Assembly: GCF_001729485.1 (NCBI RefSeq)
Contig: NZ_CP017157.1
Coordinates: forward strand, 4,402,001-4,466,000
From: Streptomyces lydicus
Lineage (GTDB): Bacteria; Actinomycetota; Actinomycetes; Streptomycetales; Streptomycetaceae
Direction: 5' to 3'
Length of the DNA stretch: 64,000 bases
This document shows positions 1 to 64,000 of the stretch, piece by piece. The notes beneath the pieces are model-generated. The model was not told the DNA's origin. It saw only the letters and a program-made list of their open reading frames with translations, and did no database searches. Each line of letters begins with the position of its first letter. Positions within the stretch are counted from its first letter, which is position 1. A program made the translations under genes and the position numbers.

Positions 1-666
1 GCCGCCGAGGTCCTGGGCACGCCCGTCCACATCGACCGGGCCAACCTGCACCCGGCCGGGGTCTACGGACGAGGGCTCGCACCGTTCTTCTTCGGCATCG
101 CCCTGTGGGTGTTCGGCCTCTTCGCGTACCTGCTGCTGCGCCCGCTCAACACCCGCGCCCTGGTGGGCCGGGTCGGCGCCTTCACCACCGCGGTCGCGGG
201 ATGGCTGCCGGCCGCGCTGCTCGGCGCCGTGGGGGCACTGGTGCTCTACGGCGTCGTCGACCTGACCCTCGGACTCGACCCCGTCCACGGCGTCTGGATG
301 CTGGCGCTCCTGGTCACCGGGGCGGCGGCGTTCGTGGCCGTCGACCACTGTCTGCGCACCGTGTTCGGGGTTCCCGGCGACGTCCTGTCGCTGGTCCTGC
401 TCATCCTGCAGCTCACCGCCTCGGGCGGGCTCTATCCGCTGCCCACCGAGCCGGCCTTCTTCCAGATGCTGAACCCGCTGCTCCCGATGACGTACCTCGT
501 GGACGGGCTGCGGGTCACCGTCTCGGGCGGGCTCACCGAAAACCTCCTACGGGACTTCGCCGTCCTTCTGGCCTTCACCGCGGGCTTCCTGGCCGTGACC
601 GCCCTCGCCGTGCGGCGGCAGCGGATGTGGACGGTCGGACGCCTCCATCCCGACGTCTCCCTGTAA
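1..666 (+). CDS. YhgE/Pip-family membrane protein, C-terminal part
   Basis: Only the last 221 residues are in the window; the gene enters through the left edge in frame 1 and ends at a TAA. What is visible is the C-terminal membrane half: about six hydrophobic segments beginning with APFFFGIALWVFGLFAYLL, and near the end ASGGLYPLPTEPAFFQ and LNPLLPMTYLVDGLR, the pattern of the ABC-2-permease-like end of YhgE/Pip proteins. Family members are integral membrane proteins linked to phage infection or to export of small proteins; the actual substrate here cannot be told. The next gene is convergent. Family call is by motif recognition. Confidence 0.8.
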   Translation, partial: AAEVLGTPVHIDRANLHPAGVYGRGLAPFFFGIALWVFGLFAYLLLRPLNTRALVGRVGAFTTAVAGWLPAALLGAVGALVLYGVVDLTLGLDPVHGVWMLALLVTGAAAFVAVDHCLRTVFGVPGDVLSLVLLILQLTASGGLYPLPTEPAFFQMLNPLLPMTYLVDGLRVTVSGGLTENLLRDFAVLLAFTAGFLAVTALAVRRQRMWTVGRLHPDVSL

Positions 667-847
667 GGGAGCCCGGGTCCACACCGCCGCACTCGACGTG
701 GGCGTGGTCGGTGGTTCGCGGTTCAATGCCGCCGGTTGCGAGTGGGGGCTTCGGCGGCGGTCTTGAGGGCGCGCAGCCATGTCTTGAGGCCCTGACGGAG
801 GATCTTGGTCGCGGCGGGAACGTGGCACACCGGGCTTGAGCGCCGTG

Positions 848-1384
848 TCACGTCGTGTCGCCGAGGGCCTCGGCCCACGAGGCGAGGACGTCCAGGTCGT
901 CGGCGGTCAGGCCGACGCGGGGATCCACCTGCCGCAGCAGCGCCGGCCCGGCATGATGAGCGGCGACCCACGCGTGATCCGCGCGCGTGATCTCGTCATC
1001 GACCCACGCGAACGCCCGCCCGGCGGCCCACGCAACGATCGGCCGCGTCTTCCAATGGCGCCCGGCCGGCACGTCACGCTCCTCCGCCGCTGACGGCTCC
1101 GGCCAATGGATGACTTCAAGCGGCGGCAACCCGATCCGGGGCGCGATGCACTCGTTCGCCTCCTCCCCCCATGTCGTCGCCCAGACCAACTCGTAGCCGA
1201 GCGCTGCCAGCCGCCGTCCCACGCCGGGATCGATCCGTGCCAGCAGCGGGCTCGCCTCGATGGGCAGACCCTGCGATCCGCCGGACCGGCTCGGCGTCGG
1301 CCCTCCGAAGGGCAGCAGCGGCCCGTCGACATCGAGGAAGAGCAACGGCCGAACGGAGGGGCCCTCTGCGGTCATGCCCGGCAC
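848..1384 (-). CDS. HAD-like domain protein
   Basis: A 178-residue soluble protein. Residues 14-20 read FLDVDGP, the DxD(G) motif I of haloacid dehalogenase-like hydrolases; ATTW near residue 66 fits motif II and WVDDEI near residue 125 fits motif IV. Such small HAD proteins are presumed phosphohydrolases, but no substrate is indicated. Start: GTG at 1384 has GAGGGG just upstream; the ATG at 1375 is an alternative. It stands alone, convergent with the YhgE/Pip gene and followed upstream by a small DUF2945 gene on the same strand. Confidence 0.7.
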   Translation of the reverse strand: MPGMTAEGPSVRPLLFLDVDGPLLPFGGPTPSRSGGSQGLPIEASPLLARIDPGVGRRLAALGYELVWATTWGEEANECIAPRIGLPPLEVIHWPEPSAAEERDVPAGRHWKTRPIVAWAAGRAFAWVDDEITRADHAWVAAHHAGPALLRQVDPRVGLTADDLDVLASWAEALGDTT

Positions 1385-1476
1385 CGTACCCCTCGGGCCG
1401 GACAGTGCCGCGGCCCGTCTTCTCTCCTGACGGCCGGAGCTGCGCTCGCTCCCCGCTCGTCGTCCGGCGGCCGGCG

Positions 1477-1704
1477 TCAGGAATTCCGCTTCTTCTTACG
1501 CAGGGCACTCGGCTTGTGGACGGCGGTACGGCCGGACTTGTCGCTCTCCACCTCGTACTGCGGGTCGTCCCGCGAGGCGTCGACGGTCCGTCCGGCCGCT
1601 TCAACACGATCGGTGATCTTCTTCTTCACCTTCCCCGTCACCTTGTGGCCATGGCTCTCCCACGCCACCTCGTCGCCCTTTCCGAGATCGTGCTTCTTCG
1701 ACAT
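1477..1704 (-). CDS. DUF2945 / hypervirulence-associated TUDOR-like small protein
   Basis: A 75-residue, very basic and hydrophilic protein beginning MSKKHDLGKGDEVAWESHGH and ending in a Lys/Arg-rich tail (KPSALRKKKRNS). The KGDxVxWxSHGxxxxGKV pattern is that of DUF2945, a small SH3/Tudor-like fold of unknown function common in actinobacteria and proteobacteria. The ATG at 1704 is preceded by GGGAGAG at good spacing; a much longer reading frame running upstream has no such site and lies over the esterase gene, so the short start is chosen. No enzymatic role can be given. Confidence 0.8.
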   Translation of the reverse strand: MSKKHDLGKGDEVAWESHGHKVTGKVKKKITDRVEAAGRTVDASRDDPQYEVESDKSGRTAVHKPSALRKKKRNS

Positions 1705-1871
1705 GGCGCTCTCCCTTTTCCTGAGCACGGGGATGCGAGCGGTGCACGTCTTCAGGTTCGTGCGTGTCACCGGATCGCGCACGTGATGACGGCGAGCGCG
1801 ACCTCGGGAGCTGCCTTCGGAGGGCCCTCGATCCGGAAGCAGCTCCCGAGCGCGCTCACCGCCCGCCCGCA

Positions 1872-3074
1872 CTAGCTCCGCGGGACGTCCTTGACGAACA
1901 CCAGCCCGTCGCTGTCCGCCAAGTGGGCCGGGTCGAGCGGGGCGTAGCCGAACCAGGGGGACACGCGGGGCGCGGGCCGCGTGTCGCCGAGGGCGGTGGC
2001 CAGTCGACGGGCGTCGACGACGTAGCGGTCCTCCGGGAGCGCGTACAGGAGTCCTTCGACGGTGTCCGGTGCCGGGGTGTCCACTCCCTGGTGCCGGATC
2101 GTGCCGAGAGCCGTGGCCAGGAAGGCGTACTCCTCGCCCAGGTGGGCGCTCACGAGCGCGCCGGCGCTCCACCACTCCAGCGGCCGTCCGCTCATCCGCA
2201 TCGTGCTCTTCTCCCGCTGGAGGTGGCCGTTGTGGGCATGGACCAGCGCCGGGCCACGTTCGGCTACGGCGAGGAGGTTGTCGGCCATCATCCGGTCCCG
2301 CAGGCCCACCAGCCGCGTCATGCGGCTCGGTCCGGTGTCGGCCATCCACGAGTGGTAAAGCAGCAGGCCGGTGGCGGTACGCCCGTACAGGCGCGCCCGG
2401 TCCCGGTCCTCCCGCGAGGTCGCCGCGATCAGGTGTGGCGTCTGCTCGTCGAGCAGTGCCACCAGGTCGTCGGCGAGCAGCCGCAGCTCGTTGGCCTCGG
2501 CCGACTTCCCGACGGACCGGGTCGGGTCCATCATCGCGGCGGGCTCGGTCCACCGGTCGTCGGCGCCGAGGAGGCGGTCGAGTGTTTCCGCGGTGCAGGG
2601 GAGCAAGCCCGCGTCCACCCGGGACGAGAGGTAGCCGTGCAGTGCGGTGAGGGCCTGCCGGGGGCTCGCGGCGCCGGTGATCTCCAGCGGGCCGTCGAAG
2701 CCGGCGAAGCGGAGTTGTTCGGGCGCGGACCGGCCGTCGTTGTGGGCGCGCATCCAGCGCACCAGCTCGCGGTTGGCCGCGGAGGCGCCCCAACCGTGGC
2801 TGAAGCCGTGCTCCATGACCTCGTCGAGGGTGCCTGTGCCCGAGGTGACGTAGTCGTCGACGATGAGGCCCCTGATGCAGTCGCTCTCGATCGCGATCGT
2901 GCGGTAGCCCTCCTGCTCGACGAGCTGTCGGAAGAGCTCGTTGCGCAGGTCGAGCAGCGTGTCCTCGCCGTGGGTGGGCTCGCCCAGGGCGAGCAGCCGC
3001 GGCCGCGCCGAAAGCAGCTTCATGACGGAGGCGGCTTCGACGGCATGGGTGGTTTCCTGGCGGTCTGTAACCAT
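1872..3074 (-). CDS. Erythromycin esterase family protein
   Basis: A 400-residue protein of the EreA/EreB family, whose founding members open the lactone ring of 14-membered macrolides; many Streptomyces members are of unproven substrate. Seen: LALGEPTHGED near the N-terminus (the GExTHG motif holding the catalytic His/Glu), IAIESD about 35 residues on, and VHAHNGHLQRE in the second half, all typical of the family. Start ATG at 3074 is preferred; the frame stays open to 3134 but that extension would run into the divergent regulator. It is divergent from a TioE-type MerR regulator 58 bp away, so control by that protein from the shared spacer is likely. A resistance role is an inference. Confidence 0.85.
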   Translation of the reverse strand: MVTDRQETTHAVEAASVMKLLSARPRLLALGEPTHGEDTLLDLRNELFRQLVEQEGYRTIAIESDCIRGLIVDDYVTSGTGTLDEVMEHGFSHGWGASAANRELVRWMRAHNDGRSAPEQLRFAGFDGPLEITGAASPRQALTALHGYLSSRVDAGLLPCTAETLDRLLGADDRWTEPAAMMDPTRSVGKSAEANELRLLADDLVALLDEQTPHLIAATSREDRDRARLYGRTATGLLLYHSWMADTGPSRMTRLVGLRDRMMADNLLAVAERGPALVHAHNGHLQREKSTMRMSGRPLEWWSAGALVSAHLGEEYAFLATALGTIRHQGVDTPAPDTVEGLLYALPEDRYVVDARRLATALGDTRPAPRVSPWFGYAPLDPAHLADSDGLVFVKDVPRS

Positions 3075-3077
3075 GCC

Positions 3078-3095
3078 TTCAACGGTATCGTTGAA
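3078..3095. promoter_or_regulatory. Inverted repeat between esterase and TioE regulator genes
   Basis: TTCAACG-GTAT-CGTTGAA, two perfect 7-bp arms around 4 bp, lies just upstream of the esterase ATG; a third GTTGAA copy follows at about 3102-3107 in direct orientation. The position in the 58-bp divergent spacer suggests the operator of the adjacent MerR-type protein. Confidence 0.5.
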
Positions 3096-3132
3096 CCCTC
3101 GGTTGAAAGTTCTGCGCGATATCGGTGGTCTC

Positions 3133-3927
3133 ATGGCACGAAACCCTCAAAGTGGCGAGCGGCTCAGGCCGGTTGATCTGGCCCGCGAGCACGGGCTGTC
3201 CACGCAGGCGGTCAGGAACTACGAGGAGGCCGGCATCCTTCCGGCCGCCGGTCGCACCCCCCACGGCTACCGGACCTATACCTCGCTGCATGCGGGGGCC
3301 CTGCGCGCGTTCCTCGCCCTGGTGCCCGGCCACGGCCACCGGACGGCGACGTCGATCATGCGGGCGGTGAACGAGGGCGCGGCCGAGGAGGCGTTCCGCC
3401 TCATCGACGAGAGCCACGCCCAGCTCCTCGACGACCGCCGGACCCTCCAGGCCGTGGAGAGCGCCCTCCGCGACCTGGAGCCGCTCACCGGGCCCGAGTC
3501 CGGGGCGGGGTCCGGGCCGGCCGCGGCGTCCGGGCCCGGCGACATGTTCATCGGGCCGCTGGCCGGGAAGCTCGGACTCCGGCCCGCGACCCTGCGCAAA
3601 TGGGAGCGCGCCGGTCTGGTGCGGCCGCGCCGCGACCCGCTGACCGGCTACCGCGTGTACGACGAGGCCGATGTGCGGGACGCCCGGCTGGCCCACCAGC
3701 TCAGGCGGGGCGGGTACCTGTTGGAGCAGATCGCCCCGCTGATCGCGCAGGTACGGACGGCCGGCGGACTGGAGCCGCTGGAGGCCGCGCTGTGCGACTG
3801 GCACGGCCGGTTGTCCACCCGCGGGCGGGCGATGCTGACGGGGGCCGCCCAACTGGAGGTGTACCTCCGCGAGGCGGATGAGACGGAAGGTTGCGGGCAG
3901 CCCGCTCCGTCCCCGCGGCCCGGTTGA
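3133..3927 (+). CDS. TioE-type MerR-family transcriptional regulator
   Basis: A 264-residue regulator with two MerR-like DNA-binding segments: residues about 13-50 (LRPVDLAREHGLSTQAVRNYEEAG, then a GYRTYT wing) and a second one near residues 145-185 (KLGLRPATLRKWERAGLVRP, then GYRVYDEADV). This duplicated arrangement is typical of the TioE group rather than of single-domain metal sensors. ATG 3133 is the first start that leaves the spacer with the esterase gene; the frame is open further upstream inside that gene. Likely controls the divergent esterase gene and itself. Ligand unknown. Confidence 0.82.
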   Translation: MARNPQSGERLRPVDLAREHGLSTQAVRNYEEAGILPAAGRTPHGYRTYTSLHAGALRAFLALVPGHGHRTATSIMRAVNEGAAEEAFRLIDESHAQLLDDRRTLQAVESALRDLEPLTGPESGAGSGPAAASGPGDMFIGPLAGKLGLRPATLRKWERAGLVRPRRDPLTGYRVYDEADVRDARLAHQLRRGGYLLEQIAPLIAQVRTAGGLEPLEAALCDWHGRLSTRGRAMLTGAAQLEVYLREADETEGCGQPAPSPRPG

Positions 3928-3936
3928 GCCGCCCGG

Positions 3937-5025
3937 TCAATCAGCCCACGCGCCGGGTCCCGCCGGGGGTGTCTCCTGGCCGCTTTCGGGCGCCGGGGGC
4001 GGTGGCGTGAGCGGGGCGGTGGTGGCCCGGGGGATCAGATGGGTGGGCAGGACGATGTGCCGTTCCCGATCGGCGTCCGGCGTCTCGATGAGCGCACGGG
4101 CCAGCTCGCCGGCGGCGCGGCCGATCTCCGTGGGTGACTGCGCGATCGTGGACAGCCCGACCCAGCGGGCGATGTCATGGTCGTCGAAGCCGAGGACGGA
4201 CAGCCGCTCGGGCACGTCGAAGCCGCTCTTGCGCAGCGTCCACAGCACCGCGACGGCGAGCTCGTCCTGCTCGACGAAGATCGCGGTCGGCGGATGCCGC
4301 AGGCTGAGCAGCTGGCCGACCGCCTGCACGACGGTGCGGTCCTCGCCCAGGACGGCGCCGACCACCAGCTCGTCGTCCAGCGGAACGCCGGCGTCGGTGA
4401 GCGCCTGGCGGTAGCCGGTCAGCCGTTCGTTGGAGCTGAAGGTGAACCCGCTGACCCCGATCGCCCGCAGGAAGGCGATCCGCCGGTGCCCGAGGTTGAG
4501 GAGATGCCGGGTGCCGCCGCGCCCCCCGGCCACATCGTCGACGTACACGCTCGGCCTGCCCTCGGCGTGCTGGCTGACGTATATGACCGGCATCTGCAGA
4601 TCGTCCAGGCGGGCGCTCTCCTCCTCGGTGAGGTCGAAGGAGAACACCAGCAGCGCATCGGCGTTCCGCCGCGCGGGCAGCCGCTCGAAGAAGTCGGCGC
4701 GCTCCACCATGTCGGGCACGTAGTAGACCACCAGCTCCAGGCCCGCCGCCCGCAGCACCAGCCCGAGCCCTTCCAGCGCCGAACCCACGAACCATGACTT
4801 GAGTATCGGTACGAGCACGGCCACCACCCCGGTCTTGCCGGTCACCAGGCTGGCCGCCTGCCTGGAGATGGCGAAGTTCAGCTCGCGGGCCGCGCGTTCG
4901 ACCCGCTCCCGGACCTCGGCCGAGACGGAGGCGTAGCCGCGCAGGGTGCGCGAGACGGTGGAGGCGGAGACGCCGGCGCGTTCGGCGACGTCGGCCATGG
5001 TGGGATGCCGTTGAGCTGGTGACAT
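3937..5025 (-). CDS. LacI-family transcriptional regulator of the alpha-glucoside operon
   Basis: A 362-residue LacI/GalR protein: N-terminal helix-turn-helix MADVAERAGVSASTVSRTLRG with the hinge ARELNF, then a periplasmic-binding-protein-like sugar domain (residues about 65-340, including GFDDHDIARWVGLSTIAQ) and a Pro/Gly-rich tail. It is divergent from, and 344 bp away from, a sugar transport operon ending in an alpha-glucosidase, so it most likely represses that operon until an alpha-glucoside binds. ATG 5025 is chosen; GTG 5052 and ATG 4998 are alternatives, and none has a strong ribosome binding site. Confidence 0.88.
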   Translation of the reverse strand: MSPAQRHPTMADVAERAGVSASTVSRTLRGYASVSAEVRERVERAARELNFAISRQAASLVTGKTGVVAVLVPILKSWFVGSALEGLGLVLRAAGLELVVYYVPDMVERADFFERLPARRNADALLVFSFDLTEEESARLDDLQMPVIYVSQHAEGRPSVYVDDVAGGRGGTRHLLNLGHRRIAFLRAIGVSGFTFSSNERLTGYRQALTDAGVPLDDELVVGAVLGEDRTVVQAVGQLLSLRHPPTAIFVEQDELAVAVLWTLRKSGFDVPERLSVLGFDDHDIARWVGLSTIAQSPTEIGRAAGELARALIETPDADRERHIVLPTHLIPRATTAPLTPPPPAPESGQETPPAGPGAWAD

Positions 5026-5061
5026 GCACGGAAGGTAGCACGGCGAGCACACGCACTCAGG

Positions 5062-5089
5062 GCGTCGATGACAGCGCTGTCATCGACGC
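5062..5089. promoter_or_regulatory. Perfect 28-bp palindrome, LacI-type operator
   Basis: GCGTCGATGACAGC followed by its exact reverse complement GCTGTCATCGACGC; the centre is AGCGCT with the CG core used by LacI-family proteins. It lies 37 bp upstream of the chosen regulator start, so it probably serves autoregulation and a shared repression loop with the second site near 5203. Confidence 0.7.
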
Positions 5090-5175
5090 GGGCACCCGTC
5101 GACGCCGGACCTTGGCTCGGCATAAAAGCTGCAAGGTACAGGTGGATGTCCGGCGCATTACCTGGCCGTAACGCA

Positions 5176-5218
5176 TTGACTTCACCTAGGGCTGCTCATA
5201 GCTTGAAAGCGCTGTCTC
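5176..5218 (+). promoter_or_regulatory. Promoter of the sugar operon with overlapping LacI-type site
   Basis: TTGACT (5176-5181), a 17-bp spacer and TAGCTT (5199-5204) form a good vegetative-type promoter pointing to the transport genes. Directly at the expected transcript start is TTGAAAGCGCTGTCTC (5203-5218), with the same AGCGCT core as the palindrome at 5062-5089; binding there would block transcription. Confidence 0.55.
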
Positions 5219-5368
5219 GCCAGGTCATCGCCAGCCGCTCGGAGTGATCCTCCAGGCTCTTGACCTGCTCTTTCATCCACCTGATACGGAGACAGCGCAA
5301 TCAGAAGCGCTCTGCGACCCTGTCCATGCCATCCGGCGGCCGCTGCCGGGAAGGGATGAAACTCCTGC

Positions 5369-5815
<447 letters not shown>

Positions 5816-5852
5816 CCGACCACCGCCCCGGTTCGCACCACCAGGAGAGACA

Positions 5853-7157
5853 GTGAAGAGCAGAACGATCAGAGCGCTGCAGAGTGGCGGCGCGGCCTTC
5901 GTGGGGCTCGCCGCCCTCGCCGCCTGCGGCCCGGCCGGGGCCACCAAGGCCGGCGGCCGGCCCACGTTCGAGGGACGCGGCCCCATCACCTACGTCGCCG
6001 GCAAGGACGCCTCCGGATCCGTCCAGGAGATGCTCGACCGCTGGAACAAGCTGCACCCCTCGGAGAAGGTCACCTTCGTCCAGTTGCCCACGGACCCCGA
6101 CGCCCAGCGCCAGCAGATGATCCAGAACGCGCAGACGAAGTCCGACGCCTATACGGTGCTGGCGCTCGACGCCGTGTGGACCTCGGAGTTCGCCGCGCAC
6201 CGATGGATCGACCGGCTGCCCGAGGACCGGTATCCGTTGTCGCAGATGCTCAAGCCGATCGTCGAGACCGGCAAGTACCGCGGTGGTCTGTACGCCCTGC
6301 CGTTCAGTTCCGACGGCGGCATGCTCTACTACCGCACCGACCTGCTCAAGCAGGCCCGCATCGCGAAACCGCCGGCCACCTGGGCGGAGATGAAGGCGGA
6401 CTGCGCCAAGGTGAGGAAGCTGCCCGAGGCACGGGGGATGTCGTGTTACGCGGGCCAGTTCCAGAAGTACGAGGGCCTGACCGTCAACTTCGCCGAGGCG
6501 GTGAACTCCGCGGGCGGCGTCGTCACCGACGCCAAGGGCACACCGCACGTGGACACCCCGCAGGCGAAGCGGGGCCTGGACTTCCTGGTCAACTCCTTCA
6601 AGGACGGCACCATCCCGAAGGACGCCGTCACCTACCAGGAGGAGGACGGCCGCCGCGCCTTCCAGACCGGGAAGCTGATCTTCCTGCGGAACTGGCCCTA
6701 CGCCTATCCCCTGATGGCCAAGAAGGACGGCTCCAGCAAGGTCGCGGACCGGTTCCGCACCGCACCGCTGCCCGGCCTGAACGGGCCCGGCGCCTCCAGC
6801 CTGGGCGGCCACAACCTGGCGCTGTCGGCCTCGGCGGAGAACAAGGCGACGGCGATCGACTTCATGAAGTTCCTCTCCAGCCAGGAGATCCAGCGCTTCA
6901 CGCTGTCCCGCGCACCGGGCGCACCGACCTATGAGGCGCTCTACAAGGACCCGAAGCTGATCAAGCAGTATCCGTACCTCCCCACCCTCAAGCAGTCGAT
7001 CCTGCACGCCGTGCCGCGGCCCCGGGTCTTCCGGTACGGCGATGTCACGGCGGCGATCCAACAGCAGGTCTACGCGGCCATGACCGGCAGCACCAGCAGC
7101 GCGCAGGCGCTGAAGGACCTTCAGCAGACCCTTCGGCAGCAGGCTGCGGGAGAGTGA
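5853..7157 (+). CDS. Sugar ABC transporter substrate-binding lipoprotein
   Basis: A 434-residue extracellular solute-binding protein (family 1). The N-terminus has a signal peptide ending in LAAC at residues 22-25, so Cys25 should be lipidated. Features such as ITYVAGKDASGSVQEMLDRW at the start and YALPFSSDGGMLYYRTDLL in the middle fit maltose/trehalose-type binding proteins. GTG 5853 follows AGGAGAG. It precedes two permeases and an alpha-glucosidase, so an alpha-glucoside (maltose, trehalose, isomaltose or similar) is the probable ligand; the exact sugar cannot be read from sequence. Confidence 0.92.
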   Translation: MKSRTIRALQSGGAAFVGLAALAACGPAGATKAGGRPTFEGRGPITYVAGKDASGSVQEMLDRWNKLHPSEKVTFVQLPTDPDAQRQQMIQNAQTKSDAYTVLALDAVWTSEFAAHRWIDRLPEDRYPLSQMLKPIVETGKYRGGLYALPFSSDGGMLYYRTDLLKQARIAKPPATWAEMKADCAKVRKLPEARGMSCYAGQFQKYEGLTVNFAEAVNSAGGVVTDAKGTPHVDTPQAKRGLDFLVNSFKDGTIPKDAVTYQEEDGRRAFQTGKLIFLRNWPYAYPLMAKKDGSSKVADRFRTAPLPGLNGPGASSLGGHNLALSASAENKATAIDFMKFLSSQEIQRFTLSRAPGAPTYEALYKDPKLIKQYPYLPTLKQSILHAVPRPRVFRYGDVTAAIQQQVYAAMTGSTSSAQALKDLQQTLRQQAAGE

Positions 7158-7167
7158 GGAGCACCCC

Positions 7168-8187
7168 ATGGTGACAACGCAGAACCAGGCCGCGCCCGTG
7201 CCCCGGGCGCCGGCCCCGCCGGCGGAGCGCCCACGGCGCCGCCCGCGGGCCACCTCCGGGACCGGCCGACTCGCGGCGCTGCTGGTCTCCCCGACGCTGC
7301 TGGTGCTGACGGTCGTGGTCCTCTATCCGACGCTCGTGGCGTTGAAGGACTCGCTCTACGGCACTCCCGGACTCAACCCGAAGACCGGTTTCGTCAACGA
7401 GAGCGACCCGTTCGTCGGGCTGCAGAACTACGGCGCGATCTTCGGTGCGGCCGGCGCCCGCTTCTGGAACGCCTTTTGGAACACCACGTTCCTGACCGTC
7501 ACCACGGTCGCGCTGGAGACGGTCATCGGCATCGCGATGGCGCTGATCATGCACCGCGCCTTCCAGGGCCGGGCCCTGGTACGGGCCAGCATCCTGGTGC
7601 CGTGGGCCATCCCCACCGCGGTGAGCGGTCTGCTCTGGCGCTGGATCTTCAACAGCAACGGCGTGGCCAACGCCCTGACCGGTCAGCACATCCTGTGGAC
7701 CACCGAGGGATTCCACGCCAAGCTCGCGGTGATCATCGCCGATGTGTGGAAGACCGCCCCCTTCATCGGCCTGCTCGTCCTGGCGGGACTCCAGGTGATC
7801 AGCAAGGAGGTCTACGAGGCGGCCAGGATCGACGGCGCGGGCGCGCTGCGCCAGTTCTGGAACATCACCCTGCCGCTGGTGAAGCCCGCGCTGCTGGTGG
7901 CGGTCCTGTTCCGCACGCTGGACGCGCTGCGGATGTTCGACCTGCCGTACATCCTCATCGGCGCCAAGAAGACCTCGGTGGAGACGCTGTCCATGCTCGC
8001 CCAGGACCAGGCCGCGAACGTGCGCTTCGGGCCCGCCGCGGCCTATGCGGTGATCCTCTTCGTCTATGTCTTCCTGATCGCGCTGGCCTTCGTCCGGCTG
8101 CTGGGCGCCGATGTCCTCGGCGACGACGGTCCCGCCCGCACGCGCCGCCGGTGGCTGCCGCGCCGTCGTACGGAGGTGGCGGCATGA
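7168..8187 (+). CDS. Sugar ABC transporter permease (MalF type)
   Basis: A 339-residue inner-membrane permease with a Pro/Arg-rich cytoplasmic N-terminus (residues 1-30) and about six transmembrane segments. The EAA loop that docks the ATPase is visible as EAARIDGAGALRQFWNITLP. It starts 10 bp after the binding-protein gene with GTGAGGAG as ribosome binding site, and its stop overlaps the next start by 4 bp (ATGA), showing translational coupling with the second permease. Confidence 0.92.
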   Translation: MVTTQNQAAPVPRAPAPPAERPRRRPRATSGTGRLAALLVSPTLLVLTVVVLYPTLVALKDSLYGTPGLNPKTGFVNESDPFVGLQNYGAIFGAAGARFWNAFWNTTFLTVTTVALETVIGIAMALIMHRAFQGRALVRASILVPWAIPTAVSGLLWRWIFNSNGVANALTGQHILWTTEGFHAKLAVIIADVWKTAPFIGLLVLAGLQVISKEVYEAARIDGAGALRQFWNITLPLVKPALLVAVLFRTLDALRMFDLPYILIGAKKTSVETLSMLAQDQAANVRFGPAAAYAVILFVYVFLIALAFVRLLGADVLGDDGPARTRRRWLPRRRTEVAA

Positions 8188-9017
8188 CGCTCTCCCCGAA
8201 GCTGCGCAAGTGGCTGCTGTACGCGGGAGTCGCCGCGGTCGTGGCCTACTGCCTGGCACCGTTCTACTGGATGCTGGTCTCCAGCCTGCGGCGGACCTCG
8301 GACATCTTCGCCAACTCCCCGTTCCCCACCCGGCTTTCGTTCGAGAACTACCTCGCGGTCCTCGACCCGTCCGAGTCCTTCACCCGGGCCCTGCTCAACA
8401 GCCTCGTGGTGGCCGGCACCACCACCGCGGTGGCGCTGGTCCTGGCCACCTTCACCGCCTATGCCATGGCCCGGCTGGAATTCCGGCTCAAGCGGCTGGT
8501 GCTCACGCTGATCATCGCGACCTCCATGTTCCCGGTGGTGTCGCTCGTGGTCCCGCTGCTGAAGATGTTCGTCGACTTCGGCTGGATCAACAGCTACCAG
8601 GCCATGATCGTGCCCAGCATGTCCTTCACCCTGCCGCTCGCGGTCTGGAACCTCACCGCGTTCTTCCGGCAGATGCCCGACGAACTGGAGCATGCCGCCA
8701 TGGTCGACGGCTGCACCCGCGGTCAGGCGTTCCGCAAGATCATCATCCCGCTCGCCGCGCCGGGCATGTTCACCACCGCGATCATCACCTTCATCGCGGC
8801 CTGGAACGAATTCCTCATCGCACTGTCGATGACGAACAAGCCGGAGATGCAGACCGCGCCGGTGGCCATCTCCACCTTCTCCGGGGCGAGCCAGTTCGAG
8901 ACCCCGTTCGGCAGCCAGATGGCGGCGGGCGTACTGGTCACCGTCCCCCTCGTGATCATGGTGCTGCTCTTCCAGCGCCGGATCGTCGCCGGCCTCACCG
9001 CCGGCGCCGCGAAGTAG
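8184..9017 (+). CDS. Sugar ABC transporter permease (MalG type)
   Basis: A 277-residue permease with six predicted transmembrane segments and the EAA motif EHAAMVDGCTRGQAFRKIII. The start ATG at 8184 overlaps the stop of the previous permease; GGAGG lies 8 bp upstream. A longer frame upstream is only the shadow of the first permease. Forms the transmembrane heterodimer with the 7168-8187 product; the ATPase partner is presumably MsiK from another locus, because the ATPase frame in this operon is broken. Confidence 0.92.
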   Translation: MTLSPKLRKWLLYAGVAAVVAYCLAPFYWMLVSSLRRTSDIFANSPFPTRLSFENYLAVLDPSESFTRALLNSLVVAGTTTAVALVLATFTAYAMARLEFRLKRLVLTLIIATSMFPVVSLVVPLLKMFVDFGWINSYQAMIVPSMSFTLPLAVWNLTAFFRQMPDELEHAAMVDGCTRGQAFRKIIIPLAAPGMFTTAIITFIAAWNEFLIALSMTNKPEMQTAPVAISTFSGASQFETPFGSQMAAGVLVTVPLVIMVLLFQRRIVAGLTAGAAK

Positions 9018-9067
9018 TCCGCACCGCAGACCGAACCACCGCAGAGCACCGAGGAGCACGCAGCAGC

Positions 9068-10714
9068 ATGCCCAGCAACAACCCAGCACCCTGGTGGCGC
9101 AGCGCCGTCATCTACCAGGTCTACGTCCGCAGCTTCGCCGACGCCAACGGTGACGGAGTCGGTGACATCGCCGGCATCCGCTCCCGGCTCCCCTACCTGA
9201 AGTCCCTCGGCATCGACGCCATCTGGATCAATCCCTGGTACAAGTCGCCGATGGCGGACCACGGTTACGACGTGGCGGACTACCGCAGGATCGACCCGCT
9301 CTTCGGCACCGTGGCCGACGCCGAGGCGCTGATCGAGGAGGCGCACCGGCACGGCATCCGCGTCATCCCCGACATCGTGCCGAACCACACCTCCGACCGG
9401 CACGCCTGGTTCGAGGCGGCGGTGGCTGCCGGGCCCGGCAGCCCGGAGCGGGCGCGCTACCACTTCCGCGACGGGCGCGGGCCCGACGGGGCCGAGCCGC
9501 CCAACAACTGGCAGTCCGTCTTCGGCGGCCCGGCCTGGACCAGGTTGCCCGACGGGCAGTGGTACCTCCATCTGTTCGCCCCCGAGCAGCCGGACCTCAA
9601 CTGGCAACACCCCGAGGTGCGGGCGGAGTTCGAGGACGTTCTGCGGTTCTGGTTCAGCCGGGGCGTCGACGGCTTCCGTATCGATGTGGCGCACGGCCTG
9701 GTCAAGGACCCCGCGCTGCCCGATCTGCCGGCCCGCGGCGGAACGGACGCCCCGGCGGCCGAGGGGCAGGCGGACCATCCGTACTGGAACCGCGACGACG
9801 TGCACGCCATCTACCGCGCTTGGCGCCGGGTCGCCGACGAATTCCCCGGCGACCGCTCGTTCGTCGCCGAAGCCTGGGCCGACACCCCCGACCGACTCGC
9901 CGCCTACGTACGGCCGGAGGGACTGCACACCGCCTTCAACTTCGATTTCCTGATGACCAGTTGGGACGCCGCCGCGTTGCGGGAAGTCATCGACCGCTCG
10001 CTCGGCACGCTCGGCTCCGTCGGCGCCCCCGCCACCTGGGTGCTCTCCAACCACGACGTGGTACGCCACCCCAGCCGCTTCGGCCGCACGGTGGCCAGGA
10101 AGTGGGTCGCCAACGAGCCCTACCGCCCCGAGGGCCCGCTTGACCTCGAACTCGGTGTCCGGCGGGCCCGCGCCGCCGCCCTGCTGATGCTCGCCCTCCC
10201 CGGCGGCGCCTACGTCTACCAGGGTGAGGAGCTGGGGCTGGCGGAGGTGGAAGACCTCCCCGAGGGCGTACTCCAGGACCCCATCTGGGAACGGTCCGGC
10301 CACACCGACCCCGGTCGTGACGGCTGTCGCGTCCCGATCCCCTGGTCCGGGGACAGCACGCCGTACGGCTTCAGCCCCGAGGGCGCCACCGGCGAGCCCT
10401 GGCTGCCGCAGCCCGCGCACTGGAAGGACCTCAGCGTCGCGGCACAGACCGGCGACCCGGCCTCCATGCTGGAGCTCTACCGGCGCGCGCTCCATCTGCG
10501 CCGGGACCACCCCGCACTCGGCGAGGGCGACCTGACCTGGCTCGACGCCCCCGCCGGTGTGCTCGCCTTCCGACGTGAGCCGGGCTTCGGCTGCGTCGTC
10601 AACCTCTCACCGGAGCCGTACGCGCTGCCCGCACACGAGGCGGTGCTGCTGGCGAGCGGCCCGGTCGAGGACGGCCGACTGGCCCCGGACCACGCGGTGT
10701 GGCTCGCGAGGTAG
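9068..10714 (+). CDS. GH13 alpha-glucosidase
   Basis: A 548-residue cytoplasmic glycoside hydrolase of family 13. The (beta/alpha)8 barrel begins at AVIYQVYVRSFADANGDGVG. Catalytic residues visible: nucleophile Asp206 in GFRIDVAH, acid/base Glu268 in FVAEAW, and Asp330 in LSNHDV. No signal peptide, so it acts on sugar brought in by the transporter encoded just upstream. The family releases glucose from the non-reducing end of maltose, isomaltose, sucrose or related sugars. Last gene of the operon; a GC-rich hairpin follows. Confidence 0.92.
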   Translation: MPSNNPAPWWRSAVIYQVYVRSFADANGDGVGDIAGIRSRLPYLKSLGIDAIWINPWYKSPMADHGYDVADYRRIDPLFGTVADAEALIEEAHRHGIRVIPDIVPNHTSDRHAWFEAAVAAGPGSPERARYHFRDGRGPDGAEPPNNWQSVFGGPAWTRLPDGQWYLHLFAPEQPDLNWQHPEVRAEFEDVLRFWFSRGVDGFRIDVAHGLVKDPALPDLPARGGTDAPAAEGQADHPYWNRDDVHAIYRAWRRVADEFPGDRSFVAEAWADTPDRLAAYVRPEGLHTAFNFDFLMTSWDAAALREVIDRSLGTLGSVGAPATWVLSNHDVVRHPSRFGRTVARKWVANEPYRPEGPLDLELGVRRARAAALLMLALPGGAYVYQGEELGLAEVEDLPEGVLQDPIWERSGHTDPGRDGCRVPIPWSGDSTPYGFSPEGATGEPWLPQPAHWKDLSVAAQTGDPASMLELYRRALHLRRDHPALGEGDLTWLDAPAGVLAFRREPGFGCVVNLSPEPYALPAHEAVLLASGPVEDGRLAPDHAVWLAR

Positions 10715-10731
10715 CAGTACGGCGCGCTGCC

Positions 10732-10759
10732 GGTACCCGCCCCGCCGCGGGCGGGCACC
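10732..10759 (+). terminator. GC-rich hairpin after the alpha-glucosidase gene
   Basis: GGTACCCGCCC pairs with GGGCGGGCACC (one mismatch) around a short loop, 18 bp after the stop codon. No clear T-tract follows, as is common in Streptomyces. Confidence 0.45.
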
Positions 10760-10820
10760 AGCAGCGCACCACGGCGCCGGTCAGCGCATTCCCACCCCCG
10801 CCCACCAGGACGGAAACGGT

Positions 10821-11549
10821 TCAGGACAGCCAGTCGGTGTAGCGGGTGGGGGCGAGGCGAGCGTCCTTGTCGGTGAGGACGTCGCCCTTGACCGCGGCGA
10901 ACATGCCCGCGGTGGGGTCGGTGACGACGGTGCGGCCGTCGGACTTGTGGGCCAGGGTGATCCGGCCCAGCTCGTCCAGGGAGAAGATCTCGGGGCCGGC
11001 GATGTTGCGAATGCCCCCCAGCGGGGCTCCCACCGCGACCTCCGCCACCGCGGCGGCCACGTCCTTGGACGCGATCGGCTGGATCGGCGTGGCGGGCAGC
11101 CGGACGGTGTCACTGTCCGCCGTCCAGGACATGGCCGCCTCGATGAATTCCATGAATTGTGTCGCCCGGACGATCGAATAGGGGATCGGTCCGGCCGCGA
11201 GGAGGTTTTCCTGGAGCGCCTTGGCCCGGTAGTAGTCCAGCTCCGGTACCCGGTCCACGCCGACGATCGACAGAATGACGAAGTGCCGGATACCGCTCTT
11301 TCGGCCCGCGGCCATAAGGTTGTCCATCGATGCCTGGAAGAAGGCCGGTGAGGCTTCGTCGAAGGTCGGGGAGTTCGTCAGATTGACGAGGACATCCGCC
11401 CCCGCCACCGCCTCGTCCACCCCTTCGCCACTGACGACGTCGACTCCGGTGGACTTCGAGTGCGGTACCGCCTCGTGCCCCGCGGCATTCAGGTCCTTGA
11501 CGACCTGCGATCCGATCAGCCCGGTACCGCCGATGACTGCGAGCTTCAT
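10821..11549 (-). CDS. SDR-type NAD(P)-binding protein (NmrA/YbjT-like)
   Basis: A 242-residue atypical short-chain dehydrogenase. The Rossmann motif is at the very N-terminus (KLAVIGGTGLIGSQVV). RATQFMEFIE near residue 140 and TPIQPIASKDVAAAV after residue 160 are the pattern of NmrA-like and YbjT-like proteins, which often sense redox state or act on quinones rather than classical alcohols. ATG 11549 has GAAAGG upstream; the frame remains open for another 315 nt but without a site. Single gene, convergent with the alpha-glucosidase operon. Confidence 0.85.
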   Translation of the reverse strand: MKLAVIGGTGLIGSQVVKDLNAAGHEAVPHSKSTGVDVVSGEGVDEAVAGADVLVNLTNSPTFDEASPAFFQASMDNLMAAGRKSGIRHFVILSIVGVDRVPELDYYRAKALQENLLAAGPIPYSIVRATQFMEFIEAAMSWTADSDTVRLPATPIQPIASKDVAAAVAEVAVGAPLGGIRNIAGPEIFSLDELGRITLAHKSDGRTVVTDPTAGMFAAVKGDVLTDKDARLAPTRYTDWLS

Positions 11550-11704
11550 GACATGCCTTTCATCAGGAGATGTGTCGCATGGGCACATGATCCCTATACC
11601 GGCGTTCAGCGGAGGACAAGGACGTACATCCGGCACACGTGTCGGCCGGCGGCCGACTCCCCTCGTCGCGGCTTGGCGCGCCGCCGGGGCACGTCCCTCG
11701 CCCC

Positions 11705-12481
11705 TTACGGGACCGCGCGGACGATGACGAGTGACCCCTCGTACGCCGGCCGGCTGCGCAGGTGACCGAATTCCTCGTCCCAGGCGCCGGAGTCCAGGTC
11801 GTGGCGCAGGGTCTCGTCGAAGTGTCCGCGGACGCGGTCGTCGACGAAACTCCACGCCGAGCACGCCTGCCGAGCCGCCGGGTCGAGCAGCATCTCGGGG
11901 CGGCCGTAATACGCCTCGTTGAAGCCGTCGGTGCAGTCCAGGGGGATGGGTACGGTCCGGATCGTGCTCGTGCCGCCCAGGGCGGCGGTCAGCTGCCCGA
12001 TCGGCGGGTAGCGGCGGGCCTCGGTGTCGAGGACCTCGGGCGCGTAGCGGTACAGCCAGAAGTCCCGTACCAGGTCGGGATCGCAGGTGAGGACGACGAC
12101 CGGGCCGCGGGTCACGCGCCGCATCTCACGCAGGCCGGCCTCGACGTCGAGCCACTGGTGCACGCTGAACAGCGTCATCGCCCCGTCGAACTCCCCGTCG
12201 GCGAAGGGCAGGTCCTCGGCGACGGCATCGATCGCCGGGGCGAGCCGGGTCGGTCGCTGGGCGCGCATCGACTCCGAGGGCTCGACCGCCGTCACGGCAC
12301 GGAGCGCGCCCTCGTACGATCCGGCGCCGGCACCGACGTTGAGTACCGTCCGGGAGTCGCCCAGGGTCTCGGCGATGAACCGCGCGATCCGCGCGTCCGG
12401 CCGGCGGTAGGAGGAGTATCCAGCGCCGATCGCGCCGTAATCGACGTCGCCGGCGCTGCCGTCCCCGGTTCGTGTGGTCAT
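11705..12481 (-). CDS. Class I SAM-dependent methyltransferase
   Basis: A 258-residue methyltransferase of the methyltransferase-11 type. Motif I is TVLNVGAGAGSYEG, motif II/post-I is VTAVEPSESM, and DGAMTLFSVHQWLD is motif IV. No membrane segment. Start ATG 12481 has GAGGTAAGG upstream; the extension to 12559 has none. The acceptor molecule is unknown; the neighbours on both sides are unrelated single genes. Confidence 0.87.
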   Translation of the reverse strand: MTTRTGDGSAGDVDYGAIGAGYSSYRRPDARIARFIAETLGDSRTVLNVGAGAGSYEGALRAVTAVEPSESMRAQRPTRLAPAIDAVAEDLPFADGEFDGAMTLFSVHQWLDVEAGLREMRRVTRGPVVVLTCDPDLVRDFWLYRYAPEVLDTEARRYPPIGQLTAALGGTSTIRTVPIPLDCTDGFNEAYYGRPEMLLDPAARQACSAWSFVDDRVRGHFDETLRHDLDSGAWDEEFGHLRSRPAYEGSLVIVRAVP

Positions 12482-12927
12482 GGCCTTACCTCGCCTTGTG
12501 AGCAGGATGCAGGGAAAGGAGAGCCCCACGCGCTGTCGCCGGTGTTCCGGCCGGGGCACATGGGGTCCGTGAGAATGCTGCGACCAGAGCCCGGGAACGC
12601 ATCCCGCTGTCGGACATCCGACTTGCCTCCCTCACCCCGGTGCGTCTGCATGCCATCCTGCATCTGCCGCGCGAATTGAACAATCACCCGGCAATTGCTT
12701 GGTGCATACCCCAAATCAGTTGGCACACGGGCCGTCAGATATTGGAGGTAGTGACAGGCCCACGCATCGCACAGGTGCGTGCCGGGCGAGAGAATCGCCT
12801 TGCCTCGGCGGAGGCGGCATTGCGATGATCGACGATCGACCGAAAGCCTCAACCGGGCGTGGCACGCGCATCGTTACCCTGCTGCGCCGCACTCGGCAGT
12901 GCGCGCCCTCACGGGAGGGAAGACCTC
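12482..12927. other. Intergenic region without a recognisable gene
   Basis: 446 bp between divergent genes. It must hold the promoters of the methyltransferase and of the M24 gene. A relatively AT-rich stretch lies at about 12670-12740. Reading frames here show no codon-usage signal or homology that I recognise. Confidence 0.6.
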
Positions 12928-13635
12928 ATGACGGACCAGACACCGGATGTGCCGGAAGCCCGGCGAGCCGAGGGGCTGATTGCGGCTCAGGAAAAGGCCC
13001 TCGCGCTGTTCGCCGAAGTGGAGAAGCGCGGGCTGGTGGCGCCCGGCCTCGGCGAACGCGCGGTCAGCGACCGGATTCGCGACCTCGCCAATGACATGTT
13101 CGGCACCACCAAGCACTGGCACAAGCGGATCATCCGCTCCGGGCCCAACACCCTCCGCCCCTATCAGGACAATCCCCCGGACCGGGTCATCGGGCCCGAG
13201 GATGTCGCCTTCGCCGACTTCGGCCCGATCTTCGAGGAGTACGAGGCGGACTTCGGTCGCACGTACGTCTTCGGCGACGACCCGCACAAGCAGCGCCTCC
13301 TCCAGGACCTGCCGCGCCTCTTCGACGCCGGACGCGCCTTCTTCGCCACGCGTCCGGACATCACCGGCCGGCAGCTGTACGCCGAGGTCGAGCGGCTGGC
13401 CGCGGCAGCCGGCTGGGCCATCGGGACCTGGCACACCGGCCACCTCGTCGGCGAGTTCCCGCATGAGAGGAACGACGGGGCCAAGGCCGAGTCGTACATC
13501 ACCCCGGAGAACGACACCCCGCTGCGCCGCACGGACCGCGTGGGCCGCACCTGCCACTGGATCCTCGAACTCCATCTGGTCGACCGGGAACGGGGTTTCG
13601 GCGGGTTCTACGAACAGCTGCTCGACCTCGCCTGA
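12928..13635 (+). CDS. M24 (aminopeptidase P-like) family protein
   Basis: A 235-residue protein with the pita-bread fold pattern of M24 metallopeptidases. The five metal-ligand positions appear to be kept: Asp in FADFGP, Asp in EADFGRT, His in the GHLVGEFPHE region, Glu in ILELHL and Glu in GGFYEQLL. M24 enzymes remove N-terminal residues, prolidase- or aminopeptidase-P-like, but several members are non-peptidase enzymes (for example creatinase), so the substrate stays open. It is short for the family, with no N-terminal creatinase domain. ATG 12928 follows GGGAGGGA. Confidence 0.8.
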   Translation: MTDQTPDVPEARRAEGLIAAQEKALALFAEVEKRGLVAPGLGERAVSDRIRDLANDMFGTTKHWHKRIIRSGPNTLRPYQDNPPDRVIGPEDVAFADFGPIFEEYEADFGRTYVFGDDPHKQRLLQDLPRLFDAGRAFFATRPDITGRQLYAEVERLAAAAGWAIGTWHTGHLVGEFPHERNDGAKAESYITPENDTPLRRTDRVGRTCHWILELHLVDRERGFGGFYEQLLDLA

Positions 13636-13967
13636 ATCGCTCGCCCGTCACCGGCCTCGGCACCGGGACCCGGACGCCACCGGAGCCCACCACCTGCCAT
13701 GAACCGCCCCCGTCGGGTCAGCAGATGCGCTGCCCGGAGGGTGATGGCACGGTGGTGGTACAGCTCGTGCCTCGACCCGGACGAGGTCGGCCAGACGCCC
13801 GCCCAGGAGCGGTGCGACGGCGTCTCTCGGCCATGTGCCCCGTTTGCCGCGGCCCAGGCCGTCCTGCGGCGGGCCACGGGAACCGTCAGACGCCAGGCGC
13901 ACCGGGGCCGAGAACACTCCGGCCGGGCAGCCGCGGCACGTACCCCGATCACCGTGGAGGTATCGCC
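13636..13967. other. Intergenic region without a recognisable gene
   Basis: 332 bp between two genes on the plus strand. A ribosome binding site (GGAGG, 13956-13960) for the next gene is at the end. I see no hairpin of note and no convincing coding frame. Confidence 0.6.
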
Positions 13968-14699
13968 GTGACGACCAAGGAGAACCAGCGCACCAGCCTC
14001 GCCGTGCCGCCCACCGACCTCTGCGGAGATCCCAAGGACAGTGGCGAATTTCTCTGGGACATGGCCTGGGACTGCCGGGAAAGGCAGATCGGCGCCTTCT
14101 GGCTGGTGTCCCGAGGGGTAAAGGGATATCTGCTGGTCGCCACCGATCGCATCAAGGGCATCGAGTGCCCGGATCTCGTTTCGGGCGCCTACGCGGCGAA
14201 CAATTACTGGCAGGTCGCGCACGACAGAGCGTACGACTGGTTCGGCCAACAGAAGTGGGGAGTGGTGGGGTTGGGGGTCAATGCGGCCCAGCACCGCTCG
14301 CACGAGCAGCTGCACCTCCACATGTCCGGGGTCCGCCCAGGAGTGAAGACCGCGCTCGACACGGCCTATCAGGCGGGCCAGATCGCCAAGGACGTGAAGA
14401 ATTGGCCCACGAACTTGACCACGGTGGTCGGTGAGGACCAGGGCGGAAATCCGCAAGCGCGGAGCTATCGCGTGGTCCATGTCGACAGCTTCAAGACCCT
14501 GAACCTCTTCAAGGCCCTCCACGACAGTGTGGTCGTCCCCCGCAACGAAAAAATGGCCGCCCAGACGATGACCGTCATCGAGGCCGGAGCCAACTCGTCC
14601 GGCGGCTTCTACCTCCTGAACAGCTGGGACGGCCTCCCCCACCCTCCGACCACGCCCCCGGGGATCGGGGTCTGCGACAGCCTCCTCCTCTGCAAGTGA
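13968..14699 (+). CDS. CDP-diacylglycerol diphosphatase-like protein
   Basis: A 243-residue protein with the signature HRSHEQLHLHMS (residues about 104-115), the HxHx-type motif of the CDH family, which belongs to the HIT-like superfamily and splits CDP-diacylglycerol into phosphatidate and CMP. LLVATDRIKGIECPDL in the first third also matches the family. Unlike the enterobacterial membrane enzyme there is no obvious N-terminal transmembrane segment, so it is probably cytosolic. GTG 13968 lies 7 bp after GGAGG. Family call is by motif; real substrate could be another nucleotide conjugate. Confidence 0.72.
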   Translation: MTTKENQRTSLAVPPTDLCGDPKDSGEFLWDMAWDCRERQIGAFWLVSRGVKGYLLVATDRIKGIECPDLVSGAYAANNYWQVAHDRAYDWFGQQKWGVVGLGVNAAQHRSHEQLHLHMSGVRPGVKTALDTAYQAGQIAKDVKNWPTNLTTVVGEDQGGNPQARSYRVVHVDSFKTLNLFKALHDSVVVPRNEKMAAQTMTVIEAGANSSGGFYLLNSWDGLPHPPTTPPGIGVCDSLLLCK

Positions 14700-14726
14700 G
14701 ACCCGGGCCGGGTCCGTGCGTCGCGA

Positions 14727-15086
14727 CTAGCCTGTGGCGGCCTGTTCGGTGGTGGCGATCGTCCGGCGCAGCAGGCCGCGCGCCGTCTCCAGGTCTGCAG
14801 CACGCCGGTCGAGGACGCTCAGCTGGTCACGGAGGTTGTTGAGCACCCCGGGGCAGGGGCGCAGCGTCGCCTCGTCGACGGCGCACGGCAGGACCTGCCG
14901 GATGACACGGGTGGGCAGTCCGGCCGCCAGCAGGGCCCGGATGCGCCGGACCGTCAGCACGGTGTGCTCGCCGTATTCGCGATAGCCGTTGGCGCGGCGT
15001 TCGCTGTGGATCAGCTCCGTCCGCTCGTAGTAGCGCAGCAGGCGCTCGCTGACTCCGGTACGGCGGGACAGCTCCCCGATCAGCAC
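14727..15086 (-). CDS. MerR-family transcriptional regulator
   Basis: A 119-residue MerR protein: helix-turn-helix IGELSRRTGVSERLLRYYER at the N-terminus, wing GYREYGEH, then the coiled-coil dimerisation helix to about residue 110. It has no clear metal-binding cysteine pair at the end, so an organic ligand is more likely. GTG 15086 follows GGAGGGAG; a GTG/ATG further up at 15116 is possible. It is divergent from an amidohydrolase gene, the probable target. Confidence 0.85.
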   Translation of the reverse strand: MLIGELSRRTGVSERLLRYYERTELIHSERRANGYREYGEHTVLTVRRIRALLAAGLPTRVIRQVLPCAVDEATLRPCPGVLNNLRDQLSVLDRRAADLETARGLLRRTIATTEQAATG

Positions 15087-15103
15087 CGCCGACTCCCTCC
15101 GAC

Positions 15104-15135
15104 TTGACCTTCCCACGGTGTCAGGGAGGAACAGT
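15104..15135 (+). promoter_or_regulatory. Candidate MerR-controlled promoter
   Basis: TTGACC (15104-15109) is followed by CTTCCC and GGGAGG half-sites and by AACAGT about 20 bp downstream of the -35. An over-long spacer carrying a dyad is the hallmark of MerR promoters, here pointing to the amidohydrolase gene. Confidence 0.35.
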
Positions 15136-15184
15136 GCACCGGCCGGCCGTATTCCGGGCCGGCCGTCGAACCGGGAGTGAGTCG

Positions 15185-15973
15185 TTGATCATTGATGCGC
15201 ACAGCCATGTGCACGACCCCATCGAGGCACATGTGGCGCTGTTGGACCAGGCCGGGGTGGACCGCGCGGTGCTGTTCGGCACCCGGGCACACCCCGAGCG
15301 GGCCGTTGACCTTGCCTCGCTGCACCGGGAGATGGCGGTCCTGGGCCAGGCCCTCGGCGGTCGCGCCAACGCGATCGAGGGGTTCCGCAGCGCGTGGCGG
15401 GAGCTGGACGTGGCACTCGCCGCATGGCCGGAAAGGTTCATCGGTTTCGGATCCGTACCGCTGGATCTGGCTCCGGGGGACATCGCCGAGACCGTGGAAC
15501 GCGAGGTCGTCGCGCGCGGGTGGCACGGGGTCGGGGAGCTGACGCCGCCGCCGGGGCGGGCCGGGCTGATCGAGCCGGTTCTCCGGGCGGCGGCCGATCA
15601 CGGTCGGCTGCCCGTGGTGGTGCACGGATTCGCGCCGACCACCGCGGACGATCTGAAGACGTTGGCGGCCCTCGCGGTCCGGTACCCGACCGTTCCGCTC
15701 GTGGTCAGCCAACTCGGCGGTCTCCACTGGATGCAGGCCGTCGAACTGGTCCGGGACACCCCGAACATGTACCTGGAGCTGTCCACGGCCAACATCGTCT
15801 TCGCGGTCCGGCTGGCCATCAAGGAGATCCCGGACCGCACTCTCTTCGGGTCGGACGCACCGTACGGCGATCCGGTCCTCACCCGGGCGTTGGTGGAGCG
15901 CGTCACCGGCCCGGGCGAGGTGCGCGAGAGGGTGCTCGGCGGAACGATGGCCGCGCTGCTCGGGCTCGACTGA
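15185..15973 (+). CDS. Amidohydrolase (amidohydrolase-2 type metal-dependent hydrolase)
   Basis: A 262-residue TIM-barrel hydrolase. DAHSHVHDP at the N-terminus gives the HxH metal site, VVVHGF near residue 145 a third His, and FGSDAPYGDP near residue 222 the final Asp. Such proteins include decarboxylases and lactonases acting on small carboxylic acids; the substrate is not evident. TTG 15185 is chosen because it follows GGGAGTGAG; a frame open from 15104 would place its start inside the regulator's promoter. A strong terminator follows at 16063. Confidence 0.8.
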   Translation: MIIDAHSHVHDPIEAHVALLDQAGVDRAVLFGTRAHPERAVDLASLHREMAVLGQALGGRANAIEGFRSAWRELDVALAAWPERFIGFGSVPLDLAPGDIAETVEREVVARGWHGVGELTPPPGRAGLIEPVLRAAADHGRLPVVVHGFAPTTADDLKTLAALAVRYPTVPLVVSQLGGLHWMQAVELVRDTPNMYLELSTANIVFAVRLAIKEIPDRTLFGSDAPYGDPVLTRALVERVTGPGEVRERVLGGTMAALLGLD

Positions 15974-16062
15974 GGCACCCGGCCGAGGTACCGGGTGTGG
16001 CGCCGGCAGCTGAGCGCTTCGGTCGGCGCATCCCGCCGGACGCCCCGCCCTCGGCAGCAGAA

Positions 16063-16096
16063 GTCCCCGGCTGAACGGGGGAGATCAGCCGGGGAC
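16063..16096 (+). terminator. Strong hairpin terminator after the amidohydrolase gene
   Basis: GTCCCCGGCTGA and TCAGCCGGGGAC form a perfect 12-bp stem around a 10-nt loop, 90 bp after the stop codon, in the otherwise gene-free stretch 15974-16352. Confidence 0.75.
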
Positions 16097-16352
16097 CAAC
16101 AGTCGTCTGCCCCCATCCGCGGCACCGAAACAACGTCTCCGGCACCGCACCCGGGCCGGGTACCGGTGGACGGCCGGCCCCTGCGCGGCCGTGTCCTGCG
16201 TGCGACCCGGGACCGCCGCGCGAGACCGGGCCGCAGCGGTGCCGGCATGCGCCGCCCCTTCGGCGCGAGCGATGTCGCTCGCTACGGTGAACGGGGGCCT
16301 GTCGGGCCCCGGCGGGCCGGGCCGGGGACCACCGGCGTCATAGGCTCCGCAG

Positions 16353-17204
16353 GTGGCCCAGACCGAGGAGCGCGCCGAGGGCGCCGGACCGTTCACCACC
16401 CGACTCACCCGCCGCCTCGCCGCGGACGTCACCTCGGTTTGGGAGTCGCGCACCGCACGCAAGCGCGGCGCCCTGACGATCCGGCGGGACGCGACCGAGA
16501 CCACCCGGCACGCGGACGCACAGGGACTGCGGCGACTGCGCATCCTGAACACCGTGGTCGCGACGGCGTTCACGATCGGCGGGGCGCTCTTCGTCCTCGG
16601 CGCCGGGGTCTCCCAGTTCGGGCCCGGCAACCCGCTGCAGAGCGCCACGATCTACTTGGTGGGCGGACTGTTCTTCAGCACCGGTGCGTACGCCGCACTG
16701 CTGCAGACCGTGAACGCGCCCCGGCGGGGTGGCGACGCCGGCACGCTGGAGACCCCGCGCTGGCGGTGGTGGAGCTACGAGCCCCTGCAGATCGACTGGC
16801 TGACGACGTTCGTCCTGTTCGCGGGCACCCTGGAGTTCGGCGTCAATCTGCTCGACTCGTTCCTCCAGGGCCTGACCGTCCAGCAGACCAACCGGCTCAT
16901 CTGGGCGCCGGATGTCATCGGCTGTGTGCTGTTCCTGGTCTCCGGGCACCTCGCGCTCGTCGAGGTCAGCCATGGCCCGCTCCGACTGCGCCCGCGTGAC
17001 CTCGGCTGGTGCATCGCAGCCGTCAACCAGCTGGGCTCGGTGCTGTTCATGGTCTCGGCCGTCGCCGACTTCACCAATCCCCGCACCGGCACCCAGGTCA
17101 ACGTCGGCGTCACCAACTGGGGCACGCTCACCGGCGCCGCCTGCTTCGTGGCCGGCGGAGTGCTCCAGTACTTCGAGCACCCCGCCCCTTCGGAGCGCCC
17201 CTAG
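16353..17204 (+). CDS. Six-transmembrane hypothetical protein
   Basis: A 283-residue membrane protein: a charged N-terminal region (residues 1-65), then six hydrophobic segments, among them TVVATAFTIGGALFVLGAG and GCVLFLVSGHLALVEV. I do not recognise a family with a known role; YrhK-like repeats are a possibility because segments of similar length recur. GTG 16353 has no ribosome binding site, but a TAGGCT -10-like hexamer ends 6 bp before it, so the transcript is probably leaderless. Confidence 0.75.
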   Translation: MAQTEERAEGAGPFTTRLTRRLAADVTSVWESRTARKRGALTIRRDATETTRHADAQGLRRLRILNTVVATAFTIGGALFVLGAGVSQFGPGNPLQSATIYLVGGLFFSTGAYAALLQTVNAPRRGGDAGTLETPRWRWWSYEPLQIDWLTTFVLFAGTLEFGVNLLDSFLQGLTVQQTNRLIWAPDVIGCVLFLVSGHLALVEVSHGPLRLRPRDLGWCIAAVNQLGSVLFMVSAVADFTNPRTGTQVNVGVTNWGTLTGAACFVAGGVLQYFEHPAPSERP

Positions 17205-17359
17205 CCGCCGCGTTCCGCCCCGCCCCTGCCGTGCGGCGCTCTCCTCGTACGGATGCCTTTCTCCCTTTCATCCGCCTTCGGCGGCTTGGGGCCGCTATGT
17301 TCGCGATGCCCGGCCGGCGCCCACGGCATCAGCCGGCCTTCCACCGACAGGGAGAGAAC

Positions 17360-17713
17360 GTGACGTTTCGCCGATCACCCCGCCTGCCGCAGGCACGCCT
17401 TCGCCGCGGCCTGGCGGCTGCCGCACTGGCCGGCGCCCTGGTCTGTTCGATGGCCGCCCCGGCGACCGCTGCGACTCCGGAGAAGATCAACGCCTGCGGC
17501 TGGAACGAGGGCGCCGGCGGTGAGCACGCCTTCTACGAGCACTGCGCCACCGACACCAACGTCTGGATCCAGGTCACACGCTGGGCGCGGGGCAAGTACC
17601 ACCGCTGCGTCGGGCCGGGCCGTACCGTCCTGGACTACGACGCGACGGGTGCCTGGTACGACAGCAACTACCGCGGCGGCCTCTGCTCCCACCCGGGGGA
17701 CACGGGCCCCTGA
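17360..17713 (+). CDS. Small secreted Cys-containing protein (DUF6355-like)
   Basis: A 117-residue protein with a signal peptide (RRGLAAAALAGALVCSMA, cleavage near ATAA). The mature part is about 80 residues with four cysteines (ACGWNEG, EHCATD, HRCVGPG, GLCSHP) and aromatic residues, the pattern of the small secreted DUF6355 type. GTG 17360 follows GGGAGAG. Its last 46 bp overlap, tail to tail, the end of the alpha/beta-hydrolase gene on the other strand. Confidence 0.72.
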   Translation: MTFRRSPRLPQARLRRGLAAAALAGALVCSMAAPATAATPEKINACGWNEGAGGEHAFYEHCATDTNVWIQVTRWARGKYHRCVGPGRTVLDYDATGAWYDSNYRGGLCSHPGDTGP

Positions 17714-18489
17714 CCTGCGGTGCGCAGGAACTCCTCGAGGGCCTTGTTGAAGAGGTCCGGGCGTTCCATGTTGGGGTAGTGCGCGGTGCCGTCGATCGCG
17801 ATCGCCCGGCCGTTGGCGACGGTGCGGGTGAGGCGTTGGGCCATCCCGAGGTGGTCGGGCGAGTCGACGGCACCGTTGAGGGCCAGCACCGGCACGTCGA
17901 TCCCGGCGATGCGATTCCAGGCGTCGGGGACCGGGAGGAGCAGGTTGGGTTCGTCGGCGGTGTGCTTGGACAGGGTGCCCCGCGTCATCCGGCGCAGGCG
18001 GCCGACGACTTGGGGGTCGAGGTCGTCGAGGTGGCGGTGCGGGCCCACGGCGAGGAGGGTGAAGGCTTCGACCGCGGCGTCCAGGTCGCCGGCGGCCATC
18101 GCGGAGTGCCATGCGGCCAAGGTTTCGTTGGTCCAGGGGTCGGTGAAGTACGGCTCGCTGGTTCCGGCGCCGCTGACGACCAGGGCGCTGACCAGTTCCG
18201 GGTGTTCCAGCGCGGTGTCGACCGCGATGCCGGCCCCCATGGAGACCCCCACCAGGATCGCCGGGCCGGTGCCCAGGTGACGCAGGAGCTCGGCGAGGTC
18301 GTCGGTGTGGCGGAAGGGTGCGGTGGCGTTGGGGGACTGCCCGTGACCGCGGGCGTCCGGCGCGATGACGCGATAGCGCGTGGACAGGGCGGGGATCTGG
18401 TCGTCCCACATCCCGTGGTCCAGGAAGCCGCCGTGCAGCAGGACAAGAGGTTGGCCGGTGCCGGTGTCCAGCCGAAACAGATCGCTCAT
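17668..18489 (-). CDS. Alpha/beta hydrolase
   Basis: A 273-residue alpha/beta-hydrolase-fold protein. LVLLHGGFLDHGMWDDQ holds the oxyanion-hole HGG, VGVSMGAG the nucleophile Ser, GAVDSPDH the acid region and GTAHYPN the catalytic His. Such proteins include esterases, lactonases and dehalogenase relatives; the substrate is unknown. It starts at 18489, divergent from a MarR regulator with a clear dyad in the 57-bp spacer, so it is probably a MarR-controlled detoxification enzyme. Its 3' end overlaps the small secreted protein gene by 46 bp. Confidence 0.87.
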   Translation of the reverse strand: MSDLFRLDTGTGQPLVLLHGGFLDHGMWDDQIPALSTRYRVIAPDARGHGQSPNATAPFRHTDDLAELLRHLGTGPAILVGVSMGAGIAVDTALEHPELVSALVVSGAGTSEPYFTDPWTNETLAAWHSAMAAGDLDAAVEAFTLLAVGPHRHLDDLDPQVVGRLRRMTRGTLSKHTADEPNLLLPVPDAWNRIAGIDVPVLALNGAVDSPDHLGMAQRLTRTVANGRAIAIDGTAHYPNMERPDLFNKALEEFLRTAGQGPVSPGWEQRPPR

Positions 18490-18497
18490 GACAACCA

Positions 18498-18527
18498 GGG
18501 TGTCATTTGTAGGCGCGAATGACAACC
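18498..18527. promoter_or_regulatory. MarR-type operator between hydrolase and MarR genes
   Basis: GGGTGTCATT and AATGACAACC form an inverted repeat (9 of 10 positions, inner TGTCATT/AATGACA perfect) around 10 bp, in the centre of the divergent spacer. Confidence 0.65.
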
Positions 18528-18546
18528 TAGGTGCCATCATGGTCGG

Positions 18547-19020
18547 GTGAGTGAGACAGAGCGTGCCTTGGCGTCCGACGAGTTGACCGACCGGCTCACC
18601 GAGGTGTTCGACCTCGTGGGGCCGCTGTACCGCCGCACCCAGCGCAAGGTGGAGCACGACGTGGCCGTGGAGGGGCTCTCCGTGGGAGTGCGGGCGGCAC
18701 TGAGCATGCTCCGCGAACACGGACCCATGACCGTCCCTCAGATGGCCCGGGCACAGGCGCTCAGCCGTCAGTTCGTCCAGCGCATGGTCAACGACGCCAT
18801 GACGCGGGGGCTGGCCGAGACCGCACCCAATCCGGCCCACAAGAGGTCCGTCCTCATCCGGCTGACCGACCGGGGCCTGACCGCCATCACCACCGTGATC
18901 GACCGCGAACGCGCCGTGCTGCGCCAGGTCGGCGATGACCTCACGGACACCGAGGTCGACGCCTGTCTGCGGGTCCTCACCCGCCTCCTCGACCTCATGG
19001 GCGACGTCGACGTCGAGTGA
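18547..19020 (+). CDS. MarR-family transcriptional regulator
   Basis: A 157-residue winged-helix MarR regulator: the DNA-binding segment is MTVPQMARAQALSRQFVQRM (about residues 60-80) followed by the wing NPAHKRSVLIRLTDRG. N- and C-terminal helices provide dimerisation. GTG 18547 has weak Shine-Dalgarno sequence. It probably represses itself and the divergent hydrolase gene through the dyad at 18498-18527. Ligand unknown, a phenolic or other toxic small molecule is typical. Confidence 0.87.
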   Translation: MSETERALASDELTDRLTEVFDLVGPLYRRTQRKVEHDVAVEGLSVGVRAALSMLREHGPMTVPQMARAQALSRQFVQRMVNDAMTRGLAETAPNPAHKRSVLIRLTDRGLTAITTVIDRERAVLRQVGDDLTDTEVDACLRVLTRLLDLMGDVDVE

Positions 19021-19119
19021 GCAAGCCCGCATGGAGCCCGGCGCGACCGGGGAGGGAAGCGCGATCCCCCTACGGGAGGCCCGCTCCCGGGTGGTGGCGC
19101 CGGCCGCGTTCGACCTCGG

Positions 19120-19530
19120 CTAGGCGTGGTAGAGATACCACTCGCTCCAGCCGGAGGAGCCGTAGTACGAGTAATAGACGTGCTGCGTCGCCGTCACGGC
19201 GTAGACCCGCCGCTGCCCACTGGGCCGGATCTCCCATTTCAGCATGCTGTCGGCCCGGCCGTTGCTCACCCGGACCGGCCCGTTGCTGGTCGCCGAGAGG
19301 CGGTAGATGTAGTGGTTCGGCAGGGTCGCGGCGAATACCTCGTCGGTCCTGTGATCGCCGTTCCAGTCGGCAGCCAGGGTGTTGCTCCCGCAGGCGATGG
19401 GAAGCGTGTGGCCGAACGCCACGACCTGGCATGCCGAGGGCGACGCGGGTGCGGCCTGGGCGGGCACGGCCGCCGGGACAGCCATGCCGAGGACGCCGGC
19501 GGCGGCGACCGCCGCCTTACGGAGATTCAT
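19120..19530 (-). CDS. Small secreted hypothetical protein
   Basis: A 136-residue protein with a signal peptide (KAAVAAAGVLGMAVPAAVPAQAA). The mature part has two cysteines (SACQVV and IACGSN) and an aromatic-rich C-terminus (YYSYYGSSGWSEWYLYHA). I do not recognise the family. ATG 19530 follows GGAGAA. It lies 34 bp after another small secreted protein gene on the same strand; the two are probably one transcription unit. Confidence 0.7.
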   Translation of the reverse strand: MNLRKAAVAAAGVLGMAVPAAVPAQAAPASPSACQVVAFGHTLPIACGSNTLAADWNGDHRTDEVFAATLPNHYIYRLSATSNGPVRVSNGRADSMLKWEIRPSGQRRVYAVTATQHVYYSYYGSSGWSEWYLYHA

Positions 19531-19564
19531 CGAATTTCTCCAGCCGATCAACGGACGGTCGAAT

Positions 19565-20026
19565 TCAGGGAGCCGCAAACGGGTTCCGCACCCACCTGGT
19601 CGCCGACATCCTCGACGGCTCCTCGGAACCGTAGAAAGCGACGCGCGCGTAATCCAGTCGCTCGCCGTCCTGGAAGTAGGTGAGGAAGACATTGCGCCAG
19701 GCCCAGCACTTCTTGTCGCCGATCGGCACCTGGAAGACCGCCGGAGCGGTCTTGATGCTCGCATTCCCGTTCAAGGTCACATACCCCTGAAGCCGGGCAG
19801 TCGCCTTGTTCTTGTCGCCCGGGCTCGCGTCGCACAACTGCAGCGTGATCTCATCGAGTCGCTGCACGTTGACCCACTGGCCGCTCCAGTCCACGCTGAA
19901 TCCGTACGCATCTCCGGAAGGGAACTGCGTGGCGGCCGCGGCCGGGCCGGTGAGCAATGTGGTGGAAGCGACGAGAGTGGCAGCGGCGACCGCGATTCCC
20001 TTGCTTACACGACCTTTGATTTTCAC
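19565..20026 (-). CDS. Small secreted hypothetical protein
   Basis: A 153-residue protein with a Sec signal peptide (KGIAVAAATLVASTTLLTG, cleavage near AAAA). Mature part about 120 residues, mixed beta-strand pattern, two cysteines (LQLCDAS and DKKCWAW). Family not recognised. GTG 20026 is preceded by GGGGGAA at long spacing. Upstream gene of the pair with 19120-19530; the shared localisation suggests related extracellular roles. Confidence 0.7.
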   Translation of the reverse strand: MKIKGRVSKGIAVAAATLVASTTLLTGPAAAATQFPSGDAYGFSVDWSGQWVNVQRLDEITLQLCDASPGDKNKATARLQGYVTLNGNASIKTAPAVFQVPIGDKKCWAWRNVFLTYFQDGERLDYARVAFYGSEEPSRMSATRWVRNPFAAP

Positions 20027-20480
20027 CGTTCCGGTTCCCCCTTGCCGGATGACAGTGCATTACACACCATCGTTCGGCACGCACGATAGCAGTGCCGATT
20101 TCTCCCAGGAAGCCTTTTCCGGCAACCGGATTCAAGGTTTCCGGACACCGCACGGCCCGTGCGTGAAAGGTGAGTACGGGTGCTCATGCGCATGACCGGC
20201 GCGCTCGCGCGGGCCCTCGGAGAGGAGCTTCAGCCTCCGCAGCTCACCGGCCTCCGCCACGGGCCACTACTTCACCGTGCCCCGCCGGAAGTGACCGCCG
20301 GCGGGCGCGAGTTGGCTGCGCGGGACCTACCTCCCGCGGACGGTCCCGGACCTCGCCCGGCACGCGGCCCGGCCGCCAGCGGCCGAGGGCCGCGTCGCGG
20401 GCAGGGGTCGCGGGGCCCGCCGCGCCGCTATCCGACGCCGGGCCCGGGAAAAGAAATGGCGGCGCTCACCGGGCGTCGGT
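20027..20480. other. Intergenic region without a recognisable gene
   Basis: About 450 bp between divergent units. The left part is comparatively AT-rich and should hold the promoter of the secreted-protein pair. A 102-codon frame at 20180-20488 has a Pro/Arg-rich composition typical of chance frames; I cannot support it as a gene. Confidence 0.55.
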
Positions 20481-20516
20481 TACCGTGACCGCATGTCTAC
20501 GCCCCGAGTTTCCTAG
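20481..20516 (+). promoter_or_regulatory. Candidate leader peptide (MSTPRVS) and promoter upstream of the ABC-F gene
   Basis: A TACCGT hexamer (20481-20486) lies 6 bp before ATGTCTACGCCCCGAG..., a 7-codon frame MSTPRVS ending at TAG 20514-20516, 58 bp ahead of the ABC-F start. The spacing would make this short frame leaderless. Resistance ABC-F genes are often controlled by translated leader peptides that sense drug-stalled ribosomes. Confidence 0.4.
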
Positions 20517-20574
20517 CTGAGGACCCGCTTCCACGCCAGAAGTGTGTCCTTTTGCTTTCTCGGAGCGTCATTCC

Positions 20575-22179
20575 ATGATCACCGTCAGTGGTGTCGAGCT
20601 GCGCGCGGGCGCCCGCCTGCTGCTCTCCGGCATCTCCTTCACCGTCTCCCCCGGCGACCGCATCGGCCTGGTGGGCCGCAACGGTGCGGGCAAGACCACC
20701 CTCATGACCGCCCTCGCCGGTCACGCCAAGCCTGCCGCCGGCACCATCACGCACACCGGCGAGGTCGGGTTCCTGGCGCAGGACTCCCGCGCCGCCGATC
20801 CCCATGTCACCGTCACCGACCGGATCCTCTCCGCCCGCGGCCTGGACCGCGCACTGCACCGGCTGCGTACGGCCGAGACGGCGATGGCCGACGCCGACGG
20901 GCCCGCGGCGCTGGAGCGTGCGCTGAGCGCCTACGCCCGCGCCGACGCCGCCTTCCAGGCGGGCGGCGGATACGGCGCCGAGGCCGAAGCGGCCCGGGTG
21001 GCCGCCGGGCTCGGGCTGCCCGAGCGGGTGCTGGGCGAGCCGGTGGGCGCCCTGTCCGGCGGGCAGCGGCGCCGCGTCGAACTGGCGCGGATCCTGTTCG
21101 CCGGCCGGGAGGGCACCCTGCTGCTGGACGAGCCGACCAACCACCTGGATGCCGACTCCGTCAGCTGGCTGCGCACCTTCCTCCAGGGCCACCGGGGCGG
21201 TCTGGTGGTGATCAGCCACGACACGTCGCTGCTGGCCGCCGCCGTCAACCGCGTGTTCCACCTGGACGCCGGCCGGGCCACGATCGACCTCCACAACACC
21301 GGCTGGAGCGCGTACCTGGCGCAGCGGGCGGCGGATGAACGGCGCCGCGCCCGCGAGCGGGCGAGCGCCGAGCGCAAGGCCGCCTCCCTGCACGCGCAGG
21401 CGGACAAGATGAAGGCCCGGTCGGCGACGGCCGTGATGGCCAAGAGCATGGCGCGGCGCGCCGACCGGATGCTGGCGGAGCTGGAACCGGCCCGGCGGGC
21501 GGAGAAGGTCGCCAGGATCCGGCTGCCCGAGCCCGCCCCGTGCGGGCGGATGCCGCTCGGCGCGGTCAGCCTGGCCAAGTCCTACGGCGACCACCAGGTG
21601 CTGTCCGGTGTGGATCTGGCCGTGGACCGGGGCAGCCGGCTGGTGATCCTCGGCCTCAACGGGGCCGGCAAGACCACGTTGCTGCGCATCCTGGCGGGCG
21701 AGGAACAGCCGGATTCCGGCCGTGTGGTGCACGGGCACGGCCTGCGCCTGGGCTACTTCGCCCAGGAACACGACACCCTCGCCCGGGACCGCACGGTCCG
21801 GCAGAACCTGGCCGACGCGGCTCCGCAGCTGTCCGACGGTGAAGTCCGGGGTGTGCTGGGGGCGTTCCTGTTCTCCGGGGATGACGCCGACAAGCCGGCC
21901 GGGGTGCTGTCCGGCGGGGAGAAGACCCGGCTGGCGCTGGCCGGGCTGGTCCATTCCGGCGCGAACGTGCTGCTGCTGGACGAGCCGACCAACAACCTCG
22001 ACCCCACCTCCCGCGGCGAGGTCCTGGCCGCGGTCGGCGGCTACCCCGGGGCCATCGTGATGGTCACGCACGACGAGGGCGCCATCGACGCCCTGCGCCC
22101 CGACCGCGTTCTGCTGCTGCCGGACGCGGACGAGGACCTGTGGAGTGAGGACTACCGCGACCTGGTCGCCCTCGCCTGA
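20575..22179 (+). CDS. ABC-F family ATP-binding protein
   Basis: A 534-residue protein with two ABC domains and no transmembrane segment: first Walker A GRNGAGKTT and signature LSGGQRRRVELAR, second Walker A GLNGAGKTT and signature LSGGEKTRLALAG, each followed by LLDEPTN. The basic linker between them (ERRRARERASAERKA...) is the interdomain region that reaches into the ribosome in antibiotic-resistance ABC-F proteins. It probably acts on ribosomes; whether it protects from a drug or is a housekeeping factor is open. ATG 20575 has only a weak site (CGGAGCG). A large hairpin follows it. Confidence 0.88.
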   Translation: MITVSGVELRAGARLLLSGISFTVSPGDRIGLVGRNGAGKTTLMTALAGHAKPAAGTITHTGEVGFLAQDSRAADPHVTVTDRILSARGLDRALHRLRTAETAMADADGPAALERALSAYARADAAFQAGGGYGAEAEAARVAAGLGLPERVLGEPVGALSGGQRRRVELARILFAGREGTLLLDEPTNHLDADSVSWLRTFLQGHRGGLVVISHDTSLLAAAVNRVFHLDAGRATIDLHNTGWSAYLAQRAADERRRARERASAERKAASLHAQADKMKARSATAVMAKSMARRADRMLAELEPARRAEKVARIRLPEPAPCGRMPLGAVSLAKSYGDHQVLSGVDLAVDRGSRLVILGLNGAGKTTLLRILAGEEQPDSGRVVHGHGLRLGYFAQEHDTLARDRTVRQNLADAAPQLSDGEVRGVLGAFLFSGDDADKPAGVLSGGEKTRLALAGLVHSGANVLLLDEPTNNLDPTSRGEVLAAVGGYPGAIVMVTHDEGAIDALRPDRVLLLPDADEDLWSEDYRDLVALA

Positions 22180-22193
22180 CCCGTCCCCTCCCC

Positions 22194-22234
22194 GGCCGGC
22201 GCGGCTTCTCACCCCGGCCGGGGTGGCGCCGGCC
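22194..22234 (+). terminator. Hairpin between ABC-F and kinase genes
   Basis: GGCCGGCGC at 22194 pairs with GCGCCGGCC at 22226, enclosing the 16-bp palindrome CACCCCGGCCGGGGTG. It lies 15 bp after the ABC-F stop codon. Confidence 0.55.
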
Positions 22235-22279
22235 GACGAGCCCGTCGCCGTCTTCCGGGCCGCGTGTGATCATGCCGCT

Positions 22280-22876
22280 ATGACACCTGGCCGGATCATT
22301 TTCCTCAACGGCACCTCCAGTTCAGGGAAGTCGAGCATCGCTCGGGAGCTTCTGGACATCCTGGAGGACGGCGTTTTCTTCCACTTGGCGGTCGACGGCT
22401 TCAACGCCATGCGTACCAAGCGGGAACTCGGGTCGGAGGAGCTCGACGCCGCGCTGCGGCGGACCAGGATGGGCTTCCACCGCTCGATCGCGGCCATGGC
22501 CGAGGTGGGCAACGACGTGGTGGTCGACCACGTGCTGAGTGAGCCGTGGCGACTGCTCGACTGCCTGACGGTGCTACCGCCCGAGGACGTACTGTTCGTC
22601 GGCGTGCACTGTCCGCTGGACGAACTCGCCCGCCGCGAGGCGTCCCGGGGCGACCGCCCGCCGGGGCTCGCGGCGCACCAGTACGACCTGGTGCACGGCC
22701 ACGGCGACTACGACCTGGAGTGCGACACCAGTACCGCTGGCCCCCGCGCATGTGCCCGGCGGATCAAGGAGTTCCTCCCGAACCGCCCCTCCCCCACCGC
22801 CTTCACCCGCCTCCGCGGACGTCTTCTGACGGGCGGCGGCCAGGGATCGCGGGCGGCGGAGCCGGGCTTGTCCTGA
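22280..22876 (+). CDS. Chloramphenicol phosphotransferase-like kinase (CPT family)
   Basis: A 198-residue P-loop kinase. Walker A is FLNGTSSSGKSS at residues 7-18; FHLAVDGF near residue 35 holds the Asp that acts as base in the Streptomyces venezuelae enzyme, and VVVDHVL and HCPLDELARRE (lid arginines) follow. CPT phosphorylates the primary alcohol of chloramphenicol; many family members in Streptomyces have untested substrates. The C-terminal 40 residues are low-complexity and not part of the usual domain. ATG 22280 lacks a strong Shine-Dalgarno sequence. Confidence 0.85.
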   Translation: MTPGRIIFLNGTSSSGKSSIARELLDILEDGVFFHLAVDGFNAMRTKRELGSEELDAALRRTRMGFHRSIAAMAEVGNDVVVDHVLSEPWRLLDCLTVLPPEDVLFVGVHCPLDELARREASRGDRPPGLAAHQYDLVHGHGDYDLECDTSTAGPRACARRIKEFLPNRPSPTAFTRLRGRLLTGGGQGSRAAEPGLS

Positions 22877-22950
22877 GCGCCTTCGGGAGGGAAACGGGGG
22901 CGCAAACCGGCCGGCGCGCGGCCGTGCGGTGAGGGCGTGCGCAGCCGACC

Positions 22951-23157
22951 TCAGCGTCGTTTCAGCAGGGCGGCCCCGGCCAGCGCGGGAAACGCGATCA
23001 CACCGACCAGGCTGGGAAGGAAAGCTGTCTCGCCGGCACCCGACTGCCATACGGTCGCCGCGAGCTGGGCACCGGCCAGTACCGCCAGCCCGAGGTACAA
23101 CCATCCTGCCCAGGCGGGGCCGGCCGGCGGAGTGGGATGTGTGTTCCGTCGGTCCAT
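22951..23157 (-). CDS. Small two-helix membrane protein
   Basis: A 68-residue frame encoding a Pro-rich N-terminus and two hydrophobic helices (WLYLGLAVLAGAQLAATVW and LPSLVGVIAFPALAGAALL), ending KRR. The hydrophobic pattern and the third-position G/C bias favour a real gene, but there is no strong ribosome binding site and no family that I recognise. Confidence 0.5.
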   Translation of the reverse strand: MDRRNTHPTPPAGPAWAGWLYLGLAVLAGAQLAATVWQSGAGETAFLPSLVGVIAFPALAGAALLKRR

Positions 23158-23373
23158 GACTCGCTTTTGCCCCGCAACTCCCGTTTCAAGGTGCTGTGTT
23201 CCTCCGAACGAGCAGTCGAACGGTGGGGGCGTCGCCGCTGCGGAGGTTCCCGTGCTTCCGAATGCAGCCCCGCCAACTCCGGTGCACGTCTGGGAACTTC
23301 ACCCACCCGCCCGTACCATCCGGCCGGCCAGTAGCACGCCGCACAAGCAGCCATCCTCGAAAGGGGCTCCTGC

Positions 23374-24804
23374 ATGCGCCCGACCTCCCGCGTCGCCTCC
23401 GCCGCCCTCGCCGTGGCCGCCCTCCTGCTCGGCGTCCTCCCCGCGCAGGCCCGGGCACACCCCGACCGTGCCCCCGACCGCGTCCCCGACCGCGTCACGG
23501 TCGGTGACCGCACCTTCATCGCCGATGACCGAGGCCGCGCGCTCCAGTGGCGCGGCTTCAACCTCGCCGACAAGAGCAGCCGAGGCACCAACGCGTTCGC
23601 CGACATCCACGAGAGCGACCTCAGGGACATGGCCGGCCGGGGCTTCAACCTCGCGCGTCTCGCGTTCTTCTGGGACGACCTCGAACCCGCCCCCGGGCAC
23701 TACGACCGCGGTTACCTCGCCAAGATGCGCCGCATCCTCGACTGGGCCGACCGCTACCACATCAAGGTCATCCTCGACGCCCACCAGGACGTGTACGGCC
23801 CCCACTTCGGCTCCCGCGGCGTCCCCGACTGGGCCACCCGCGACGAGGGGTTACCGTTCGAGCCCATACCCGACGACTGGTTCTCCGAGTACTTCGAGCC
23901 GTCCGTACAGACCGCCTTCGACCACCTGTACAAGGACGCCGACCTCCGCGCCGCGCACGCGCGCATGTGGATGACGGTCGCCGCCGCCCTGGGCAGGCAC
24001 CCGGCGCTGCTCGGTTACGACCTGATGAATGAGCCGTTCGCGAAGTTCCTCGAGGGCGAAGACCTCCCCGCCGCCGCGGCCCGCTTCGAGGCCACCGAGC
24101 TCACCGAGCTGTGGAACCGCCTCGCCCGGGCGATCCGCCTGGTCGACCACAGGTCGTGGGTCTTCGTCGAACCGACCGTCATCGTCGGTGTCGGCGTCCC
24201 GACCCGGATGGGCCACATCGACGACCCGCACGCCGGCTACGCGCCGCACTTCTACGAGACCGCGATGGAAACCGGTGGCGACTACGACCCCGACGGCCCC
24301 TTCATCCCCGCCTACGAGGCCGCGATCAGCGACTACCCGACCCGTCACCGCATGCCGGTGATCGTGGGGGAATGGGGCGGCAACCCCTACGTTCCACACG
24401 CAAGCCAGTTCGTCACCGACATGACGGCCTCCCTGGACCGCTTCTCCAGTGGCTGGACGTGGTGGCAGTGGTGCCGGGGCGGCGGCTACTGCTTCCTCGA
24501 CCGGACGGGCGCCGCGAAACCCAACGCCCAGCTGCTCGTCCAGCCGTACGCGCCGGCCGTCGCGGGCGACCCGCTCGGGTTCGCGTACGACCCGGCCACC
24601 CGCACCTACACGCTCACCTTCCGCACCCGCGACAACGCCGCGGGGCCCACCCGAATCATCGTGCCCAGGGACACGTACCCGGGCGGCTACCGCGTCGATC
24701 TCCACGGCAGCAACGCCAGTTGGGACGACCACGGCCAGACCGTCACCGTGCGCACCCACGGCAGGGCCGGGGACACCTACAGGGTCACCATCAGCCCGAG
24801 GTAG
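23374..24804 (+). CDS. Secreted GH5 glycosidase (endoglycoceramidase-like)
   Basis: A 476-residue protein with a Sec signal peptide (ALAVAALLLGVLPAQARA). The GH5 barrel starts at WRGFNLADKSSR; acid/base Glu220 is in DLMNEPF and nucleophile Glu333 in VGEWGG. ARLAFFWDDLEPAPG and the C-terminal beta-sandwich (about residues 390-476, YDPATRTYTLTF onward) match endoglycoceramidase-type GH5 enzymes, which split the glycan from glycosphingolipids; other beta-glycosides are possible. GAAAGGGG precedes ATG 23374. Secreted, probably nutritional; single gene. Confidence 0.87.
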   Translation: MRPTSRVASAALAVAALLLGVLPAQARAHPDRAPDRVPDRVTVGDRTFIADDRGRALQWRGFNLADKSSRGTNAFADIHESDLRDMAGRGFNLARLAFFWDDLEPAPGHYDRGYLAKMRRILDWADRYHIKVILDAHQDVYGPHFGSRGVPDWATRDEGLPFEPIPDDWFSEYFEPSVQTAFDHLYKDADLRAAHARMWMTVAAALGRHPALLGYDLMNEPFAKFLEGEDLPAAAARFEATELTELWNRLARAIRLVDHRSWVFVEPTVIVGVGVPTRMGHIDDPHAGYAPHFYETAMETGGDYDPDGPFIPAYEAAISDYPTRHRMPVIVGEWGGNPYVPHASQFVTDMTASLDRFSSGWTWWQWCRGGGYCFLDRTGAAKPNAQLLVQPYAPAVAGDPLGFAYDPATRTYTLTFRTRDNAAGPTRIIVPRDTYPGGYRVDLHGSNASWDDHGQTVTVRTHGRAGDTYRVTISPR

Positions 24805-24953
24805 CCCACCCGATCCGCTGGGGCAAGCACCTGCCTCCGGAGCCGTGACACCGCCTCCCCCGGGCCATGCGGGTGAGGTGAATCACTCCGGCGGACTGTC
24901 ACGGTTTGCCGGCCCGGGGTGTCTCGATGGGCGGTCAAGGAGAGGAGCCGGGT

Positions 24954-25856
24954 GTGGCCATGGCTGAGGACGCGTTCACCGAGCACCGTCCGCTGCTGTT
25001 CACCCTCGCCTACGAGATGCTGGGCAGCGCCACCGACGCCGAGGACGTGCTGCAGGAGAGCTACCTGCGGTGGCGCGTGGTGGATCAGGCCACGGTCGAG
25101 CATCCGCGCGCCTACCTGGTCCGCACGGTGACCCGGCAGGCCCTCAATCACCTGCGGGCGGTCCGGGCCCGGCGCGAGGAATACGTCGGCGCATGGCTGC
25201 CCGAGCCCATCCGCACCGCGCCCGAGGTGAGCGACGACGCGATCCTGGCCGAGTCGGTGTCCATGGCCCTGCTGCTGGTGCTGGAGACACTGAACCCGAC
25301 CGAGCGTGCGGTGTTCGTCCTGCACGACGTCTTCGGCTACCCCCACGGCGAGATCGCCGCCTCGATCGGGAAGAGCGAGGTCGGCGTCCGGCAGATCGCC
25401 CACCGCGCCCGTCGGCACGTCCACGCCCGGCGCCGCCGCTTCCAGCCCGATTCCGATGACACCCGCCAGATCGTCCGGCGGTTCCTGCACGCCGCGGCGA
25501 CCGGCGAACTCCAGGCGTTGATGGACGTGCTGGCTCCCGAGGTCGTCCAGATCTCCGACGGCGGGGGGAAGGTGGTCGCCGCCCACCGCCCGATCACCGG
25601 CCGCGCCGACGTCGCCCGGTTCGTCCTCCGCGTGTCCCGCGACCCCGCCGTGCTGAGCCACGTCGAGCACGCCACCTACAACGGCATGCCCGCGGCGCGG
25701 TTCCTCGCCGGCGGCGCGCTCGACTGGCTGCTCGCCTTCGAGATCCACCACGGTCGTATCACCGGCCTCTACGGCGTACGCAACCCCGACAAGCTGCACG
25801 GCGCCGAAGCGCTGTGCCCCCTGGACAGAGGAGGACCACAGCCGTGGAAACCATGA
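24954..25856 (+). CDS. ECF41-type RNA polymerase sigma factor
   Basis: A 300-residue sigma-70-family factor with a C-terminal SnoaL-like domain. Region 2 is at about residues 5-75 (LLFTLAYEMLGSATDAEDVLQE), region 4 at about 110-165 (LNPTERAVFVLHDVFGYPHGEIA). The linker WLPEP, the DGGGK motif and the closing NPDKL are the hallmarks of ECF41 factors, in which the SnoaL-like extension, instead of a separate anti-sigma factor, tunes activity. GTG 24954 lies 7 bp after GGAGAGGAG; ATG 24960 is the alternative. It overlaps the following SRPBCC gene, which is therefore a likely partner or target. Confidence 0.9.
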   Translation: MAMAEDAFTEHRPLLFTLAYEMLGSATDAEDVLQESYLRWRVVDQATVEHPRAYLVRTVTRQALNHLRAVRARREEYVGAWLPEPIRTAPEVSDDAILAESVSMALLLVLETLNPTERAVFVLHDVFGYPHGEIAASIGKSEVGVRQIAHRARRHVHARRRRFQPDSDDTRQIVRRFLHAAATGELQALMDVLAPEVVQISDGGGKVVAAHRPITGRADVARFVLRVSRDPAVLSHVEHATYNGMPAARFLAGGALDWLLAFEIHHGRITGLYGVRNPDKLHGAEALCPLDRGGPQPWKP

Positions 25857-26362
25857 CCGTCGAACGCGTCATCCACGCCCCGATCGACGCGGTGTTCGCG
25901 TGGCTCACCACGACCACCAACTACACGCGCTCGCCCCTGGTGCTGCGCTGCGCCCTGACCCGGCGCGGCGAGGGCGCGCCCTACGGCGTCGGCGCGGTGC
26001 GCAGCCACCTCTGGCTGATGGGCTGGTTCCGCGAACGCATCACCCACTACGACCCGCCCCACGCCACCGAGTACGTCGTGGAGCGCAGCCTGCCGCCTTC
26101 CCGGCACGAGCTCGGCCGCATGACGTTCACCGAGGCGGACGGCGGCACCCAGGTGCGCTGGATCACCCGCGCCGAGGTGCGCCTTCCGCTGCTCGGCGCA
26201 CCCCTCACCCGGCTCCTCGTACGACCGATCCTCACCCGCACCTTCCACAACATCCTCGCCGCCGCCGACGTGGCGCTCACCCGACGTCCCGGGGCGGTGC
26301 CGGGCTCGCCGGCCGGCCGGGTCACGCGCGGGCGCAGTCGGGGCACAGGCCCCGGTAGGTGA
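25844..26362 (+). CDS. SRPBCC-family protein
   Basis: A 172-residue START/Bet-v-1-like protein (TVERVIHAPIDAVFAWLTT is the first strand and helix; LLVRPILTRTFHNILAAAD the long C-terminal helix), the fold of polyketide cyclases and lipid-binding proteins; ligand unknown. GTG 25844 follows GAGGAGGA; ATG 25853 is possible. The start overlaps the end of the ECF41 gene by 13 bp, so the two are translated together. Its 3' end overlaps the convergent Fur gene by 41 bp and encodes a low-complexity Arg/Gly tail. Confidence 0.8.
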   Translation: METMTVERVIHAPIDAVFAWLTTTTNYTRSPLVLRCALTRRGEGAPYGVGAVRSHLWLMGWFRERITHYDPPHATEYVVERSLPPSRHELGRMTFTEADGGTQVRWITRAEVRLPLLGAPLTRLLVRPILTRTFHNILAAADVALTRRPGAVPGSPAGRVTRGRSRGTGPGR

Positions 26363-26738
26363 CCTCGGCCTCGGAGACGGTGAAGCCGAACCGTTCGGAG
26401 GCGGGCAGGTCCGCCAAGGGGTCGCCACCGGGGTGGACGTCCCGGATGGTGCCGCAGCCCGAGCACACCAAGTGGTGGTGGGGGCGGTGGGCGTTGGGGT
26501 CGTAGCGCTTGGCGCGGCCGTCGGTGGCCACCTCGGTGACCTCGCCGAGCGAGACGAGTTCGCCGAGGGTGTTGTAGACGGTCGCGCGGGAGATCTCCGG
26601 CAGCCGGGTGGTGGCGCGCGCGAGCACCTCGTCCGCGGTGAGGTGGATGTGGTCGCCGTCGAGTACCTCGGCGACCACCCGGCGCTGGGCGGTCATCCGC
26701 CAACCACGTCCGCGAAGCCGGTCCAGCAGGTCACTCAT
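26322..26738 (-). CDS. furA: Fur-family regulator of katG (FurA/CatR type)
   Basis: A 138-residue Fur protein. The winged helix covers residues about 10-80 (MTAQRRVVAEVL, ISRATVYNTLGELVSLG), and the C-terminal half carries HRPHHHLVC, CSGCG and CPDC, giving the regulatory metal site and a structural zinc CxxC pair. It is divergent from katG, the arrangement of the FurA/CatR/FurS redox repressors of Streptomyces, which release the catalase-peroxidase promoter under oxidative stress. A TAGGCT -10-like hexamer ends 8 bp before its ATG, so its own transcript is nearly leaderless. Confidence 0.88.
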   Translation of the reverse strand: MSDLLDRLRGRGWRMTAQRRVVAEVLDGDHIHLTADEVLARATTRLPEISRATVYNTLGELVSLGEVTEVATDGRAKRYDPNAHRPHHHLVCSGCGTIRDVHPGGDPLADLPASERFGFTVSEAEVTYRGLCPDCARA

Positions 26739-26799
26739 GCCCACCCAGCCTAACTGTGCGTCGTGCGAGGAATGATTCCGTACGGGTCTGGTTGTTGTA

Positions 26800-26827
26800 T
26801 TGACTTGGACTTGGTCCATCGTAGGAT
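26800..26827 (+). promoter_or_regulatory. katG promoter with FurA-type dyad
   Basis: TTGACT (26800-26805), a 16-bp spacer and TAGGAT (26822-26827). Inside the spacer lies TGGAC-TTG-GTCCA (26806-26818), a perfect 5-bp dyad well placed for a repressor to block polymerase; the adjacent FurA-type protein is the likely binder. Confidence 0.6.
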
Positions 26828-26873
26828 CGGTTCCGGCGGCAGCCAAGGGACAGGACAACAGCAGGGAAAGCCC

Positions 26874-27167
26874 GTGACGGTGCAGGAAACGGGTCCGCTC
26901 ACCACCGGCTCCGGTGCCCTGATCGCGGACGACCAGATCAGCGAGCAGGCGGGTCTCGACGGCCCGGCGCTCGGCCAGGAGCAGGTCCTGCTGGAGAAGC
27001 TTGCCCACTTCCGCCTCGAGTTCAACCGCGAGCGCATCGTCCACGCGTGCGACACCGGCGCCCGGGCGGTCACCGCCTCGGCGGCCGGGGATCGCCTCCG
27101 GGGTGCACGAGCGGGTGCCGGCTCCTGGGGCCTGGGCCCCCACTGTTCCACCGCCCGCAGTTCCTGA
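26874..27167 (+). pseudogene. Remnant of a monofunctional catalase N-terminus
   Basis: A 97-codon frame between the katG promoter and katG, with GCAGGGAAAG as ribosome binding site. Residues about 5-60 read like the start of a KatA-type haem catalase: GPLTTGSGALIADDQISEQ, then GPALGQEQVLLEKLAHF and FNRERIVHA, the last being the segment that leads into the haem-site His in intact enzymes. After VHACDTGA the similarity stops and the rest is Ala/Gly/Arg-rich to the stop. The haem-binding parts are absent, so no catalase activity is possible. A three-residue insertion (RLE) splits the HF-NRER junction. Confidence 0.65.
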
Positions 27168-27176
27168 GCACCGTGA

Positions 27177-29429
<2,253 letters not shown>

Positions 29430-29441
29430 CGCGACTGACCG

Positions 29442-29500
29442 GATCGGACTCGTCCGATCATGACGTCCAGGTTGGCCGGCCCGCGCCGGTCGACCTGGAC
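29442..29500 (+). terminator. Two tandem hairpins after katG
   Basis: GATCGGAC-TC-GTCCGATC (29442-29459) is a perfect 8-bp stem; GTCCAGGT (29465-29472) and ACCTGGAC (29493-29500) close a second, longer hairpin extended by GG-rich inner pairs. Confidence 0.65.
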
Positions 29501-29644
29501 GTTCGCGGTTTCGAGGGCCGGGTTCCCGGAAGGCGGGCCACAGGCGGCACGGGCCCGTGCGCGGTGCGTGGGAGGGGACCTCATAGGGTGGTGATCACAC
29601 TCGACACGGCGGCGGAACAGCCGCAGCACAACAGGGGGATCCGT

Positions 29645-30232
29645 ATGTCCGCGTACTCACCGCCGCCGCAGGGGCCCGCGCCCCACGGCCCCACGCCCTA
29701 TGGCCAGCCCGGTCAGCCCGGTCAGCCCAATCAGCCCGGTCAGCCCGGTCTGGCGCCTTACGGGCCGCCCGCCGGCCCGGGTGGCCCGGTCCCCTACGGA
29801 CCGCCCCCCGGTGGCGCCCTCCCCTACGGCCAGCAGCCGGCAAACGGGCATCCTCCGGTGCAACAGCAGCCCGGCGTACCGATGTTCACGCCGACCGGGC
29901 CGGCAAAGCGCCCCTGGCTGCGGCCGCTCATCGCGCTCGGGGCCGTCATCGTCGTCATGGGCGGGTTCTGGGTGCTGAGCACCGTGCTCGACGACGGCAA
30001 GCCCCCGGTGGAGGTCGCCCGCGATGCCCGGGTGGGCGACTGCCTGGAGAACCGCGGTACGCACGCGGACCCGGACCTGTACACCATCGCGTGCAGCGAC
30101 GCCAAGGCCGACTACAAGGTCATGATCGACGCGACGCTTCGCCACAAGTGTCCGGCGGAATTCGACGAGTACACCGAGCGCGGCGGCCGGACCGGAGAGA
30201 CCACGCTGTGTCTGACACCGGTGCGGCACTGA
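29645..30232 (+). CDS. LppU/SCO3897-like membrane-anchored protein
   Basis: A 195-residue protein: a Pro/Gly/Gln-rich cytoplasmic stretch (residues 1-85, with repeated GQPGQPxQPGQPG and PYGPP units), one transmembrane helix (LIALGAVIVVMGGFWVLSTVL) and an extracellular domain of about 85 residues with Cys pairs (VGDCLE, IACSDA, HKCPAE, TLCLTP). The DCLE...DPDLYTIACSDAKADYKV pattern fits the LppU/SCO3897 group of unknown function. ATG 29645; frames further upstream lie in the katG terminators. Confidence 0.75.
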   Translation: MSAYSPPPQGPAPHGPTPYGQPGQPGQPNQPGQPGLAPYGPPAGPGGPVPYGPPPGGALPYGQQPANGHPPVQQQPGVPMFTPTGPAKRPWLRPLIALGAVIVVMGGFWVLSTVLDDGKPPVEVARDARVGDCLENRGTHADPDLYTIACSDAKADYKVMIDATLRHKCPAEFDEYTERGGRTGETTLCLTPVRH

Positions 30233-30278
30233 CGCCCTGGCTGCGAGCCGCCCCTCGCCGTTCCGGCCGTCGGTGCGT

Positions 30279-30325
30279 GGGGCCGGGCCCGGCCCCGGTC
30301 AGCTGTGTGGCCGCGGGCCGGGCCC
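30279..30325. terminator. GC palindromes in a convergent junction
   Basis: GGGGCCGGGCCCGGCCCC (30279-30296) is a perfect 18-bp palindrome, followed by GCCGGGCCCGGC (about 30314-30325). They sit between two convergent genes and may end transcription from both sides. Confidence 0.45.
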
Positions 30326-30343
30326 GGCATCCGCCGTCGGCGG

Positions 30344-32161
30344 TCAGGGGTACGAGACCACCGTCGAGGGCACGGTCGAGGTGCCCGAGGTGGGGGCACC
30401 GGTGTTGTTGATCACGTGCTCGTACTGGCCCTTTCCGCCGAGCGAGACCACCAGCAGATCATGGAACTTCACACCGGGCTTGTTCGGGGCCTCGAAGCCG
30501 TGGTCCTGCCGGATGGTGGGGTCGACGTTGTAGTAGCAGTAGCTGCCCAGCCCCCACCCCTCGTGGGTGGTCACCGTGTCGGCGACCTTGTAGGCGGCGA
30601 ACCCCTTGGTGCCGCCGTTCTGCACCGCGGCCTGATTGGGCGCGTCGTACGCCTTCTCGTTCTGGAAGAAGACCGTCCGGCCCCGTTCGCCGCGCCACTC
30701 CACGTCGTACTTGTTGAAGTGCTCGACGAACAGCCCGGTCGCCAGGACGTCGGCGCCGTTGACGCGGACGCCGTAGTCGGCGCGGTTGGTCTCCCAGCCC
30801 ACGCCGTCCCCGTGGTCGGCGCGCCAGACCCAGGTGTGGTCCACGATGGTGTGATTGCTGTTGATCACCATGCTGGTGGTGGCCAGACCCGGTCCTGCGC
30901 CACCGATCCGTATGAACACGTCCTGCACCGTCGTGGGGTTGGCGGCATGGTTCGCGGACGCTCCCGCCGGGCCGACCTCCAGCAGGGTGGCCGAGTTGAC
31001 CGGGCCGGCGTCGATGAGGAAGCCCGCCAGGCGCACCCCGTCGACGTCGGCGACCTTCAGGGCCGTCACACCGTTGCCCGGCACGAGCGTGGCGTATCCG
31101 AGGCCCAGTACGACGGTGCCCGCGCGCTGCACGGCGATCGGTCGGTCGAGGTGGTAAATGCCGGGGGTGAGCAGCAGGTTGAGGCCCTGGGCGAGGGCGG
31201 CGTTGAGGGTGGCGGCGTCGTTGCCGGGCCTGGCCACGTAGAACTGGCCCAGGGGCACGGACTCGCCCCGGGGTGTGCCGTTTCCCCAGGTGGTGCCGCG
31301 GGCGTTGACCCGTAGCTCGGGCAGGAACACCCGGTAGTCGCCGCCCTGCAGATGGAGGAAGGGCTTCTCGCGTGAGACGGGGGTGGTGTCCAACGTGGTG
31401 TAGGGCGGGTCGGGGAAGGTCTGCCCGGGTGCTCCCGTGACCCCGGAGAACACCATGTTCCACACGGCGTTGTTCCAGCCGCCCACCGAGCTGTCGCGGG
31501 TGTACCACTGCTGCTGGGAGTACGGTCCCACCGTGCCGTCGATACGGCTGTCGGCGATGTATCCGCCGCTGGCCCAGCCGTAGCCGTTAGGTGCGAGGTT
31601 CAGTCCGCCCTTGACGTGCATCCGCCGGAACGGTGCCGCCTGGGCCACGGCCCACCTGTTGGTGCCGTTGACGGGGTTGAGTGCGAGGTTCTCCGCCGAG
31701 CGCCAGAAGTTCTGCGTCGCATTGCCGTTGAACCAGCCGGCGTCGACGGTGACATCGCCGTTGATGGTCGTGTCGTCGGGCGACAGGCCCAGGCCGGCGA
31801 TCGAGGTGTAGAAGCCGAGCTGGGCATTCAGTCCGTTGTACGTGCCGGGCTTGAACAGCAGCGCATACCTGCCGGGGCCGAACTGCGCCGATTCCTGCTG
31901 CTTGAAGATCTGGTCGAGCTTGCCCTGGATGTCGGGCGTGCCGGGGTCGAAGACCAGCACGTTCGGTCCGAGGTCGCCGCCACCGGGCAGCGCGTCGGCG
32001 GTGGCGGGCCGGTGTGCGGCGGGCGCCGCGGCGGCCCGGGCGGAGAGGGCGGGCAGGCCGGCGGCGGGCACCGCGGCGGCGAGCGCGGTCAGGACTCTGC
32101 GGCGCGACGGGTGCGACGGGCCGTCCGCCGCGCCCTCGGTGGGGGGTGGGGTCGTGGGCAT
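30344..32161 (-). CDS. Secreted right-handed beta-helix protein (GH55-like)
   Basis: A 605-residue protein with a twin-arginine-type signal (SRRRVLTALAAAVPAAGLPAL). The mature chain is rich in the short hydrophobic/Gly/Asn repeats of parallel beta-helix enzymes (for example GLGLSPDDTTINGDVTVDAG, VDGVRLAGFLIDAG, VRVNGADVLATGLFVEHF) and in aromatic residues; such proteins are often mislabelled adenylyl cyclase. It resembles the twin-helix layout of GH55 beta-1,3-glucanases, but I cannot identify the catalytic Glu with certainty. GGGAGA precedes ATG 32161. A LacI/CebR-like box upstream fits control by sugar availability. Confidence 0.75.
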   Translation of the reverse strand: MPTTPPPTEGAADGPSHPSRRRVLTALAAAVPAAGLPALSARAAAAPAAHRPATADALPGGGDLGPNVLVFDPGTPDIQGKLDQIFKQQESAQFGPGRYALLFKPGTYNGLNAQLGFYTSIAGLGLSPDDTTINGDVTVDAGWFNGNATQNFWRSAENLALNPVNGTNRWAVAQAAPFRRMHVKGGLNLAPNGYGWASGGYIADSRIDGTVGPYSQQQWYTRDSSVGGWNNAVWNMVFSGVTGAPGQTFPDPPYTTLDTTPVSREKPFLHLQGGDYRVFLPELRVNARGTTWGNGTPRGESVPLGQFYVARPGNDAATLNAALAQGLNLLLTPGIYHLDRPIAVQRAGTVVLGLGYATLVPGNGVTALKVADVDGVRLAGFLIDAGPVNSATLLEVGPAGASANHAANPTTVQDVFIRIGGAGPGLATTSMVINSNHTIVDHTWVWRADHGDGVGWETNRADYGVRVNGADVLATGLFVEHFNKYDVEWRGERGRTVFFQNEKAYDAPNQAAVQNGGTKGFAAYKVADTVTTHEGWGLGSYCYYNVDPTIRQDHGFEAPNKPGVKFHDLLVVSLGGKGQYEHVINNTGAPTSGTSTVPSTVVSYP

Positions 32162-32189
32162 GGCAATCTCCCGATTCGGATTCAGGAAA

Positions 32190-32220
32190 TGAACGATTGA
32201 CGTTCATGGGAGCGCTCTCT
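32190..32220 (-). promoter_or_regulatory. CebR/LacI-like box and adjoining inverted repeat
   Basis: TGAACG-ATTGA-CGTTCA (32190-32206, perfect 6-bp arms) abuts TGGGAGCGCTCTCT (32207-32220), close to the TGGGAGCGCTCCCA sites bound by CebR-type LacI repressors in front of Streptomyces polysaccharide hydrolase genes. It lies about 30-60 bp upstream of the beta-helix gene start. Confidence 0.55.
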
Positions 32221-32435
32221 TGCCCGATGCATGTTCACCATGTGCCAACGGTGCGTCAAGAGTTTCGTCCGGAATCCTGGCAAGCCGATGCCGCTGCTGC
32301 TTCATCAGGCTTGCTGTTCAGGGGAGTTGATGGCCTTTTGGGCCGGTGTGGAGCTGTCCGGGCCAAGCCGGCCTTGCCTTCAGGAGATGTCGGGTCATCG
32401 GGAGTGGCCGCCGGTGTCGGTCCGCCGGCGGCCGG

Positions 32436-33353
32436 CTACGCCTCCGCGACGAGGAACTGCTCGGCCCGGGGCGGGCGCAGGCCGTCGTGACGATCGGCGA
32501 AGTACCGGGCGGCCAGGTCGTCAGGAGAGACGTGCACCGCCTTCGCGAACCCGGCCTCCAGTGCTGCTCGCCGCATCTCCTCAGGGGAGTAGAGGCTGAT
32601 GAACGGGGTGCCCGAAGCTGCGGCGTTGCGCATCGAGAACTCCTGGACCTGTCGCTGGTCCGGGTCGTACATGTCGAGCGGCAGCAGGAACGTCGTGGCG
32701 AACACGGAGCCCGGTGCGAGCACGGCGGCCTGCCGCAGCGTCGCGGTGTTGGCCTCGGGGGTGAGGTACATGCTGACGCCGGTGGACGCGACGACCGTCG
32801 GCTTGCGCGGGTCGAACCCGGCGGCGGTCAGCCGCTCCCACCACGAGTCGCCGGCCTCGAAGTCGACGGGCACCAGGGTCAGCCAGGACGGGATGCCGTA
32901 GCCGAGTGCGGCCAGGCGCCGCCGCTTCCACGCCTGTGTGCCCGGCTGATCGACCTCGAAAACGGTGAGGCGGGAACCGACCTCGGGACGCCGCTGGGCG
33001 AAGGTGTCCAGGCCCGCGCCGAGGATGACGTACTGCGCCGCGCCGGCCTCGACGCGTTCGGCGACGAGGTCCTCGACGAAGCGGGCGCGGGCGACGATGG
33101 ACGCACGGACACCGCTGATGCCCGGCATGGTCATGTCGCCGCGCTCCCGCCAGTTCCGCCCGGGGTCGGCGAGCTTCAGCCCGATCTCGTCGTGGAGCAC
33201 GTGGGGCGGGGCGTCGGCCGCGACGTGCAGGGCGCGCCAGAGAGCGACGCGCACGGCGGTGTGGTCGGGTTCCCCGCTGCCGGCAGGGCGCTGCCCACCG
33301 GCCGCAGCGGCGTCGGGTTCGCGCAGGTCGGAGAGGCGTCCCCGGTCAGTCAT
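32436..33353 (-). CDS. SAM-dependent methyltransferase (TIGR00027/PPM2-like)
   Basis: A 305-residue class I methyltransferase of the large actinobacterial TIGR00027 group. QYVILGAGLDTFAQR is the SAM-binding motif I, VFEVDQPGTQAWKRRRL motif II, and ASTGVSMYLTPEAN a family motif. Substrate unknown. The ATG at 33353 lies inside the end of the VOC gene (8-bp overlap), with GAAGGG upstream. It is the third gene of the ribbon-helix-helix/VOC/methyltransferase operon. Confidence 0.87.
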   Translation of the reverse strand: MTDRGRLSDLREPDAAAAGGQRPAGSGEPDHTAVRVALWRALHVAADAPPHVLHDEIGLKLADPGRNWRERGDMTMPGISGVRASIVARARFVEDLVAERVEAGAAQYVILGAGLDTFAQRRPEVGSRLTVFEVDQPGTQAWKRRRLAALGYGIPSWLTLVPVDFEAGDSWWERLTAAGFDPRKPTVVASTGVSMYLTPEANTATLRQAAVLAPGSVFATTFLLPLDMYDPDQRQVQEFSMRNAAASGTPFISLYSPEEMRRAALEAGFAKAVHVSPDDLAARYFADRHDGLRPPRAEQFLVAEA

Positions 33354-33723
33354 ACTGCTGCCCTTCGGGGCCGTCGTTGCCCTCGGGCAGGGGTGCCTCC
33401 AGAGCGACGATCCGCCCGTCGGGGTCGCGGACCAGTGCCTGGCGGACGCCCCAGTGCGTCGACGTGAACGGCTGGGCGAAATCCGGTGCGCGTTCGGGCG
33501 CGAAGGTCTCGGCGTCGGCCACCTTGAGCACGGGGATGGTGGTGAGTTCGCGCTCGTGCTGCTCGACGATGAACACGTAGGGCCCTCCGGCCGGATGGGA
33601 CCAGTGACCCGAGCCGTGGTCGGTCTCCAGGACGCTCTCGAAGCCGAGCGACTTCCAGAACGCGGCGGTCGCACCGTAGTTGCGGGTCTCGACGAGGAAT
33701 CCCTCGATGCCGTCAGTCGTCAT
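33346..33723 (-). CDS. VOC-family (glyoxalase-like) protein
   Basis: A 125-residue vicinal-oxygen-chelate protein with the two beta-alpha-beta-beta-beta units: [22 protein letters not shown] and [19 protein letters not shown]. Members bind metal and act as lyases, dioxygenases or resistance-type binding proteins; the metal ligands are not clear enough here to choose. GAGGAGAGC precedes ATG 33723. It overlaps the ribbon-helix-helix gene by 11 bp and the methyltransferase by 8 bp. Confidence 0.85.
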
Positions 33724-33892
33724 GCGTGCTCTCCTCTGCTGCGGTGGCGACGCGCCGGAGGTACTCGGTCAGGGCCGTCTCGACTATCGCGGAGAGTGAG
33801 CGCTCGGCGTCGACGGCGTGATGCTTGACCTCGCGAATGAGGTCGACGGGCAGGTAGACGTTGAACTGCTTTACCGGTCTCTCGGCGGGCAT
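33713..33892 (-). CDS. Ribbon-helix-helix (CopG/Arc-like) regulator
   Basis: A 59-residue protein too short for many gene callers. [19 protein letters not shown] gives the DNA-contacting beta-strand and helix A, and [17 protein letters not shown] helix B of a ribbon-helix-helix dimer. Its ATG lies inside a 40-bp near-perfect palindrome, which would make it an autorepressor; a TAGCAT hexamer 7 bp before the ATG suggests a leaderless transcript. The stop overlaps the VOC start by 11 bp. No toxin-like gene follows, so this looks like a regulator of the VOC/methyltransferase pair and not a classical toxin-antitoxin unit. Confidence 0.8.
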
Positions 33893-33924
33893 ATCTAGAA
33901 TGCTAGCACTCTAGATATGCCCGC
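33885..33924. promoter_or_regulatory. 40-bp near-perfect palindrome, operator of the RHH operon
   Basis: GCGGGCATATCTAGAATGCT and AGCACTCTAGATATGCCCGC are inverted copies with a single mismatch. CTAG occurs three times at exact 8-bp steps (33895, 33903, 33911), as expected for cooperative binding of ribbon-helix-helix dimers. It covers the presumed -10 and the start codon of the regulator. Confidence 0.75.
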
Positions 33925-33990
33925 GCGTGATCGGCGTCACACCGCCGCGGGCATGCTCCGGCCGCGGCGGTGCGACCCACCGAACGCGTT

Positions 33991-34764
33991 CTAGAAAGCG
34001 GAGTTGGCGAACCAACGCAGGAGCAGATCCTGATCGCCTACGACCGCGACGACCTCGGCGTCGTGGCGCCGACGACCGTAGAGCAGCAGGAGGAGGTCGG
34101 CCGCGGTCGCCTCGACGGTCGCGTCCACCGTGACGTCCGCCGTACGGCCGGCCGGGGCGAGCCCGAAGCCGTCGGGGCGCAGGGTGACGAGCCAGTCGGC
34201 GTCCGCGTCAGTGGCGCGGAAGCGGAGGGTGTCGCCGGCCCCGCGCAGGTTGGCCACCTTGGGGGCGAAGAACGCGGCGAAGGGCAGGTTGACGAGGAAC
34301 TCGTCGATGCCGTCGATCGCGAGCGCGCGGTCGATGACGGGCGGGAGCCCGAGGGCCAGCTCGGCGTCGACCCGGTGCACCAACGTCTCGAAGAGCATCC
34401 GGCGCGCCCAGAAGCGGGCGTGCTGGTCAGCACCCCAGGCCCACATCGGCAGGTTCGGGTCGGTGGCCGCGAACGCCTCGGCGGCCACGGCCGCGCTCTC
34501 CTCCAGCCAGCGGGGGTACGCGTCGGCGCTCGCCGGGAGCCGAAGCTCCACCTCACGGCTTTGCGGGGGACTTTGGATGCGCGCGTGCAGCAGCACCGAG
34601 AACCAGCGCTGCACACTTCCGGCGTGCTTGACCAGCTCGGCCAGCGTCCAGTCGGGGCAGGTGGGCACGGGGGTTGCCAGGTCGGCCCCGTTGAGGACGG
34701 CGGTGAACTTCGCGGTCTCGGCCGCCACGGCTGCGTGGTGGTCGACGGACTGCCGGTGGGTCAT
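33991..34764 (-). CDS. Mycothiol-dependent maleylpyruvate isomerase-like protein (DinB superfamily)
   Basis: A 257-residue protein. The N-terminal DinB-like four-helix bundle has the metal-site His positions of the family (VDHHAAV, LVKHAGSVQRW, LVHRVDAELA), and the C-terminal domain (about residues 165-250, DADADWLVTLRPDGF onward) is the small alpha/beta domain of mycothiol-dependent maleylpyruvate isomerases. Such proteins use mycothiol or related thiols; the substrate is rarely known. GAAGGAACGAG precedes ATG 34764. Same strand as the RHH operon but separated from it by the palindrome. Confidence 0.82.
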   Translation of the reverse strand: MTHRQSVDHHAAVAAETAKFTAVLNGADLATPVPTCPDWTLAELVKHAGSVQRWFSVLLHARIQSPPQSREVELRLPASADAYPRWLEESAAVAAEAFAATDPNLPMWAWGADQHARFWARRMLFETLVHRVDAELALGLPPVIDRALAIDGIDEFLVNLPFAAFFAPKVANLRGAGDTLRFRATDADADWLVTLRPDGFGLAPAGRTADVTVDATVEATAADLLLLLYGRRRHDAEVVAVVGDQDLLLRWFANSAF

Positions 34765-35195
34765 GGTCTCGTTCCTTCGGGCGGGTTGACCGACGGGCGG
34801 GCGGATCTCGGCGCACGCGGCCCCGACCGTCGACCGACGTGACGCCCCGGCGGCTACGGGAGCGGGGCGGCCCGCCCGCCACGAAGATCAATGTCTACTT
34901 AATTCATGCCTTACATCATTGACGTCCTTAAGCAATGCGGCGAAGGTAGACCTGAATGGTTCAGGTAGTCAAATATTCTCGCCGGGTCCCGCACGCCCCG
35001 ACGCCGCAAGGCCAGCGGCGCGCTGCGCCCGGCCGCCCGCGCACCGGCCGTACCCGATCCCTGACTCCGGGTACGTGGCCGGGATCACAGATCGGCGCAC
35101 ACGGCGGACGGAATGCCGTGACCGCGGGGAGGGTTGGCACCTGACGCATTCGTTGTACGTACACATACCGACTGGTACCTCCGAGGAGCACCCCC
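34765..35195. other. Divergent control region with inverted repeats, no gene
   Basis: 431 bp between divergent genes, with an AT-rich core at about 34890-34975. ACCTGAA-TGG-TTCAGGT (34950-34966) is a perfect 7-bp dyad that overlaps a minus-strand TTGACT. TGTACGTACA (35154-35163) is a 10-bp palindrome just upstream of the OYE gene. No coding frame is convincing. Confidence 0.55.
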
Positions 35196-36323
35196 GTGAC
35201 CGTCACCGCGTCCTCCGCCTCCCGCGCGGCCGAAATCCTGTCCCGGCCCGTCACGCTGAACGGCCTGACCGTCCCGAACCGCATCGCGATGGCGCCGATG
35301 ACGCGCATGTTCTCCCCCGGCGGCATCCCCGGCGAGGACGTCCGGTCGTACTACGCCCGGCGCGCCGCCGCGGGCGTGGGCCTGATCGTCACCGAGGGGA
35401 CCTACGTCGGCCACGATTCGGCCGGGCAGAGTGACCGGGTGCCGCGGTTCCACGGGGAGGAGCAGCTGGCGGGCTGGGCCAAGGTCGCCGAGGACGTGCA
35501 CGCGGCCGGCGGCACGATCGTCCCCCAGCTGTGGCACATCGGCATGGTCCGCAAGCAGGGCGAACCGCCGTTCGCCGACGCCCCCGCCGTCGGCCCCTCC
35601 GGCATACGCGTGGACGGTACCGAGGGCGCCGGCAAGGCGATGACCCAGGGCGACCTGGACGACGTCATCGGCGCCTTCGCCGAGGCCGCCGCGGCCGCGG
35701 AGCGCATCGGCTTCGACGGCGTGGAGCTGCACGGCGCCCACGGCTACCTGCTCGACCAGTTCCTGTGGGCGACCACGAACCGCCGCACCGACGCCTACGG
35801 CGGCGACCCGGTGGCCCGTGCGAAGTTCGCGGCCGAGATCGTCGCCGCGGTCCGCGACACCGTCTCGCCCGACTTCCCGGTGATCTTCCGCTACTCGCAG
35901 TGGAAGCAGGAAGCCTACGAGGCGCGGCTCGCCGAGACCCCGGAGCAGCTGGAGGCGATCCTGGCCCCGCTCGCCGCGGCCGGCGTCGACGCCTTCCACG
36001 CCTCCACCCGCCGCTACTGGCTCCCGGAGTTCGAGGGCTCGGACCTGAACCTGGCGGGCTGGACCAAGAAGCTCACCGGCAAGCCCGTCATCAGCGTCGG
36101 CTCGGTCGGCCTCGACGGCGACTTCCTCCGTGCCTTCGCGGGCGAGGGCGCCGCGGTCGGCAGCCTCGACAACCTCCTCGACCGCATGGAGCGCGACGAG
36201 TTCGACCTGGTCGCCGTCGGGCGCGCGCTGCTGCAGGACCCCGAGTGGGCGGCGAAGGTGCTCGGGAACCGGTTCGAGGAGCTCCAGCCGTACGATGCGG
36301 CGGCGCTGAAGACCCTGAGCTGA
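35196..36323 (+). CDS. NADH:flavin oxidoreductase / old yellow enzyme family
   Basis: A 375-residue FMN-dependent ene-reductase-like enzyme. NRIAMAPMTRMF is the FMN-contacting N-terminus, VPQLWHIGM the substrate-site segment, and GVELHGAHGYLLDQFL the HxxH pair that binds the carbonyl of the substrate; VAVGRALLQDPEW closes the barrel. Family members reduce alpha,beta-unsaturated carbonyls or nitro compounds with NAD(P)H. GTG 35196 follows CGAGGAG. Single gene ended by a strong terminator. Confidence 0.9.
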   Translation: MTVTASSASRAAEILSRPVTLNGLTVPNRIAMAPMTRMFSPGGIPGEDVRSYYARRAAAGVGLIVTEGTYVGHDSAGQSDRVPRFHGEEQLAGWAKVAEDVHAAGGTIVPQLWHIGMVRKQGEPPFADAPAVGPSGIRVDGTEGAGKAMTQGDLDDVIGAFAEAAAAAERIGFDGVELHGAHGYLLDQFLWATTNRRTDAYGGDPVARAKFAAEIVAAVRDTVSPDFPVIFRYSQWKQEAYEARLAETPEQLEAILAPLAAAGVDAFHASTRRYWLPEFEGSDLNLAGWTKKLTGKPVISVGSVGLDGDFLRAFAGEGAAVGSLDNLLDRMERDEFDLVAVGRALLQDPEWAAKVLGNRFEELQPYDAAALKTLS

Positions 36324-36346
36324 GTCCCTGGCCGCCGGTCCCGTTG

Positions 36347-36397
36347 ACGCGCCCCGGCCGCCCCGAACGCACTGCGCGCGGGGCGGCCGGGGCGCGT
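36347..36397 (+). terminator. Strong 18-bp stem terminator after the OYE gene
   Basis: ACGCGCCCCGGCCGCCCC (36347-36364) and GGGGCGGCCGGGGCGCGT (36380-36397) are perfectly complementary around a 15-nt loop, 23 bp after the stop codon. Confidence 0.8.
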
Positions 36398-36437
36398 GGC
36401 GGTTTCCGGCCGGCGGGAGTGCCGTCGGCCGCGCCGG

Positions 36438-36680
36438 TCAGTCGACCGGTTCCTGCGGCACGGGCTGGTCGCTGCGCACCCCAGGGGCTTTGGGGCGGCC
36501 GGTGCGGCCGGTGCCCGCCTGGTCGGTATCGGGGACGGTCTCGTCGGGGCCCTGGCCCTCGTGCTCCGACAGCTGGGGGCTCCACGGGTCAGGAACCGGG
36601 CTGGCGGCATCGGCCTGCTGACTGGGGAGGTCGTGGGGCACCGGGGTGGAGTCGTCGCTGGTCGTGTCACGCCGGGACAT
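36438..36680 (-). CDS. Small Pro/Asp-rich hypothetical protein
   Basis: An 80-residue hydrophilic, probably disordered protein (many Pro, Asp, Gln, Thr). ATG 36680 has GAGGAGCGG upstream, which is why I accept it; the longer frame to 36854 has no site. Family not recognised. It faces the terminator of the OYE gene. Confidence 0.5.
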   Translation of the reverse strand: MSRRDTTSDDSTPVPHDLPSQQADAASPVPDPWSPQLSEHEGQGPDETVPDTDQAGTGRTGRPKAPGVRSDQPVPQEPVD

Positions 36681-37104
36681 CTGTGGAACCGCTCCTCGTC
36701 GCGCGTCGGTCGGTGGTGGGTGTGTCGGTTGCGGATACGTCGGTCGATGGTTCGGCCGTGCTGGCCCGCTACCCGTGATCAGAGGCGCCATGCTCAACGG
36801 CCCATGAGGGAACAGTCGGAGCCTGGTCGTCGCCCCCACGGGCCGCAGGTGCACTCAGCACGGCGCTGCGCCCGGCCCGCGCGCCCCGCCGGTCACCCGC
36901 CGCCCCAAGGGCAACGACACGGGGGCGCCAACTCACGCACGCACAGGCGGGTTTCAGTGGAGGGGAGCTGGGAGATCCTCCTGGCCGACGTGATCGCCAT
37001 GTGTGGCGTGTCGGTGAGGCGCGGAGGGAGCGTTCGTCCCGAGAGGACGGGGAAGGCAAAGAGGTATACACACTCCTTGCCACTCTCAACTTATAGCGCA
37101 CCGG
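36681..37104. other. Intergenic region upstream of the rifamycin-associated element
   Basis: 424 bp without a convincing gene. A comparatively AT-rich part at 37055-37100 (GTATACACACTCC, ACTTATAGCG) immediately before the element probably holds the promoter of the helR unit. Confidence 0.5.
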
Positions 37105-37123
37105 GGGGCTTGCGGCAAGGCCC
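37105..37123 (+). promoter_or_regulatory. Rifamycin-associated element (RAE)
   Basis: GGGGCTTGCGGCAAGGCCC matches the published 19-bp RAE consensus, an imperfect inverted repeat found upstream of actinomycete genes induced by rifamycins (rgt, rph, rox, helR). It lies 79 bp before the glycosyltransferase remnant and 227 bp before helR. Confidence 0.9.
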
Positions 37124-37183
37124 CGGCCGTGGGGCACAATCACGGATCCACGCCAGAACCTGCGGAAATGGGGGATTCACGAA

Positions 37184-37327
37184 GTGCATGTGCTGTTGTC
37201 GGTTTATGGGTCGTGCGGTGATGTCGAGCCGGTGGTGGGAGACGCACTGCCGGTGCGGGCGCTCGGCACCGGGACGCGGGTGTGCGCACCGTCGGCCGTC
37301 CCGGCGGCGACCTCGGATCGGAGCTGA
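37184..37327 (+). pseudogene. N-terminal remnant of a glycosyltransferase (Rgt-like)
   Basis: A 47-codon frame from GTG 37184 to TGA 37327, with GGGGGA as ribosome binding site. It reads HVLLSVYGSCGDVEPVVG, then RALGTGTRVCAPSA, which matches the first strand and GxxGDVxP motif of GT1/GT28 glycosyltransferases (usually VLLSTYGSRGDVEPLV...VRVCAPPD). The frame then ends; the acceptor and nucleotide-sugar domains are absent. Because rifamycin glycosyltransferase genes (rgt) are one of the classes found behind an RAE, an rgt ancestor is the natural inference. The stop is 4 bp before the helR ATG. Confidence 0.65.
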
Positions 37328-37331
37328 TGAC

Positions 37332-39503
37332 ATGAATCCCCTGACCACCAGCGCATTCGACCTCCCCGACCGCCTCTCCCCCAAGGCCGACCCGACGCTC
37401 ATCGCCGGCGACGAACAGCACCTCGCCGCCGTCGCGGAGAGCCTCGAACGGACGATTGCCGAGGTGTCCGACCGTCTCGACGCCGAGCGCAGGGCGCCCG
37501 GCGGCACGGGCCGGCAGGCGATGGAGCGGGACGCGGAGATACACCGGCTGACCGCTCGTCTGCGTGCGCTGCGCCGCTTCGGTCTGGACCTGTGCCTCGG
37601 ACACATGGTCAGCGCGGACCACCCCGAGCCCGTCTACGTCGGACGACTCGGCCTCACGGACAGCTCAGGTCGCCGGCTGCTGGTCGACTGGCGCTCCCCC
37701 GCGGCCGAGCCGTTCTTCGGAGCCACCCACGCCAACCCGATGGGTCTGGCCAGCCGCCGCAGGTACCGCTGGACCCGCGGCCGGATCAGCGACTACTGGG
37801 ACGAGGTGTTCACCCCGGACGGTTTTGCCGGGCACGCCGCGCTCGACGACCAGTCCGCCTTCATCGCCAGCCTGGGCGGCAACAGGTCGGAGCGCATGCG
37901 CGACGTGCTCGGCACCATCCAGGCCGACCAGGACGCCATCATCCGTGCGGGTTCCCGGGGCGCCCTGGTCGTCGACGGCGGTCCGGGTACGGGCAAGACC
38001 GTCGTCGCCCTGCACCGCTCCGCGTACCTCCTCTATTCCGACCCCCACCTGAATCAGCGTCGGGGCGGTGTGCTGTTCGTCGGTCCGCACCGGCCCTATC
38101 TGGCCTACGTGTCCGACGTCCTCCCCAGCCTCGGAGAGGAGGGCGTGCAGACCTGCATCCTGCGGGACCTCGTCGCCGAGGGGGCGGCGGCGACGGCGGA
38201 GACCGACACTGAGGTGGCCCGCCTGAAGTCGTCCGCGGACATGGTGCAGGCGATCGAGAAGGCCGTCTGGTTCTACGAAGAGCCGCCCGCCGAGGGGATG
38301 ACGGTCACAACCGACTGGTCCGACATCTGGCTGAGTGCCGACGACTGGGCCGAAGCGTTCGACGCACCGGATCCGGGCACTCCGCACAACGAGGCGCGCG
38401 GGCAGATATGGGAAGAGCTGGTCGCGATCCTGACGGACAAGCTCGACGCCGACGTCTCCCCGCACCTCTTCCGACGGTCGCTGATGCAGGACGAGGAGCT
38501 GGTCACCACCTTCCACCGCGCGTGGCCGCTGCTCGAAGCGGCCGACCTCGTCGGGGACCTGTGGTCGGTGCCCGCGTATCTGCGGATGTGCGCTCCCTGG
38601 CTCAGCCGCGACGAGGTGCGCAAGCTGCAGCGCAAGGAGGCACCCCATGCCTGGACGGTGTCCGACCTGCCGCTCCTCGACGCGGCGCGGCAGCGGCTCG
38701 GTGACCCGGAGGCGGCGCGGCGCAAGCGCCGGAACGAGGCCATCCTCGCCGCGCAGCGCGAGCGCATGGCGCAGGTCGTCGACAACCTGATCGAGGCCGC
38801 GGCGAGCTCCGGCGCCGACGGTGACGACGGCGAAGGTCTGGTGACCATGCTGCGCGGTCAGGACGCCCAGGTCAGCCTGATCGACGAGTCCGAGCTGCCC
38901 ACCGCCGAACCGGACCGGCTCGCCGGCCCGTTCGCGCACATCGTCGTGGACGAGGCCCAGGAACTGACCGACGCGGAGTGGCAGATGCTGTTGCTGCGGT
39001 GCCCGTCCCGGAGCTTCACCATCGTCGGGGACCGGGCTCAGGCCAGGCACGGCTTCACAGAGTCCTGGCAGGAACGGCTCCAGCGGATCGGGCTCGACCG
39101 GATCAACCTGGCGTCCCTTGGCATCAACTACCGGACGCCGGAGGAAGTCATGGCGGAAGCCGAGCCGGTCATCCGGGCCGCGCTCCCGGACGCCAATGTC
39201 CCGACCTCCGTCCGCAGCAGCGGCCTCCCCGTCGTGCACGGACCGGTGTCCGACCTGGAAGCGGTCCTCGACACCTGGCTCGCCGCCCACGCCGACGGCA
39301 TCGCCTGCGTGATCGGCGACCCCACGTTCCGGGCGACGTCCCGCGTCCGGTCGCTGACCCCCGAGCTGGCGAAGGGCCTTGAGTTCGACCTGGTCGTCCT
39401 CATCGACCCGGAGGCGTTCGGCGAGGGTATCGAGGGCGCGGTGGACCGCTATGTCGCGATGACCCGGGCGACCCGGCAACTGGTCGTCCTCACCACACCG
39501 TGA
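37332..39503 (+). CDS. helR: HelR, RNA-polymerase-recycling helicase-like ATPase
   Basis: A 723-residue superfamily I (UvrD/Rep-like) protein related to HelD. Walker A GGPGTGKT is at about residue 217, Walker B VVDEAQEL at about 540, and VGDRAQARHGF and NYRTPEE are helicase motifs III/IV. The N-terminal 150 residues (coiled ERTIAEVSDRLDAERRAPGG, then FGLDLCLGHMVSADHPEPVY) match the HelR arm that enters the RNA polymerase channel. HelR of Streptomyces venezuelae displaces rifamycins from stalled polymerase and gives tolerance; an RAE upstream supports the same role here. ATG 37332; the frame is open further up but without sense. Confidence 0.93.
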   Translation: MNPLTTSAFDLPDRLSPKADPTLIAGDEQHLAAVAESLERTIAEVSDRLDAERRAPGGTGRQAMERDAEIHRLTARLRALRRFGLDLCLGHMVSADHPEPVYVGRLGLTDSSGRRLLVDWRSPAAEPFFGATHANPMGLASRRRYRWTRGRISDYWDEVFTPDGFAGHAALDDQSAFIASLGGNRSERMRDVLGTIQADQDAIIRAGSRGALVVDGGPGTGKTVVALHRSAYLLYSDPHLNQRRGGVLFVGPHRPYLAYVSDVLPSLGEEGVQTCILRDLVAEGAAATAETDTEVARLKSSADMVQAIEKAVWFYEEPPAEGMTVTTDWSDIWLSADDWAEAFDAPDPGTPHNEARGQIWEELVAILTDKLDADVSPHLFRRSLMQDEELVTTFHRAWPLLEAADLVGDLWSVPAYLRMCAPWLSRDEVRKLQRKEAPHAWTVSDLPLLDAARQRLGDPEAARRKRRNEAILAAQRERMAQVVDNLIEAAASSGADGDDGEGLVTMLRGQDAQVSLIDESELPTAEPDRLAGPFAHIVVDEAQELTDAEWQMLLLRCPSRSFTIVGDRAQARHGFTESWQERLQRIGLDRINLASLGINYRTPEEVMAEAEPVIRAALPDANVPTSVRSSGLPVVHGPVSDLEAVLDTWLAAHADGIACVIGDPTFRATSRVRSLTPELAKGLEFDLVVLIDPEAFGEGIEGAVDRYVAMTRATRQLVVLTTP

Positions 39504-39531
39504 CGACGTCCTGACGTCGGCCGCGGGCGGA

Positions 39532-40188
39532 TCAGCCGAGGAACAGCGGGAGTTTCGCGGCCAGGTCACCCAGTGCGGCCTGCTCCGCTTCGGTCGGGGC
39601 GCGCCGTCCGGTGCCGATCAGCAGCGCGTCCCGGTCGGAGAACGAAGGGGGAAACGCCGTGCCGGCGATCTTCTCCAGCAGTTCGCGCGCCCCGGCGAGC
39701 CCCTCGGCGGGCGGTTCCGCCGCCTCCGGGAGGTGCGCGATCAGGTCGAGGTGGTGCAGCGTCCATTCCAGGACGTACGCGGAAAGGTAGTCGCCCGTCG
39801 TGAGCACCTCGTCGCGGGTGCGCACACGGGTGGCGGGGTCGGCGAGTCGGGCGGCGCGGCCGGCGGCGGAGCCGACGTCGTCGAGGTGGAACTTGAGCAG
39901 CCACGGCTCCCCGTACGCGGCGGCCAGGCGGACGGTCAGCGCGTCGAGCGGGTCCTCGCCCGTGGGCGGCGTTGCGGCGACGTCCCAGTAGGTCGCCGCG
40001 TCCCGGGTCGGTTCCGTGTCGGCAGGGGTGACGAGGGTGATCAGGACGTCCTGAGCGTCGATGACCAGGTGGCACGCCAGGTCCCGCACGAGCCAGCCGG
40101 TGCAGCCGGAGGGACGCGCGAAGTCCTCGTCCGGGAGATCGGCGACCGCGGTGCGCAACGCCGCCCAGGAACGTGCGAAGAGATCCAC
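39532..40188 (-). CDS. Maleylpyruvate isomerase N-terminal domain protein (DinB superfamily)
   Basis: A 218-residue DinB-like protein with the family pattern ARSWAALRTAVADLPDEDF, GWLVRDLACHLVIDAQD and LEWTLHHLDLIAHL, which carry the candidate metal-binding His residues. It lacks the separate C-terminal domain seen in the protein at 33991. Function unknown, presumably mycothiol-linked. GTG 40188 has no ribosome binding site; TAGCTT, 6 bp upstream, overlaps the stop of the next gene and suggests a leaderless transcript. Confidence 0.78.
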   Translation of the reverse strand: MDLFARSWAALRTAVADLPDEDFARPSGCTGWLVRDLACHLVIDAQDVLITLVTPADTEPTRDAATYWDVAATPPTGEDPLDALTVRLAAAYGEPWLLKFHLDDVGSAAGRAARLADPATRVRTRDEVLTTGDYLSAYVLEWTLHHLDLIAHLPEAAEPPAEGLAGARELLEKIAGTAFPPSFSDRDALLIGTGRRAPTEAEQAALGDLAAKLPLFLG

Positions 40189-40197
40189 GCCCGCAAG

Positions 40198-40959
40198 CTA
40201 ACAGCGCCCGGTGCCCCTCGCGACCGATTTCGCCCGCCCGCGAACGCGGCACTCCCCCGGCGGGTTCGTCATGGCGTCGGGGCGCTCAAGGCCGGGAGGG
40301 GACCGCAGCCCGAACAGGGGGATACCGGTGCCGTCGCTGAACGCACGGCTGCGGCGCACGGTGAGGACTGCCACCGCGCCCAGGATCACGAAGGACTGGA
40401 TCCTGCCGATGACCGGCACCGCGTCGACGGGGAGGGCCAGCGCCTCACCGGTGCTGAGGGCGGCATCGAGCAGCTGCGCACCGCCCCACAGCACGGTCAG
40501 CCCCCTCAGCGCGGACCGGAAGTCCGGGCGGTCACGCCAGGCACGCTCGGCCTCCTCCCGCGCGGCCGGCCCGCGCAGCCGGTGCCCGAAGTGGAACGGG
40601 AACGGCCGGGACGCACCCAACGAGCTCAGCATCCACAGGCCCAGGACCGCGGGGATGCCCGCGTCCTTCAGCAGCAGCACCCGGGGGCTGCCGCTCACCA
40701 GTGACGTGACCGCCGACGCCGCGAGCAGGACCACCATCAGGAGGTCGAAGGGGTCGACGCGTCGGCGTACCACCGCGGTCCCCAGCGCGTGCGCCGCCGG
40801 CAGGGCACCGCTCAGCAGCAACGCCTGCCACTGGACCATGCCCTGGGCCCGCAGCACGTAGTACAGGACGAGCGGCAGCAGGATGTTCACGGCCAGCGGT
40901 ACGAGCAGCGCACGCCACCGCTGTGCGCCGTGCGCATCCACGGTATCGACGGTATTCAC
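40198..40959 (-). CDS. VC0807-like integral membrane protein
   Basis: A 253-residue membrane protein with about six hydrophobic segments (VNILLPLVLYYVLRAQG, LLMVVLLAASAVTSLVSG and two near the C-terminus). LLLSGALPAAHAL and SGSPRVLLLKDAGIPAVLGL are typical of the VC0807 group, which has no assigned function. GTG 40959 follows TGGAGG. The stop codon lies in the -10 region of the downstream DinB gene. Confidence 0.75.
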   Translation of the reverse strand: MNTVDTVDAHGAQRWRALLVPLAVNILLPLVLYYVLRAQGMVQWQALLLSGALPAAHALGTAVVRRRVDPFDLLMVVLLAASAVTSLVSGSPRVLLLKDAGIPAVLGLWMLSSLGASRPFPFHFGHRLRGPAAREEAERAWRDRPDFRSALRGLTVLWGGAQLLDAALSTGEALALPVDAVPVIGRIQSFVILGAVAVLTVRRSRAFSDGTGIPLFGLRSPPGLERPDAMTNPPGECRVRGRAKSVARGTGRC

Positions 40960-41185
40960 GAAGCCTCCAGCGGTCCGGTGGCCGGACGGTCCGGCACCGT
41001 GGCGACCTGCTTCGACGCTAGGAGCCGGGCGGGTGGACCGGCATCGGCCTCCGGGCCGGTCCCGGCACGCCGCGCTCCACCCCGTCTCCACCACCGGGTG
41101 GAGCGTGACACGGGCATCACGGGCCGGAGCGCAAAGGACTGACCGAGGGTCGCCGACGTGCGGCGGGCGCACGGATACTGCCGTG

Positions 41186-41917
41186 ATGTTCTCGGACGAC
41201 GACGCCGCGGCGCTCTATGACCTGCTGAACCCGTGGGACCCCGCGGTCTGGCCCGGCGACGGGTTCTACGAGCAGTTGGTGAGGGCGGCGGATGCGGTAC
41301 TGGACGTCGGCTGCGGAACCGGCGCGATGCTGCACCGGGCACGCGAGCAGGGGCATCCCGGCCGGCTGGTGGGGCTGGACCCGGATCGGGCCGCTCTCCG
41401 CCGGGCGCGGCGCCGGACCGATGTCGAGTGGGTGGAGGGGACCGCGGCGACCGCGCAGTGGGACGCCGCATTCGACCTGGCGACGATGACCGGTCATGCC
41501 TTTCAGTGCCTGGTCACCGACGCCGAATTGCGCACCTCGCTGCGGGCGATCCGTGCGGCGCTGCGTCCCGGTGGACGCTTCGCGTTCGAGACGCGCCATC
41601 CGCGGGCGCGGGCCTGGGAGGACTGGCGTCCCTGGAACGCCACTGAGGTCACCGACGCCGCCGGTCGCCCCCTGCGCGTCTGGCACGAGGTTGCGGGCGT
41701 TGACGGCGATGTGGTCACTTTCCACAGCACGACGGCGGATCCGGACGGGACTCCCCTGCGTGTCGACCGCACCAGCCTGCGCTTCCTCGACGAGCCAACC
41801 CTCGACGCCTTCCTCACCGAGGCGGAATTCGAGGTCGAGGCCCGGTACGGCGATTGGGCGCGGGGCCCCGTCACCGACGGGAGCCGGGAGATCATCACGA
41901 TTGCCTGCCGCAGGTAG
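41186..41917 (+). CDS. Class I SAM-dependent methyltransferase
   Basis: A 243-residue methyltransferase. VLDVGCGTGAMLHRA (residues about 37-51) is motif I, RLVGLDPDRAAL motif II and FDLATMTGHAFQCL motif IV; RFAFETRHPRARAWEDW is shared by a group of small actinobacterial enzymes of unknown substrate. ATG 41186 has no Shine-Dalgarno site; a GATACT hexamer 6 bp upstream suggests a leaderless transcript. Single gene. Confidence 0.86.
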   Translation: MFSDDDAAALYDLLNPWDPAVWPGDGFYEQLVRAADAVLDVGCGTGAMLHRAREQGHPGRLVGLDPDRAALRRARRRTDVEWVEGTAATAQWDAAFDLATMTGHAFQCLVTDAELRTSLRAIRAALRPGGRFAFETRHPRARAWEDWRPWNATEVTDAAGRPLRVWHEVAGVDGDVVTFHSTTADPDGTPLRVDRTSLRFLDEPTLDAFLTEAEFEVEARYGDWARGPVTDGSREIITIACRR

Positions 41918-41955
41918 TGCGGCGGCGTCGCTCTGCTGGGCAGGACGCCCTGCTC

Positions 41956-42699
41956 CTAGGGTGCGAAGTAGCGGTACATGACCGGCTCCAGGTAGTCGAC
42001 CTGGGTCCCCCCGAGGGCGGTCACGTCGGCCTGCGAACAGATGAGGGCCATGCGGTCCAGCTCCGGATCGTTGCCCCGCGCTGTCCCGTCGGACAACAGA
42101 ACCGTGAAGCGCTCACCCAGCAGCGACGCCGGACGGGCGGGAGCGAGGAACTGGACACCGATGGTTCCGTTCTCGGCGCGCGTGAGACACCACAGAGTCA
42201 GGTCCTCGGCCGGCAGCTCGACGCCGGTCTCCTCGGCCAGCTCGCGAGCGGCGTGGCGGCCCAGCGCGGCGACGTCCAACGGCTCGCCGGCCGGCGGCGG
42301 TTCGACGGATCCGCCGGGTAGTTGCCAGCGGCCGGGAGCGGCCGTCGAGGAGGACATCCGGCCGACCAGGACGCGCCCGTCGTCGGTCGGCTGCAGGACG
42401 CTGACGAAGAGCGACGGCAGGCACGCCGTGGCTCCGGGGACCCGGCGCAGGGCGTGGCGGCGGTAGGTCGTCCGCACCCACGTGACGACGAAACCGTGGT
42501 GTCCTTCCGGGGCCAGTCCCGCGCACGCCGCCACCGGCCCGTCGAAGAGGCTCGGGTTGGCGTGCACCGCCTCGTCCCAAGCCCGGTGCATGGCCCGCTG
42601 CTCCTCGGGCGGAACCGGTGGGGCCGCTGCTTCCACGAGTCGGAGTCGCCGAACTGCGAGGAGGCCGACGCCGGGGGCTCGCGGCGGTGGGTCCGTCAT
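41956..42699 (-). CDS. NUDIX hydrolase
   Basis: A 247-residue protein with a NUDIX domain in the second half. The box is WQLPGGSVE followed, after a longer than usual loop, by AARELAEETGVEL, giving the REUxEExGU metal site. The N-terminal about 95 residues (RLVEAAAPPVPPEEQ, HHGFVVTWVRTTYRRHALRR) are a separate module not recognised. NUDIX enzymes cleave nucleoside diphosphates linked to another group; the substrate is open. Convergent with the methyltransferase gene. Confidence 0.85.
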   Translation of the reverse strand: MTDPPPRAPGVGLLAVRRLRLVEAAAPPVPPEEQRAMHRAWDEAVHANPSLFDGPVAACAGLAPEGHHGFVVTWVRTTYRRHALRRVPGATACLPSLFVSVLQPTDDGRVLVGRMSSSTAAPGRWQLPGGSVEPPPAGEPLDVAALGRHAARELAEETGVELPAEDLTLWCLTRAENGTIGVQFLAPARPASLLGERFTVLLSDGTARGNDPELDRMALICSQADVTALGGTQVDYLEPVMYRYFAP

Positions 42700-42779
42700 G
42701 CGCTCATGGTGGCAGGGCCGGGTCCGCGGGCGGGCGGTGTGTGGCGTTTCGGGCGGTGGGGAGCGGCAACACGCTTGTC

Positions 42780-43073
42780 ATGTCCAGAAACGTGCGCAAC
42801 GGCAGAAGCGAAGCAGCGAAGGTCATCGTCGTCATCGCGGACCTCACCGCGGTGATCCTCGGCCTCTGGATCTTGTTCGCCCTCCTCGACGCGAACCGCG
42901 CCAATGACCTGGTCAGCTGGGTGCGAGCCGCCGCGGGTTGGCTGGCCGGCTGGTCCCACGATCTCTTCACCATGGACACCGCCTGGGTGCGGACGGTGCT
43001 GAATTACGGGCTGCCGGCGGTGGTCTACCTGCTCATCGGGCACTTCCTCGCCGCCCGGATCCGCCGGGTCTGA
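42780..43073 (+). CDS. Small two-helix membrane protein
   Basis: A 97-residue protein with a basic N-terminus (SRNVRNGRSEAAK) and two transmembrane helices (VIVVIADLTAVILGLWILFALL and YGLPAVVYLLIGHFLAARI) separated by an aromatic loop. Family not recognised. ATG 42780 has GGGGAG at long spacing. Divergent from the NUDIX gene. Confidence 0.7.
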   Translation: MSRNVRNGRSEAAKVIVVIADLTAVILGLWILFALLDANRANDLVSWVRAAAGWLAGWSHDLFTMDTAWVRTVLNYGLPAVVYLLIGHFLAARIRRV

Positions 43074-43417
43074 CGGCCCGCACCGGCGGAACGGCCCTCG
43101 GTCGGCCCGGGAAGCGACGTATTTCGGCCACTGGTGCGAAGTGCGTTGAGCCGGGCGTGCCGCGGCCCTCGGTGGGGGCCGCGGCGGTGGCGATCCGTCG
43201 ACGTCGGCGGGCCCGCGTGGCGCCGATTCACGCCTGCGCTGCGGGCGTGGCGCGGGCCGTGGGGGCCCGGCCAGCCGTCACGATGGGCGGTGGCCTGGAC
43301 GGCAGGCGTGCGGCCGGGCGCGAGTGGGCCGTCGCGGCGGCGGACGCGGCGTCCCGCGAGGTGGCGCCCGAGCCCCGGTGCGCCTCGCCCCTGCGACGTG
43401 GACGGGAGGAACGTCCG
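43074..43417. other. Intergenic region without a recognisable gene
   Basis: 344 bp between two plus-strand genes. I see no hairpin, repeat or coding frame that can be supported; GGGAGGA (43404-43410) at the end is the ribosome binding site of the next gene. Confidence 0.55.
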
Positions 43418-44296
43418 TTGGCACCCGTGCTCGCGGCGCTGTTCGGTCTGCTGACGGCCATCGGGAACGCCACCGGGACCGTGCTGCAGCGGATCGCCGC
43501 GCGGCGGGTGCCGGCAGGTGACGCCTTCAGTCCACGACTCGTACGGCATCTGCTGCGCAGTCCCGCGTGGCTCGGCGGGATCGCCGTGATCGTCGTGGCC
43601 GCGGTGTGCCAGGCGCTGGCGCTCGTCCTGGGGTCCCTGGCGCTGGTGCAGCCCATCCTGGTCACGGAGCTTCCGTTCACCCTGCTGATCGCCTCCGCGC
43701 TGTCCCGGCGCCGGCTTCCCACCGTCGGCTGGGTCGCGACCGCCCTGATCGCGTGCGGTCTCGGGCTCGGCCTGGCCGCGGCCGCCCCCACCGAGGGCCA
43801 CAACCAGGTGACCCCCGCCGACTGGGCCCTCGCCCTGGTCGCCACCGGCGGGGCGATGGCGGCCTGTGTCCTCTCCGCCCTGACGCGTCGGCGGGGGATG
43901 GCGCGGGCGGCACTGTTCGGCACCGCTGCGGCGATCGGTTACGCGATGACCGCGGCCCTGATGAAGTCCGCGGCGGGAACGCTCGCCCAGCAGGGCGTGG
44001 GCGCGTTCCTGACCGACTGGCACACCTACGCCTGCGTGGCCGCCGGCGCGTGGTCGCTGTTTCTGCTGGCCAATGCCATGGAGTCCGGCCCGTTGGTGGC
44101 GTCCCAGCCGTCGCTCACGCTGGGCGAGGCGCTCGTCAGTCTGGCCCTGGGAATTCTGCTGTACGGGGACCGGGTACGGACCGGCTGGTGGCTCGTTCCC
44201 GCGGCCGTGGGTGCCGTACTCGTCACCTGGGGGGTGTTCCTCCTGCCGAGGGCCGAGGTGGACGAGGTGGAAAGTCACCGACCGGCGGGTCCGTGA
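43418..44296 (+). CDS. DMT/EamA-like transporter
   Basis: A 292-residue membrane protein with about nine to ten helices and an internal two-fold pattern, as in drug/metabolite transporters (LFGLLTAIGNATGTVLQRIAA at the start, LGSLALVQPILVTELPFTLL and SGPLVASQPSLTLGEALVSL at equivalent places in the two halves). Substrate unknown. TTG 43418 is chosen because GGGAGGA lies 7 bp upstream; the frame is open for 480 nt above it without coding character. Confidence 0.8.
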   Translation: MAPVLAALFGLLTAIGNATGTVLQRIAARRVPAGDAFSPRLVRHLLRSPAWLGGIAVIVVAAVCQALALVLGSLALVQPILVTELPFTLLIASALSRRRLPTVGWVATALIACGLGLGLAAAAPTEGHNQVTPADWALALVATGGAMAACVLSALTRRRGMARAALFGTAAAIGYAMTAALMKSAAGTLAQQGVGAFLTDWHTYACVAAGAWSLFLLANAMESGPLVASQPSLTLGEALVSLALGILLYGDRVRTGWWLVPAAVGAVLVTWGVFLLPRAEVDEVESHRPAGP

Positions 44297-44337
44297 CCAG
44301 GGCGGACGACCGGCGAACAAGCGGGCGCGGGGCCCGG

Positions 44338-45102
44338 TTACCGCTCCCCCGCTCCCGTGAGCGCGACCGAGGTGGCCCGGGCGAACGCGTCCGGGTTGTC
44401 CAGCATGATGTTGTGGCCGCAATCGGGTATCGGCACCACGTGCACGCCGGCGTCGGCGAGTGCCTCGGCGCCGGGGAGCGGGCCGTCCGACTCGGGCAGC
44501 AGGTAGGTGCGGGGAATCGGCAGGCTCAGCAGGAGTTCGCGCAAGGTGGGGGTGGTGCCGCGGACGAGGTGCACCGCACTGCGGTGCAGCGCCTCGCGGC
44601 CGGCCAGCCGCATGGTGGACCACCAGTGTGCGCCGGCCCGGTCCCGTACGTCCTGCCAGCCGCCCGCCAGGAACTCCTGCTCGGAACACGCGGCGATGCC
44701 GGTGCTGCCCCCGGCACCGCGCCGGGGCTCGATCGGATCGAGGTTGGCGTCGACCAGCACGAGACGGGAGACCAGCTGGGGGTGGCGGGCGGCCAGCACG
44801 ATGGCCACCGAGCCGCCCATGCTGTGGGCGACCAGTTCCGCGTCGGCAACGCCCGCGGACGTCAGGGCCGTGGCGAGGGCGTCCGCATGCGATTCCAGGG
44901 TGTAGTCGAAGTCCGTCGGCCGGTCACTGTGGCCGTGCCCGAGGAGGTCGATCAGCAGCGAACGACGGCCGGTCAGCAGCGGGTGGACGGCGACCTCCGC
45001 GAAGTGCGCGGGCGAGGTGGCTCCCAGGCCGTGGACGTAGACACGGGACGGTTCCTGTCCCGGCAGCTCCACCCATCGCATCCGGTCATCCGCGCTTGTC
45101 AC
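44338..45102 (-). CDS. Alpha/beta hydrolase
   Basis: A 254-residue alpha/beta-hydrolase-fold protein. VYVHGLGATSP has the oxyanion-hole HG, VAHSMGGSVA the nucleophile Ser, and IPDCGHNIML the catalytic His. The LLIDLLGHGHSDRP strand is typical. Substrate unknown. Start uncertain: GTG 45102 is used; ATG 45081 and GTG 45195 are alternatives, none with a clear ribosome binding site. Confidence 0.82.
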   Translation of the reverse strand: MTSADDRMRWVELPGQEPSRVYVHGLGATSPAHFAEVAVHPLLTGRRSLLIDLLGHGHSDRPTDFDYTLESHADALATALTSAGVADAELVAHSMGGSVAIVLAARHPQLVSRLVLVDANLDPIEPRRGAGGSTGIAACSEQEFLAGGWQDVRDRAGAHWWSTMRLAGREALHRSAVHLVRGTTPTLRELLLSLPIPRTYLLPESDGPLPGAEALADAGVHVVPIPDCGHNIMLDNPDAFARATSVALTGAGER

Positions 45103-45207
45103 TACGGCACTTCGCACTGCCTGCTCCCCTGTCCCATGGTCGTTTCTCCCCTGTCCACTGTCCCCTGCCCCCGTCGCTCTTCGGTGCTCCCGCACCGGGC
45201 GGGTCGG

Positions 45208-45723
45208 TCAGAGCCCGAAGGGTGCCGCGTAGCGGACGGTGCCCGGCGGCAGCGGGTGGTTCTCGTCCAGGGTCAGCGCCATCAGCGCTTCGTCCGGAAC
45301 GTCGATGGTCACGCCGATGCCGTGGGCCGAGGCGCGGGTGAAGCCGAAGCGCGGGTAGTACGCCGGATGCCCGAGGACAACGACGTGGTGCTCGCCCCGC
45401 TCCTCGGCCGCGGCGAGCACGGCGCGGACCACCGCCGAGCCGGCGCCGCTGCGCTGGTACTCCGGCCGCACGGCGACCGGCGCCAGGCACAGGGCCGGCG
45501 TGTCGTCGACGTGACAGCGGGTCAGGAGTGCGTGGGCGAGGAGCTGGTCGTCCGCGTCGGTGGCGACGAGGGACAGGCCGTCGATCCAGGCGGGGTCGGC
45601 GCGCAGGGCGTCGACGAGGTCGGCCTCCAGCGGCGTCTCGAACGCGGCAAGGTTGATGTCGCGGATGGCGGGGAGGTCGGCGCCGGTCTCGGCGCGGGTG
45701 AACCAGTCGTTGCGTGCGGGCAT
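45208..45723 (-). CDS. GNAT-family N-acetyltransferase (YhbS-like)
   Basis: A 171-residue acetyltransferase. LAPVAVRPEYQRSGAGSAVVRAVL contains motif A, the acetyl-CoA pyrophosphate loop (QRSGAG), preceded by the LLTRCHVDD strand; HPAYYPRFGFTRA is the motif B region typical of the YhbS group. Acceptor unknown. ATG 45723; AGGAAACGGA lies upstream. Confidence 0.86.
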   Translation of the reverse strand: MPARNDWFTRAETGADLPAIRDINLAAFETPLEADLVDALRADPAWIDGLSLVATDADDQLLAHALLTRCHVDDTPALCLAPVAVRPEYQRSGAGSAVVRAVLAAAEERGEHHVVVLGHPAYYPRFGFTRASAHGIGVTIDVPDEALMALTLDENHPLPPGTVRYAAPFGL

Positions 45724-45818
45724 GACGGGAACGGATCCGTTTCCTGTGAGGTGCGTACGCGTACGGGCGTCGCCTCGCGAGCGGTCGTAGCGCTCCCGGC
45801 GAGGCGGGGAGATCGGAG

Positions 45819-45890
45819 TCAGGCCGTCACCCGGGACGCCAGGGCGGCGGTCCGGGCGCTGCGCGGTGCGGTGGCCCTGAGCGCGGTCAT
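45819..45890 (-). CDS. Possible 23-residue small protein
   Basis: ATG 45890 follows GGGGAGGTGGGGCTG, one of the strongest ribosome binding sites in the window, and opens a 23-codon frame (MTALRATAPRSARTAALA...). A TGCTAGCTT extended -10 lies about 70 bp upstream. The product is basic and Ala-rich with no known match. It could be a leader peptide for the GNAT gene 95 bp downstream. Confidence 0.35.
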   Translation of the reverse strand: MTALRATAPRSARTAALASRVTA

Positions 45891-46117
45891 CAGCCCCACC
45901 TCCCCTTCTTCCTCATCATCGCCATGGATCGGCGGATCGAACGCTCTCGCGAACCGGCACAAGCTAGCACGCACACCCGGCAGGTCTCTGCTGGTTTTCC
46001 CGCTGCCGCGCCCCCGGGCGTCCTTGCCGCCGGCGGGCGGCACCACGTTCCCCGCGGACCGGGGTGCCGGTCCGCCGGCCGGGAACCGCGCCGGCCGGGC
46101 GCGCGTGATCACGGAGT

Positions 46118-47038
46118 ATGGTCCGGAAAATCGAAGTGGGGCGCACGGTCGCCCATCTTGGCGCGGTGTGGTGCGTCGGCTGCGCTCTGACCGCGCTCCA
46201 GTTCCAGGCCGTGGTGCTCGGCCTCTTCTCGGGCCCGGCGGCGCTCGCCGCCGTCCTCCTCGTCGGACCGCCGCTCGCGGTGAGCCTCTTCGCCGGCCTC
46301 GGGACCTCCGCCCGCGCGTTCGTGCCGCTCACCCGCCGGGCGCGCGGACTGTGGGGATGGGCGGTCACCGTGTACGCGTCGGGCACGGCCGGTGCCTTCT
46401 GCTTCGTCGCCGCGAGTCCGCACGACCACGGTTTGGACAACAGCCTTCTGCTCTACCCGTACGGCGGCGTCTGCTCCGCGCTTGCCGCCGCCTTCTTCCT
46501 CCCGGGGGCGCGGACCCGGCTGACCACCACCGGCGTGACGGTCGTGCTCGCGGTCGTGAGCTGCTACGCCGCCTGGAGTGCCGCCCAGCCGCCCACCCTC
46601 CAGGAATGGCTCAGCGCCAACGGGGTGGACCGCGCCTTGCTGCGCGTCGGTGATCCGCCCGCCGGCTACACGCTGCGGGTGGGCGGAGCCAGCGAAGACG
46701 GTTTCGGCGCGGGCTACGAACGGCCCGGTGCGCCGGAGCTGCGCCTCTCCGTGGAGCGCGCGGGCCACGACACCCGGCGTACCGACGCGCGCGGCTGCCC
46801 CGTCCCGTTCGGCGAGACGATTCGCTGTACGGACGACGGGGCGGGCCGCCAACTCGTGTCGTACGAGGGTGGCTACGCCCGGCAGGAACTGCGCCTGCGC
46901 CGCGCCGGACTGGTCCACACCGTGACCTTGCGGGGAAGCGGTGCCGGGCTGCCAGCGGCCCGGCACATCCTGTCGACGCTCCGGCCCGCGACGGACGCGG
47001 AACTCGCCGCGCTCGTCGCGCTGCCGATGCGGCGATGA
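46118..47038 (+). CDS. Membrane protein with extracytoplasmic C-terminal domain
   Basis: A 306-residue protein: four to five transmembrane helices in residues 10-165 (LQFQAVVLGLFSGPAALAAVLLVG, VTVVLAVVSCYAAWSA) followed by a soluble domain of about 135 residues with paired cysteines (GCPVPFGETIRC). Family not recognised; the C-terminal part looks like a secreted sensor or binding domain. ATG 46118 has no strong ribosome binding site. Confidence 0.72.
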   Translation: MVRKIEVGRTVAHLGAVWCVGCALTALQFQAVVLGLFSGPAALAAVLLVGPPLAVSLFAGLGTSARAFVPLTRRARGLWGWAVTVYASGTAGAFCFVAASPHDHGLDNSLLLYPYGGVCSALAAAFFLPGARTRLTTTGVTVVLAVVSCYAAWSAAQPPTLQEWLSANGVDRALLRVGDPPAGYTLRVGGASEDGFGAGYERPGAPELRLSVERAGHDTRRTDARGCPVPFGETIRCTDDGAGRQLVSYEGGYARQELRLRRAGLVHTVTLRGSGAGLPAARHILSTLRPATDAELAALVALPMRR

Positions 47039-47114
47039 ACCGGTCCGTGAGCCCTTTAGCTTCCCGGGTGTCCCCCGGAACGCCGGCCGGCGGGAGCCGC
47101 CCGGACACTCCCCG

Positions 47115-47948
47115 CTACGTCAGAGCCGGCGCCAGGAGGGCGGCGGTTTCGGCGATCACGGCGTCGTCCATCTCGGCGTCGGGCTCGGGCCGGGTGGACA
47201 GCACGGCCATCACGATCGGTCCTCGGCCGGGGGGCCAGACGATGCCCACGTCGTTCGTCGTCCCGTAGCGACCGGTGCCGGTCTTGTCGCCGACGGTCCA
47301 GCCCTCGGGGAGGCCGGCCCGCAGCCGCTTGCCGCCGGTGGTGTTGGCGACCAGCCACCCGGTCAGTCGTGTGCGGTCCGCCGTGTCCCGGGCGTTCCCG
47401 AGGGCGAGTCGGGCGTAGGTCCGGCCGATCGCGCGGGGCGTGGTGGTGTCCGTGACGCGCCACGGCTCGGCCGAGTTCAGCTCCGGCTCGCAGCGGTCGA
47501 GCCGGGTCACGGTGTCGCCGAGGGACCGGCAGAAGCGCGTGACGGCCGCCGGGCCGCCGAGCTCCGTCAGCAGCAGGTTCATCGCGGTGTTGTCGCTGTA
47601 CGACACGGCCGCGCCGCACAGGTCCGCGACGCTCATGCCGTGGGCGAGGTTCTGCGGGAGACCGGTGACGGGCGCGGCCCCGGCCCGGTCGATGTCCTGC
47701 TGCGTGTAGTGGATGACCTTGGAGAGGAACGTGCCGTCGTGGTCGAGGTCCCGCAGCACTGCGCCGATGGCCATCGCCTTGGAGGTGGAGCACATGGGGA
47801 AGCGCTCGTTCGCCCGGTGGAGCACCGTGCGGCCGGTTACCGTGTTCCACCCGAAGACGCCGAGACGCGTGCCGTGCCGCCGTTCCAGGTCTCGCAGCTT
47901 GCGCACCACCCGGCTCCCCGGCGCGGACGCGTGCGCGGCGGACGGCAC
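47115..47948 (-). CDS. Class A beta-lactamase (mature part)
   Basis: The open frame encodes a complete class A serine beta-lactamase: CSTSK holds the nucleophile Ser70 and Lys73, YSDNTA the SDN loop, EPELN the Glu166 motif and DKTGTG the KTG motif. Enzymes of this class hydrolyse penicillins and cephalosporins outside the membrane. The in-frame start PSAAHASAPGS is only the last part of a signal peptide; the rest (47949-48031) is in another frame, so export would fail unless the frameshift is an assembly error. RefSeq-style callers may give the start at 47948. Confidence 0.9.
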   Translation of the reverse strand: MPSAAHASAPGSRVVRKLRDLERRHGTRLGVFGWNTVTGRTVLHRANERFPMCSTSKAMAIGAVLRDLDHDGTFLSKVIHYTQQDIDRAGAAPVTGLPQNLAHGMSVADLCGAAVSYSDNTAMNLLLTELGGPAAVTRFCRSLGDTVTRLDRCEPELNSAEPWRVTDTTTPRAIGRTYARLALGNARDTADRTRLTGWLVANTTGGKRLRAGLPEGWTVGDKTGTGRYGTTNDVGIVWPPGRGPIVMAVLSTRPEPDAEMDDAVIAETAALLAPALT

Positions 47949-48031
47949 CGCGACCGCGGTCAGTACCGCCGCACCACCCGGCGAGACGCGTCCCTGCTCG
48001 ACCTCACAGCCTCGTCCCTGCTTGATGTCAC
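47949..48031 (-). pseudogene. Out-of-frame signal peptide of the beta-lactamase
   Basis: GTG 48031, preceded by GGAAGGCGGAA, starts MTSSRDEAVRSSRDASRRVV, an Arg-rich (possibly twin-arginine) n-region, and stops at TGA 47960-47962. One extra G in the run before TACTGA would join it to VLTAVAVPSAAHA of the beta-lactamase frame and restore a full signal peptide. The two frames differ by one missing (or two extra) bases. Confidence 0.65.
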
Positions 48032-48169
48032 GCTTTCCGCCTTCCTGTGGTGCTGCCGTACTGCCCGTTTACGACGTCACAGGAAGCACTCCGGTTGCGC
48101 CCGCGGCGGGATCGGCCCGGGTGGGCGGCGGCCGGCCGGCACGTGGAAACCGGGCCGCCGCGGATGTTG

Positions 48170-48175
48170 TATGAT
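48170..48175 (+). promoter_or_regulatory. -10 element of a small RNA unit
   Basis: TATGAT at 48170-48175 is a near-consensus -10 hexamer; a transcript would begin near 48182. No good -35 hexamer is seen 16-18 bp upstream. Confidence 0.4.
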
Positions 48176-48220
48176 CATGATGCAACTTCGGTGAACGCCT
48201 CGCGGCTCAACCGGAGTCAC

Positions 48221-48292
48221 GCGTCCGTGGTCCAAGTCAAGACGTCCGCCAGCCGGCGGGAAATGCAGGTGCAAGACCTGCCGGGCGCTCCA
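48221..48292 (+). ncRNA. tRNA-like small RNA candidate
   Basis: 72 nt that end in encoded CCA. GCGTCCG at the 5' end pairs with CGGGCGC (one G-U) to form a 7-bp acceptor-like stem; GCAGG-TGCAAGA-CCTGC is a perfect 5-bp arm with a 7-nt loop in the T-arm position; GTC...GAC forms a short D-arm. The anticodon position holds CCGCC-AGCC-GGCGG, a stem with a 4-nt loop, so there is no normal anticodon. It lies between a TATGAT element and a strong terminator, and an upstream hairpin (CTTCGGT/ACCGGAG) precedes it. Could be a tRNA-derived RNA or a chance fold. Confidence 0.45.
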
Positions 48293-48295
48293 CAC

Positions 48296-48329
48296 AAGGG
48301 TCCCTGCCTCTCCCGAGGCAGGGACCCTT
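48296..48329 (+). terminator. Strong intrinsic terminator after the tRNA-like RNA
   Basis: AAGGGTCCCTGCC and GGCAGGGACCCTT are perfectly complementary (13 bp) around TCTCCCGA. It starts 3 nt after the CCA of the tRNA-like element and also faces the end of the convergent peptidase gene at 48360. Confidence 0.85.
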
Positions 48330-48359
48330 CGTCGTGCGTGTCCTCCGGCCGGTGCTCGG

Positions 48360-49889
48360 TCAGTCCGCGTTCCGGGCGCCGTCTGCGCAGTGGACGTCCC
48401 GCTGCGGGCGCTTGCCGGTGGTGAGGAACGTGGTGACCGTACGGTCAGCACACGCGTTGCCGTTGCCCAGATAGACGCCGTGCCCACCGTGGCCGACCGT
48501 GACGAGGCGGGCCCGGTCACCGAGGGCCTGCCGCATCTTCAGGGCGCCGGCGTACGGCGTGGAGGGGTCACGGAGGTTCTGCACCATCAGGACGGTGGAC
48601 GGTCCGTCGGCGGTGATCCGGGTGGGCTTGTCGGCGGGGGCGTCCTTCCAGAAGGTGCAGGGCGCGACGTTCACCGGCATTCCGGCCGTGAGCGGATGGC
48701 GGGCCCGGTCGAGGGCCACCGCGCGCCGGTACGGTGGGATCGCGGTCGGCCAGCGCACGTCGTTGCAGATCACCGCCGTGATGACCGCCGCGTCGGCCTG
48801 CGGCAACGGCTGGGCGAGGGCCGCGGGGAGGGCAGGGCGGCCGTCCGGTTGCCGGGCCGCCTGGACGAGTTGCGCGAGCTGCGGGAAGGAGTCGTCGCTG
48901 TAGAGGTCCATTTGAAGGGCCTGGCGCAGCCGGTTGCCGGTCAGCGGGACGCCCGGGGTGGTGGATTCCTTGGGCTTCCGATCCAGTTCGGCCGCCAGGC
49001 GGAGGAACAACGGCCGTACGTCCTCGGGCCGTTCGGCCAGCCGCAGCCCCTTGGCCCGCGCCGGGTCCGCGGCCCAGGCCGCGAAGTCGGGGAACCGGTC
49101 GTCCGCGCCCCTCGCCATGTTCGCCAGCCAACCCCTTTCCACGCGCCCCGGGTCGGGGTCCCCGCTGCTGTCCAGCACCCAGCGATCGGTGCGCGTGGGG
49201 TACTTCTGGGCATAGACGGCGCCCACATAGGTGCCGTACGAGGTGCCCACCGCCGACAGCCGTTCCTCGCCCAACGCCTGCCGGAGGCGGTCGATGTCAC
49301 GCACCTCGTTCGCCGTCGACATGCTCCTGAGCACGGGGCCGCCGTGGCGGTGGCACGCCTCGGCGATCCGGCGGGACCGGGCGACGTTCTCCGTGATTCC
49401 GCCGTCCGCGTCCGGCCAGGAGCGCAGCCCGACCACGTACCGGTCGTCCGCGCGGAGGCGGCAGTTCGCCGTCGTGCTGCCACCGACGCCCCGCGGGTCG
49501 AAGCTCACGATGTCGTACGCCCCCGCCAGCTGTCCGCGCAGCGCGGTGCCCTTCCGCTGGAGGGCGTCCAGTCCGGATCCGCCCGGCCCGCCGGGGATCA
49601 GCAGGAGCGCGCCCCGGCGTGCCGCGGGCTTTTCGCTGCGCAGCCGGGAGACGGCGAGGGAGAGGTGCCGGCCGTGCGGGGCGCGGTAGTCGAGCGGTAC
49701 GGACAACTCGGCGCACTCCTGCCCGGCGGGGCCACCCGGCTTCTCGCAGGAGCGCCAGGTGAGGCCGGAGGACGGTGTGGCAGCGGTGGCTGCGGTGGCT
49801 GCGGCGGGGAACGTCGGTATGGCCAGAGAGCCGGCCAGGACCGTTGCGGAGAGGGCGAGCACCCAGGTCCTTCGGGGACAAGTCGTCAT
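48360..49889 (-). CDS. Secreted alpha/beta-hydrolase peptidase (SlpD/tripeptidyl-aminopeptidase type)
   Basis: A 509-residue secreted protein: signal peptide WVLALSATVLAGSLAIPTFP, then a peptidase S33-type alpha/beta hydrolase. IPGGPGGSGLDAL is the oxyanion strand, VGTSYGTYVG holds the nucleophile Ser, and a C-terminal TAP-like domain (about residues 385-490) ends with GHGGHG carrying the catalytic His. Streptomyces homologues remove N-terminal tripeptides or act on mycelial proteins. ATG 49889 follows an unusual pyrimidine-rich stretch with no Shine-Dalgarno site; the extension to 50027 is low complexity. Confidence 0.87.
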   Translation of the reverse strand: MTTCPRRTWVLALSATVLAGSLAIPTFPAAATAATAATPSSGLTWRSCEKPGGPAGQECAELSVPLDYRAPHGRHLSLAVSRLRSEKPAARRGALLLIPGGPGGSGLDALQRKGTALRGQLAGAYDIVSFDPRGVGGSTTANCRLRADDRYVVGLRSWPDADGGITENVARSRRIAEACHRHGGPVLRSMSTANEVRDIDRLRQALGEERLSAVGTSYGTYVGAVYAQKYPTRTDRWVLDSSGDPDPGRVERGWLANMARGADDRFPDFAAWAADPARAKGLRLAERPEDVRPLFLRLAAELDRKPKESTTPGVPLTGNRLRQALQMDLYSDDSFPQLAQLVQAARQPDGRPALPAALAQPLPQADAAVITAVICNDVRWPTAIPPYRRAVALDRARHPLTAGMPVNVAPCTFWKDAPADKPTRITADGPSTVLMVQNLRDPSTPYAGALKMRQALGDRARLVTVGHGGHGVYLGNGNACADRTVTTFLTTGKRPQRDVHCADGARNAD

Positions 49890-50186
49890 GGGGAAAGGAT
49901 TGTTGAGCGGGGTGGCCCACGCCCACCCGGCAGGCACGAGGGTCGGGGGTGGGGCTGTCCCCCGGTTCGCCGGCCGCACCGCCCGCGTCGGCACGGTGCG
50001 TCGGCGCGATGCGCAAGGACGTGGCACAACAACCGTCTCTCAGCTGCTTCAAACCACCTCCGCGTCGGGATTCCACCCTGAAAGAGTGAAACCTTCGCCA
50101 ATTCCCTCACTATGTGGCCGTATCTGCCGATGGGAGGTACGTACAGGAAGCGGCAGTGAGCCGCTTGGATCGATCGGGAGTTTGTT

Positions 50187-50579
50187 ATGTCACGAATCAC
50201 GCGGGTGACCGCTATGGCCGCCATCGCGGCAAGCACTGCCCTGGCGGGCAGTTCGACCGCGGTCGCAGACGCCGGCGCGGCCGGCGGAGCGGCCGGTTCA
50301 CCGGGAGTGGTGTCGGGCAATGTGATTCAGGTCCCGATCCACATTCCGCTCAACGTGTGCGGCAACACCGTGAATGTCGTGGGCCTGCTGAACCCGGCCT
50401 TCGGCAACACCTGCATCAACGGCCACATCGAGCGCCGAGTGGTCGTCCGTCACCACGTCGTCAAGCACGTCCACATCAAGCACCACCACGCCAAGCCCAT
50501 CAAGAAGAAGGTCCACCACAAGAAGAAGCACCACAAGCCGGCCGGTGGCGTGCACACCGGCGGCGGCGGCATGGCGTAA
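50187..50579 (+). CDS. Chaplin-family protein with a His/Lys-rich tail
   Basis: A 130-residue secreted protein. After the signal peptide (AAIAASTALAGSSTAVADA) comes one chaplin domain, residues about 38-79: GSPGVVSGNVIQVPIHIPLN, VCGNT with Cys58 and GNTCIN with Cys76, the usual disulfide. Chaplins self-assemble into the amyloid-like film that lets aerial hyphae leave water. Short chaplins normally stop here; this one continues with about 50 residues containing 13 His and 10 Lys (VVRHHVVKHVHIKHHHAK, KKKVHHKKKHHK), and no LPxTG sorting signal. GGGAG precedes ATG 50187. Confidence 0.9.
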   Translation: MSRITRVTAMAAIAASTALAGSSTAVADAGAAGGAAGSPGVVSGNVIQVPIHIPLNVCGNTVNVVGLLNPAFGNTCINGHIERRVVVRHHVVKHVHIKHHHAKPIKKKVHHKKKHHKPAGGVHTGGGGMA

Positions 50580-50656
50580 GACGGGAACCGTCCCGGGGGG
50601 TCGCCGGCAACCACGGCGCCTCCCGGGGCACCTGCTGAACCACTCGCACCACCGAG

Positions 50657-50725
50657 GCCCGGGGCCGGGCCGTTCGTACCATCAGCCCTTCCACCTTCAC
50701 CGGAGGAGGCGGCCCGGCCCCGGGC
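50657..50725 (+). terminator. Long inverted repeat after the chaplin gene
   Basis: GCCCGGGGCCGGGCCG (50657-50672) and CGGCCCGGCCCCGGGC (50710-50725) are perfect 16-bp complements separated by 37 nt, followed by TTTCG. Probable terminator in the 339-bp space between the chaplin gene and the next secreted-protein gene. Confidence 0.6.
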
Positions 50726-50918
50726 TTTCGCACGCGCGGGTTCCGCGCGGCCCGTCGGGCCGGGGGCGCGAACCGGCCTACCGATGAAGGACGTTCACGG
50801 ACCACTGTGACGCGCATCACATAGGCGGGTGTCATACGAGGACGGCTTCCCGCGCGTGTGGAGGGTGCAAGGCAAGCGACACCTGCAAGGCAGTCGACAA
50901 CACGGGGAGCTGAGAAAG

Positions 50919-51200
50919 ATGCGCAACCGAATCGCAGCCGGTCTTCTGGCGGCCGTGGCGCTCGTGGGGACCGTGGGCCTGGGAACCACCCAGGCCACCG
51001 CCGCCCCCGCCCGGGCACCGCACCAGGTCGCCGACCAGGACAACGCCGCCGACGCGCCTCCCGGTTGGGTGCTCCGCGGCAAGTACTGGACCCACGGCGG
51101 TTGCGTGGAGGCGGGGCAGGACGGGGTGCAGCGGCACCACTGGGAGGAATTCCAGTGCGCCAACGGCGCCCTTCAGTGGGTCCTGTGGACCAACCGCTGA
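50919..51200 (+). CDS. Small secreted hypothetical protein
   Basis: A 93-residue protein with a Sec signal peptide (RIAAGLLAAVALVGTVGLG, cleavage near ATAA). The mature part is about 60 residues with two cysteines (GGCVEAGQ, FQCANG) and several Trp (WVLRGKYWTHGG, ALQWVLWTNR). Family not recognised. GGGGAGCTGAGAAAG precedes ATG 50919; the frame above it is open but lacks a site. Confidence 0.72.
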   Translation: MRNRIAAGLLAAVALVGTVGLGTTQATAAPARAPHQVADQDNAADAPPGWVLRGKYWTHGGCVEAGQDGVQRHHWEEFQCANGALQWVLWTNR

Positions 51201-51257
51201 TCCACACGCTCGATCCGGGCCCCGAAACCGGATCGTGCAACGGGGGATGACCACGGG

Positions 51258-51285
51258 CGGGCCCGGAGCAGCAGCTCCGGGCCCG
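51258..51285. terminator. Hairpin between convergent genes
   Basis: CGGGCCCGGAGC-AGCA-GCTCCGGGCCCG, a perfect 12-bp stem with a 4-nt loop, in the convergent junction 51201-51309; it can serve both directions. Confidence 0.75.
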
Positions 51286-51309
51286 TCCCGTTTCCGTCGC
51301 GGCCGAGCC

Positions 51310-51921
51310 CTAGCGCAGGCTCATGCCGTTGCTGCCGATGATCACGTCGTAGGTGCCCTTGAGGCCGCCTTCGCCCACGTAGCAGCGGTATCCGCTGGGC
51401 CTGTCGACGGGGACGAGGCGCACGGTGGGAATCTCGTCGCAGCGCAGGGAGTCGCGCGTCTTCCCGCCGAGGGTGCCGTACTGCTTCCACGCCCGGGCCT
51501 GTACGCCTTCCCTGGTGATCACACCGCCCTTGGTGGGCGTGGCGGTGTACTGCACCAGGAAGGAGCCGCCCTTCGTCGCCACGCGGAAGGGCACCTGGAC
51601 GCCCAGGTACGACACCGTGCAGGTGAAGGTCTGCGGCTGGTCGCCGACCTCGGCGGTGTCGCAGGTGCTGCTGGTCGGCCGGGCGATCATGCCGCCCATC
51701 GCCAGAACCCGGTTCTCCAGGTCGTACTTGATCTTCTCCAGCACCGGCGCCTTGTCGCTGGGTTCGCGATGCGGGGGCGCGGTCTTCTGCTGCGCCGCGG
51801 GCTTGGGGTTGGGCACCGGTGTGCCCTTGGTCAGCGGCGGATCGTCCTGCCCGCAGGCACTGGCCGCGAAGACCACCAGCGCCACCGTCGCTGCCGTACG
51901 TATCCAGTTCTTGGGACTCAC
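51310..51921 (-). CDS. Lipoprotein, function unknown
   Basis: A 203-residue lipoprotein: hydrophobic signal TAATVALVVFAASACG with the lipobox ASAC. A Pro/Lys-rich linker (about residues 25-50) leads to a soluble domain with Cys residues (SSTCDTA, TFTCTVS, LRCDEI, YRCYVG). The first half of that domain (CTVSYLGVQVPFRVATKGG) resembles DUF4333-like extracellular modules, but I am not sure. GTG 51921 follows GGGGAGAAGACA. Confidence 0.75.
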   Translation of the reverse strand: MSPKNWIRTAATVALVVFAASACGQDDPPLTKGTPVPNPKPAAQQKTAPPHREPSDKAPVLEKIKYDLENRVLAMGGMIARPTSSTCDTAEVGDQPQTFTCTVSYLGVQVPFRVATKGGSFLVQYTATPTKGGVITREGVQARAWKQYGTLGGKTRDSLRCDEIPTVRLVPVDRPSGYRCYVGEGGLKGTYDVIIGSNGMSLR

Positions 51922-52366
51922 TGTCTTCTCCCCGTTCTTGCCACTGACGCAACGGTTGATCATAGGTTCCACCTGGGGAGGGGGCCGGACCGGGCAGTGT
52001 CTCGTCGACAGCGGCGTGAACCCGGAAGGCTACCCACGGGGCCACCGGCCGACCCCACCGCGCGGGCGCGCGCGGCGGCGCCCGGGTCGCCGACAACCGC
52101 ATGGGCGAAGGGGACTTGTGCCCGTGGCATGGTCCACGAACGCCGTGGCCTCGATGCCCCGCGCCCCCTCCAGCAGCCTCGGAACACCACGAACGCGCTG
52201 TTCACCACCGGTGCTTCCGGAGGGGCGACGGCGCGGTTCCGGTCGTCAGTACGGGCGCTCACGCCTTCCCGTGAAGGCGGGCACATGAGGGCGCGGTGCC
52301 GCCGGGGATCGGCAAATCCTTCTCCGTGACCGGGCGCGCTCGCGCCCCTGACGGAAGGACACGGCT
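51922..52366. other. Intergenic region without a recognisable gene
   Basis: 445 bp between divergent genes, presumably holding both promoters. Several frames are open but show only the Arg/Pro/Gly composition of chance frames. GGAAGGACACGG just before 52367 is the ribosome binding site of the repeat protein. Confidence 0.55.
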
Positions 52367-52852
52367 ATGCGACGCACCATCGCCGGCATCTGCGCCGCCC
52401 TCGGGGCCCTGGGTCTCGGAGGGGCCGCTCCGGCTTCGGCCGCCCCGGTTCCCGTGACCGCGCTCCACTGCGACGGCGACACCTTCACGTGCACGGCCGG
52501 CCTCCGCTTCGGTGACGGCAACTGGAAGGCCGGCTGGAGCGCGAACGTCTACCACCAGGCGGCCCGGTCCGCGTACCGCGCTCCCGTGCCGGCGACGAGC
52601 CTGTCCTGTGACGGCGACACCGGACAGTGCGTGGCCGGCCTGCGGTTCGGCGACGGGAGGTGGCTTGCCAGCTGGCCCGCCACCGTCTTCCACCCGGCAC
52701 TCCGGTCCGCCGACGGGGCGCGGCTCGCTGCTCCCGTACCGGCGAACAGCCTGAACTGCGACGGCGACACCGGCAGGTGTGCGGTCAACCTGCAGTTCGG
52801 CGACGGCAACTGGAAGGCCGACTGGCCGGTGACCGTCTACCACCAGGGCTGA
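52367..52852 (+). CDS. Secreted protein of three tandem repeats
   Basis: A 161-residue protein: signal peptide (IAGICAALGALGLGGAAPASA) followed by almost nothing but three copies of a 38-residue unit at residues 27-64, 73-110 and 123-160. Each unit reads PVPxxxLxCDGDTxxC, then LxFGDGxWxxxWxxxVxH, with two cysteines seven apart, a conserved GDG and two or three Trp. I do not recognise the family; the repeats suggest a small disulfide-bonded, perhaps carbohydrate- or surface-binding module. It belongs to a run of secreted proteins (48.4-52.9 kb). Confidence 0.8.
   Translation: MRRTIAGICAALGALGLGGAAPASAAPVPVTALHCDGDTFTCTAGLRFGDGNWKAGWSANVYHQAARSAYRAPVPATSLSCDGDTGQCVAGLRFGDGRWLASWPATVFHPALRSADGARLAAPVPANSLNCDGDTGRCAVNLQFGDGNWKADWPVTVYHQG
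52445..52846 (+). repeat. Three 114-bp coding repeats
   Basis: Units at 52445-52558, 52583-52696 and 52733-52846 encode the 38-residue repeat of the secreted protein. They are separated by 24 and 36 bp that encode variable linkers (Ala/Arg-rich). DNA similarity is high around GCGACGGCGAC and TTCGGCGACGG. Confidence 0.8.
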
Positions 52853-52853
52853 G

Positions 52854-53135
52854 CCCGGCACGTGGCTCGCTGAGCGCCTGGAAGGCATTGCCCCCGGCAT
52901 CGCTGCGGAAGCCGAACACTGGACCCGAGTTCCGCGCGACGGCGGCCCCCGCAGCCTGCCCCGGCAGCAGGCCACGGCCCGGCTCTACCTCAACCGGGCC
53001 CGCCCAGCACTGCTGGCGTGGTCGAACCGCTACGACCATCTGCGGGAGGTGACCCGCGAAGACCTGCTGGCCCGTGCCAGACACTGCACGGCCGCCACCC
53101 CATGGACGAGTTGGGCTGCCGAGACCGACCCCTGA
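52854..53135 (+). pseudogene. Remnant of a site-specific integrase N-terminal domain
   Basis: Read in the frame of 52863, this stretch gives WLAERLEGIAPGIAAEAEHW, then RLYLNRARPALLAWSNRYD and HLREVTREDLLARARH, the pattern of the SAM-like N-terminal domain of tyrosine-recombinase-type integrases of actinomycetes. It has no start codon of its own and ends at TGA 53133-53135 after 90 codons; the catalytic domain is missing. A decayed mobile-element fragment is the best reading. Confidence 0.5.
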
Positions 53136-53249
53136 GGGGGATTCTCGGAAACGACCGGTGTTGCTCCTCGCCTCACTTGATCCAGTTCTCAACGGCTGGG
53201 GAGGGTTGGCAGGTATCACGCCGGCGACAAGCCGGTGCCGCGAGGCTGG

Positions 53250-53828
53250 TCAGGCGCAGCCCGTGCTCGCGGCCCTGCTCAAGGCTGTACGAGAATCTTC
53301 CGGGCCTACTTTCGCCTCTTCCGCGGGCATGGCCGGCCGTGCCGCGTAGCGGCTGCGCATCGCGTCGCTGGCTGCGGGGCCCGCGGTGAAGACGTAGGCG
53401 GCGCTGTCGTCGAGTCGGCAGCCGGTTTTGGCGTCGACGACCACGGGCTCGACTTCCTCGCCGCTGTGCGCGTCGACAAGGATCATGCTGCGCTCCGTCG
53501 GCGTGAGGCGGGAGTTGCCCCACGCGGCCAGGGCGACGATCACCGGGCGCAGGGAGCGCCCGAGTTCCGTCAGGACGTACTCGTGCCGGACGGGGCTGGT
53601 CCGGTAGGGCCGGCGCTCCAGCAGACCGTCCGCGACCAGGGTCTTCAGCCGGGTGGTGAGCATGCTGGAGGAGATGCCCAGGCTCTCCTGGAACTGGTCG
53701 AAGCGGGTGTAGCCGTCGAAGGCGTCGTGGAGGATCAGCAGAGTCCACCACTCGCCGACGTGTTCCACCGTCGTGGACAGCGGGCACTCTCGATCCTCCA
53801 GCCTGATCCGGCTTGCCACGGCGACCAT
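53250..53828 (-). CDS. HxlR-family transcriptional regulator
   Basis: A 192-residue regulator. The HxlR winged helix occupies residues 10-110: CPLSTTVEHVGEWWTLLIL, then FQESLGISSSMLTTRLKTLV and the wing RPVRHEYVLTELGRSL. The C-terminal 75 residues form an extra domain (GEEVEPVVVDAKTGCRL) seen in some family members. ATG 53828; it is divergent from an SDR gene with a long operator in the spacer, so it should control that gene and itself. Signals of such regulators are often quinones or aldehydes. Confidence 0.87.
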   Translation of the reverse strand: MVAVASRIRLEDRECPLSTTVEHVGEWWTLLILHDAFDGYTRFDQFQESLGISSSMLTTRLKTLVADGLLERRPYRTSPVRHEYVLTELGRSLRPVIVALAAWGNSRLTPTERSMILVDAHSGEEVEPVVVDAKTGCRLDDSAAYVFTAGPAASDAMRSRYAARPAMPAEEAKVGPEDSRTALSRAASTGCA

Positions 53829-53838
53829 CCTCCCAGTT

Positions 53839-53877
53839 ACTGCTAAAATCGAAGTTATCAGCTTCTATTTTAGCAGT
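53839..53877. promoter_or_regulatory. Operator between HxlR and SDR genes
   Basis: ACTGCTAAAATCGAAG and CTTCTATTTTAGCAGT are inverted copies (15 of 16 positions) around TTATCAG. The AT-rich dyad lies 10 bp upstream of the regulator start and 50 bp before the SDR start. Confidence 0.75.
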
Positions 53878-53927
53878 CGAGAGAGGAGCGGCGCCTCGTA
53901 TACCCGCGCCCGGGAACGGAGCACAAC

Positions 53928-54713
53928 GTGACCACATCCATCAGCGAATCCCTCGAAGGCCGACGCGCTCTGGTCACCGGCGGCACCAAGGGCACCGGAG
54001 CCGCCATCGCCCGACGCCTGACCCAGGCCGGTGCGACCGTGCTGGTCACCGCTCGCAGCCGCCCCGACGACGTCGAGGAGAAGACCTTCATCGCCGCCGA
54101 CCTGTCCACCGTCGGAGGCGCCGCCCACGTCGCCTCCGAGGTGGACGCCCGCGTGGGAGGAGTCGACATCCTGGTCAACACCCTCGGCGGCTCCGAGGCC
54201 CCGGCAGGAGGATTCGCCGCGCTCGGCGAGGACGACTGGGCAAAGGAGCTGAACACGAACCTGCTGGCCGCCGTCCGCCTGGACCGCGCACTCCTACCGC
54301 ACATGCTCGCCAACGGCAAGGGCGCGATCGTGCACGTCACCTCGATCCAGCGCCGCATGCCGCTGTGGAACGGCACCCTGGCCTACGCCGCCGCCAAAGC
54401 GGCCCTGACGACCTACAGCAAAGGACTGGCCAACGAGGTCGCCCCCCACGGCGTCCGCGTCAACACCGTCTCACCCGGCTTCGTCCAGACCTCGGCCGCC
54501 GACAACCTCGTCGCCCGGATCGCCCACGACGCCGGAATCGCCCAGGAAGCGGCGCTGGGCCGCCTCATGGACTCCCTGGGAGGCATCCCGCTCGGCCGTC
54601 CCAACCAGCCCGAGGAAGTTGCCGAGCTCGTCGCCTTCCTCGTTTCCGACCGCGCCTCGGCCATCGTCGGCGCCGAACACGTCATCGACGGCGGCACCAC
54701 CCCCACCGTCTGA
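53928..54713 (+). CDS. SDR-family oxidoreductase
   Basis: A 261-residue classical short-chain dehydrogenase: cofactor motif [13 protein letters not shown] (TGxxxGxG), NAG-like NTLGG, catalytic Ser in HVTSIQ, YAAAK for the Tyr/Lys pair and SPGFVQT after it. Needs NAD(P)H; substrate unknown, probably the reactive carbonyl sensed by the HxlR regulator. GTG 53928 follows GGAACGGAG. It is followed after 22 bp by a SnoaL-like gene. Confidence 0.88.
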
Positions 54714-54735
54714 ACCCGCCACCACCAGGAGCGTC

Positions 54736-55095
54736 ATGCACGACAACCAACCCCGGACCATCACCCCGGACGACCTGCCCGAGGTGATCACCCGCTACCT
54801 CACGGCGCACCGCGCCCACGACACCGCCACCGCGGTCACGACGTTCACCGACGACGCCACAGTGATCGACGACGGCAACACCTACCAGGGCAGCGCCGCG
54901 ATTGAGCAGTGGCTGGACCGATCCGCCACCGAGTTCACCTACACCATCCGCCTCACGAACGCTCAGGAGACCGACACGGCCCACTACATCGCCACACACC
55001 ACCTCGAAGGCAACTTCCCCGGCGGCGCCATCGATCTCCGCTATCGGTTCACCCTGCGCGACGACCTCATCGAACACCTCGCCATCGAACCCTGA
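54736..55095 (+). CDS. SnoaL-like / NTF2-fold protein
   Basis: A 119-residue alpha+beta-barrel protein (ITRYLTAHRAHDTATAVTTF, then DDATVIDDGNTYQG and LRYRFTLRDDLIEHLAI), the cone fold of SnoaL-like isomerases and binding proteins. CAGGAGCG precedes ATG 54736. It is the second gene of an SDR/SnoaL operon controlled by HxlR. Confidence 0.82.
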   Translation: MHDNQPRTITPDDLPEVITRYLTAHRAHDTATAVTTFTDDATVIDDGNTYQGSAAIEQWLDRSATEFTYTIRLTNAQETDTAHYIATHHLEGNFPGGAIDLRYRFTLRDDLIEHLAIEP

Positions 55096-55701
55096 GCCCG
55101 CCCCCACACCACCTGTTACCGCCCAGGAGAGAACCCACCCACCCCACACCGCCCCGTCCCAGCCCTCGTACCCATCCAGCCACCCGACCAAGAGCCAGCC
55201 CTCAAGTTCTGCATCCACCCGCAGATCAGCACTTGCACACCTGAGGAATCAAGGCGAGCAACTCCGGGGACATCCTCAGCACAGGGTGAGGAGTTTCAGT
55301 TCCCGACGTCGACCACGCCAAGGCCCGCGTGTTTCGGTGCGGACAGAAACCCGTCCGCACTCAGTGGAGTTGCCACGCTCGGTTCGCCTTCTCCCCGTGC
55401 CCGTAAGGCAGTCGGCCCGGGCCGGGCGGTCGCCGCGGTCGGTCCCTCGGGGGAAGCGGACTCAAGGGTGGAGGGTCACCCAGTCATCATGGTCCCCAGC
55501 GGCAGGGACGGGCGATGTTCGTGGCGAGGCGTTCGAGCCGGTGCTTCCTCGGAGCCTGGTGTACGGGAGTGGCCGGAATTCGCCCCCGGATAGAACCGCT
55601 CCGACGAAGCCCGGCGTCCTCATGATCGCGAACGGGTGAGCCAGTGCTCCTTCATTGCGAACTCGGATCGCCATAATCCACCGGCGTTAGGACTTACAGC
55701 C
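55096..55701. other. Long intergenic region without a recognisable gene
   Basis: 606 bp. A minus-strand frame at 55462-55674 (70 codons) lacks a ribosome binding site and recognisable motifs. Given the transposase and integrase remnants on both sides this may be decayed mobile DNA, but I cannot assign it. Confidence 0.5.
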
Positions 55702-56109
55702 ATGAAGCATGCTCTCCGCACCGGACTGGCCGCCGCAGTAGCGGCCACAGCCCTCGCAGTAGCCGTCTCCCCAGCCGTCGCCGCCAACGCCAAGCCCGAC
55801 CGACCGGCGAAGGTGCGTTATCAGCTTGACACCCGTGCGTCGGCAAACCCGAAGCAGATCAACGCCGGCGCGTACAACCGAGCCCGGAGCATCCTGGCTC
55901 ACGCCGGCAGCTATTGGGCGGCCAAGTCTCATCCCATCCACGGCACCAGTTCCGTAGCGGTCCATTACGGCACCGACCTCCTGGCCGAATCGCGGGACGA
56001 GTTCCGGGCACTGGACGCCAGTGCTCCGGTCAAGCGGGCGGGCATGGCGATGTGGCACTGGGACGCCATCCGCCGCGCGGCGGAGGCGATGGGCATCACC
56101 CACTGGTGA
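55702..56109 (+). CDS. Secreted hypothetical protein
   Basis: A 135-residue protein with a Sec signal peptide (TGLAAAVAATALAVAVSPAVA). The mature part is helical and basic, without cysteines, with a repeated small/aromatic pattern (GAYNRARSILAHAGSYWAAK, AMWHWDAIRRAAEAMG). Family not recognised. ATG 55702; AGGA lies at 12 bp. Confidence 0.68.
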   Translation: MKHALRTGLAAAVAATALAVAVSPAVAANAKPDRPAKVRYQLDTRASANPKQINAGAYNRARSILAHAGSYWAAKSHPIHGTSSVAVHYGTDLLAESRDEFRALDASAPVKRAGMAMWHWDAIRRAAEAMGITHW

Positions 56110-56136
56110 CCTTGCCGATGGGGTACCGGCCGTGCC

Positions 56137-56433
56137 GTGGCCGATACACCATCGACCTGTAGACGCCGCTTCCGCGACACCGACCTCGACCAGTTGCCGG
56201 TCTCCGCCCGCGACCGCCGCCCCAACGGCGTCCCGAGTCCTCGCAAGATCACCTCATGGATCGTGCGCCCACGCGAGACATTGACCGAAAGCCAGGAGGA
56301 ACGACTGCTCGAAGTCCGCCTCGCCTGCCCCGACATCCCACACGCCTGCGACCTCGCCCGGACCTTCGCCGACCTCGTCCGCCACCAGCTCGGACGCCTC
56401 CTGCTCGAATGGATCCGCCAGGCCGAGCATTGA
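56137..56433 (+). pseudogene. ISL3-family transposase fragment
   Basis: About 98 codons that match an internal part of ISL3-type transposases: ITSWIVRPRETLTESQEERL, then LACPDIPHACDLARTFADLV and LLLEWIRQAE. The N-terminal zinc-finger part, the DDE core and the true C-terminus are missing and the frame stops at TGA 56431-56433. No terminal inverted repeats are visible. Confidence 0.7.
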
Positions 56434-56761
56434 TCACGGTCGGGGCCGGCACGGTGACCGTCCGCAGGGCAGGGGTTCGGTGAAAGATCGTCGATCATGG
56501 GGCGGGGCCTTGCTACGGTCCACCCCCTGCCGGTGGGGTTCTTGACCGGTGATCAGGTCGAGGCGCCCCCTCGCGGTGCCGTGTCCCGTGGTCGAGCACC
56601 TGGCCGTGCCGCGGAAGTTTCGCATGTTCCTCCATGTCGGGCGTGGGCGCACTTGGAGGGAGCGGTCGCGCTGTTCAACGAGGCGGTGGGCCGGCTGCTC
56701 GGGGGTCTGATGCTGACGGGCTCGTTCGGGCTAGCGTGGGCTTGGCGGAGTTCGGCGGGTC
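56434..56761. other. Intergenic region after the transposase fragment
   Basis: 328 bp with no convincing gene. TAGCGT at about 56733 could be a -10 for the M48 gene. Confidence 0.45.
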
Positions 56762-59700
56762 GTGGGCGTAGGGGGACGTGTGGGGCCTGAAGCAGTCCCG
56801 TACGAGGGGCGTACGACCGCAGGGACCGTGCGGGAGGTCGTACACGATGTGACGGCCCGGGTCGCGCGGGAAGAACTGCCGGTGGTGGAGGGGCTGGCGC
56901 GGTTCGGTGATGCCACGGTCGTGCGAAGGCTGGGGCACCGGGGCGGGCAGCGGCGGGAGCCATTGGGTTTTGGGGCGGGCGAGGCCGCCGCGTTGGTGAC
57001 GGGGGTGGTGTGGCTGGCGCTGGACGAGACCGTACGGCAGCTGGGCGAGCGGGCGGCGAACGGTGCGCTCCGGGGGGCGAGGGGCTTGCTGCGCAGGGTC
57101 TTGCGCAGACAGCCGGAACCGGCGACGTTGCCCCCGCTCACCCCCGAGCAGCTCGTCGAGGTGCGGCAGCGGGTGTTGGAGGTGGCGGCCCGGCGTGGCC
57201 TGGAGCGGGAGCGTGCCGAGACGGTCGCCGACGCGGTGGTGGCCAGGCTGGTGCCGGGCACCGCGGAAGCGGTGCCGCCTGCGCCGCGGGGCGAGTCGGG
57301 CGGAGATGCGAACGGCGGCGGTGCGGGTGGCGGGCCGGGAGAGGCCGTGATCGTGGCGGCCACCGGACACCGCACCCCGCCGCGCGTGGACGAGCGGTCG
57401 ATGCCCTCGGGCACCACGCTGCGCTTCATCCTGCTGGTGGTGCTGATCATGGTGAGCAGCGCCTCGATGATGATGATGACCCTGGGTTCCGGGCTCAGGG
57501 CGGGGTCTTCGACCTCGCGCACGGGCAGCGCGGACGGCTGCACATTCGCCGCGGGGGGAGACCCGTCCCGTATCGGCGGGGCGATCCCGCAGGCGGACAC
57601 CAGCGCCTACCGGGAGTGCCTGGCCCGCTACGAGCCGCGGGGCACCTCGCCCTGGTGGGTGTCCGAGGCGTGGCCGGTTCTCATGGTGGTCGTGGCCGCG
57701 GTCCTGGTGTGGGCGATCCCGGCCTGGAGGGCGCGGCGTGGGCGGGTCGTCCCATTGGAGGCGGTGGACGGCGACGGCGCGGTACGGGGTGCGTTGAGGG
57801 AACTGGCCACGGCGGCGGGACTGGAACGGGTGCCGCGAGTGGTCGTCGACCCGGCGGCGGCCTCGGCCGGTGCGGTGGTGTTCGGCAGCAACAGGCAGCC
57901 GGTGGTGTGTCTGCACGGCGGTCTGCTGGTGCGCGCGCGTACCGATCCGGAGGGCTTCCGCGCGGTGCTGCTGCACGAGTTCGCGCATATCCGCAATGGC
58001 GATGTCACCCTCACCTACCTCACCGTGGCGCTGTGGCGGGCATTCCTCGGCCTGGTGCTGCTGCCGTATGTGGCGCTGATGCTCACTCTGGCGGTGTGGA
58101 TGGCGCTGTTCGACCTGAAGGTGCGTGCGCCGCTGTCGCCCGAGACGATGGCGGGGATCGACAGCTTCTGGCCGCTCCTGGTCCGGCTGCTCGGCCTTGC
58201 GGCCGTGCTGGTGCTGCTGGTCCACCTCGCGCGGGCGGATGTGCTGCGCAGCCGGGAGGTCCACGCCGACCTGACCGCGGTGCGCTGGGGTGCGGCCCCG
58301 CACCACTGGGCGGTCCACGCGGCCGGCCCCGGCGCGGTTGCTGTGCCACGCCGCGGGGTGCGGCGGCTACGGGCGTCCTTCGCGGAGCTGTTGCGCACCC
58401 ATCCGCGGTGGGACCTGCGCCGGGAGGCGCTGGACGATCCCGCGGAGCTGTTCGGCGTACGGGCGCTGCCGATGTTCCTCACCGGCGTGGCCGCCCCGGT
58501 GATAAACGCCCAGGTGTGGGTCTACAACGGGTCGCGCCGTATCCCGTTGCTGGACGAGGCGTCTTGGGCGGTGACGGCCGCGCTGGTGGCCGGGGTGGCC
58601 GGGGTCGCCCTGTGGCGGGCGGTCGCGCACGCCGTGCTCACCGCGCGGCGCGAACCTTCCGGTGTACGCGCCGGGTTGTGGCTGGGCGCCGGGATGACCA
58701 CCGGGGAACTGGTGGCCTACCAGTCCGGCATCAACACCTGGCTGTCCGGCAACCCCGTGATGCTGCTGTTCCCGTTCGCCGCCGGTGTCGCCTTCAGCTG
58801 GTGGACCGCCCAGTGCGCCCGGCTGTGGACCGGGGCGCGGCCAGGGCGTGTCCGGCCGCTGCTGTTGCTGGGGTCGGTGGCCGGTGCGGTGGTGCTGACG
58901 TCGTGGTTCGCCTGGTGGCAGGGGTTCGGCGTGACCTACGCGCGCGAGGGGTGGCCCTCGGTCGCGGAGATGCGTGCCCTGCTGGTCCATGGTCTGCCGC
59001 CCGGGCAGGTCGCGGAGCAGCACGGCATCGTGGACGGGATGTCCGCCGTGTGGATCGAGATGACGGACCTGAACCACTGGGCGCTTTCCCTGACCGCGGT
59101 CGCGGCTCTGTGGCTGCTGCCACTGGCGGCCTGGGCACTGCGCCCCGCCGCGGACCGTGGCACCGCGCCTCCTCAGGCATCGCTGCTTCCGCCACTGCGC
59201 CGGGTACTGCTGCCCGGCCTGCTGGGCGCGGCGCTGGCCACCGTCGCCGTCGCGGTGGTGATGGCGTACATGCACACCTGGCAGCCGTCGCCCGCCGGAC
59301 GCGGCCTCCTGCACCTGTGGATCTATTTGGCCTGGGTGCTGATGCTCCTGCTCGCTGCGGCGACCGCCGCCGCAGCCGCCGCAGCGGCCCTGACCGACCG
59401 CTACCGGCTGCTGTGCGCCCTCATCGCCGCCCAGACCACGGTGCTGGCAGGTTTCGCCGGCGCGTTCGTGCTCGCCTCCCTGGACGGCTGCGTCACGCCG
59501 CTCAACACCCTGCAGTCAACCTGTTCACTCCACCCCCGCGCCTCCGTACTCCGCGGCTTCCACCTCATCATGGGCCCCATCCCCGTCGTCGCCGCGCTCG
59601 TCGCCGCTTGCGCGGCCGCCGTGGTGAGCGTCCTGCACCGGGGGCTCACCGCCCGCCGGCCCCGTACGGCCCTGGCCTCGGTTCCGGGGCGGTGGCAGCC

Positions 59701-60274
59701 CGTTCGGGACCACCTGCTGGCTCGCCGCCTGTGCGTGGGCGTGCTGTGCGCCGCGGCGCTGGCCGTCACCGTGACCGACCTGTTCAACCCCGCCGTGAGC
59801 CGCTCAACGGTGCGCGACTCCGCACCCGGACAGGACCGGACCGCCGTCGCCCCGTCCCCCAGGACCCGCGCCCTGCAGGTGTACTCCTGGGAGGTGTACG
59901 GCGGGCTCCGCCTGGAACGCCGCTTCCTGGCCGTCAACCGCGGGCTCGGCGCGCTCGTCCGGAACCCGCACGCCATCGACGAGTCCCGCACCCGCGCCCA
60001 ATGCGCGCAGTTCCGCCGCTTCGCCCACGACGCCGCCCGGTACTTTCCCGTTCCCGACCCCCGGTCCCAGAGCTTCTGGCGCCGCGCCCAGACCTACGCG
60101 GTCCGCGGCGCCGCACACTGCGACCGCGCCCTGGACCGTGCCAGGAGCCACCTTCCCGGCAGTGGCCACCTTCTCGCCACCGCCCTCAACGAATTCACCG
60201 ACGCCGTGGAATCCATGGGCGCCATGAGCGTCCGCAACCGGAACCTCGTCAAGCGCGCCGGAATCCTGGAGTGA
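56762..60274 (+). CDS. Large multi-spanning M48-family metalloprotease
   Basis: An 1170-residue protein. Residues 1-200 are soluble and Arg/Glu-rich; a helix near 212-235 (FILLVVLIMVSSASMMMMTL) and another near 300 anchor the protease domain. LLHEFAH places the HExxH zinc site at His405/Glu406/His409, and SREVHAD the third ligand Glu499. Ten or so further helices follow (about residues 600-1010), then a soluble tail of about 150 residues. M48 proteases such as HtpX clear membrane proteins; this one is roughly four times larger. GTG 56762 is used, GTG 56780 is possible. Confidence 0.82.
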   Translation: MGVGGRVGPEAVPYEGRTTAGTVREVVHDVTARVAREELPVVEGLARFGDATVVRRLGHRGGQRREPLGFGAGEAAALVTGVVWLALDETVRQLGERAANGALRGARGLLRRVLRRQPEPATLPPLTPEQLVEVRQRVLEVAARRGLERERAETVADAVVARLVPGTAEAVPPAPRGESGGDANGGGAGGGPGEAVIVAATGHRTPPRVDERSMPSGTTLRFILLVVLIMVSSASMMMMTLGSGLRAGSSTSRTGSADGCTFAAGGDPSRIGGAIPQADTSAYRECLARYEPRGTSPWWVSEAWPVLMVVVAAVLVWAIPAWRARRGRVVPLEAVDGDGAVRGALRELATAAGLERVPRVVVDPAAASAGAVVFGSNRQPVVCLHGGLLVRARTDPEGFRAVLLHEFAHIRNGDVTLTYLTVALWRAFLGLVLLPYVALMLTLAVWMALFDLKVRAPLSPETMAGIDSFWPLLVRLLGLAAVLVLLVHLARADVLRSREVHADLTAVRWGAAPHHWAVHAAGPGAVAVPRRGVRRLRASFAELLRTHPRWDLRREALDDPAELFGVRALPMFLTGVAAPVINAQVWVYNGSRRIPLLDEASWAVTAALVAGVAGVALWRAVAHAVLTARREPSGVRAGLWLGAGMTTGELVAYQSGINTWLSGNPVMLLFPFAAGVAFSWWTAQCARLWTGARPGRVRPLLLLGSVAGAVVLTSWFAWWQGFGVTYAREGWPSVAEMRALLVHGLPPGQVAEQHGIVDGMSAVWIEMTDLNHWALSLTAVAALWLLPLAAWALRPAADRGTAPPQASLLPPLRRVLLPGLLGAALATVAVAVVMAYMHTWQPSPAGRGLLHLWIYLAWVLMLLLAAATAAAAAAAALTDRYRLLCALIAAQTTVLAGFAGAFVLASLDGCVTPLNTLQSTCSLHPRASVLRGFHLIMGPIPVVAALVAACAAAVVSVLHRGLTARRPRTALASVPGRWQPVRDHLLARRLCVGVLCAAALAVTVTDLFNPAVSRSTVRDSAPGQDRTAVAPSPRTRALQVYSWEVYGGLRLERRFLAVNRGLGALVRNPHAIDESRTRAQCAQFRRFAHDAARYFPVPDPRSQSFWRRAQTYAVRGAAHCDRALDRARSHLPGSGHLLATALNEFTDAVESMGAMSVRNRNLVKRAGILE

Positions 60275-60358
60275 CGGCACGGCTGAAGCGACCTCTCGGG
60301 AGCCGATACATCTGTGTCAGATCGTGCAACCAGCCGAGGAGCGGGGGGATTTGTTCGA

Positions 60359-60937
60359 TCAGCCCAGCGATGCGCTCGCCGTACGCAGCTCGTCCAGGGC
60401 CGCCAGGACGTATGCGGCGAGTTCGTCTGTGCCGTCGCGGTCGCCCTCGGACCATGCGGCGAACCCGCGCTTGAAGGCGAGGACGCCCAGCTCGCTGGCG
60501 AGGGCCGCGGTGGGGTCGGGCAGGCCGCGGGCGACCAGGGCGGTCGTCATCGCGGCGGCGAGGCTGACGGTCTTGAGGGCGTCACGCTCCTGCAGCTCGG
60601 CGCTGGCTGCGACGGCCGCCTTCACGCGCGGGGCGAGCTCGCGGTTCATGGCGCCCATCGCGCTCGACGCGCGCTCAAGACCGGCGGCGACCGCCTGTAG
60701 CGGGGTGGCGTGGCCGGGAGCCTCGGCGATCCCCTCGGCCAGCAGCCGGCTCAGCGTCTCCTGACCGGCCACCAGCAGCTCGCGCTTGTCGGGGAAGTGC
60801 CGGAAGAAGGTGCTCTTGGTGACCCCGGCACGCTCGGCGATCTGCGTGACCGTCGTGGCGTCGTATCCCTGCTCGGTGAACAGGTCGCATGCGGCCACGA
60901 CGAGGCGTTCGCGTGCGCCTGGTTCCCACCTACCCAT
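60359..60937 (-). CDS. TetR-family transcriptional regulator
   Basis: A 192-residue TetR regulator: residues 10-55 hold ACDLFTEQGYDATTVTQIAE and AGVTKSTFFRHFPDKREL, the canonical DNA-binding domain; the rest is the helical ligand-binding domain. ATG 60937 has no ribosome binding site, but TATGCT ends 6 bp before it, suggesting a leaderless transcript. It is divergent from an SDR gene with a doubled operator between them. Confidence 0.9.
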   Translation of the reverse strand: MGRWEPGARERLVVAACDLFTEQGYDATTVTQIAERAGVTKSTFFRHFPDKRELLVAGQETLSRLLAEGIAEAPGHATPLQAVAAGLERASSAMGAMNRELAPRVKAAVAASAELQERDALKTVSLAAAMTTALVARGLPDPTAALASELGVLAFKRGFAAWSEGDRDGTDELAAYVLAALDELRTASASLG

Positions 60938-60955
60938 GGGGCCAGCATATGTGAG

Positions 60956-61003
60956 GGGACTCTTGTCCCGTCACCTGGTAGCGTGCGACGGGACAAGAGT
61001 CCC
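60956..61003. promoter_or_regulatory. Doubled TetR operator
   Basis: GGGACTCTTGTCCCGTC (60956-60972) and its exact inverse GACGGGACAAGAGTCCC (60987-61003), 14 bp apart. Each copy is itself a dyad, GGGAC-N4-GTCCC, so two TetR dimers can bind in the spacer between regulator and SDR genes. Confidence 0.8.
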
Positions 61004-61024
61004 ATCACTTGGGGGAGGATTTCC

Positions 61025-61906
61025 ATGCGTGTCTTCGTCACCGGTGCCACCGGTCTGATCGGGTCCACCGTCGTCGCCGAACTGCTCGGCAACGGCCACA
61101 CCGTCCTCGCACTCGCCCGTTCCGACGCGTCCGCACGCGCCGCCGAGGCGGCCGGCGCCGAGCCGCTCCGCGGCGCCCTCGCCGATCTGGACGTCCTCCG
61201 AGCCGGCGCCACTCAGGCCGACGGGGTCGTCCACCTGGCGTTCGGCAATGACTTCAGCAGCCCCGAGGCCCTCGCGAGGAACATCGCCGAGGAGAGCGCC
61301 GCCCTCGCGGCCCTCGGCGAGGAACTCGTCGGCAGCAACCGCCCCTTCGTGACCGTCTCGGGTACGCCCCAGGCCCCGGGCCGCGCCTCCACCGAGGCCG
61401 ACCCGGTGCCGACCGACGGACCGGTCGGCGGTCGCGGCCGCACGGTCACGGCGGTCCTGGACCTTGCCGCGCGCGGGGTCCGGAGCACGGCCGTACGCCT
61501 GCCGCGCACGGTCCACAACCAGGGCGAGGGCGGGTTCGCCGGCCTGCTGACCGACCTCGCACGCCGGACCGGGGTGTCCGGCTACCCGGGCGACGGCACC
61601 CAGCGCTGGCCGGCCGTCCACGCGCTCGACGCGGCAGTCCTCCTCCGACTCGCCCTGGAACAGGCAGAAGCCGGCAGCGTCTGGCACGCCGTGGCCGACG
61701 AGGGAGACCAGGTGCGGGACATCGCCGCGGTCATCGGCCGACGGCTGGGCCTGCCGGTCGAGTCGGTGCCGTCGCAGACGTACGGCCCTCTCGCCTCGAT
61801 CTTCGCGACCGACCAGCCCTCGTCCAGCGACCGTACCCGGCAGACCCTCGGCTGGGAGCCGAAACACCCCGGTCTCCTGGAGGACCTGGAGAACATCCGA
61901 CCCTGA
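61025..61906 (+). CDS. NAD-dependent epimerase/dehydratase-like SDR
   Basis: A 293-residue extended-type SDR. Rossmann motif FVTGATGLIGSTVV at the N-terminus, VVHLAFGND in place of the usual DxxH strand and FVTVSGTPQ for the active-site region; the catalytic Tyr/Lys pair is not obvious. Used in Streptomyces as stress-linked reductases; substrate unknown. GGGGGAGGATTTCC precedes ATG 61025. Divergent from and probably repressed by the TetR protein. Confidence 0.87.
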   Translation: MRVFVTGATGLIGSTVVAELLGNGHTVLALARSDASARAAEAAGAEPLRGALADLDVLRAGATQADGVVHLAFGNDFSSPEALARNIAEESAALAALGEELVGSNRPFVTVSGTPQAPGRASTEADPVPTDGPVGGRGRTVTAVLDLAARGVRSTAVRLPRTVHNQGEGGFAGLLTDLARRTGVSGYPGDGTQRWPAVHALDAAVLLRLALEQAEAGSVWHAVADEGDQVRDIAAVIGRRLGLPVESVPSQTYGPLASIFATDQPSSSDRTRQTLGWEPKHPGLLEDLENIRP

Positions 61907-62203
61907 CCGGCGAACGGGAGGCCCGCGTACGCACCACTGCCGACACTGCCTCGCCATCCCCGCGATGGTCACGCGAGGTCACCAGCGGGCTGGTCTCCTC
62001 GGGGAACCGGCGACAGTTGGATGCGCGCCCCCCGGTACCGGGACCGGCGGCCCCGGGCGGAACGCATCCGCCCGACGGTGCGCCGAAATGCGGTCGAATA
62101 CCGCCATACTGGGCGCATTCACCGGCCCGATCCCCTCCGATCCGGTCCGGTTCGTACCCCGTCGGACCGCCGTGAACGGTCCGCCCGAGGGAGAGGACGC
62201 TGG

Positions 62204-63268
62204 GTGAGCGTGCAACGGGTGGGCCTGGTCGTCCACGAGGGCCGGGCCGCCGCCGTGACGGCTGCCGAGGTCGTACGGAGGTGGTGCAGACATCAGGGCG
62301 TCGGCTGCTGCGCCATCGACGTGTGGAGCCAGGAGGAGCAGCGGCGGGACGCGCGGGAGGAGGTCGAGGCCGCCGGCGACCCCGACCTGATCGTCACGCT
62401 CGGCGGTGACGGCACCTTCCTCCGCGGGGCGCGGCTGGCCGCGCAGAACGACGCGCTGGTCCTGGGGGTGGACCTGGGCACCCTCGGCTTCCTGACCGAG
62501 GTCCCGGCCGGCGACGTCGGAACGGCGCTGGACGCCGTCCACCGCGGGCAGGTGGGGGTGGAGAGCCGCATGATGCTGACGATGCGGGCGTCCCGGCCGC
62601 TGGAACTCCCCGAGGGGATGGAGGCCCTGCTGCGCTACGGCCGGGGGCCGGCGCTCCCCCCTCCGCTGGTGCGCCCCGAGTGCGCCGTCGCCCAGGACTG
62701 GGGGGTGGCGCTGAACGTGACGGCGCTCAACGACATCACCGTGGAGAAGCTGGCCCGCGACCGGCAGGTATCCCTCGGGGTGTATCTCGGCGGCCGGCTG
62801 CTCGCCTCGTACTCCGCCGACGCCGTGCTGGTCGCGACGCCCACCGGGTCCACCGCCTACAGCTTCGCGGCGGGCGGCCCGGTGGTCTCGCCCGCGGCCG
62901 ACGCTCTCGTCTTCACGCCCGTCGCCCCGCACATGACCTTCAACCGCTCGGTGGTGGTCGCCCCGGACGAGCCGGTCGCCCTGCGCGTCCTGGAGCACTC
63001 CGGCCGCGCCGCGGTGAGCGTGGACGGCCAGCTGCGCGGCGTGCTGGACCCGGGTGACTGGATCGGCGTCTACGCGGCGCCCCAGCGGCTGCGCGTCGCA
63101 CGACTCACGCCGACCGACTTCTACGGCAGGCTGCGGGAGCGGATGCGGCTGACCGACGCCCCCGCCGCGGCCGACACCGTCGTCACGCCGTTGTGGCCGC
63201 ACACCACCCGGGCCCCCGACGACCTCGCGCATCTGCGCCTGCCGTCGCTGGCCGTGGACGCCGACTGA
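62204..63268 (+). CDS. NAD kinase
   Basis: A 354-residue ATP-NAD kinase that makes NADP. VTLGGDGTFLRGA carries the GGDGT motif (Asp69 as catalytic residue), VDLGTLGFLTEV the NE/D-like segment, and TPTGSTAYSFAAGGPVVSP the C-terminal substrate loop. At 354 residues it is longer than usual, with an insertion in residues 130-165 and a C-terminal tail. Its isolated location, away from the usual TlyA/RecN neighbours, suggests a second NAD kinase. GTG 62204 has GAGGGAGAGG about 14 bp upstream. Confidence 0.92.
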   Translation: MSVQRVGLVVHEGRAAAVTAAEVVRRWCRHQGVGCCAIDVWSQEEQRRDAREEVEAAGDPDLIVTLGGDGTFLRGARLAAQNDALVLGVDLGTLGFLTEVPAGDVGTALDAVHRGQVGVESRMMLTMRASRPLELPEGMEALLRYGRGPALPPPLVRPECAVAQDWGVALNVTALNDITVEKLARDRQVSLGVYLGGRLLASYSADAVLVATPTGSTAYSFAAGGPVVSPAADALVFTPVAPHMTFNRSVVVAPDEPVALRVLEHSGRAAVSVDGQLRGVLDPGDWIGVYAAPQRLRVARLTPTDFYGRLRERMRLTDAPAAADTVVTPLWPHTTRAPDDLAHLRLPSLAVDAD

Positions 63269-63347
63269 CCCCCGACGCGTCCGCCACCCGCACCGAGCGT
63301 CCTCACCGGCACCGGCACCGGCCCGCCCCGCAGGTGCCGTCCCGCCG

Positions 63348-64000
63348 TCACCGGCGCGGGCCGTCCTGTACGGGCACCGGGCGGTCGTCGTGGAGCGCGC
63401 TGAACAGGCGCCCGGCCCGCCCCCGGTCCCAGAGCACCGCGCTGCCCTTGGAGGTGGGGATGCCGATGGCGGCCACCGGGACGTTGAGCTGCTTGCCGTG
63501 CCCGGCGGTGACCCCGCGGACCGCCTCGAACAGCGAGCTGAGATCCAGCAGACCGGTGTCCCGGTCGACCACGAGCGTGTCCAGTCCGGCGTTGAGCACG
63601 GAGTACAGCGCGATCGGGTCGAGCAGCGTGCCCGGTGTCGCCGCCCGGTGGGCGAGGGCGGAGAGGAACTTCTGCTGGTTGCGGGTGCGCCCCAGGTCGC
63701 CCGCCTTCTCCTGGTGGCGCTGGCGGACGAAGGCGAGCGCCGCGGTGCCGTCGAGGGTCTGACAGCCCTTCTTGAGGTCGGCCCCCGACTTCTCGTCCTT
63801 CAGGGCCCGTTCGAGGCAGATCGGGACGCCGCCGACCGCGTCGACGAGATTGACGAAGCCGGCGAAGCCGACCTCCACGTAGTGGTCGATGGTCAGGCCG
63901 GTGTTGTGCTCGATGGTGTTCACCAGCATCTTCGGACCGCCGAGCGCGAACGCGGCGTTGAGTTTGTTCTTCGCCGGGGCGTGGCGCTTCCCGGTCATGG
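63348..64000 (-). CDS. LytR-CpsA-Psr (LCP) family protein, C-terminal part
   Basis: The gene runs off the right edge; the visible 217 or so residues are the C-terminal half of an LCP domain: KLNAAFALGGPKMLVNTIE, then VEVGFAGFVNLVDAVGGV and LAFVRQRHQEKAGDLGRT, with the conserved arginines that bind the pyrophosphate of the lipid carrier. LCP proteins are membrane-anchored and attach secondary polymers to peptidoglycan outside the cell. The transmembrane anchor should lie beyond the edge. Confidence 0.9.
   Translation of the reverse strand, partial: MTGKRHAPAKNKLNAAFALGGPKMLVNTIEHNTGLTIDHYVEVGFAGFVNLVDAVGGVPICLERALKDEKSGADLKKGCQTLDGTAALAFVRQRHQEKAGDLGRTRNQQKFLSALAHRAATPGTLLDPIALYSVLNAGLDTLVVDRDTGLLDLSSLFEAVRGVTAGHGKQLNVPVAAIGIPTSKGSAVLWDRGRAGRLFSALHDDRPVPVQDGPRR

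Follow-up and report, generated by a model that had tools for sequence, protein, structure and literature searches.

The window, the whole stretch of 64,000 nt of Streptomyces lydicus DNA analysed here, carries on its plus strand a helR gene preceded by a rifamycin-associated element (RAE) and a short open reading frame. The elements of this locus are:

37092..37097, + strand: TATAGC, putative -10 element of P1, its role taken from the layout given for mycobacterial helD in PMC10719064
37105..37123, + strand: RAE, GGGGCTTGCGGCAAGGCCC, exact 19-bp consensus, palindromic; contains TTGCGG (37110-37115), the putative -35 element of P2
37135..37140, + strand: CACAAT, putative -10 element of P2
37170..37175, + strand: GGGGGA, Shine-Dalgarno (SD) sequence inherited from rgt
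37184..37327, + strand: leader ORF, GTG start, 47 codons in total, then TGA; matches NCBIfam Rgt
37320..37323, + strand: GGAG, helR's own SD, overlapping the last leader codons
37332..39503, + strand: helR, 723 aa, predicted rifamycin-protection RNA polymerase motor (NF041254 motor_HelR)

At full length, helR reaches 1297.6 bits against NF041254 motor_HelR (cut-off 750). The leader TGA (37325-37327) falls between helR's SD and its ATG, and 4 nt separate the end of the ORF from this ATG. An earlier note made from the letters alone had described an RAE followed by a 47-codon ORF with its ribosome binding site, ending 4 nt before helR, and this observation is confirmed. On either side helR is flanked by a minus-strand gene (39535-40188 and 33994-34764) whose product carries the N-terminal domain of mycothiol maleylpyruvate isomerases (Pfam MDMPI_N). 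A scan with up to three mismatches returned two RAE matches, the two strands of the single site at 37105-37123, where 0.08 were expected.

For comparison, 205 distinct helR loci were assembled from the best 80 of 559 matches, 130 of the 186 HelR-bearing genomes present among 295 genomes of the same genus, and the window itself, minus six duplicates. Since the first 80 loci are the best matches, the sample leans to near relatives. An RAE with at most three mismatches is present in 194 of the 205 loci (at most one mismatch: 181). Exactly 13 nt before its start a TATAGC-like hexamer occurs in 189 of these 194, and CA[CGA]AAT or CACACT stands at exactly RAE+30 in 176. The spacing of P1 -10, RAE and P2 -10 seen at 37092-37140 is therefore almost rigid across loci. 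This arrangement resembles that of mycobacterial helD, for which PMC10719064 describes a P1/RAE/P2 layout with the RAE overlapping the -35 element of P2. A sigma-70 and terminator consensus scan of 36900-37400 gave no match.

Origin of the short ORF

Residues 1-38 of the leader ORF match NCBIfam NF000354 Rgt, the rifamycin glycosyltransferase (E 1.1e-7, 31.4 bits); against Pfam nothing was found at E<=1. The family is delimited at full length with a cut-off of 800, and these 31.4 bits over residues 1-38 of 411 stay far below it. As the earlier note had supposed, the ORF is by this match a remnant of Rgt and not itself an Rgt. A tblastn match of 36 aa connects the leader peptide with the strain's own Rgt-like protein at 53% identity, and when a protein database was searched with the 47 residues one relative came up, a hypothetical protein from Streptomyces lydicus that is also 47 aa long. 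Compared with the rifamycin-inactivating Rgt, the stump is alike in its first 38 residues and in the spacing of its start after the RAE, but it is devoid of about 370 residues and with them of the catalytic part.

The gene order RAE-rgt-helR, which the earlier note had suggested looking for in related strains, indeed exists: a long rgt (same strand, more than 300 aligned residues) lies between RAE and helR in 60 of the 205 loci. Fifty-two of these loci have an RAE with at most three mismatches, and 50 of the 52 place the rgt start 76-82 nt downstream of the RAE start. In the window this distance is 79 nt, the spacing of intact RAE-rgt-helR loci. Because of these long rgt genes and the matching spacing, comparison shows the 47-codon ORF to be the 5' end of an rgt that suffered a deletion at about codon 40 within the RAE-rgt-helR arrangement. 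It consists of the rgt start and about 40 rgt codons, followed by about 7 codons of helR-proximal DNA, the junction being judged by eye on the locus sequences. At least 24 loci share the leader, so it is no one-off, and relatives are further shortened or fused to helR.

The alignment of this class holds 24 loci, 23 with a separate ORF and one (L198) running into helR. As they had been picked by having a start codon, loci without one were listed too: of 26 loci then counted, 24 keep the start and two have lost it, L247 (GTA in its place) and L134 (5' half deleted), both assigned to the class by eye; others such as L250 are possible descendants that could not be assigned.

Conservation within the remnant

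Over the 24 loci, mean pairwise difference is 0.000 at the leader start, 0.051 in the RAE, 0.055 in the leader SD and 0.085 in the P2 -10 element, versus 0.304 in the spacer after the RAE, 0.254 in codons 2-6 and approximately 0.30 in codons 7-40 (range over codons 2-40: 0.25-0.31). All 24 aligned members start with GTG. The leader SD and start codon are thus as conserved as the RAE; when SD plus start were compared with the body of the ORF, none of 102 slid masks and none of 100,000 random column sets were equally conserved. The encoded peptide behaves differently. In the 13 loci of equal length its pN/pS is 1.2, or 1.21 once L009 and L184 are left out; Rgt codons 2-37 of 50 intact loci give 0.32 and helR codons 9-53 give 0.50. 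The three codon positions of the leader differ by 0.304, 0.303 and 0.229. A selected leader peptide was rejected on these figures; judged by them, the peptide looks unconstrained.

The frame is nevertheless kept open. None of the 13 equal-length copies has a premature stop, where 4.65 were expected by simulation (P=0.003, under a star-tree null simulated from the consensus). Stops occur in 5 and 11 of the 13 copies in the other two forward frames, the consensus of the latter frame already holding one. Eleven class members deviate from the start-to-helR length of 148, eight of them by a whole number of codons; a binomial test at 1/3 that ignores relatedness puts P at about 0.009. In L009 there seems to be a compensated frameshift inside the leader ORF. 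A conserved start and an open frame kept against drift, both to be expected of a translated leader, are thus found in the comparison. The earlier note's suggestion that the remnant may act as a translated leader gains support from this conservation of SD, start codon and frame.

Could the stump be an inert relic that drifts, with helR using its own start only? The unconstrained peptide and the loss of the start in L247 and L134 would fit. However, a relic should not conserve SD and start like the RAE while its body varies, nor be expected to stay free of premature stops in 13 of 13 copies under the star-tree null, and we consider this explanation improbable. Far less credible still is a drug-sensing attenuator, in which the peptide or its codons would respond to rifamycin or to stalled transcription and thereby switch helR. 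It is suggested by the position of a short ORF before a resistance gene, which the leader has in common with the erm leader peptides (PMC5118997); different from these, the leader in the window has no conserved peptide, and no masking structure was found. RNA folding of 23 loci, with the RNA start assumed, gave no support for a masking of helR's SD by leader RNA: its mean probability of being unpaired was 0.37, versus 0.36 after shuffling of the leaders, and it was lower than in the shuffles in 12 of 23 loci. The absence of terminator-like sites from 36900-37400 also speaks against attenuation. Finally, rifamycins act on RNA polymerase and not on ribosomes.

Fate of the rgt start at helR loci

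Of the 142 RAE loci that have no long rgt, 93 (1.4 expected) hold an rgt-like start according to a matrix built from 58 intact rgt starts, in 90 of the 93 at +76 to +81. These starts meet different fates. Forty open a separate ORF ending at most 60 nt from helR (the L class), 34 run in frame into helR, 18 stop more than 60 nt before it and one opens a long in-frame remnant. In the L class the leader stops at -4 or -1 in 31 of 40 loci, and helR's own SD and start were found by script pattern in 38. By the same pattern 26 of the 34 in-frame loci have no helR SD and start. Seven of these 26 still carry another in-frame start codon (e.g. L019 and L016); in the remaining 19 no further one exists past the first six codons, so that helR can hardly be started elsewhere in such fused loci. 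Among the eight other in-frame loci, L239 and L246 were scored as having their own helR start on a doubtful site. An example of a fusion is L157, in which VRVLLSVDGACGDAEP runs into SAFDLPDHL; in L023 and L225 only the first few rgt residues are left. Named strains with a fused form include Streptomyces aureocirculatus NRRL ISP-5386 (L080), S. lateritius JCM 4389 (L078) and S. spinosisporus 7R016 (L023). From these predicted starts we conclude that the ribosome-loading site of rgt is kept and often reused for helR. RAE and helR are 43-53 nt apart in L181, L249 and L153, where helR begins so near the putative P2 -10 element that almost no leader would be left on its mRNA.

A general kind of arrangement is the translated leader ORF to which a downstream gene is coupled through termination-reinitiation. 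Like such leaders, the stump in the window is a short ORF that ends 4 nt short of the following start codon, with the SD of the following gene inside it and an unconstrained peptide; unlike them, it derives from the deletion of a resistance gene, relatives fuse its start to the downstream gene, and the coupling itself is deduced. We propose that rifamycin-induced transcripts from the putative P2 would start near 37147, that ribosomes would first load at the old rgt start (37184), read 47 codons of indifferent identity, stop at the TGA between helR's SD and ATG and then restart on helR, by which a high HelR output from the RAE transcript would be ensured. Selection would act on ribosome loading and on an open path, not on the peptide. 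That the stump of the window is such a sequence-blind leader coupled to helR we give a probability of about 0.65.

The main rival, which we nonetheless regard as unlikely, is a role against polarity or in shielding the mRNA: leader translation would protect some 150 nt of nascent RNA against Rho or nucleases, and helR would be started independently from its own SD. It explains the conserved SD, start and openness without constraint on the peptide equally well, and finds a further argument in helR's own SD and start being kept throughout nearly the whole L class. Alone it does not account for the fusions, in which the rgt start takes over helR. The frequent stops at -4 or -1 count against it too, but weakly, because helR's SD region supplies those stops. 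Both coupling and shielding predict a loss of helR output once the leader start is removed.

Several observations count against coupling of leader and helR. In evolution the leader is dispensable: among the 142 RAE loci that have no long rgt, an rgt-like start is missing from 49, which weighs against shielding as well and would suit an inert relic. The 18 loci mentioned above hold an rgt start yet stop more than 60 nt upstream of helR. In 22 loci that do not belong to the 47-codon class, the three possible frames with respect to helR's own start occur 12, 5 and 5 times, without a clear bias, and helR's SD region alone supplies stops in two frames. Since 45 of 60 loci leave 59-217 nt between the end of an intact rgt and helR, tight coupling is not usual in the intact form.

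More generally, the comparison suggests that after deletion of rgt its loading site has repeatedly been kept and passed to helR, be it through in-frame fusion or as a coupled leader whose peptide does not matter. HelR of many species would then carry the initial residues of a different resistance enzyme at its N-terminus and depend on that start for its rifamycin-induced output. To this wider proposal we assign an even chance.

The history of these loci was followed on a HelR tree (FastTree, 148 rows), which is poorly resolved, with 58 of 145 inner branches open, and biased in its make-up because 40 rows were added by hand, mostly from short-ORF and fused loci. The window falls within a branch of 61 rows (support 100), together with most of the class (22 of 24 members). 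The 108 rows not picked by hand divide into 29 on this branch and 79 outside it. On the branch, 12 belong to the class, 3 have other short ORFs and 4 are fused, while 5 lack an rgt start and another 5 carry a long rgt; of the 79, a long rgt is found in 32 and the class once. The number of state changes on the tree, compared with the mean after shuffling, is 18 versus 33 for long rgt, 23 versus 28 for fused loci, 22 versus 26 for loci without an rgt start and 20 versus 22.5 for the 47-codon class (33 of 500 shuffles as low). We read this as an old deletion that gave the 47-codon stump, followed by more shortening and fusions. Transfer of the helR locus is possible as well. As the states scatter on the HelR tree, no number of independent events is given.

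With the RAE-controlled rifamycin resistance genes (rgt, rox, rph, helR) the locus shares the same exact RAE with helR downstream, but here a truncated rgt stands in between, of which the translation start and the open frame alone are conserved. Neither an rgt stump before helR nor a fusion of the rgt start to HelR was found in titles and abstracts of openly licensed papers; the primary HelR and RAE papers lie outside that scope and could describe it, and novelty is provisional. The locus points to a way in which an inducible gene pair can lose one member while the promoter and ribosome-start site of the lost gene pass to the other; living relatives show the intact, the stump and the fused form. 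It offers a natural system for testing whether a leader can be selected for being translated regardless of the encoded peptide. Furthermore, it gives warning that the N-terminus of HelR may be misread in some Streptomyces.

Further RAE-linked genes in the genome

To the earlier note this looked like a locus where inactivation by glucosylation had been lost and target protection remained. The loss is not borne out for the strain, which keeps a second, full-length Rgt-like gene with its own RAE at C1:3966121 and, if the predicted activity holds, need not have lost glucosylation. This gene (407 aa) scores 511.6 bits, under the NF000354 cut-off of 800, a strict threshold reached by none of the 295 genomes. 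In a whole-genome search with three mismatches RAE matches were no commoner than in a backward-read control (7 forward and 6 reverse, versus 10 and 11), therefore only the sites with 0-1 mismatch were used. They occur at four places, adjoining the Rgt-like gene, rph, rox and helR; the three sites other than that of helR (C1:3966001, C1:4325323 and C1:4555483) have one mismatch each. Rph scores 739.5 bits, the gene being cut by the locus end, and rox 903.1 bits, over its cut-off. With these neighbours the strain has four predicted RAE-linked rifamycin resistance genes.

An Rgt-like gene (E<1e-100, at any genomic place) exists in 30 of the 89 genomes whose helR locus is without a long rgt, among them 7 of the 16 genomes in the 47-codon class. 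In L051 a divergent but long match to Rgt, with 409 aligned residues, lies at -2012 to -804 from helR, upstream of the stump-helR unit, accompanied by an RAE-like site with three mismatches at -744.
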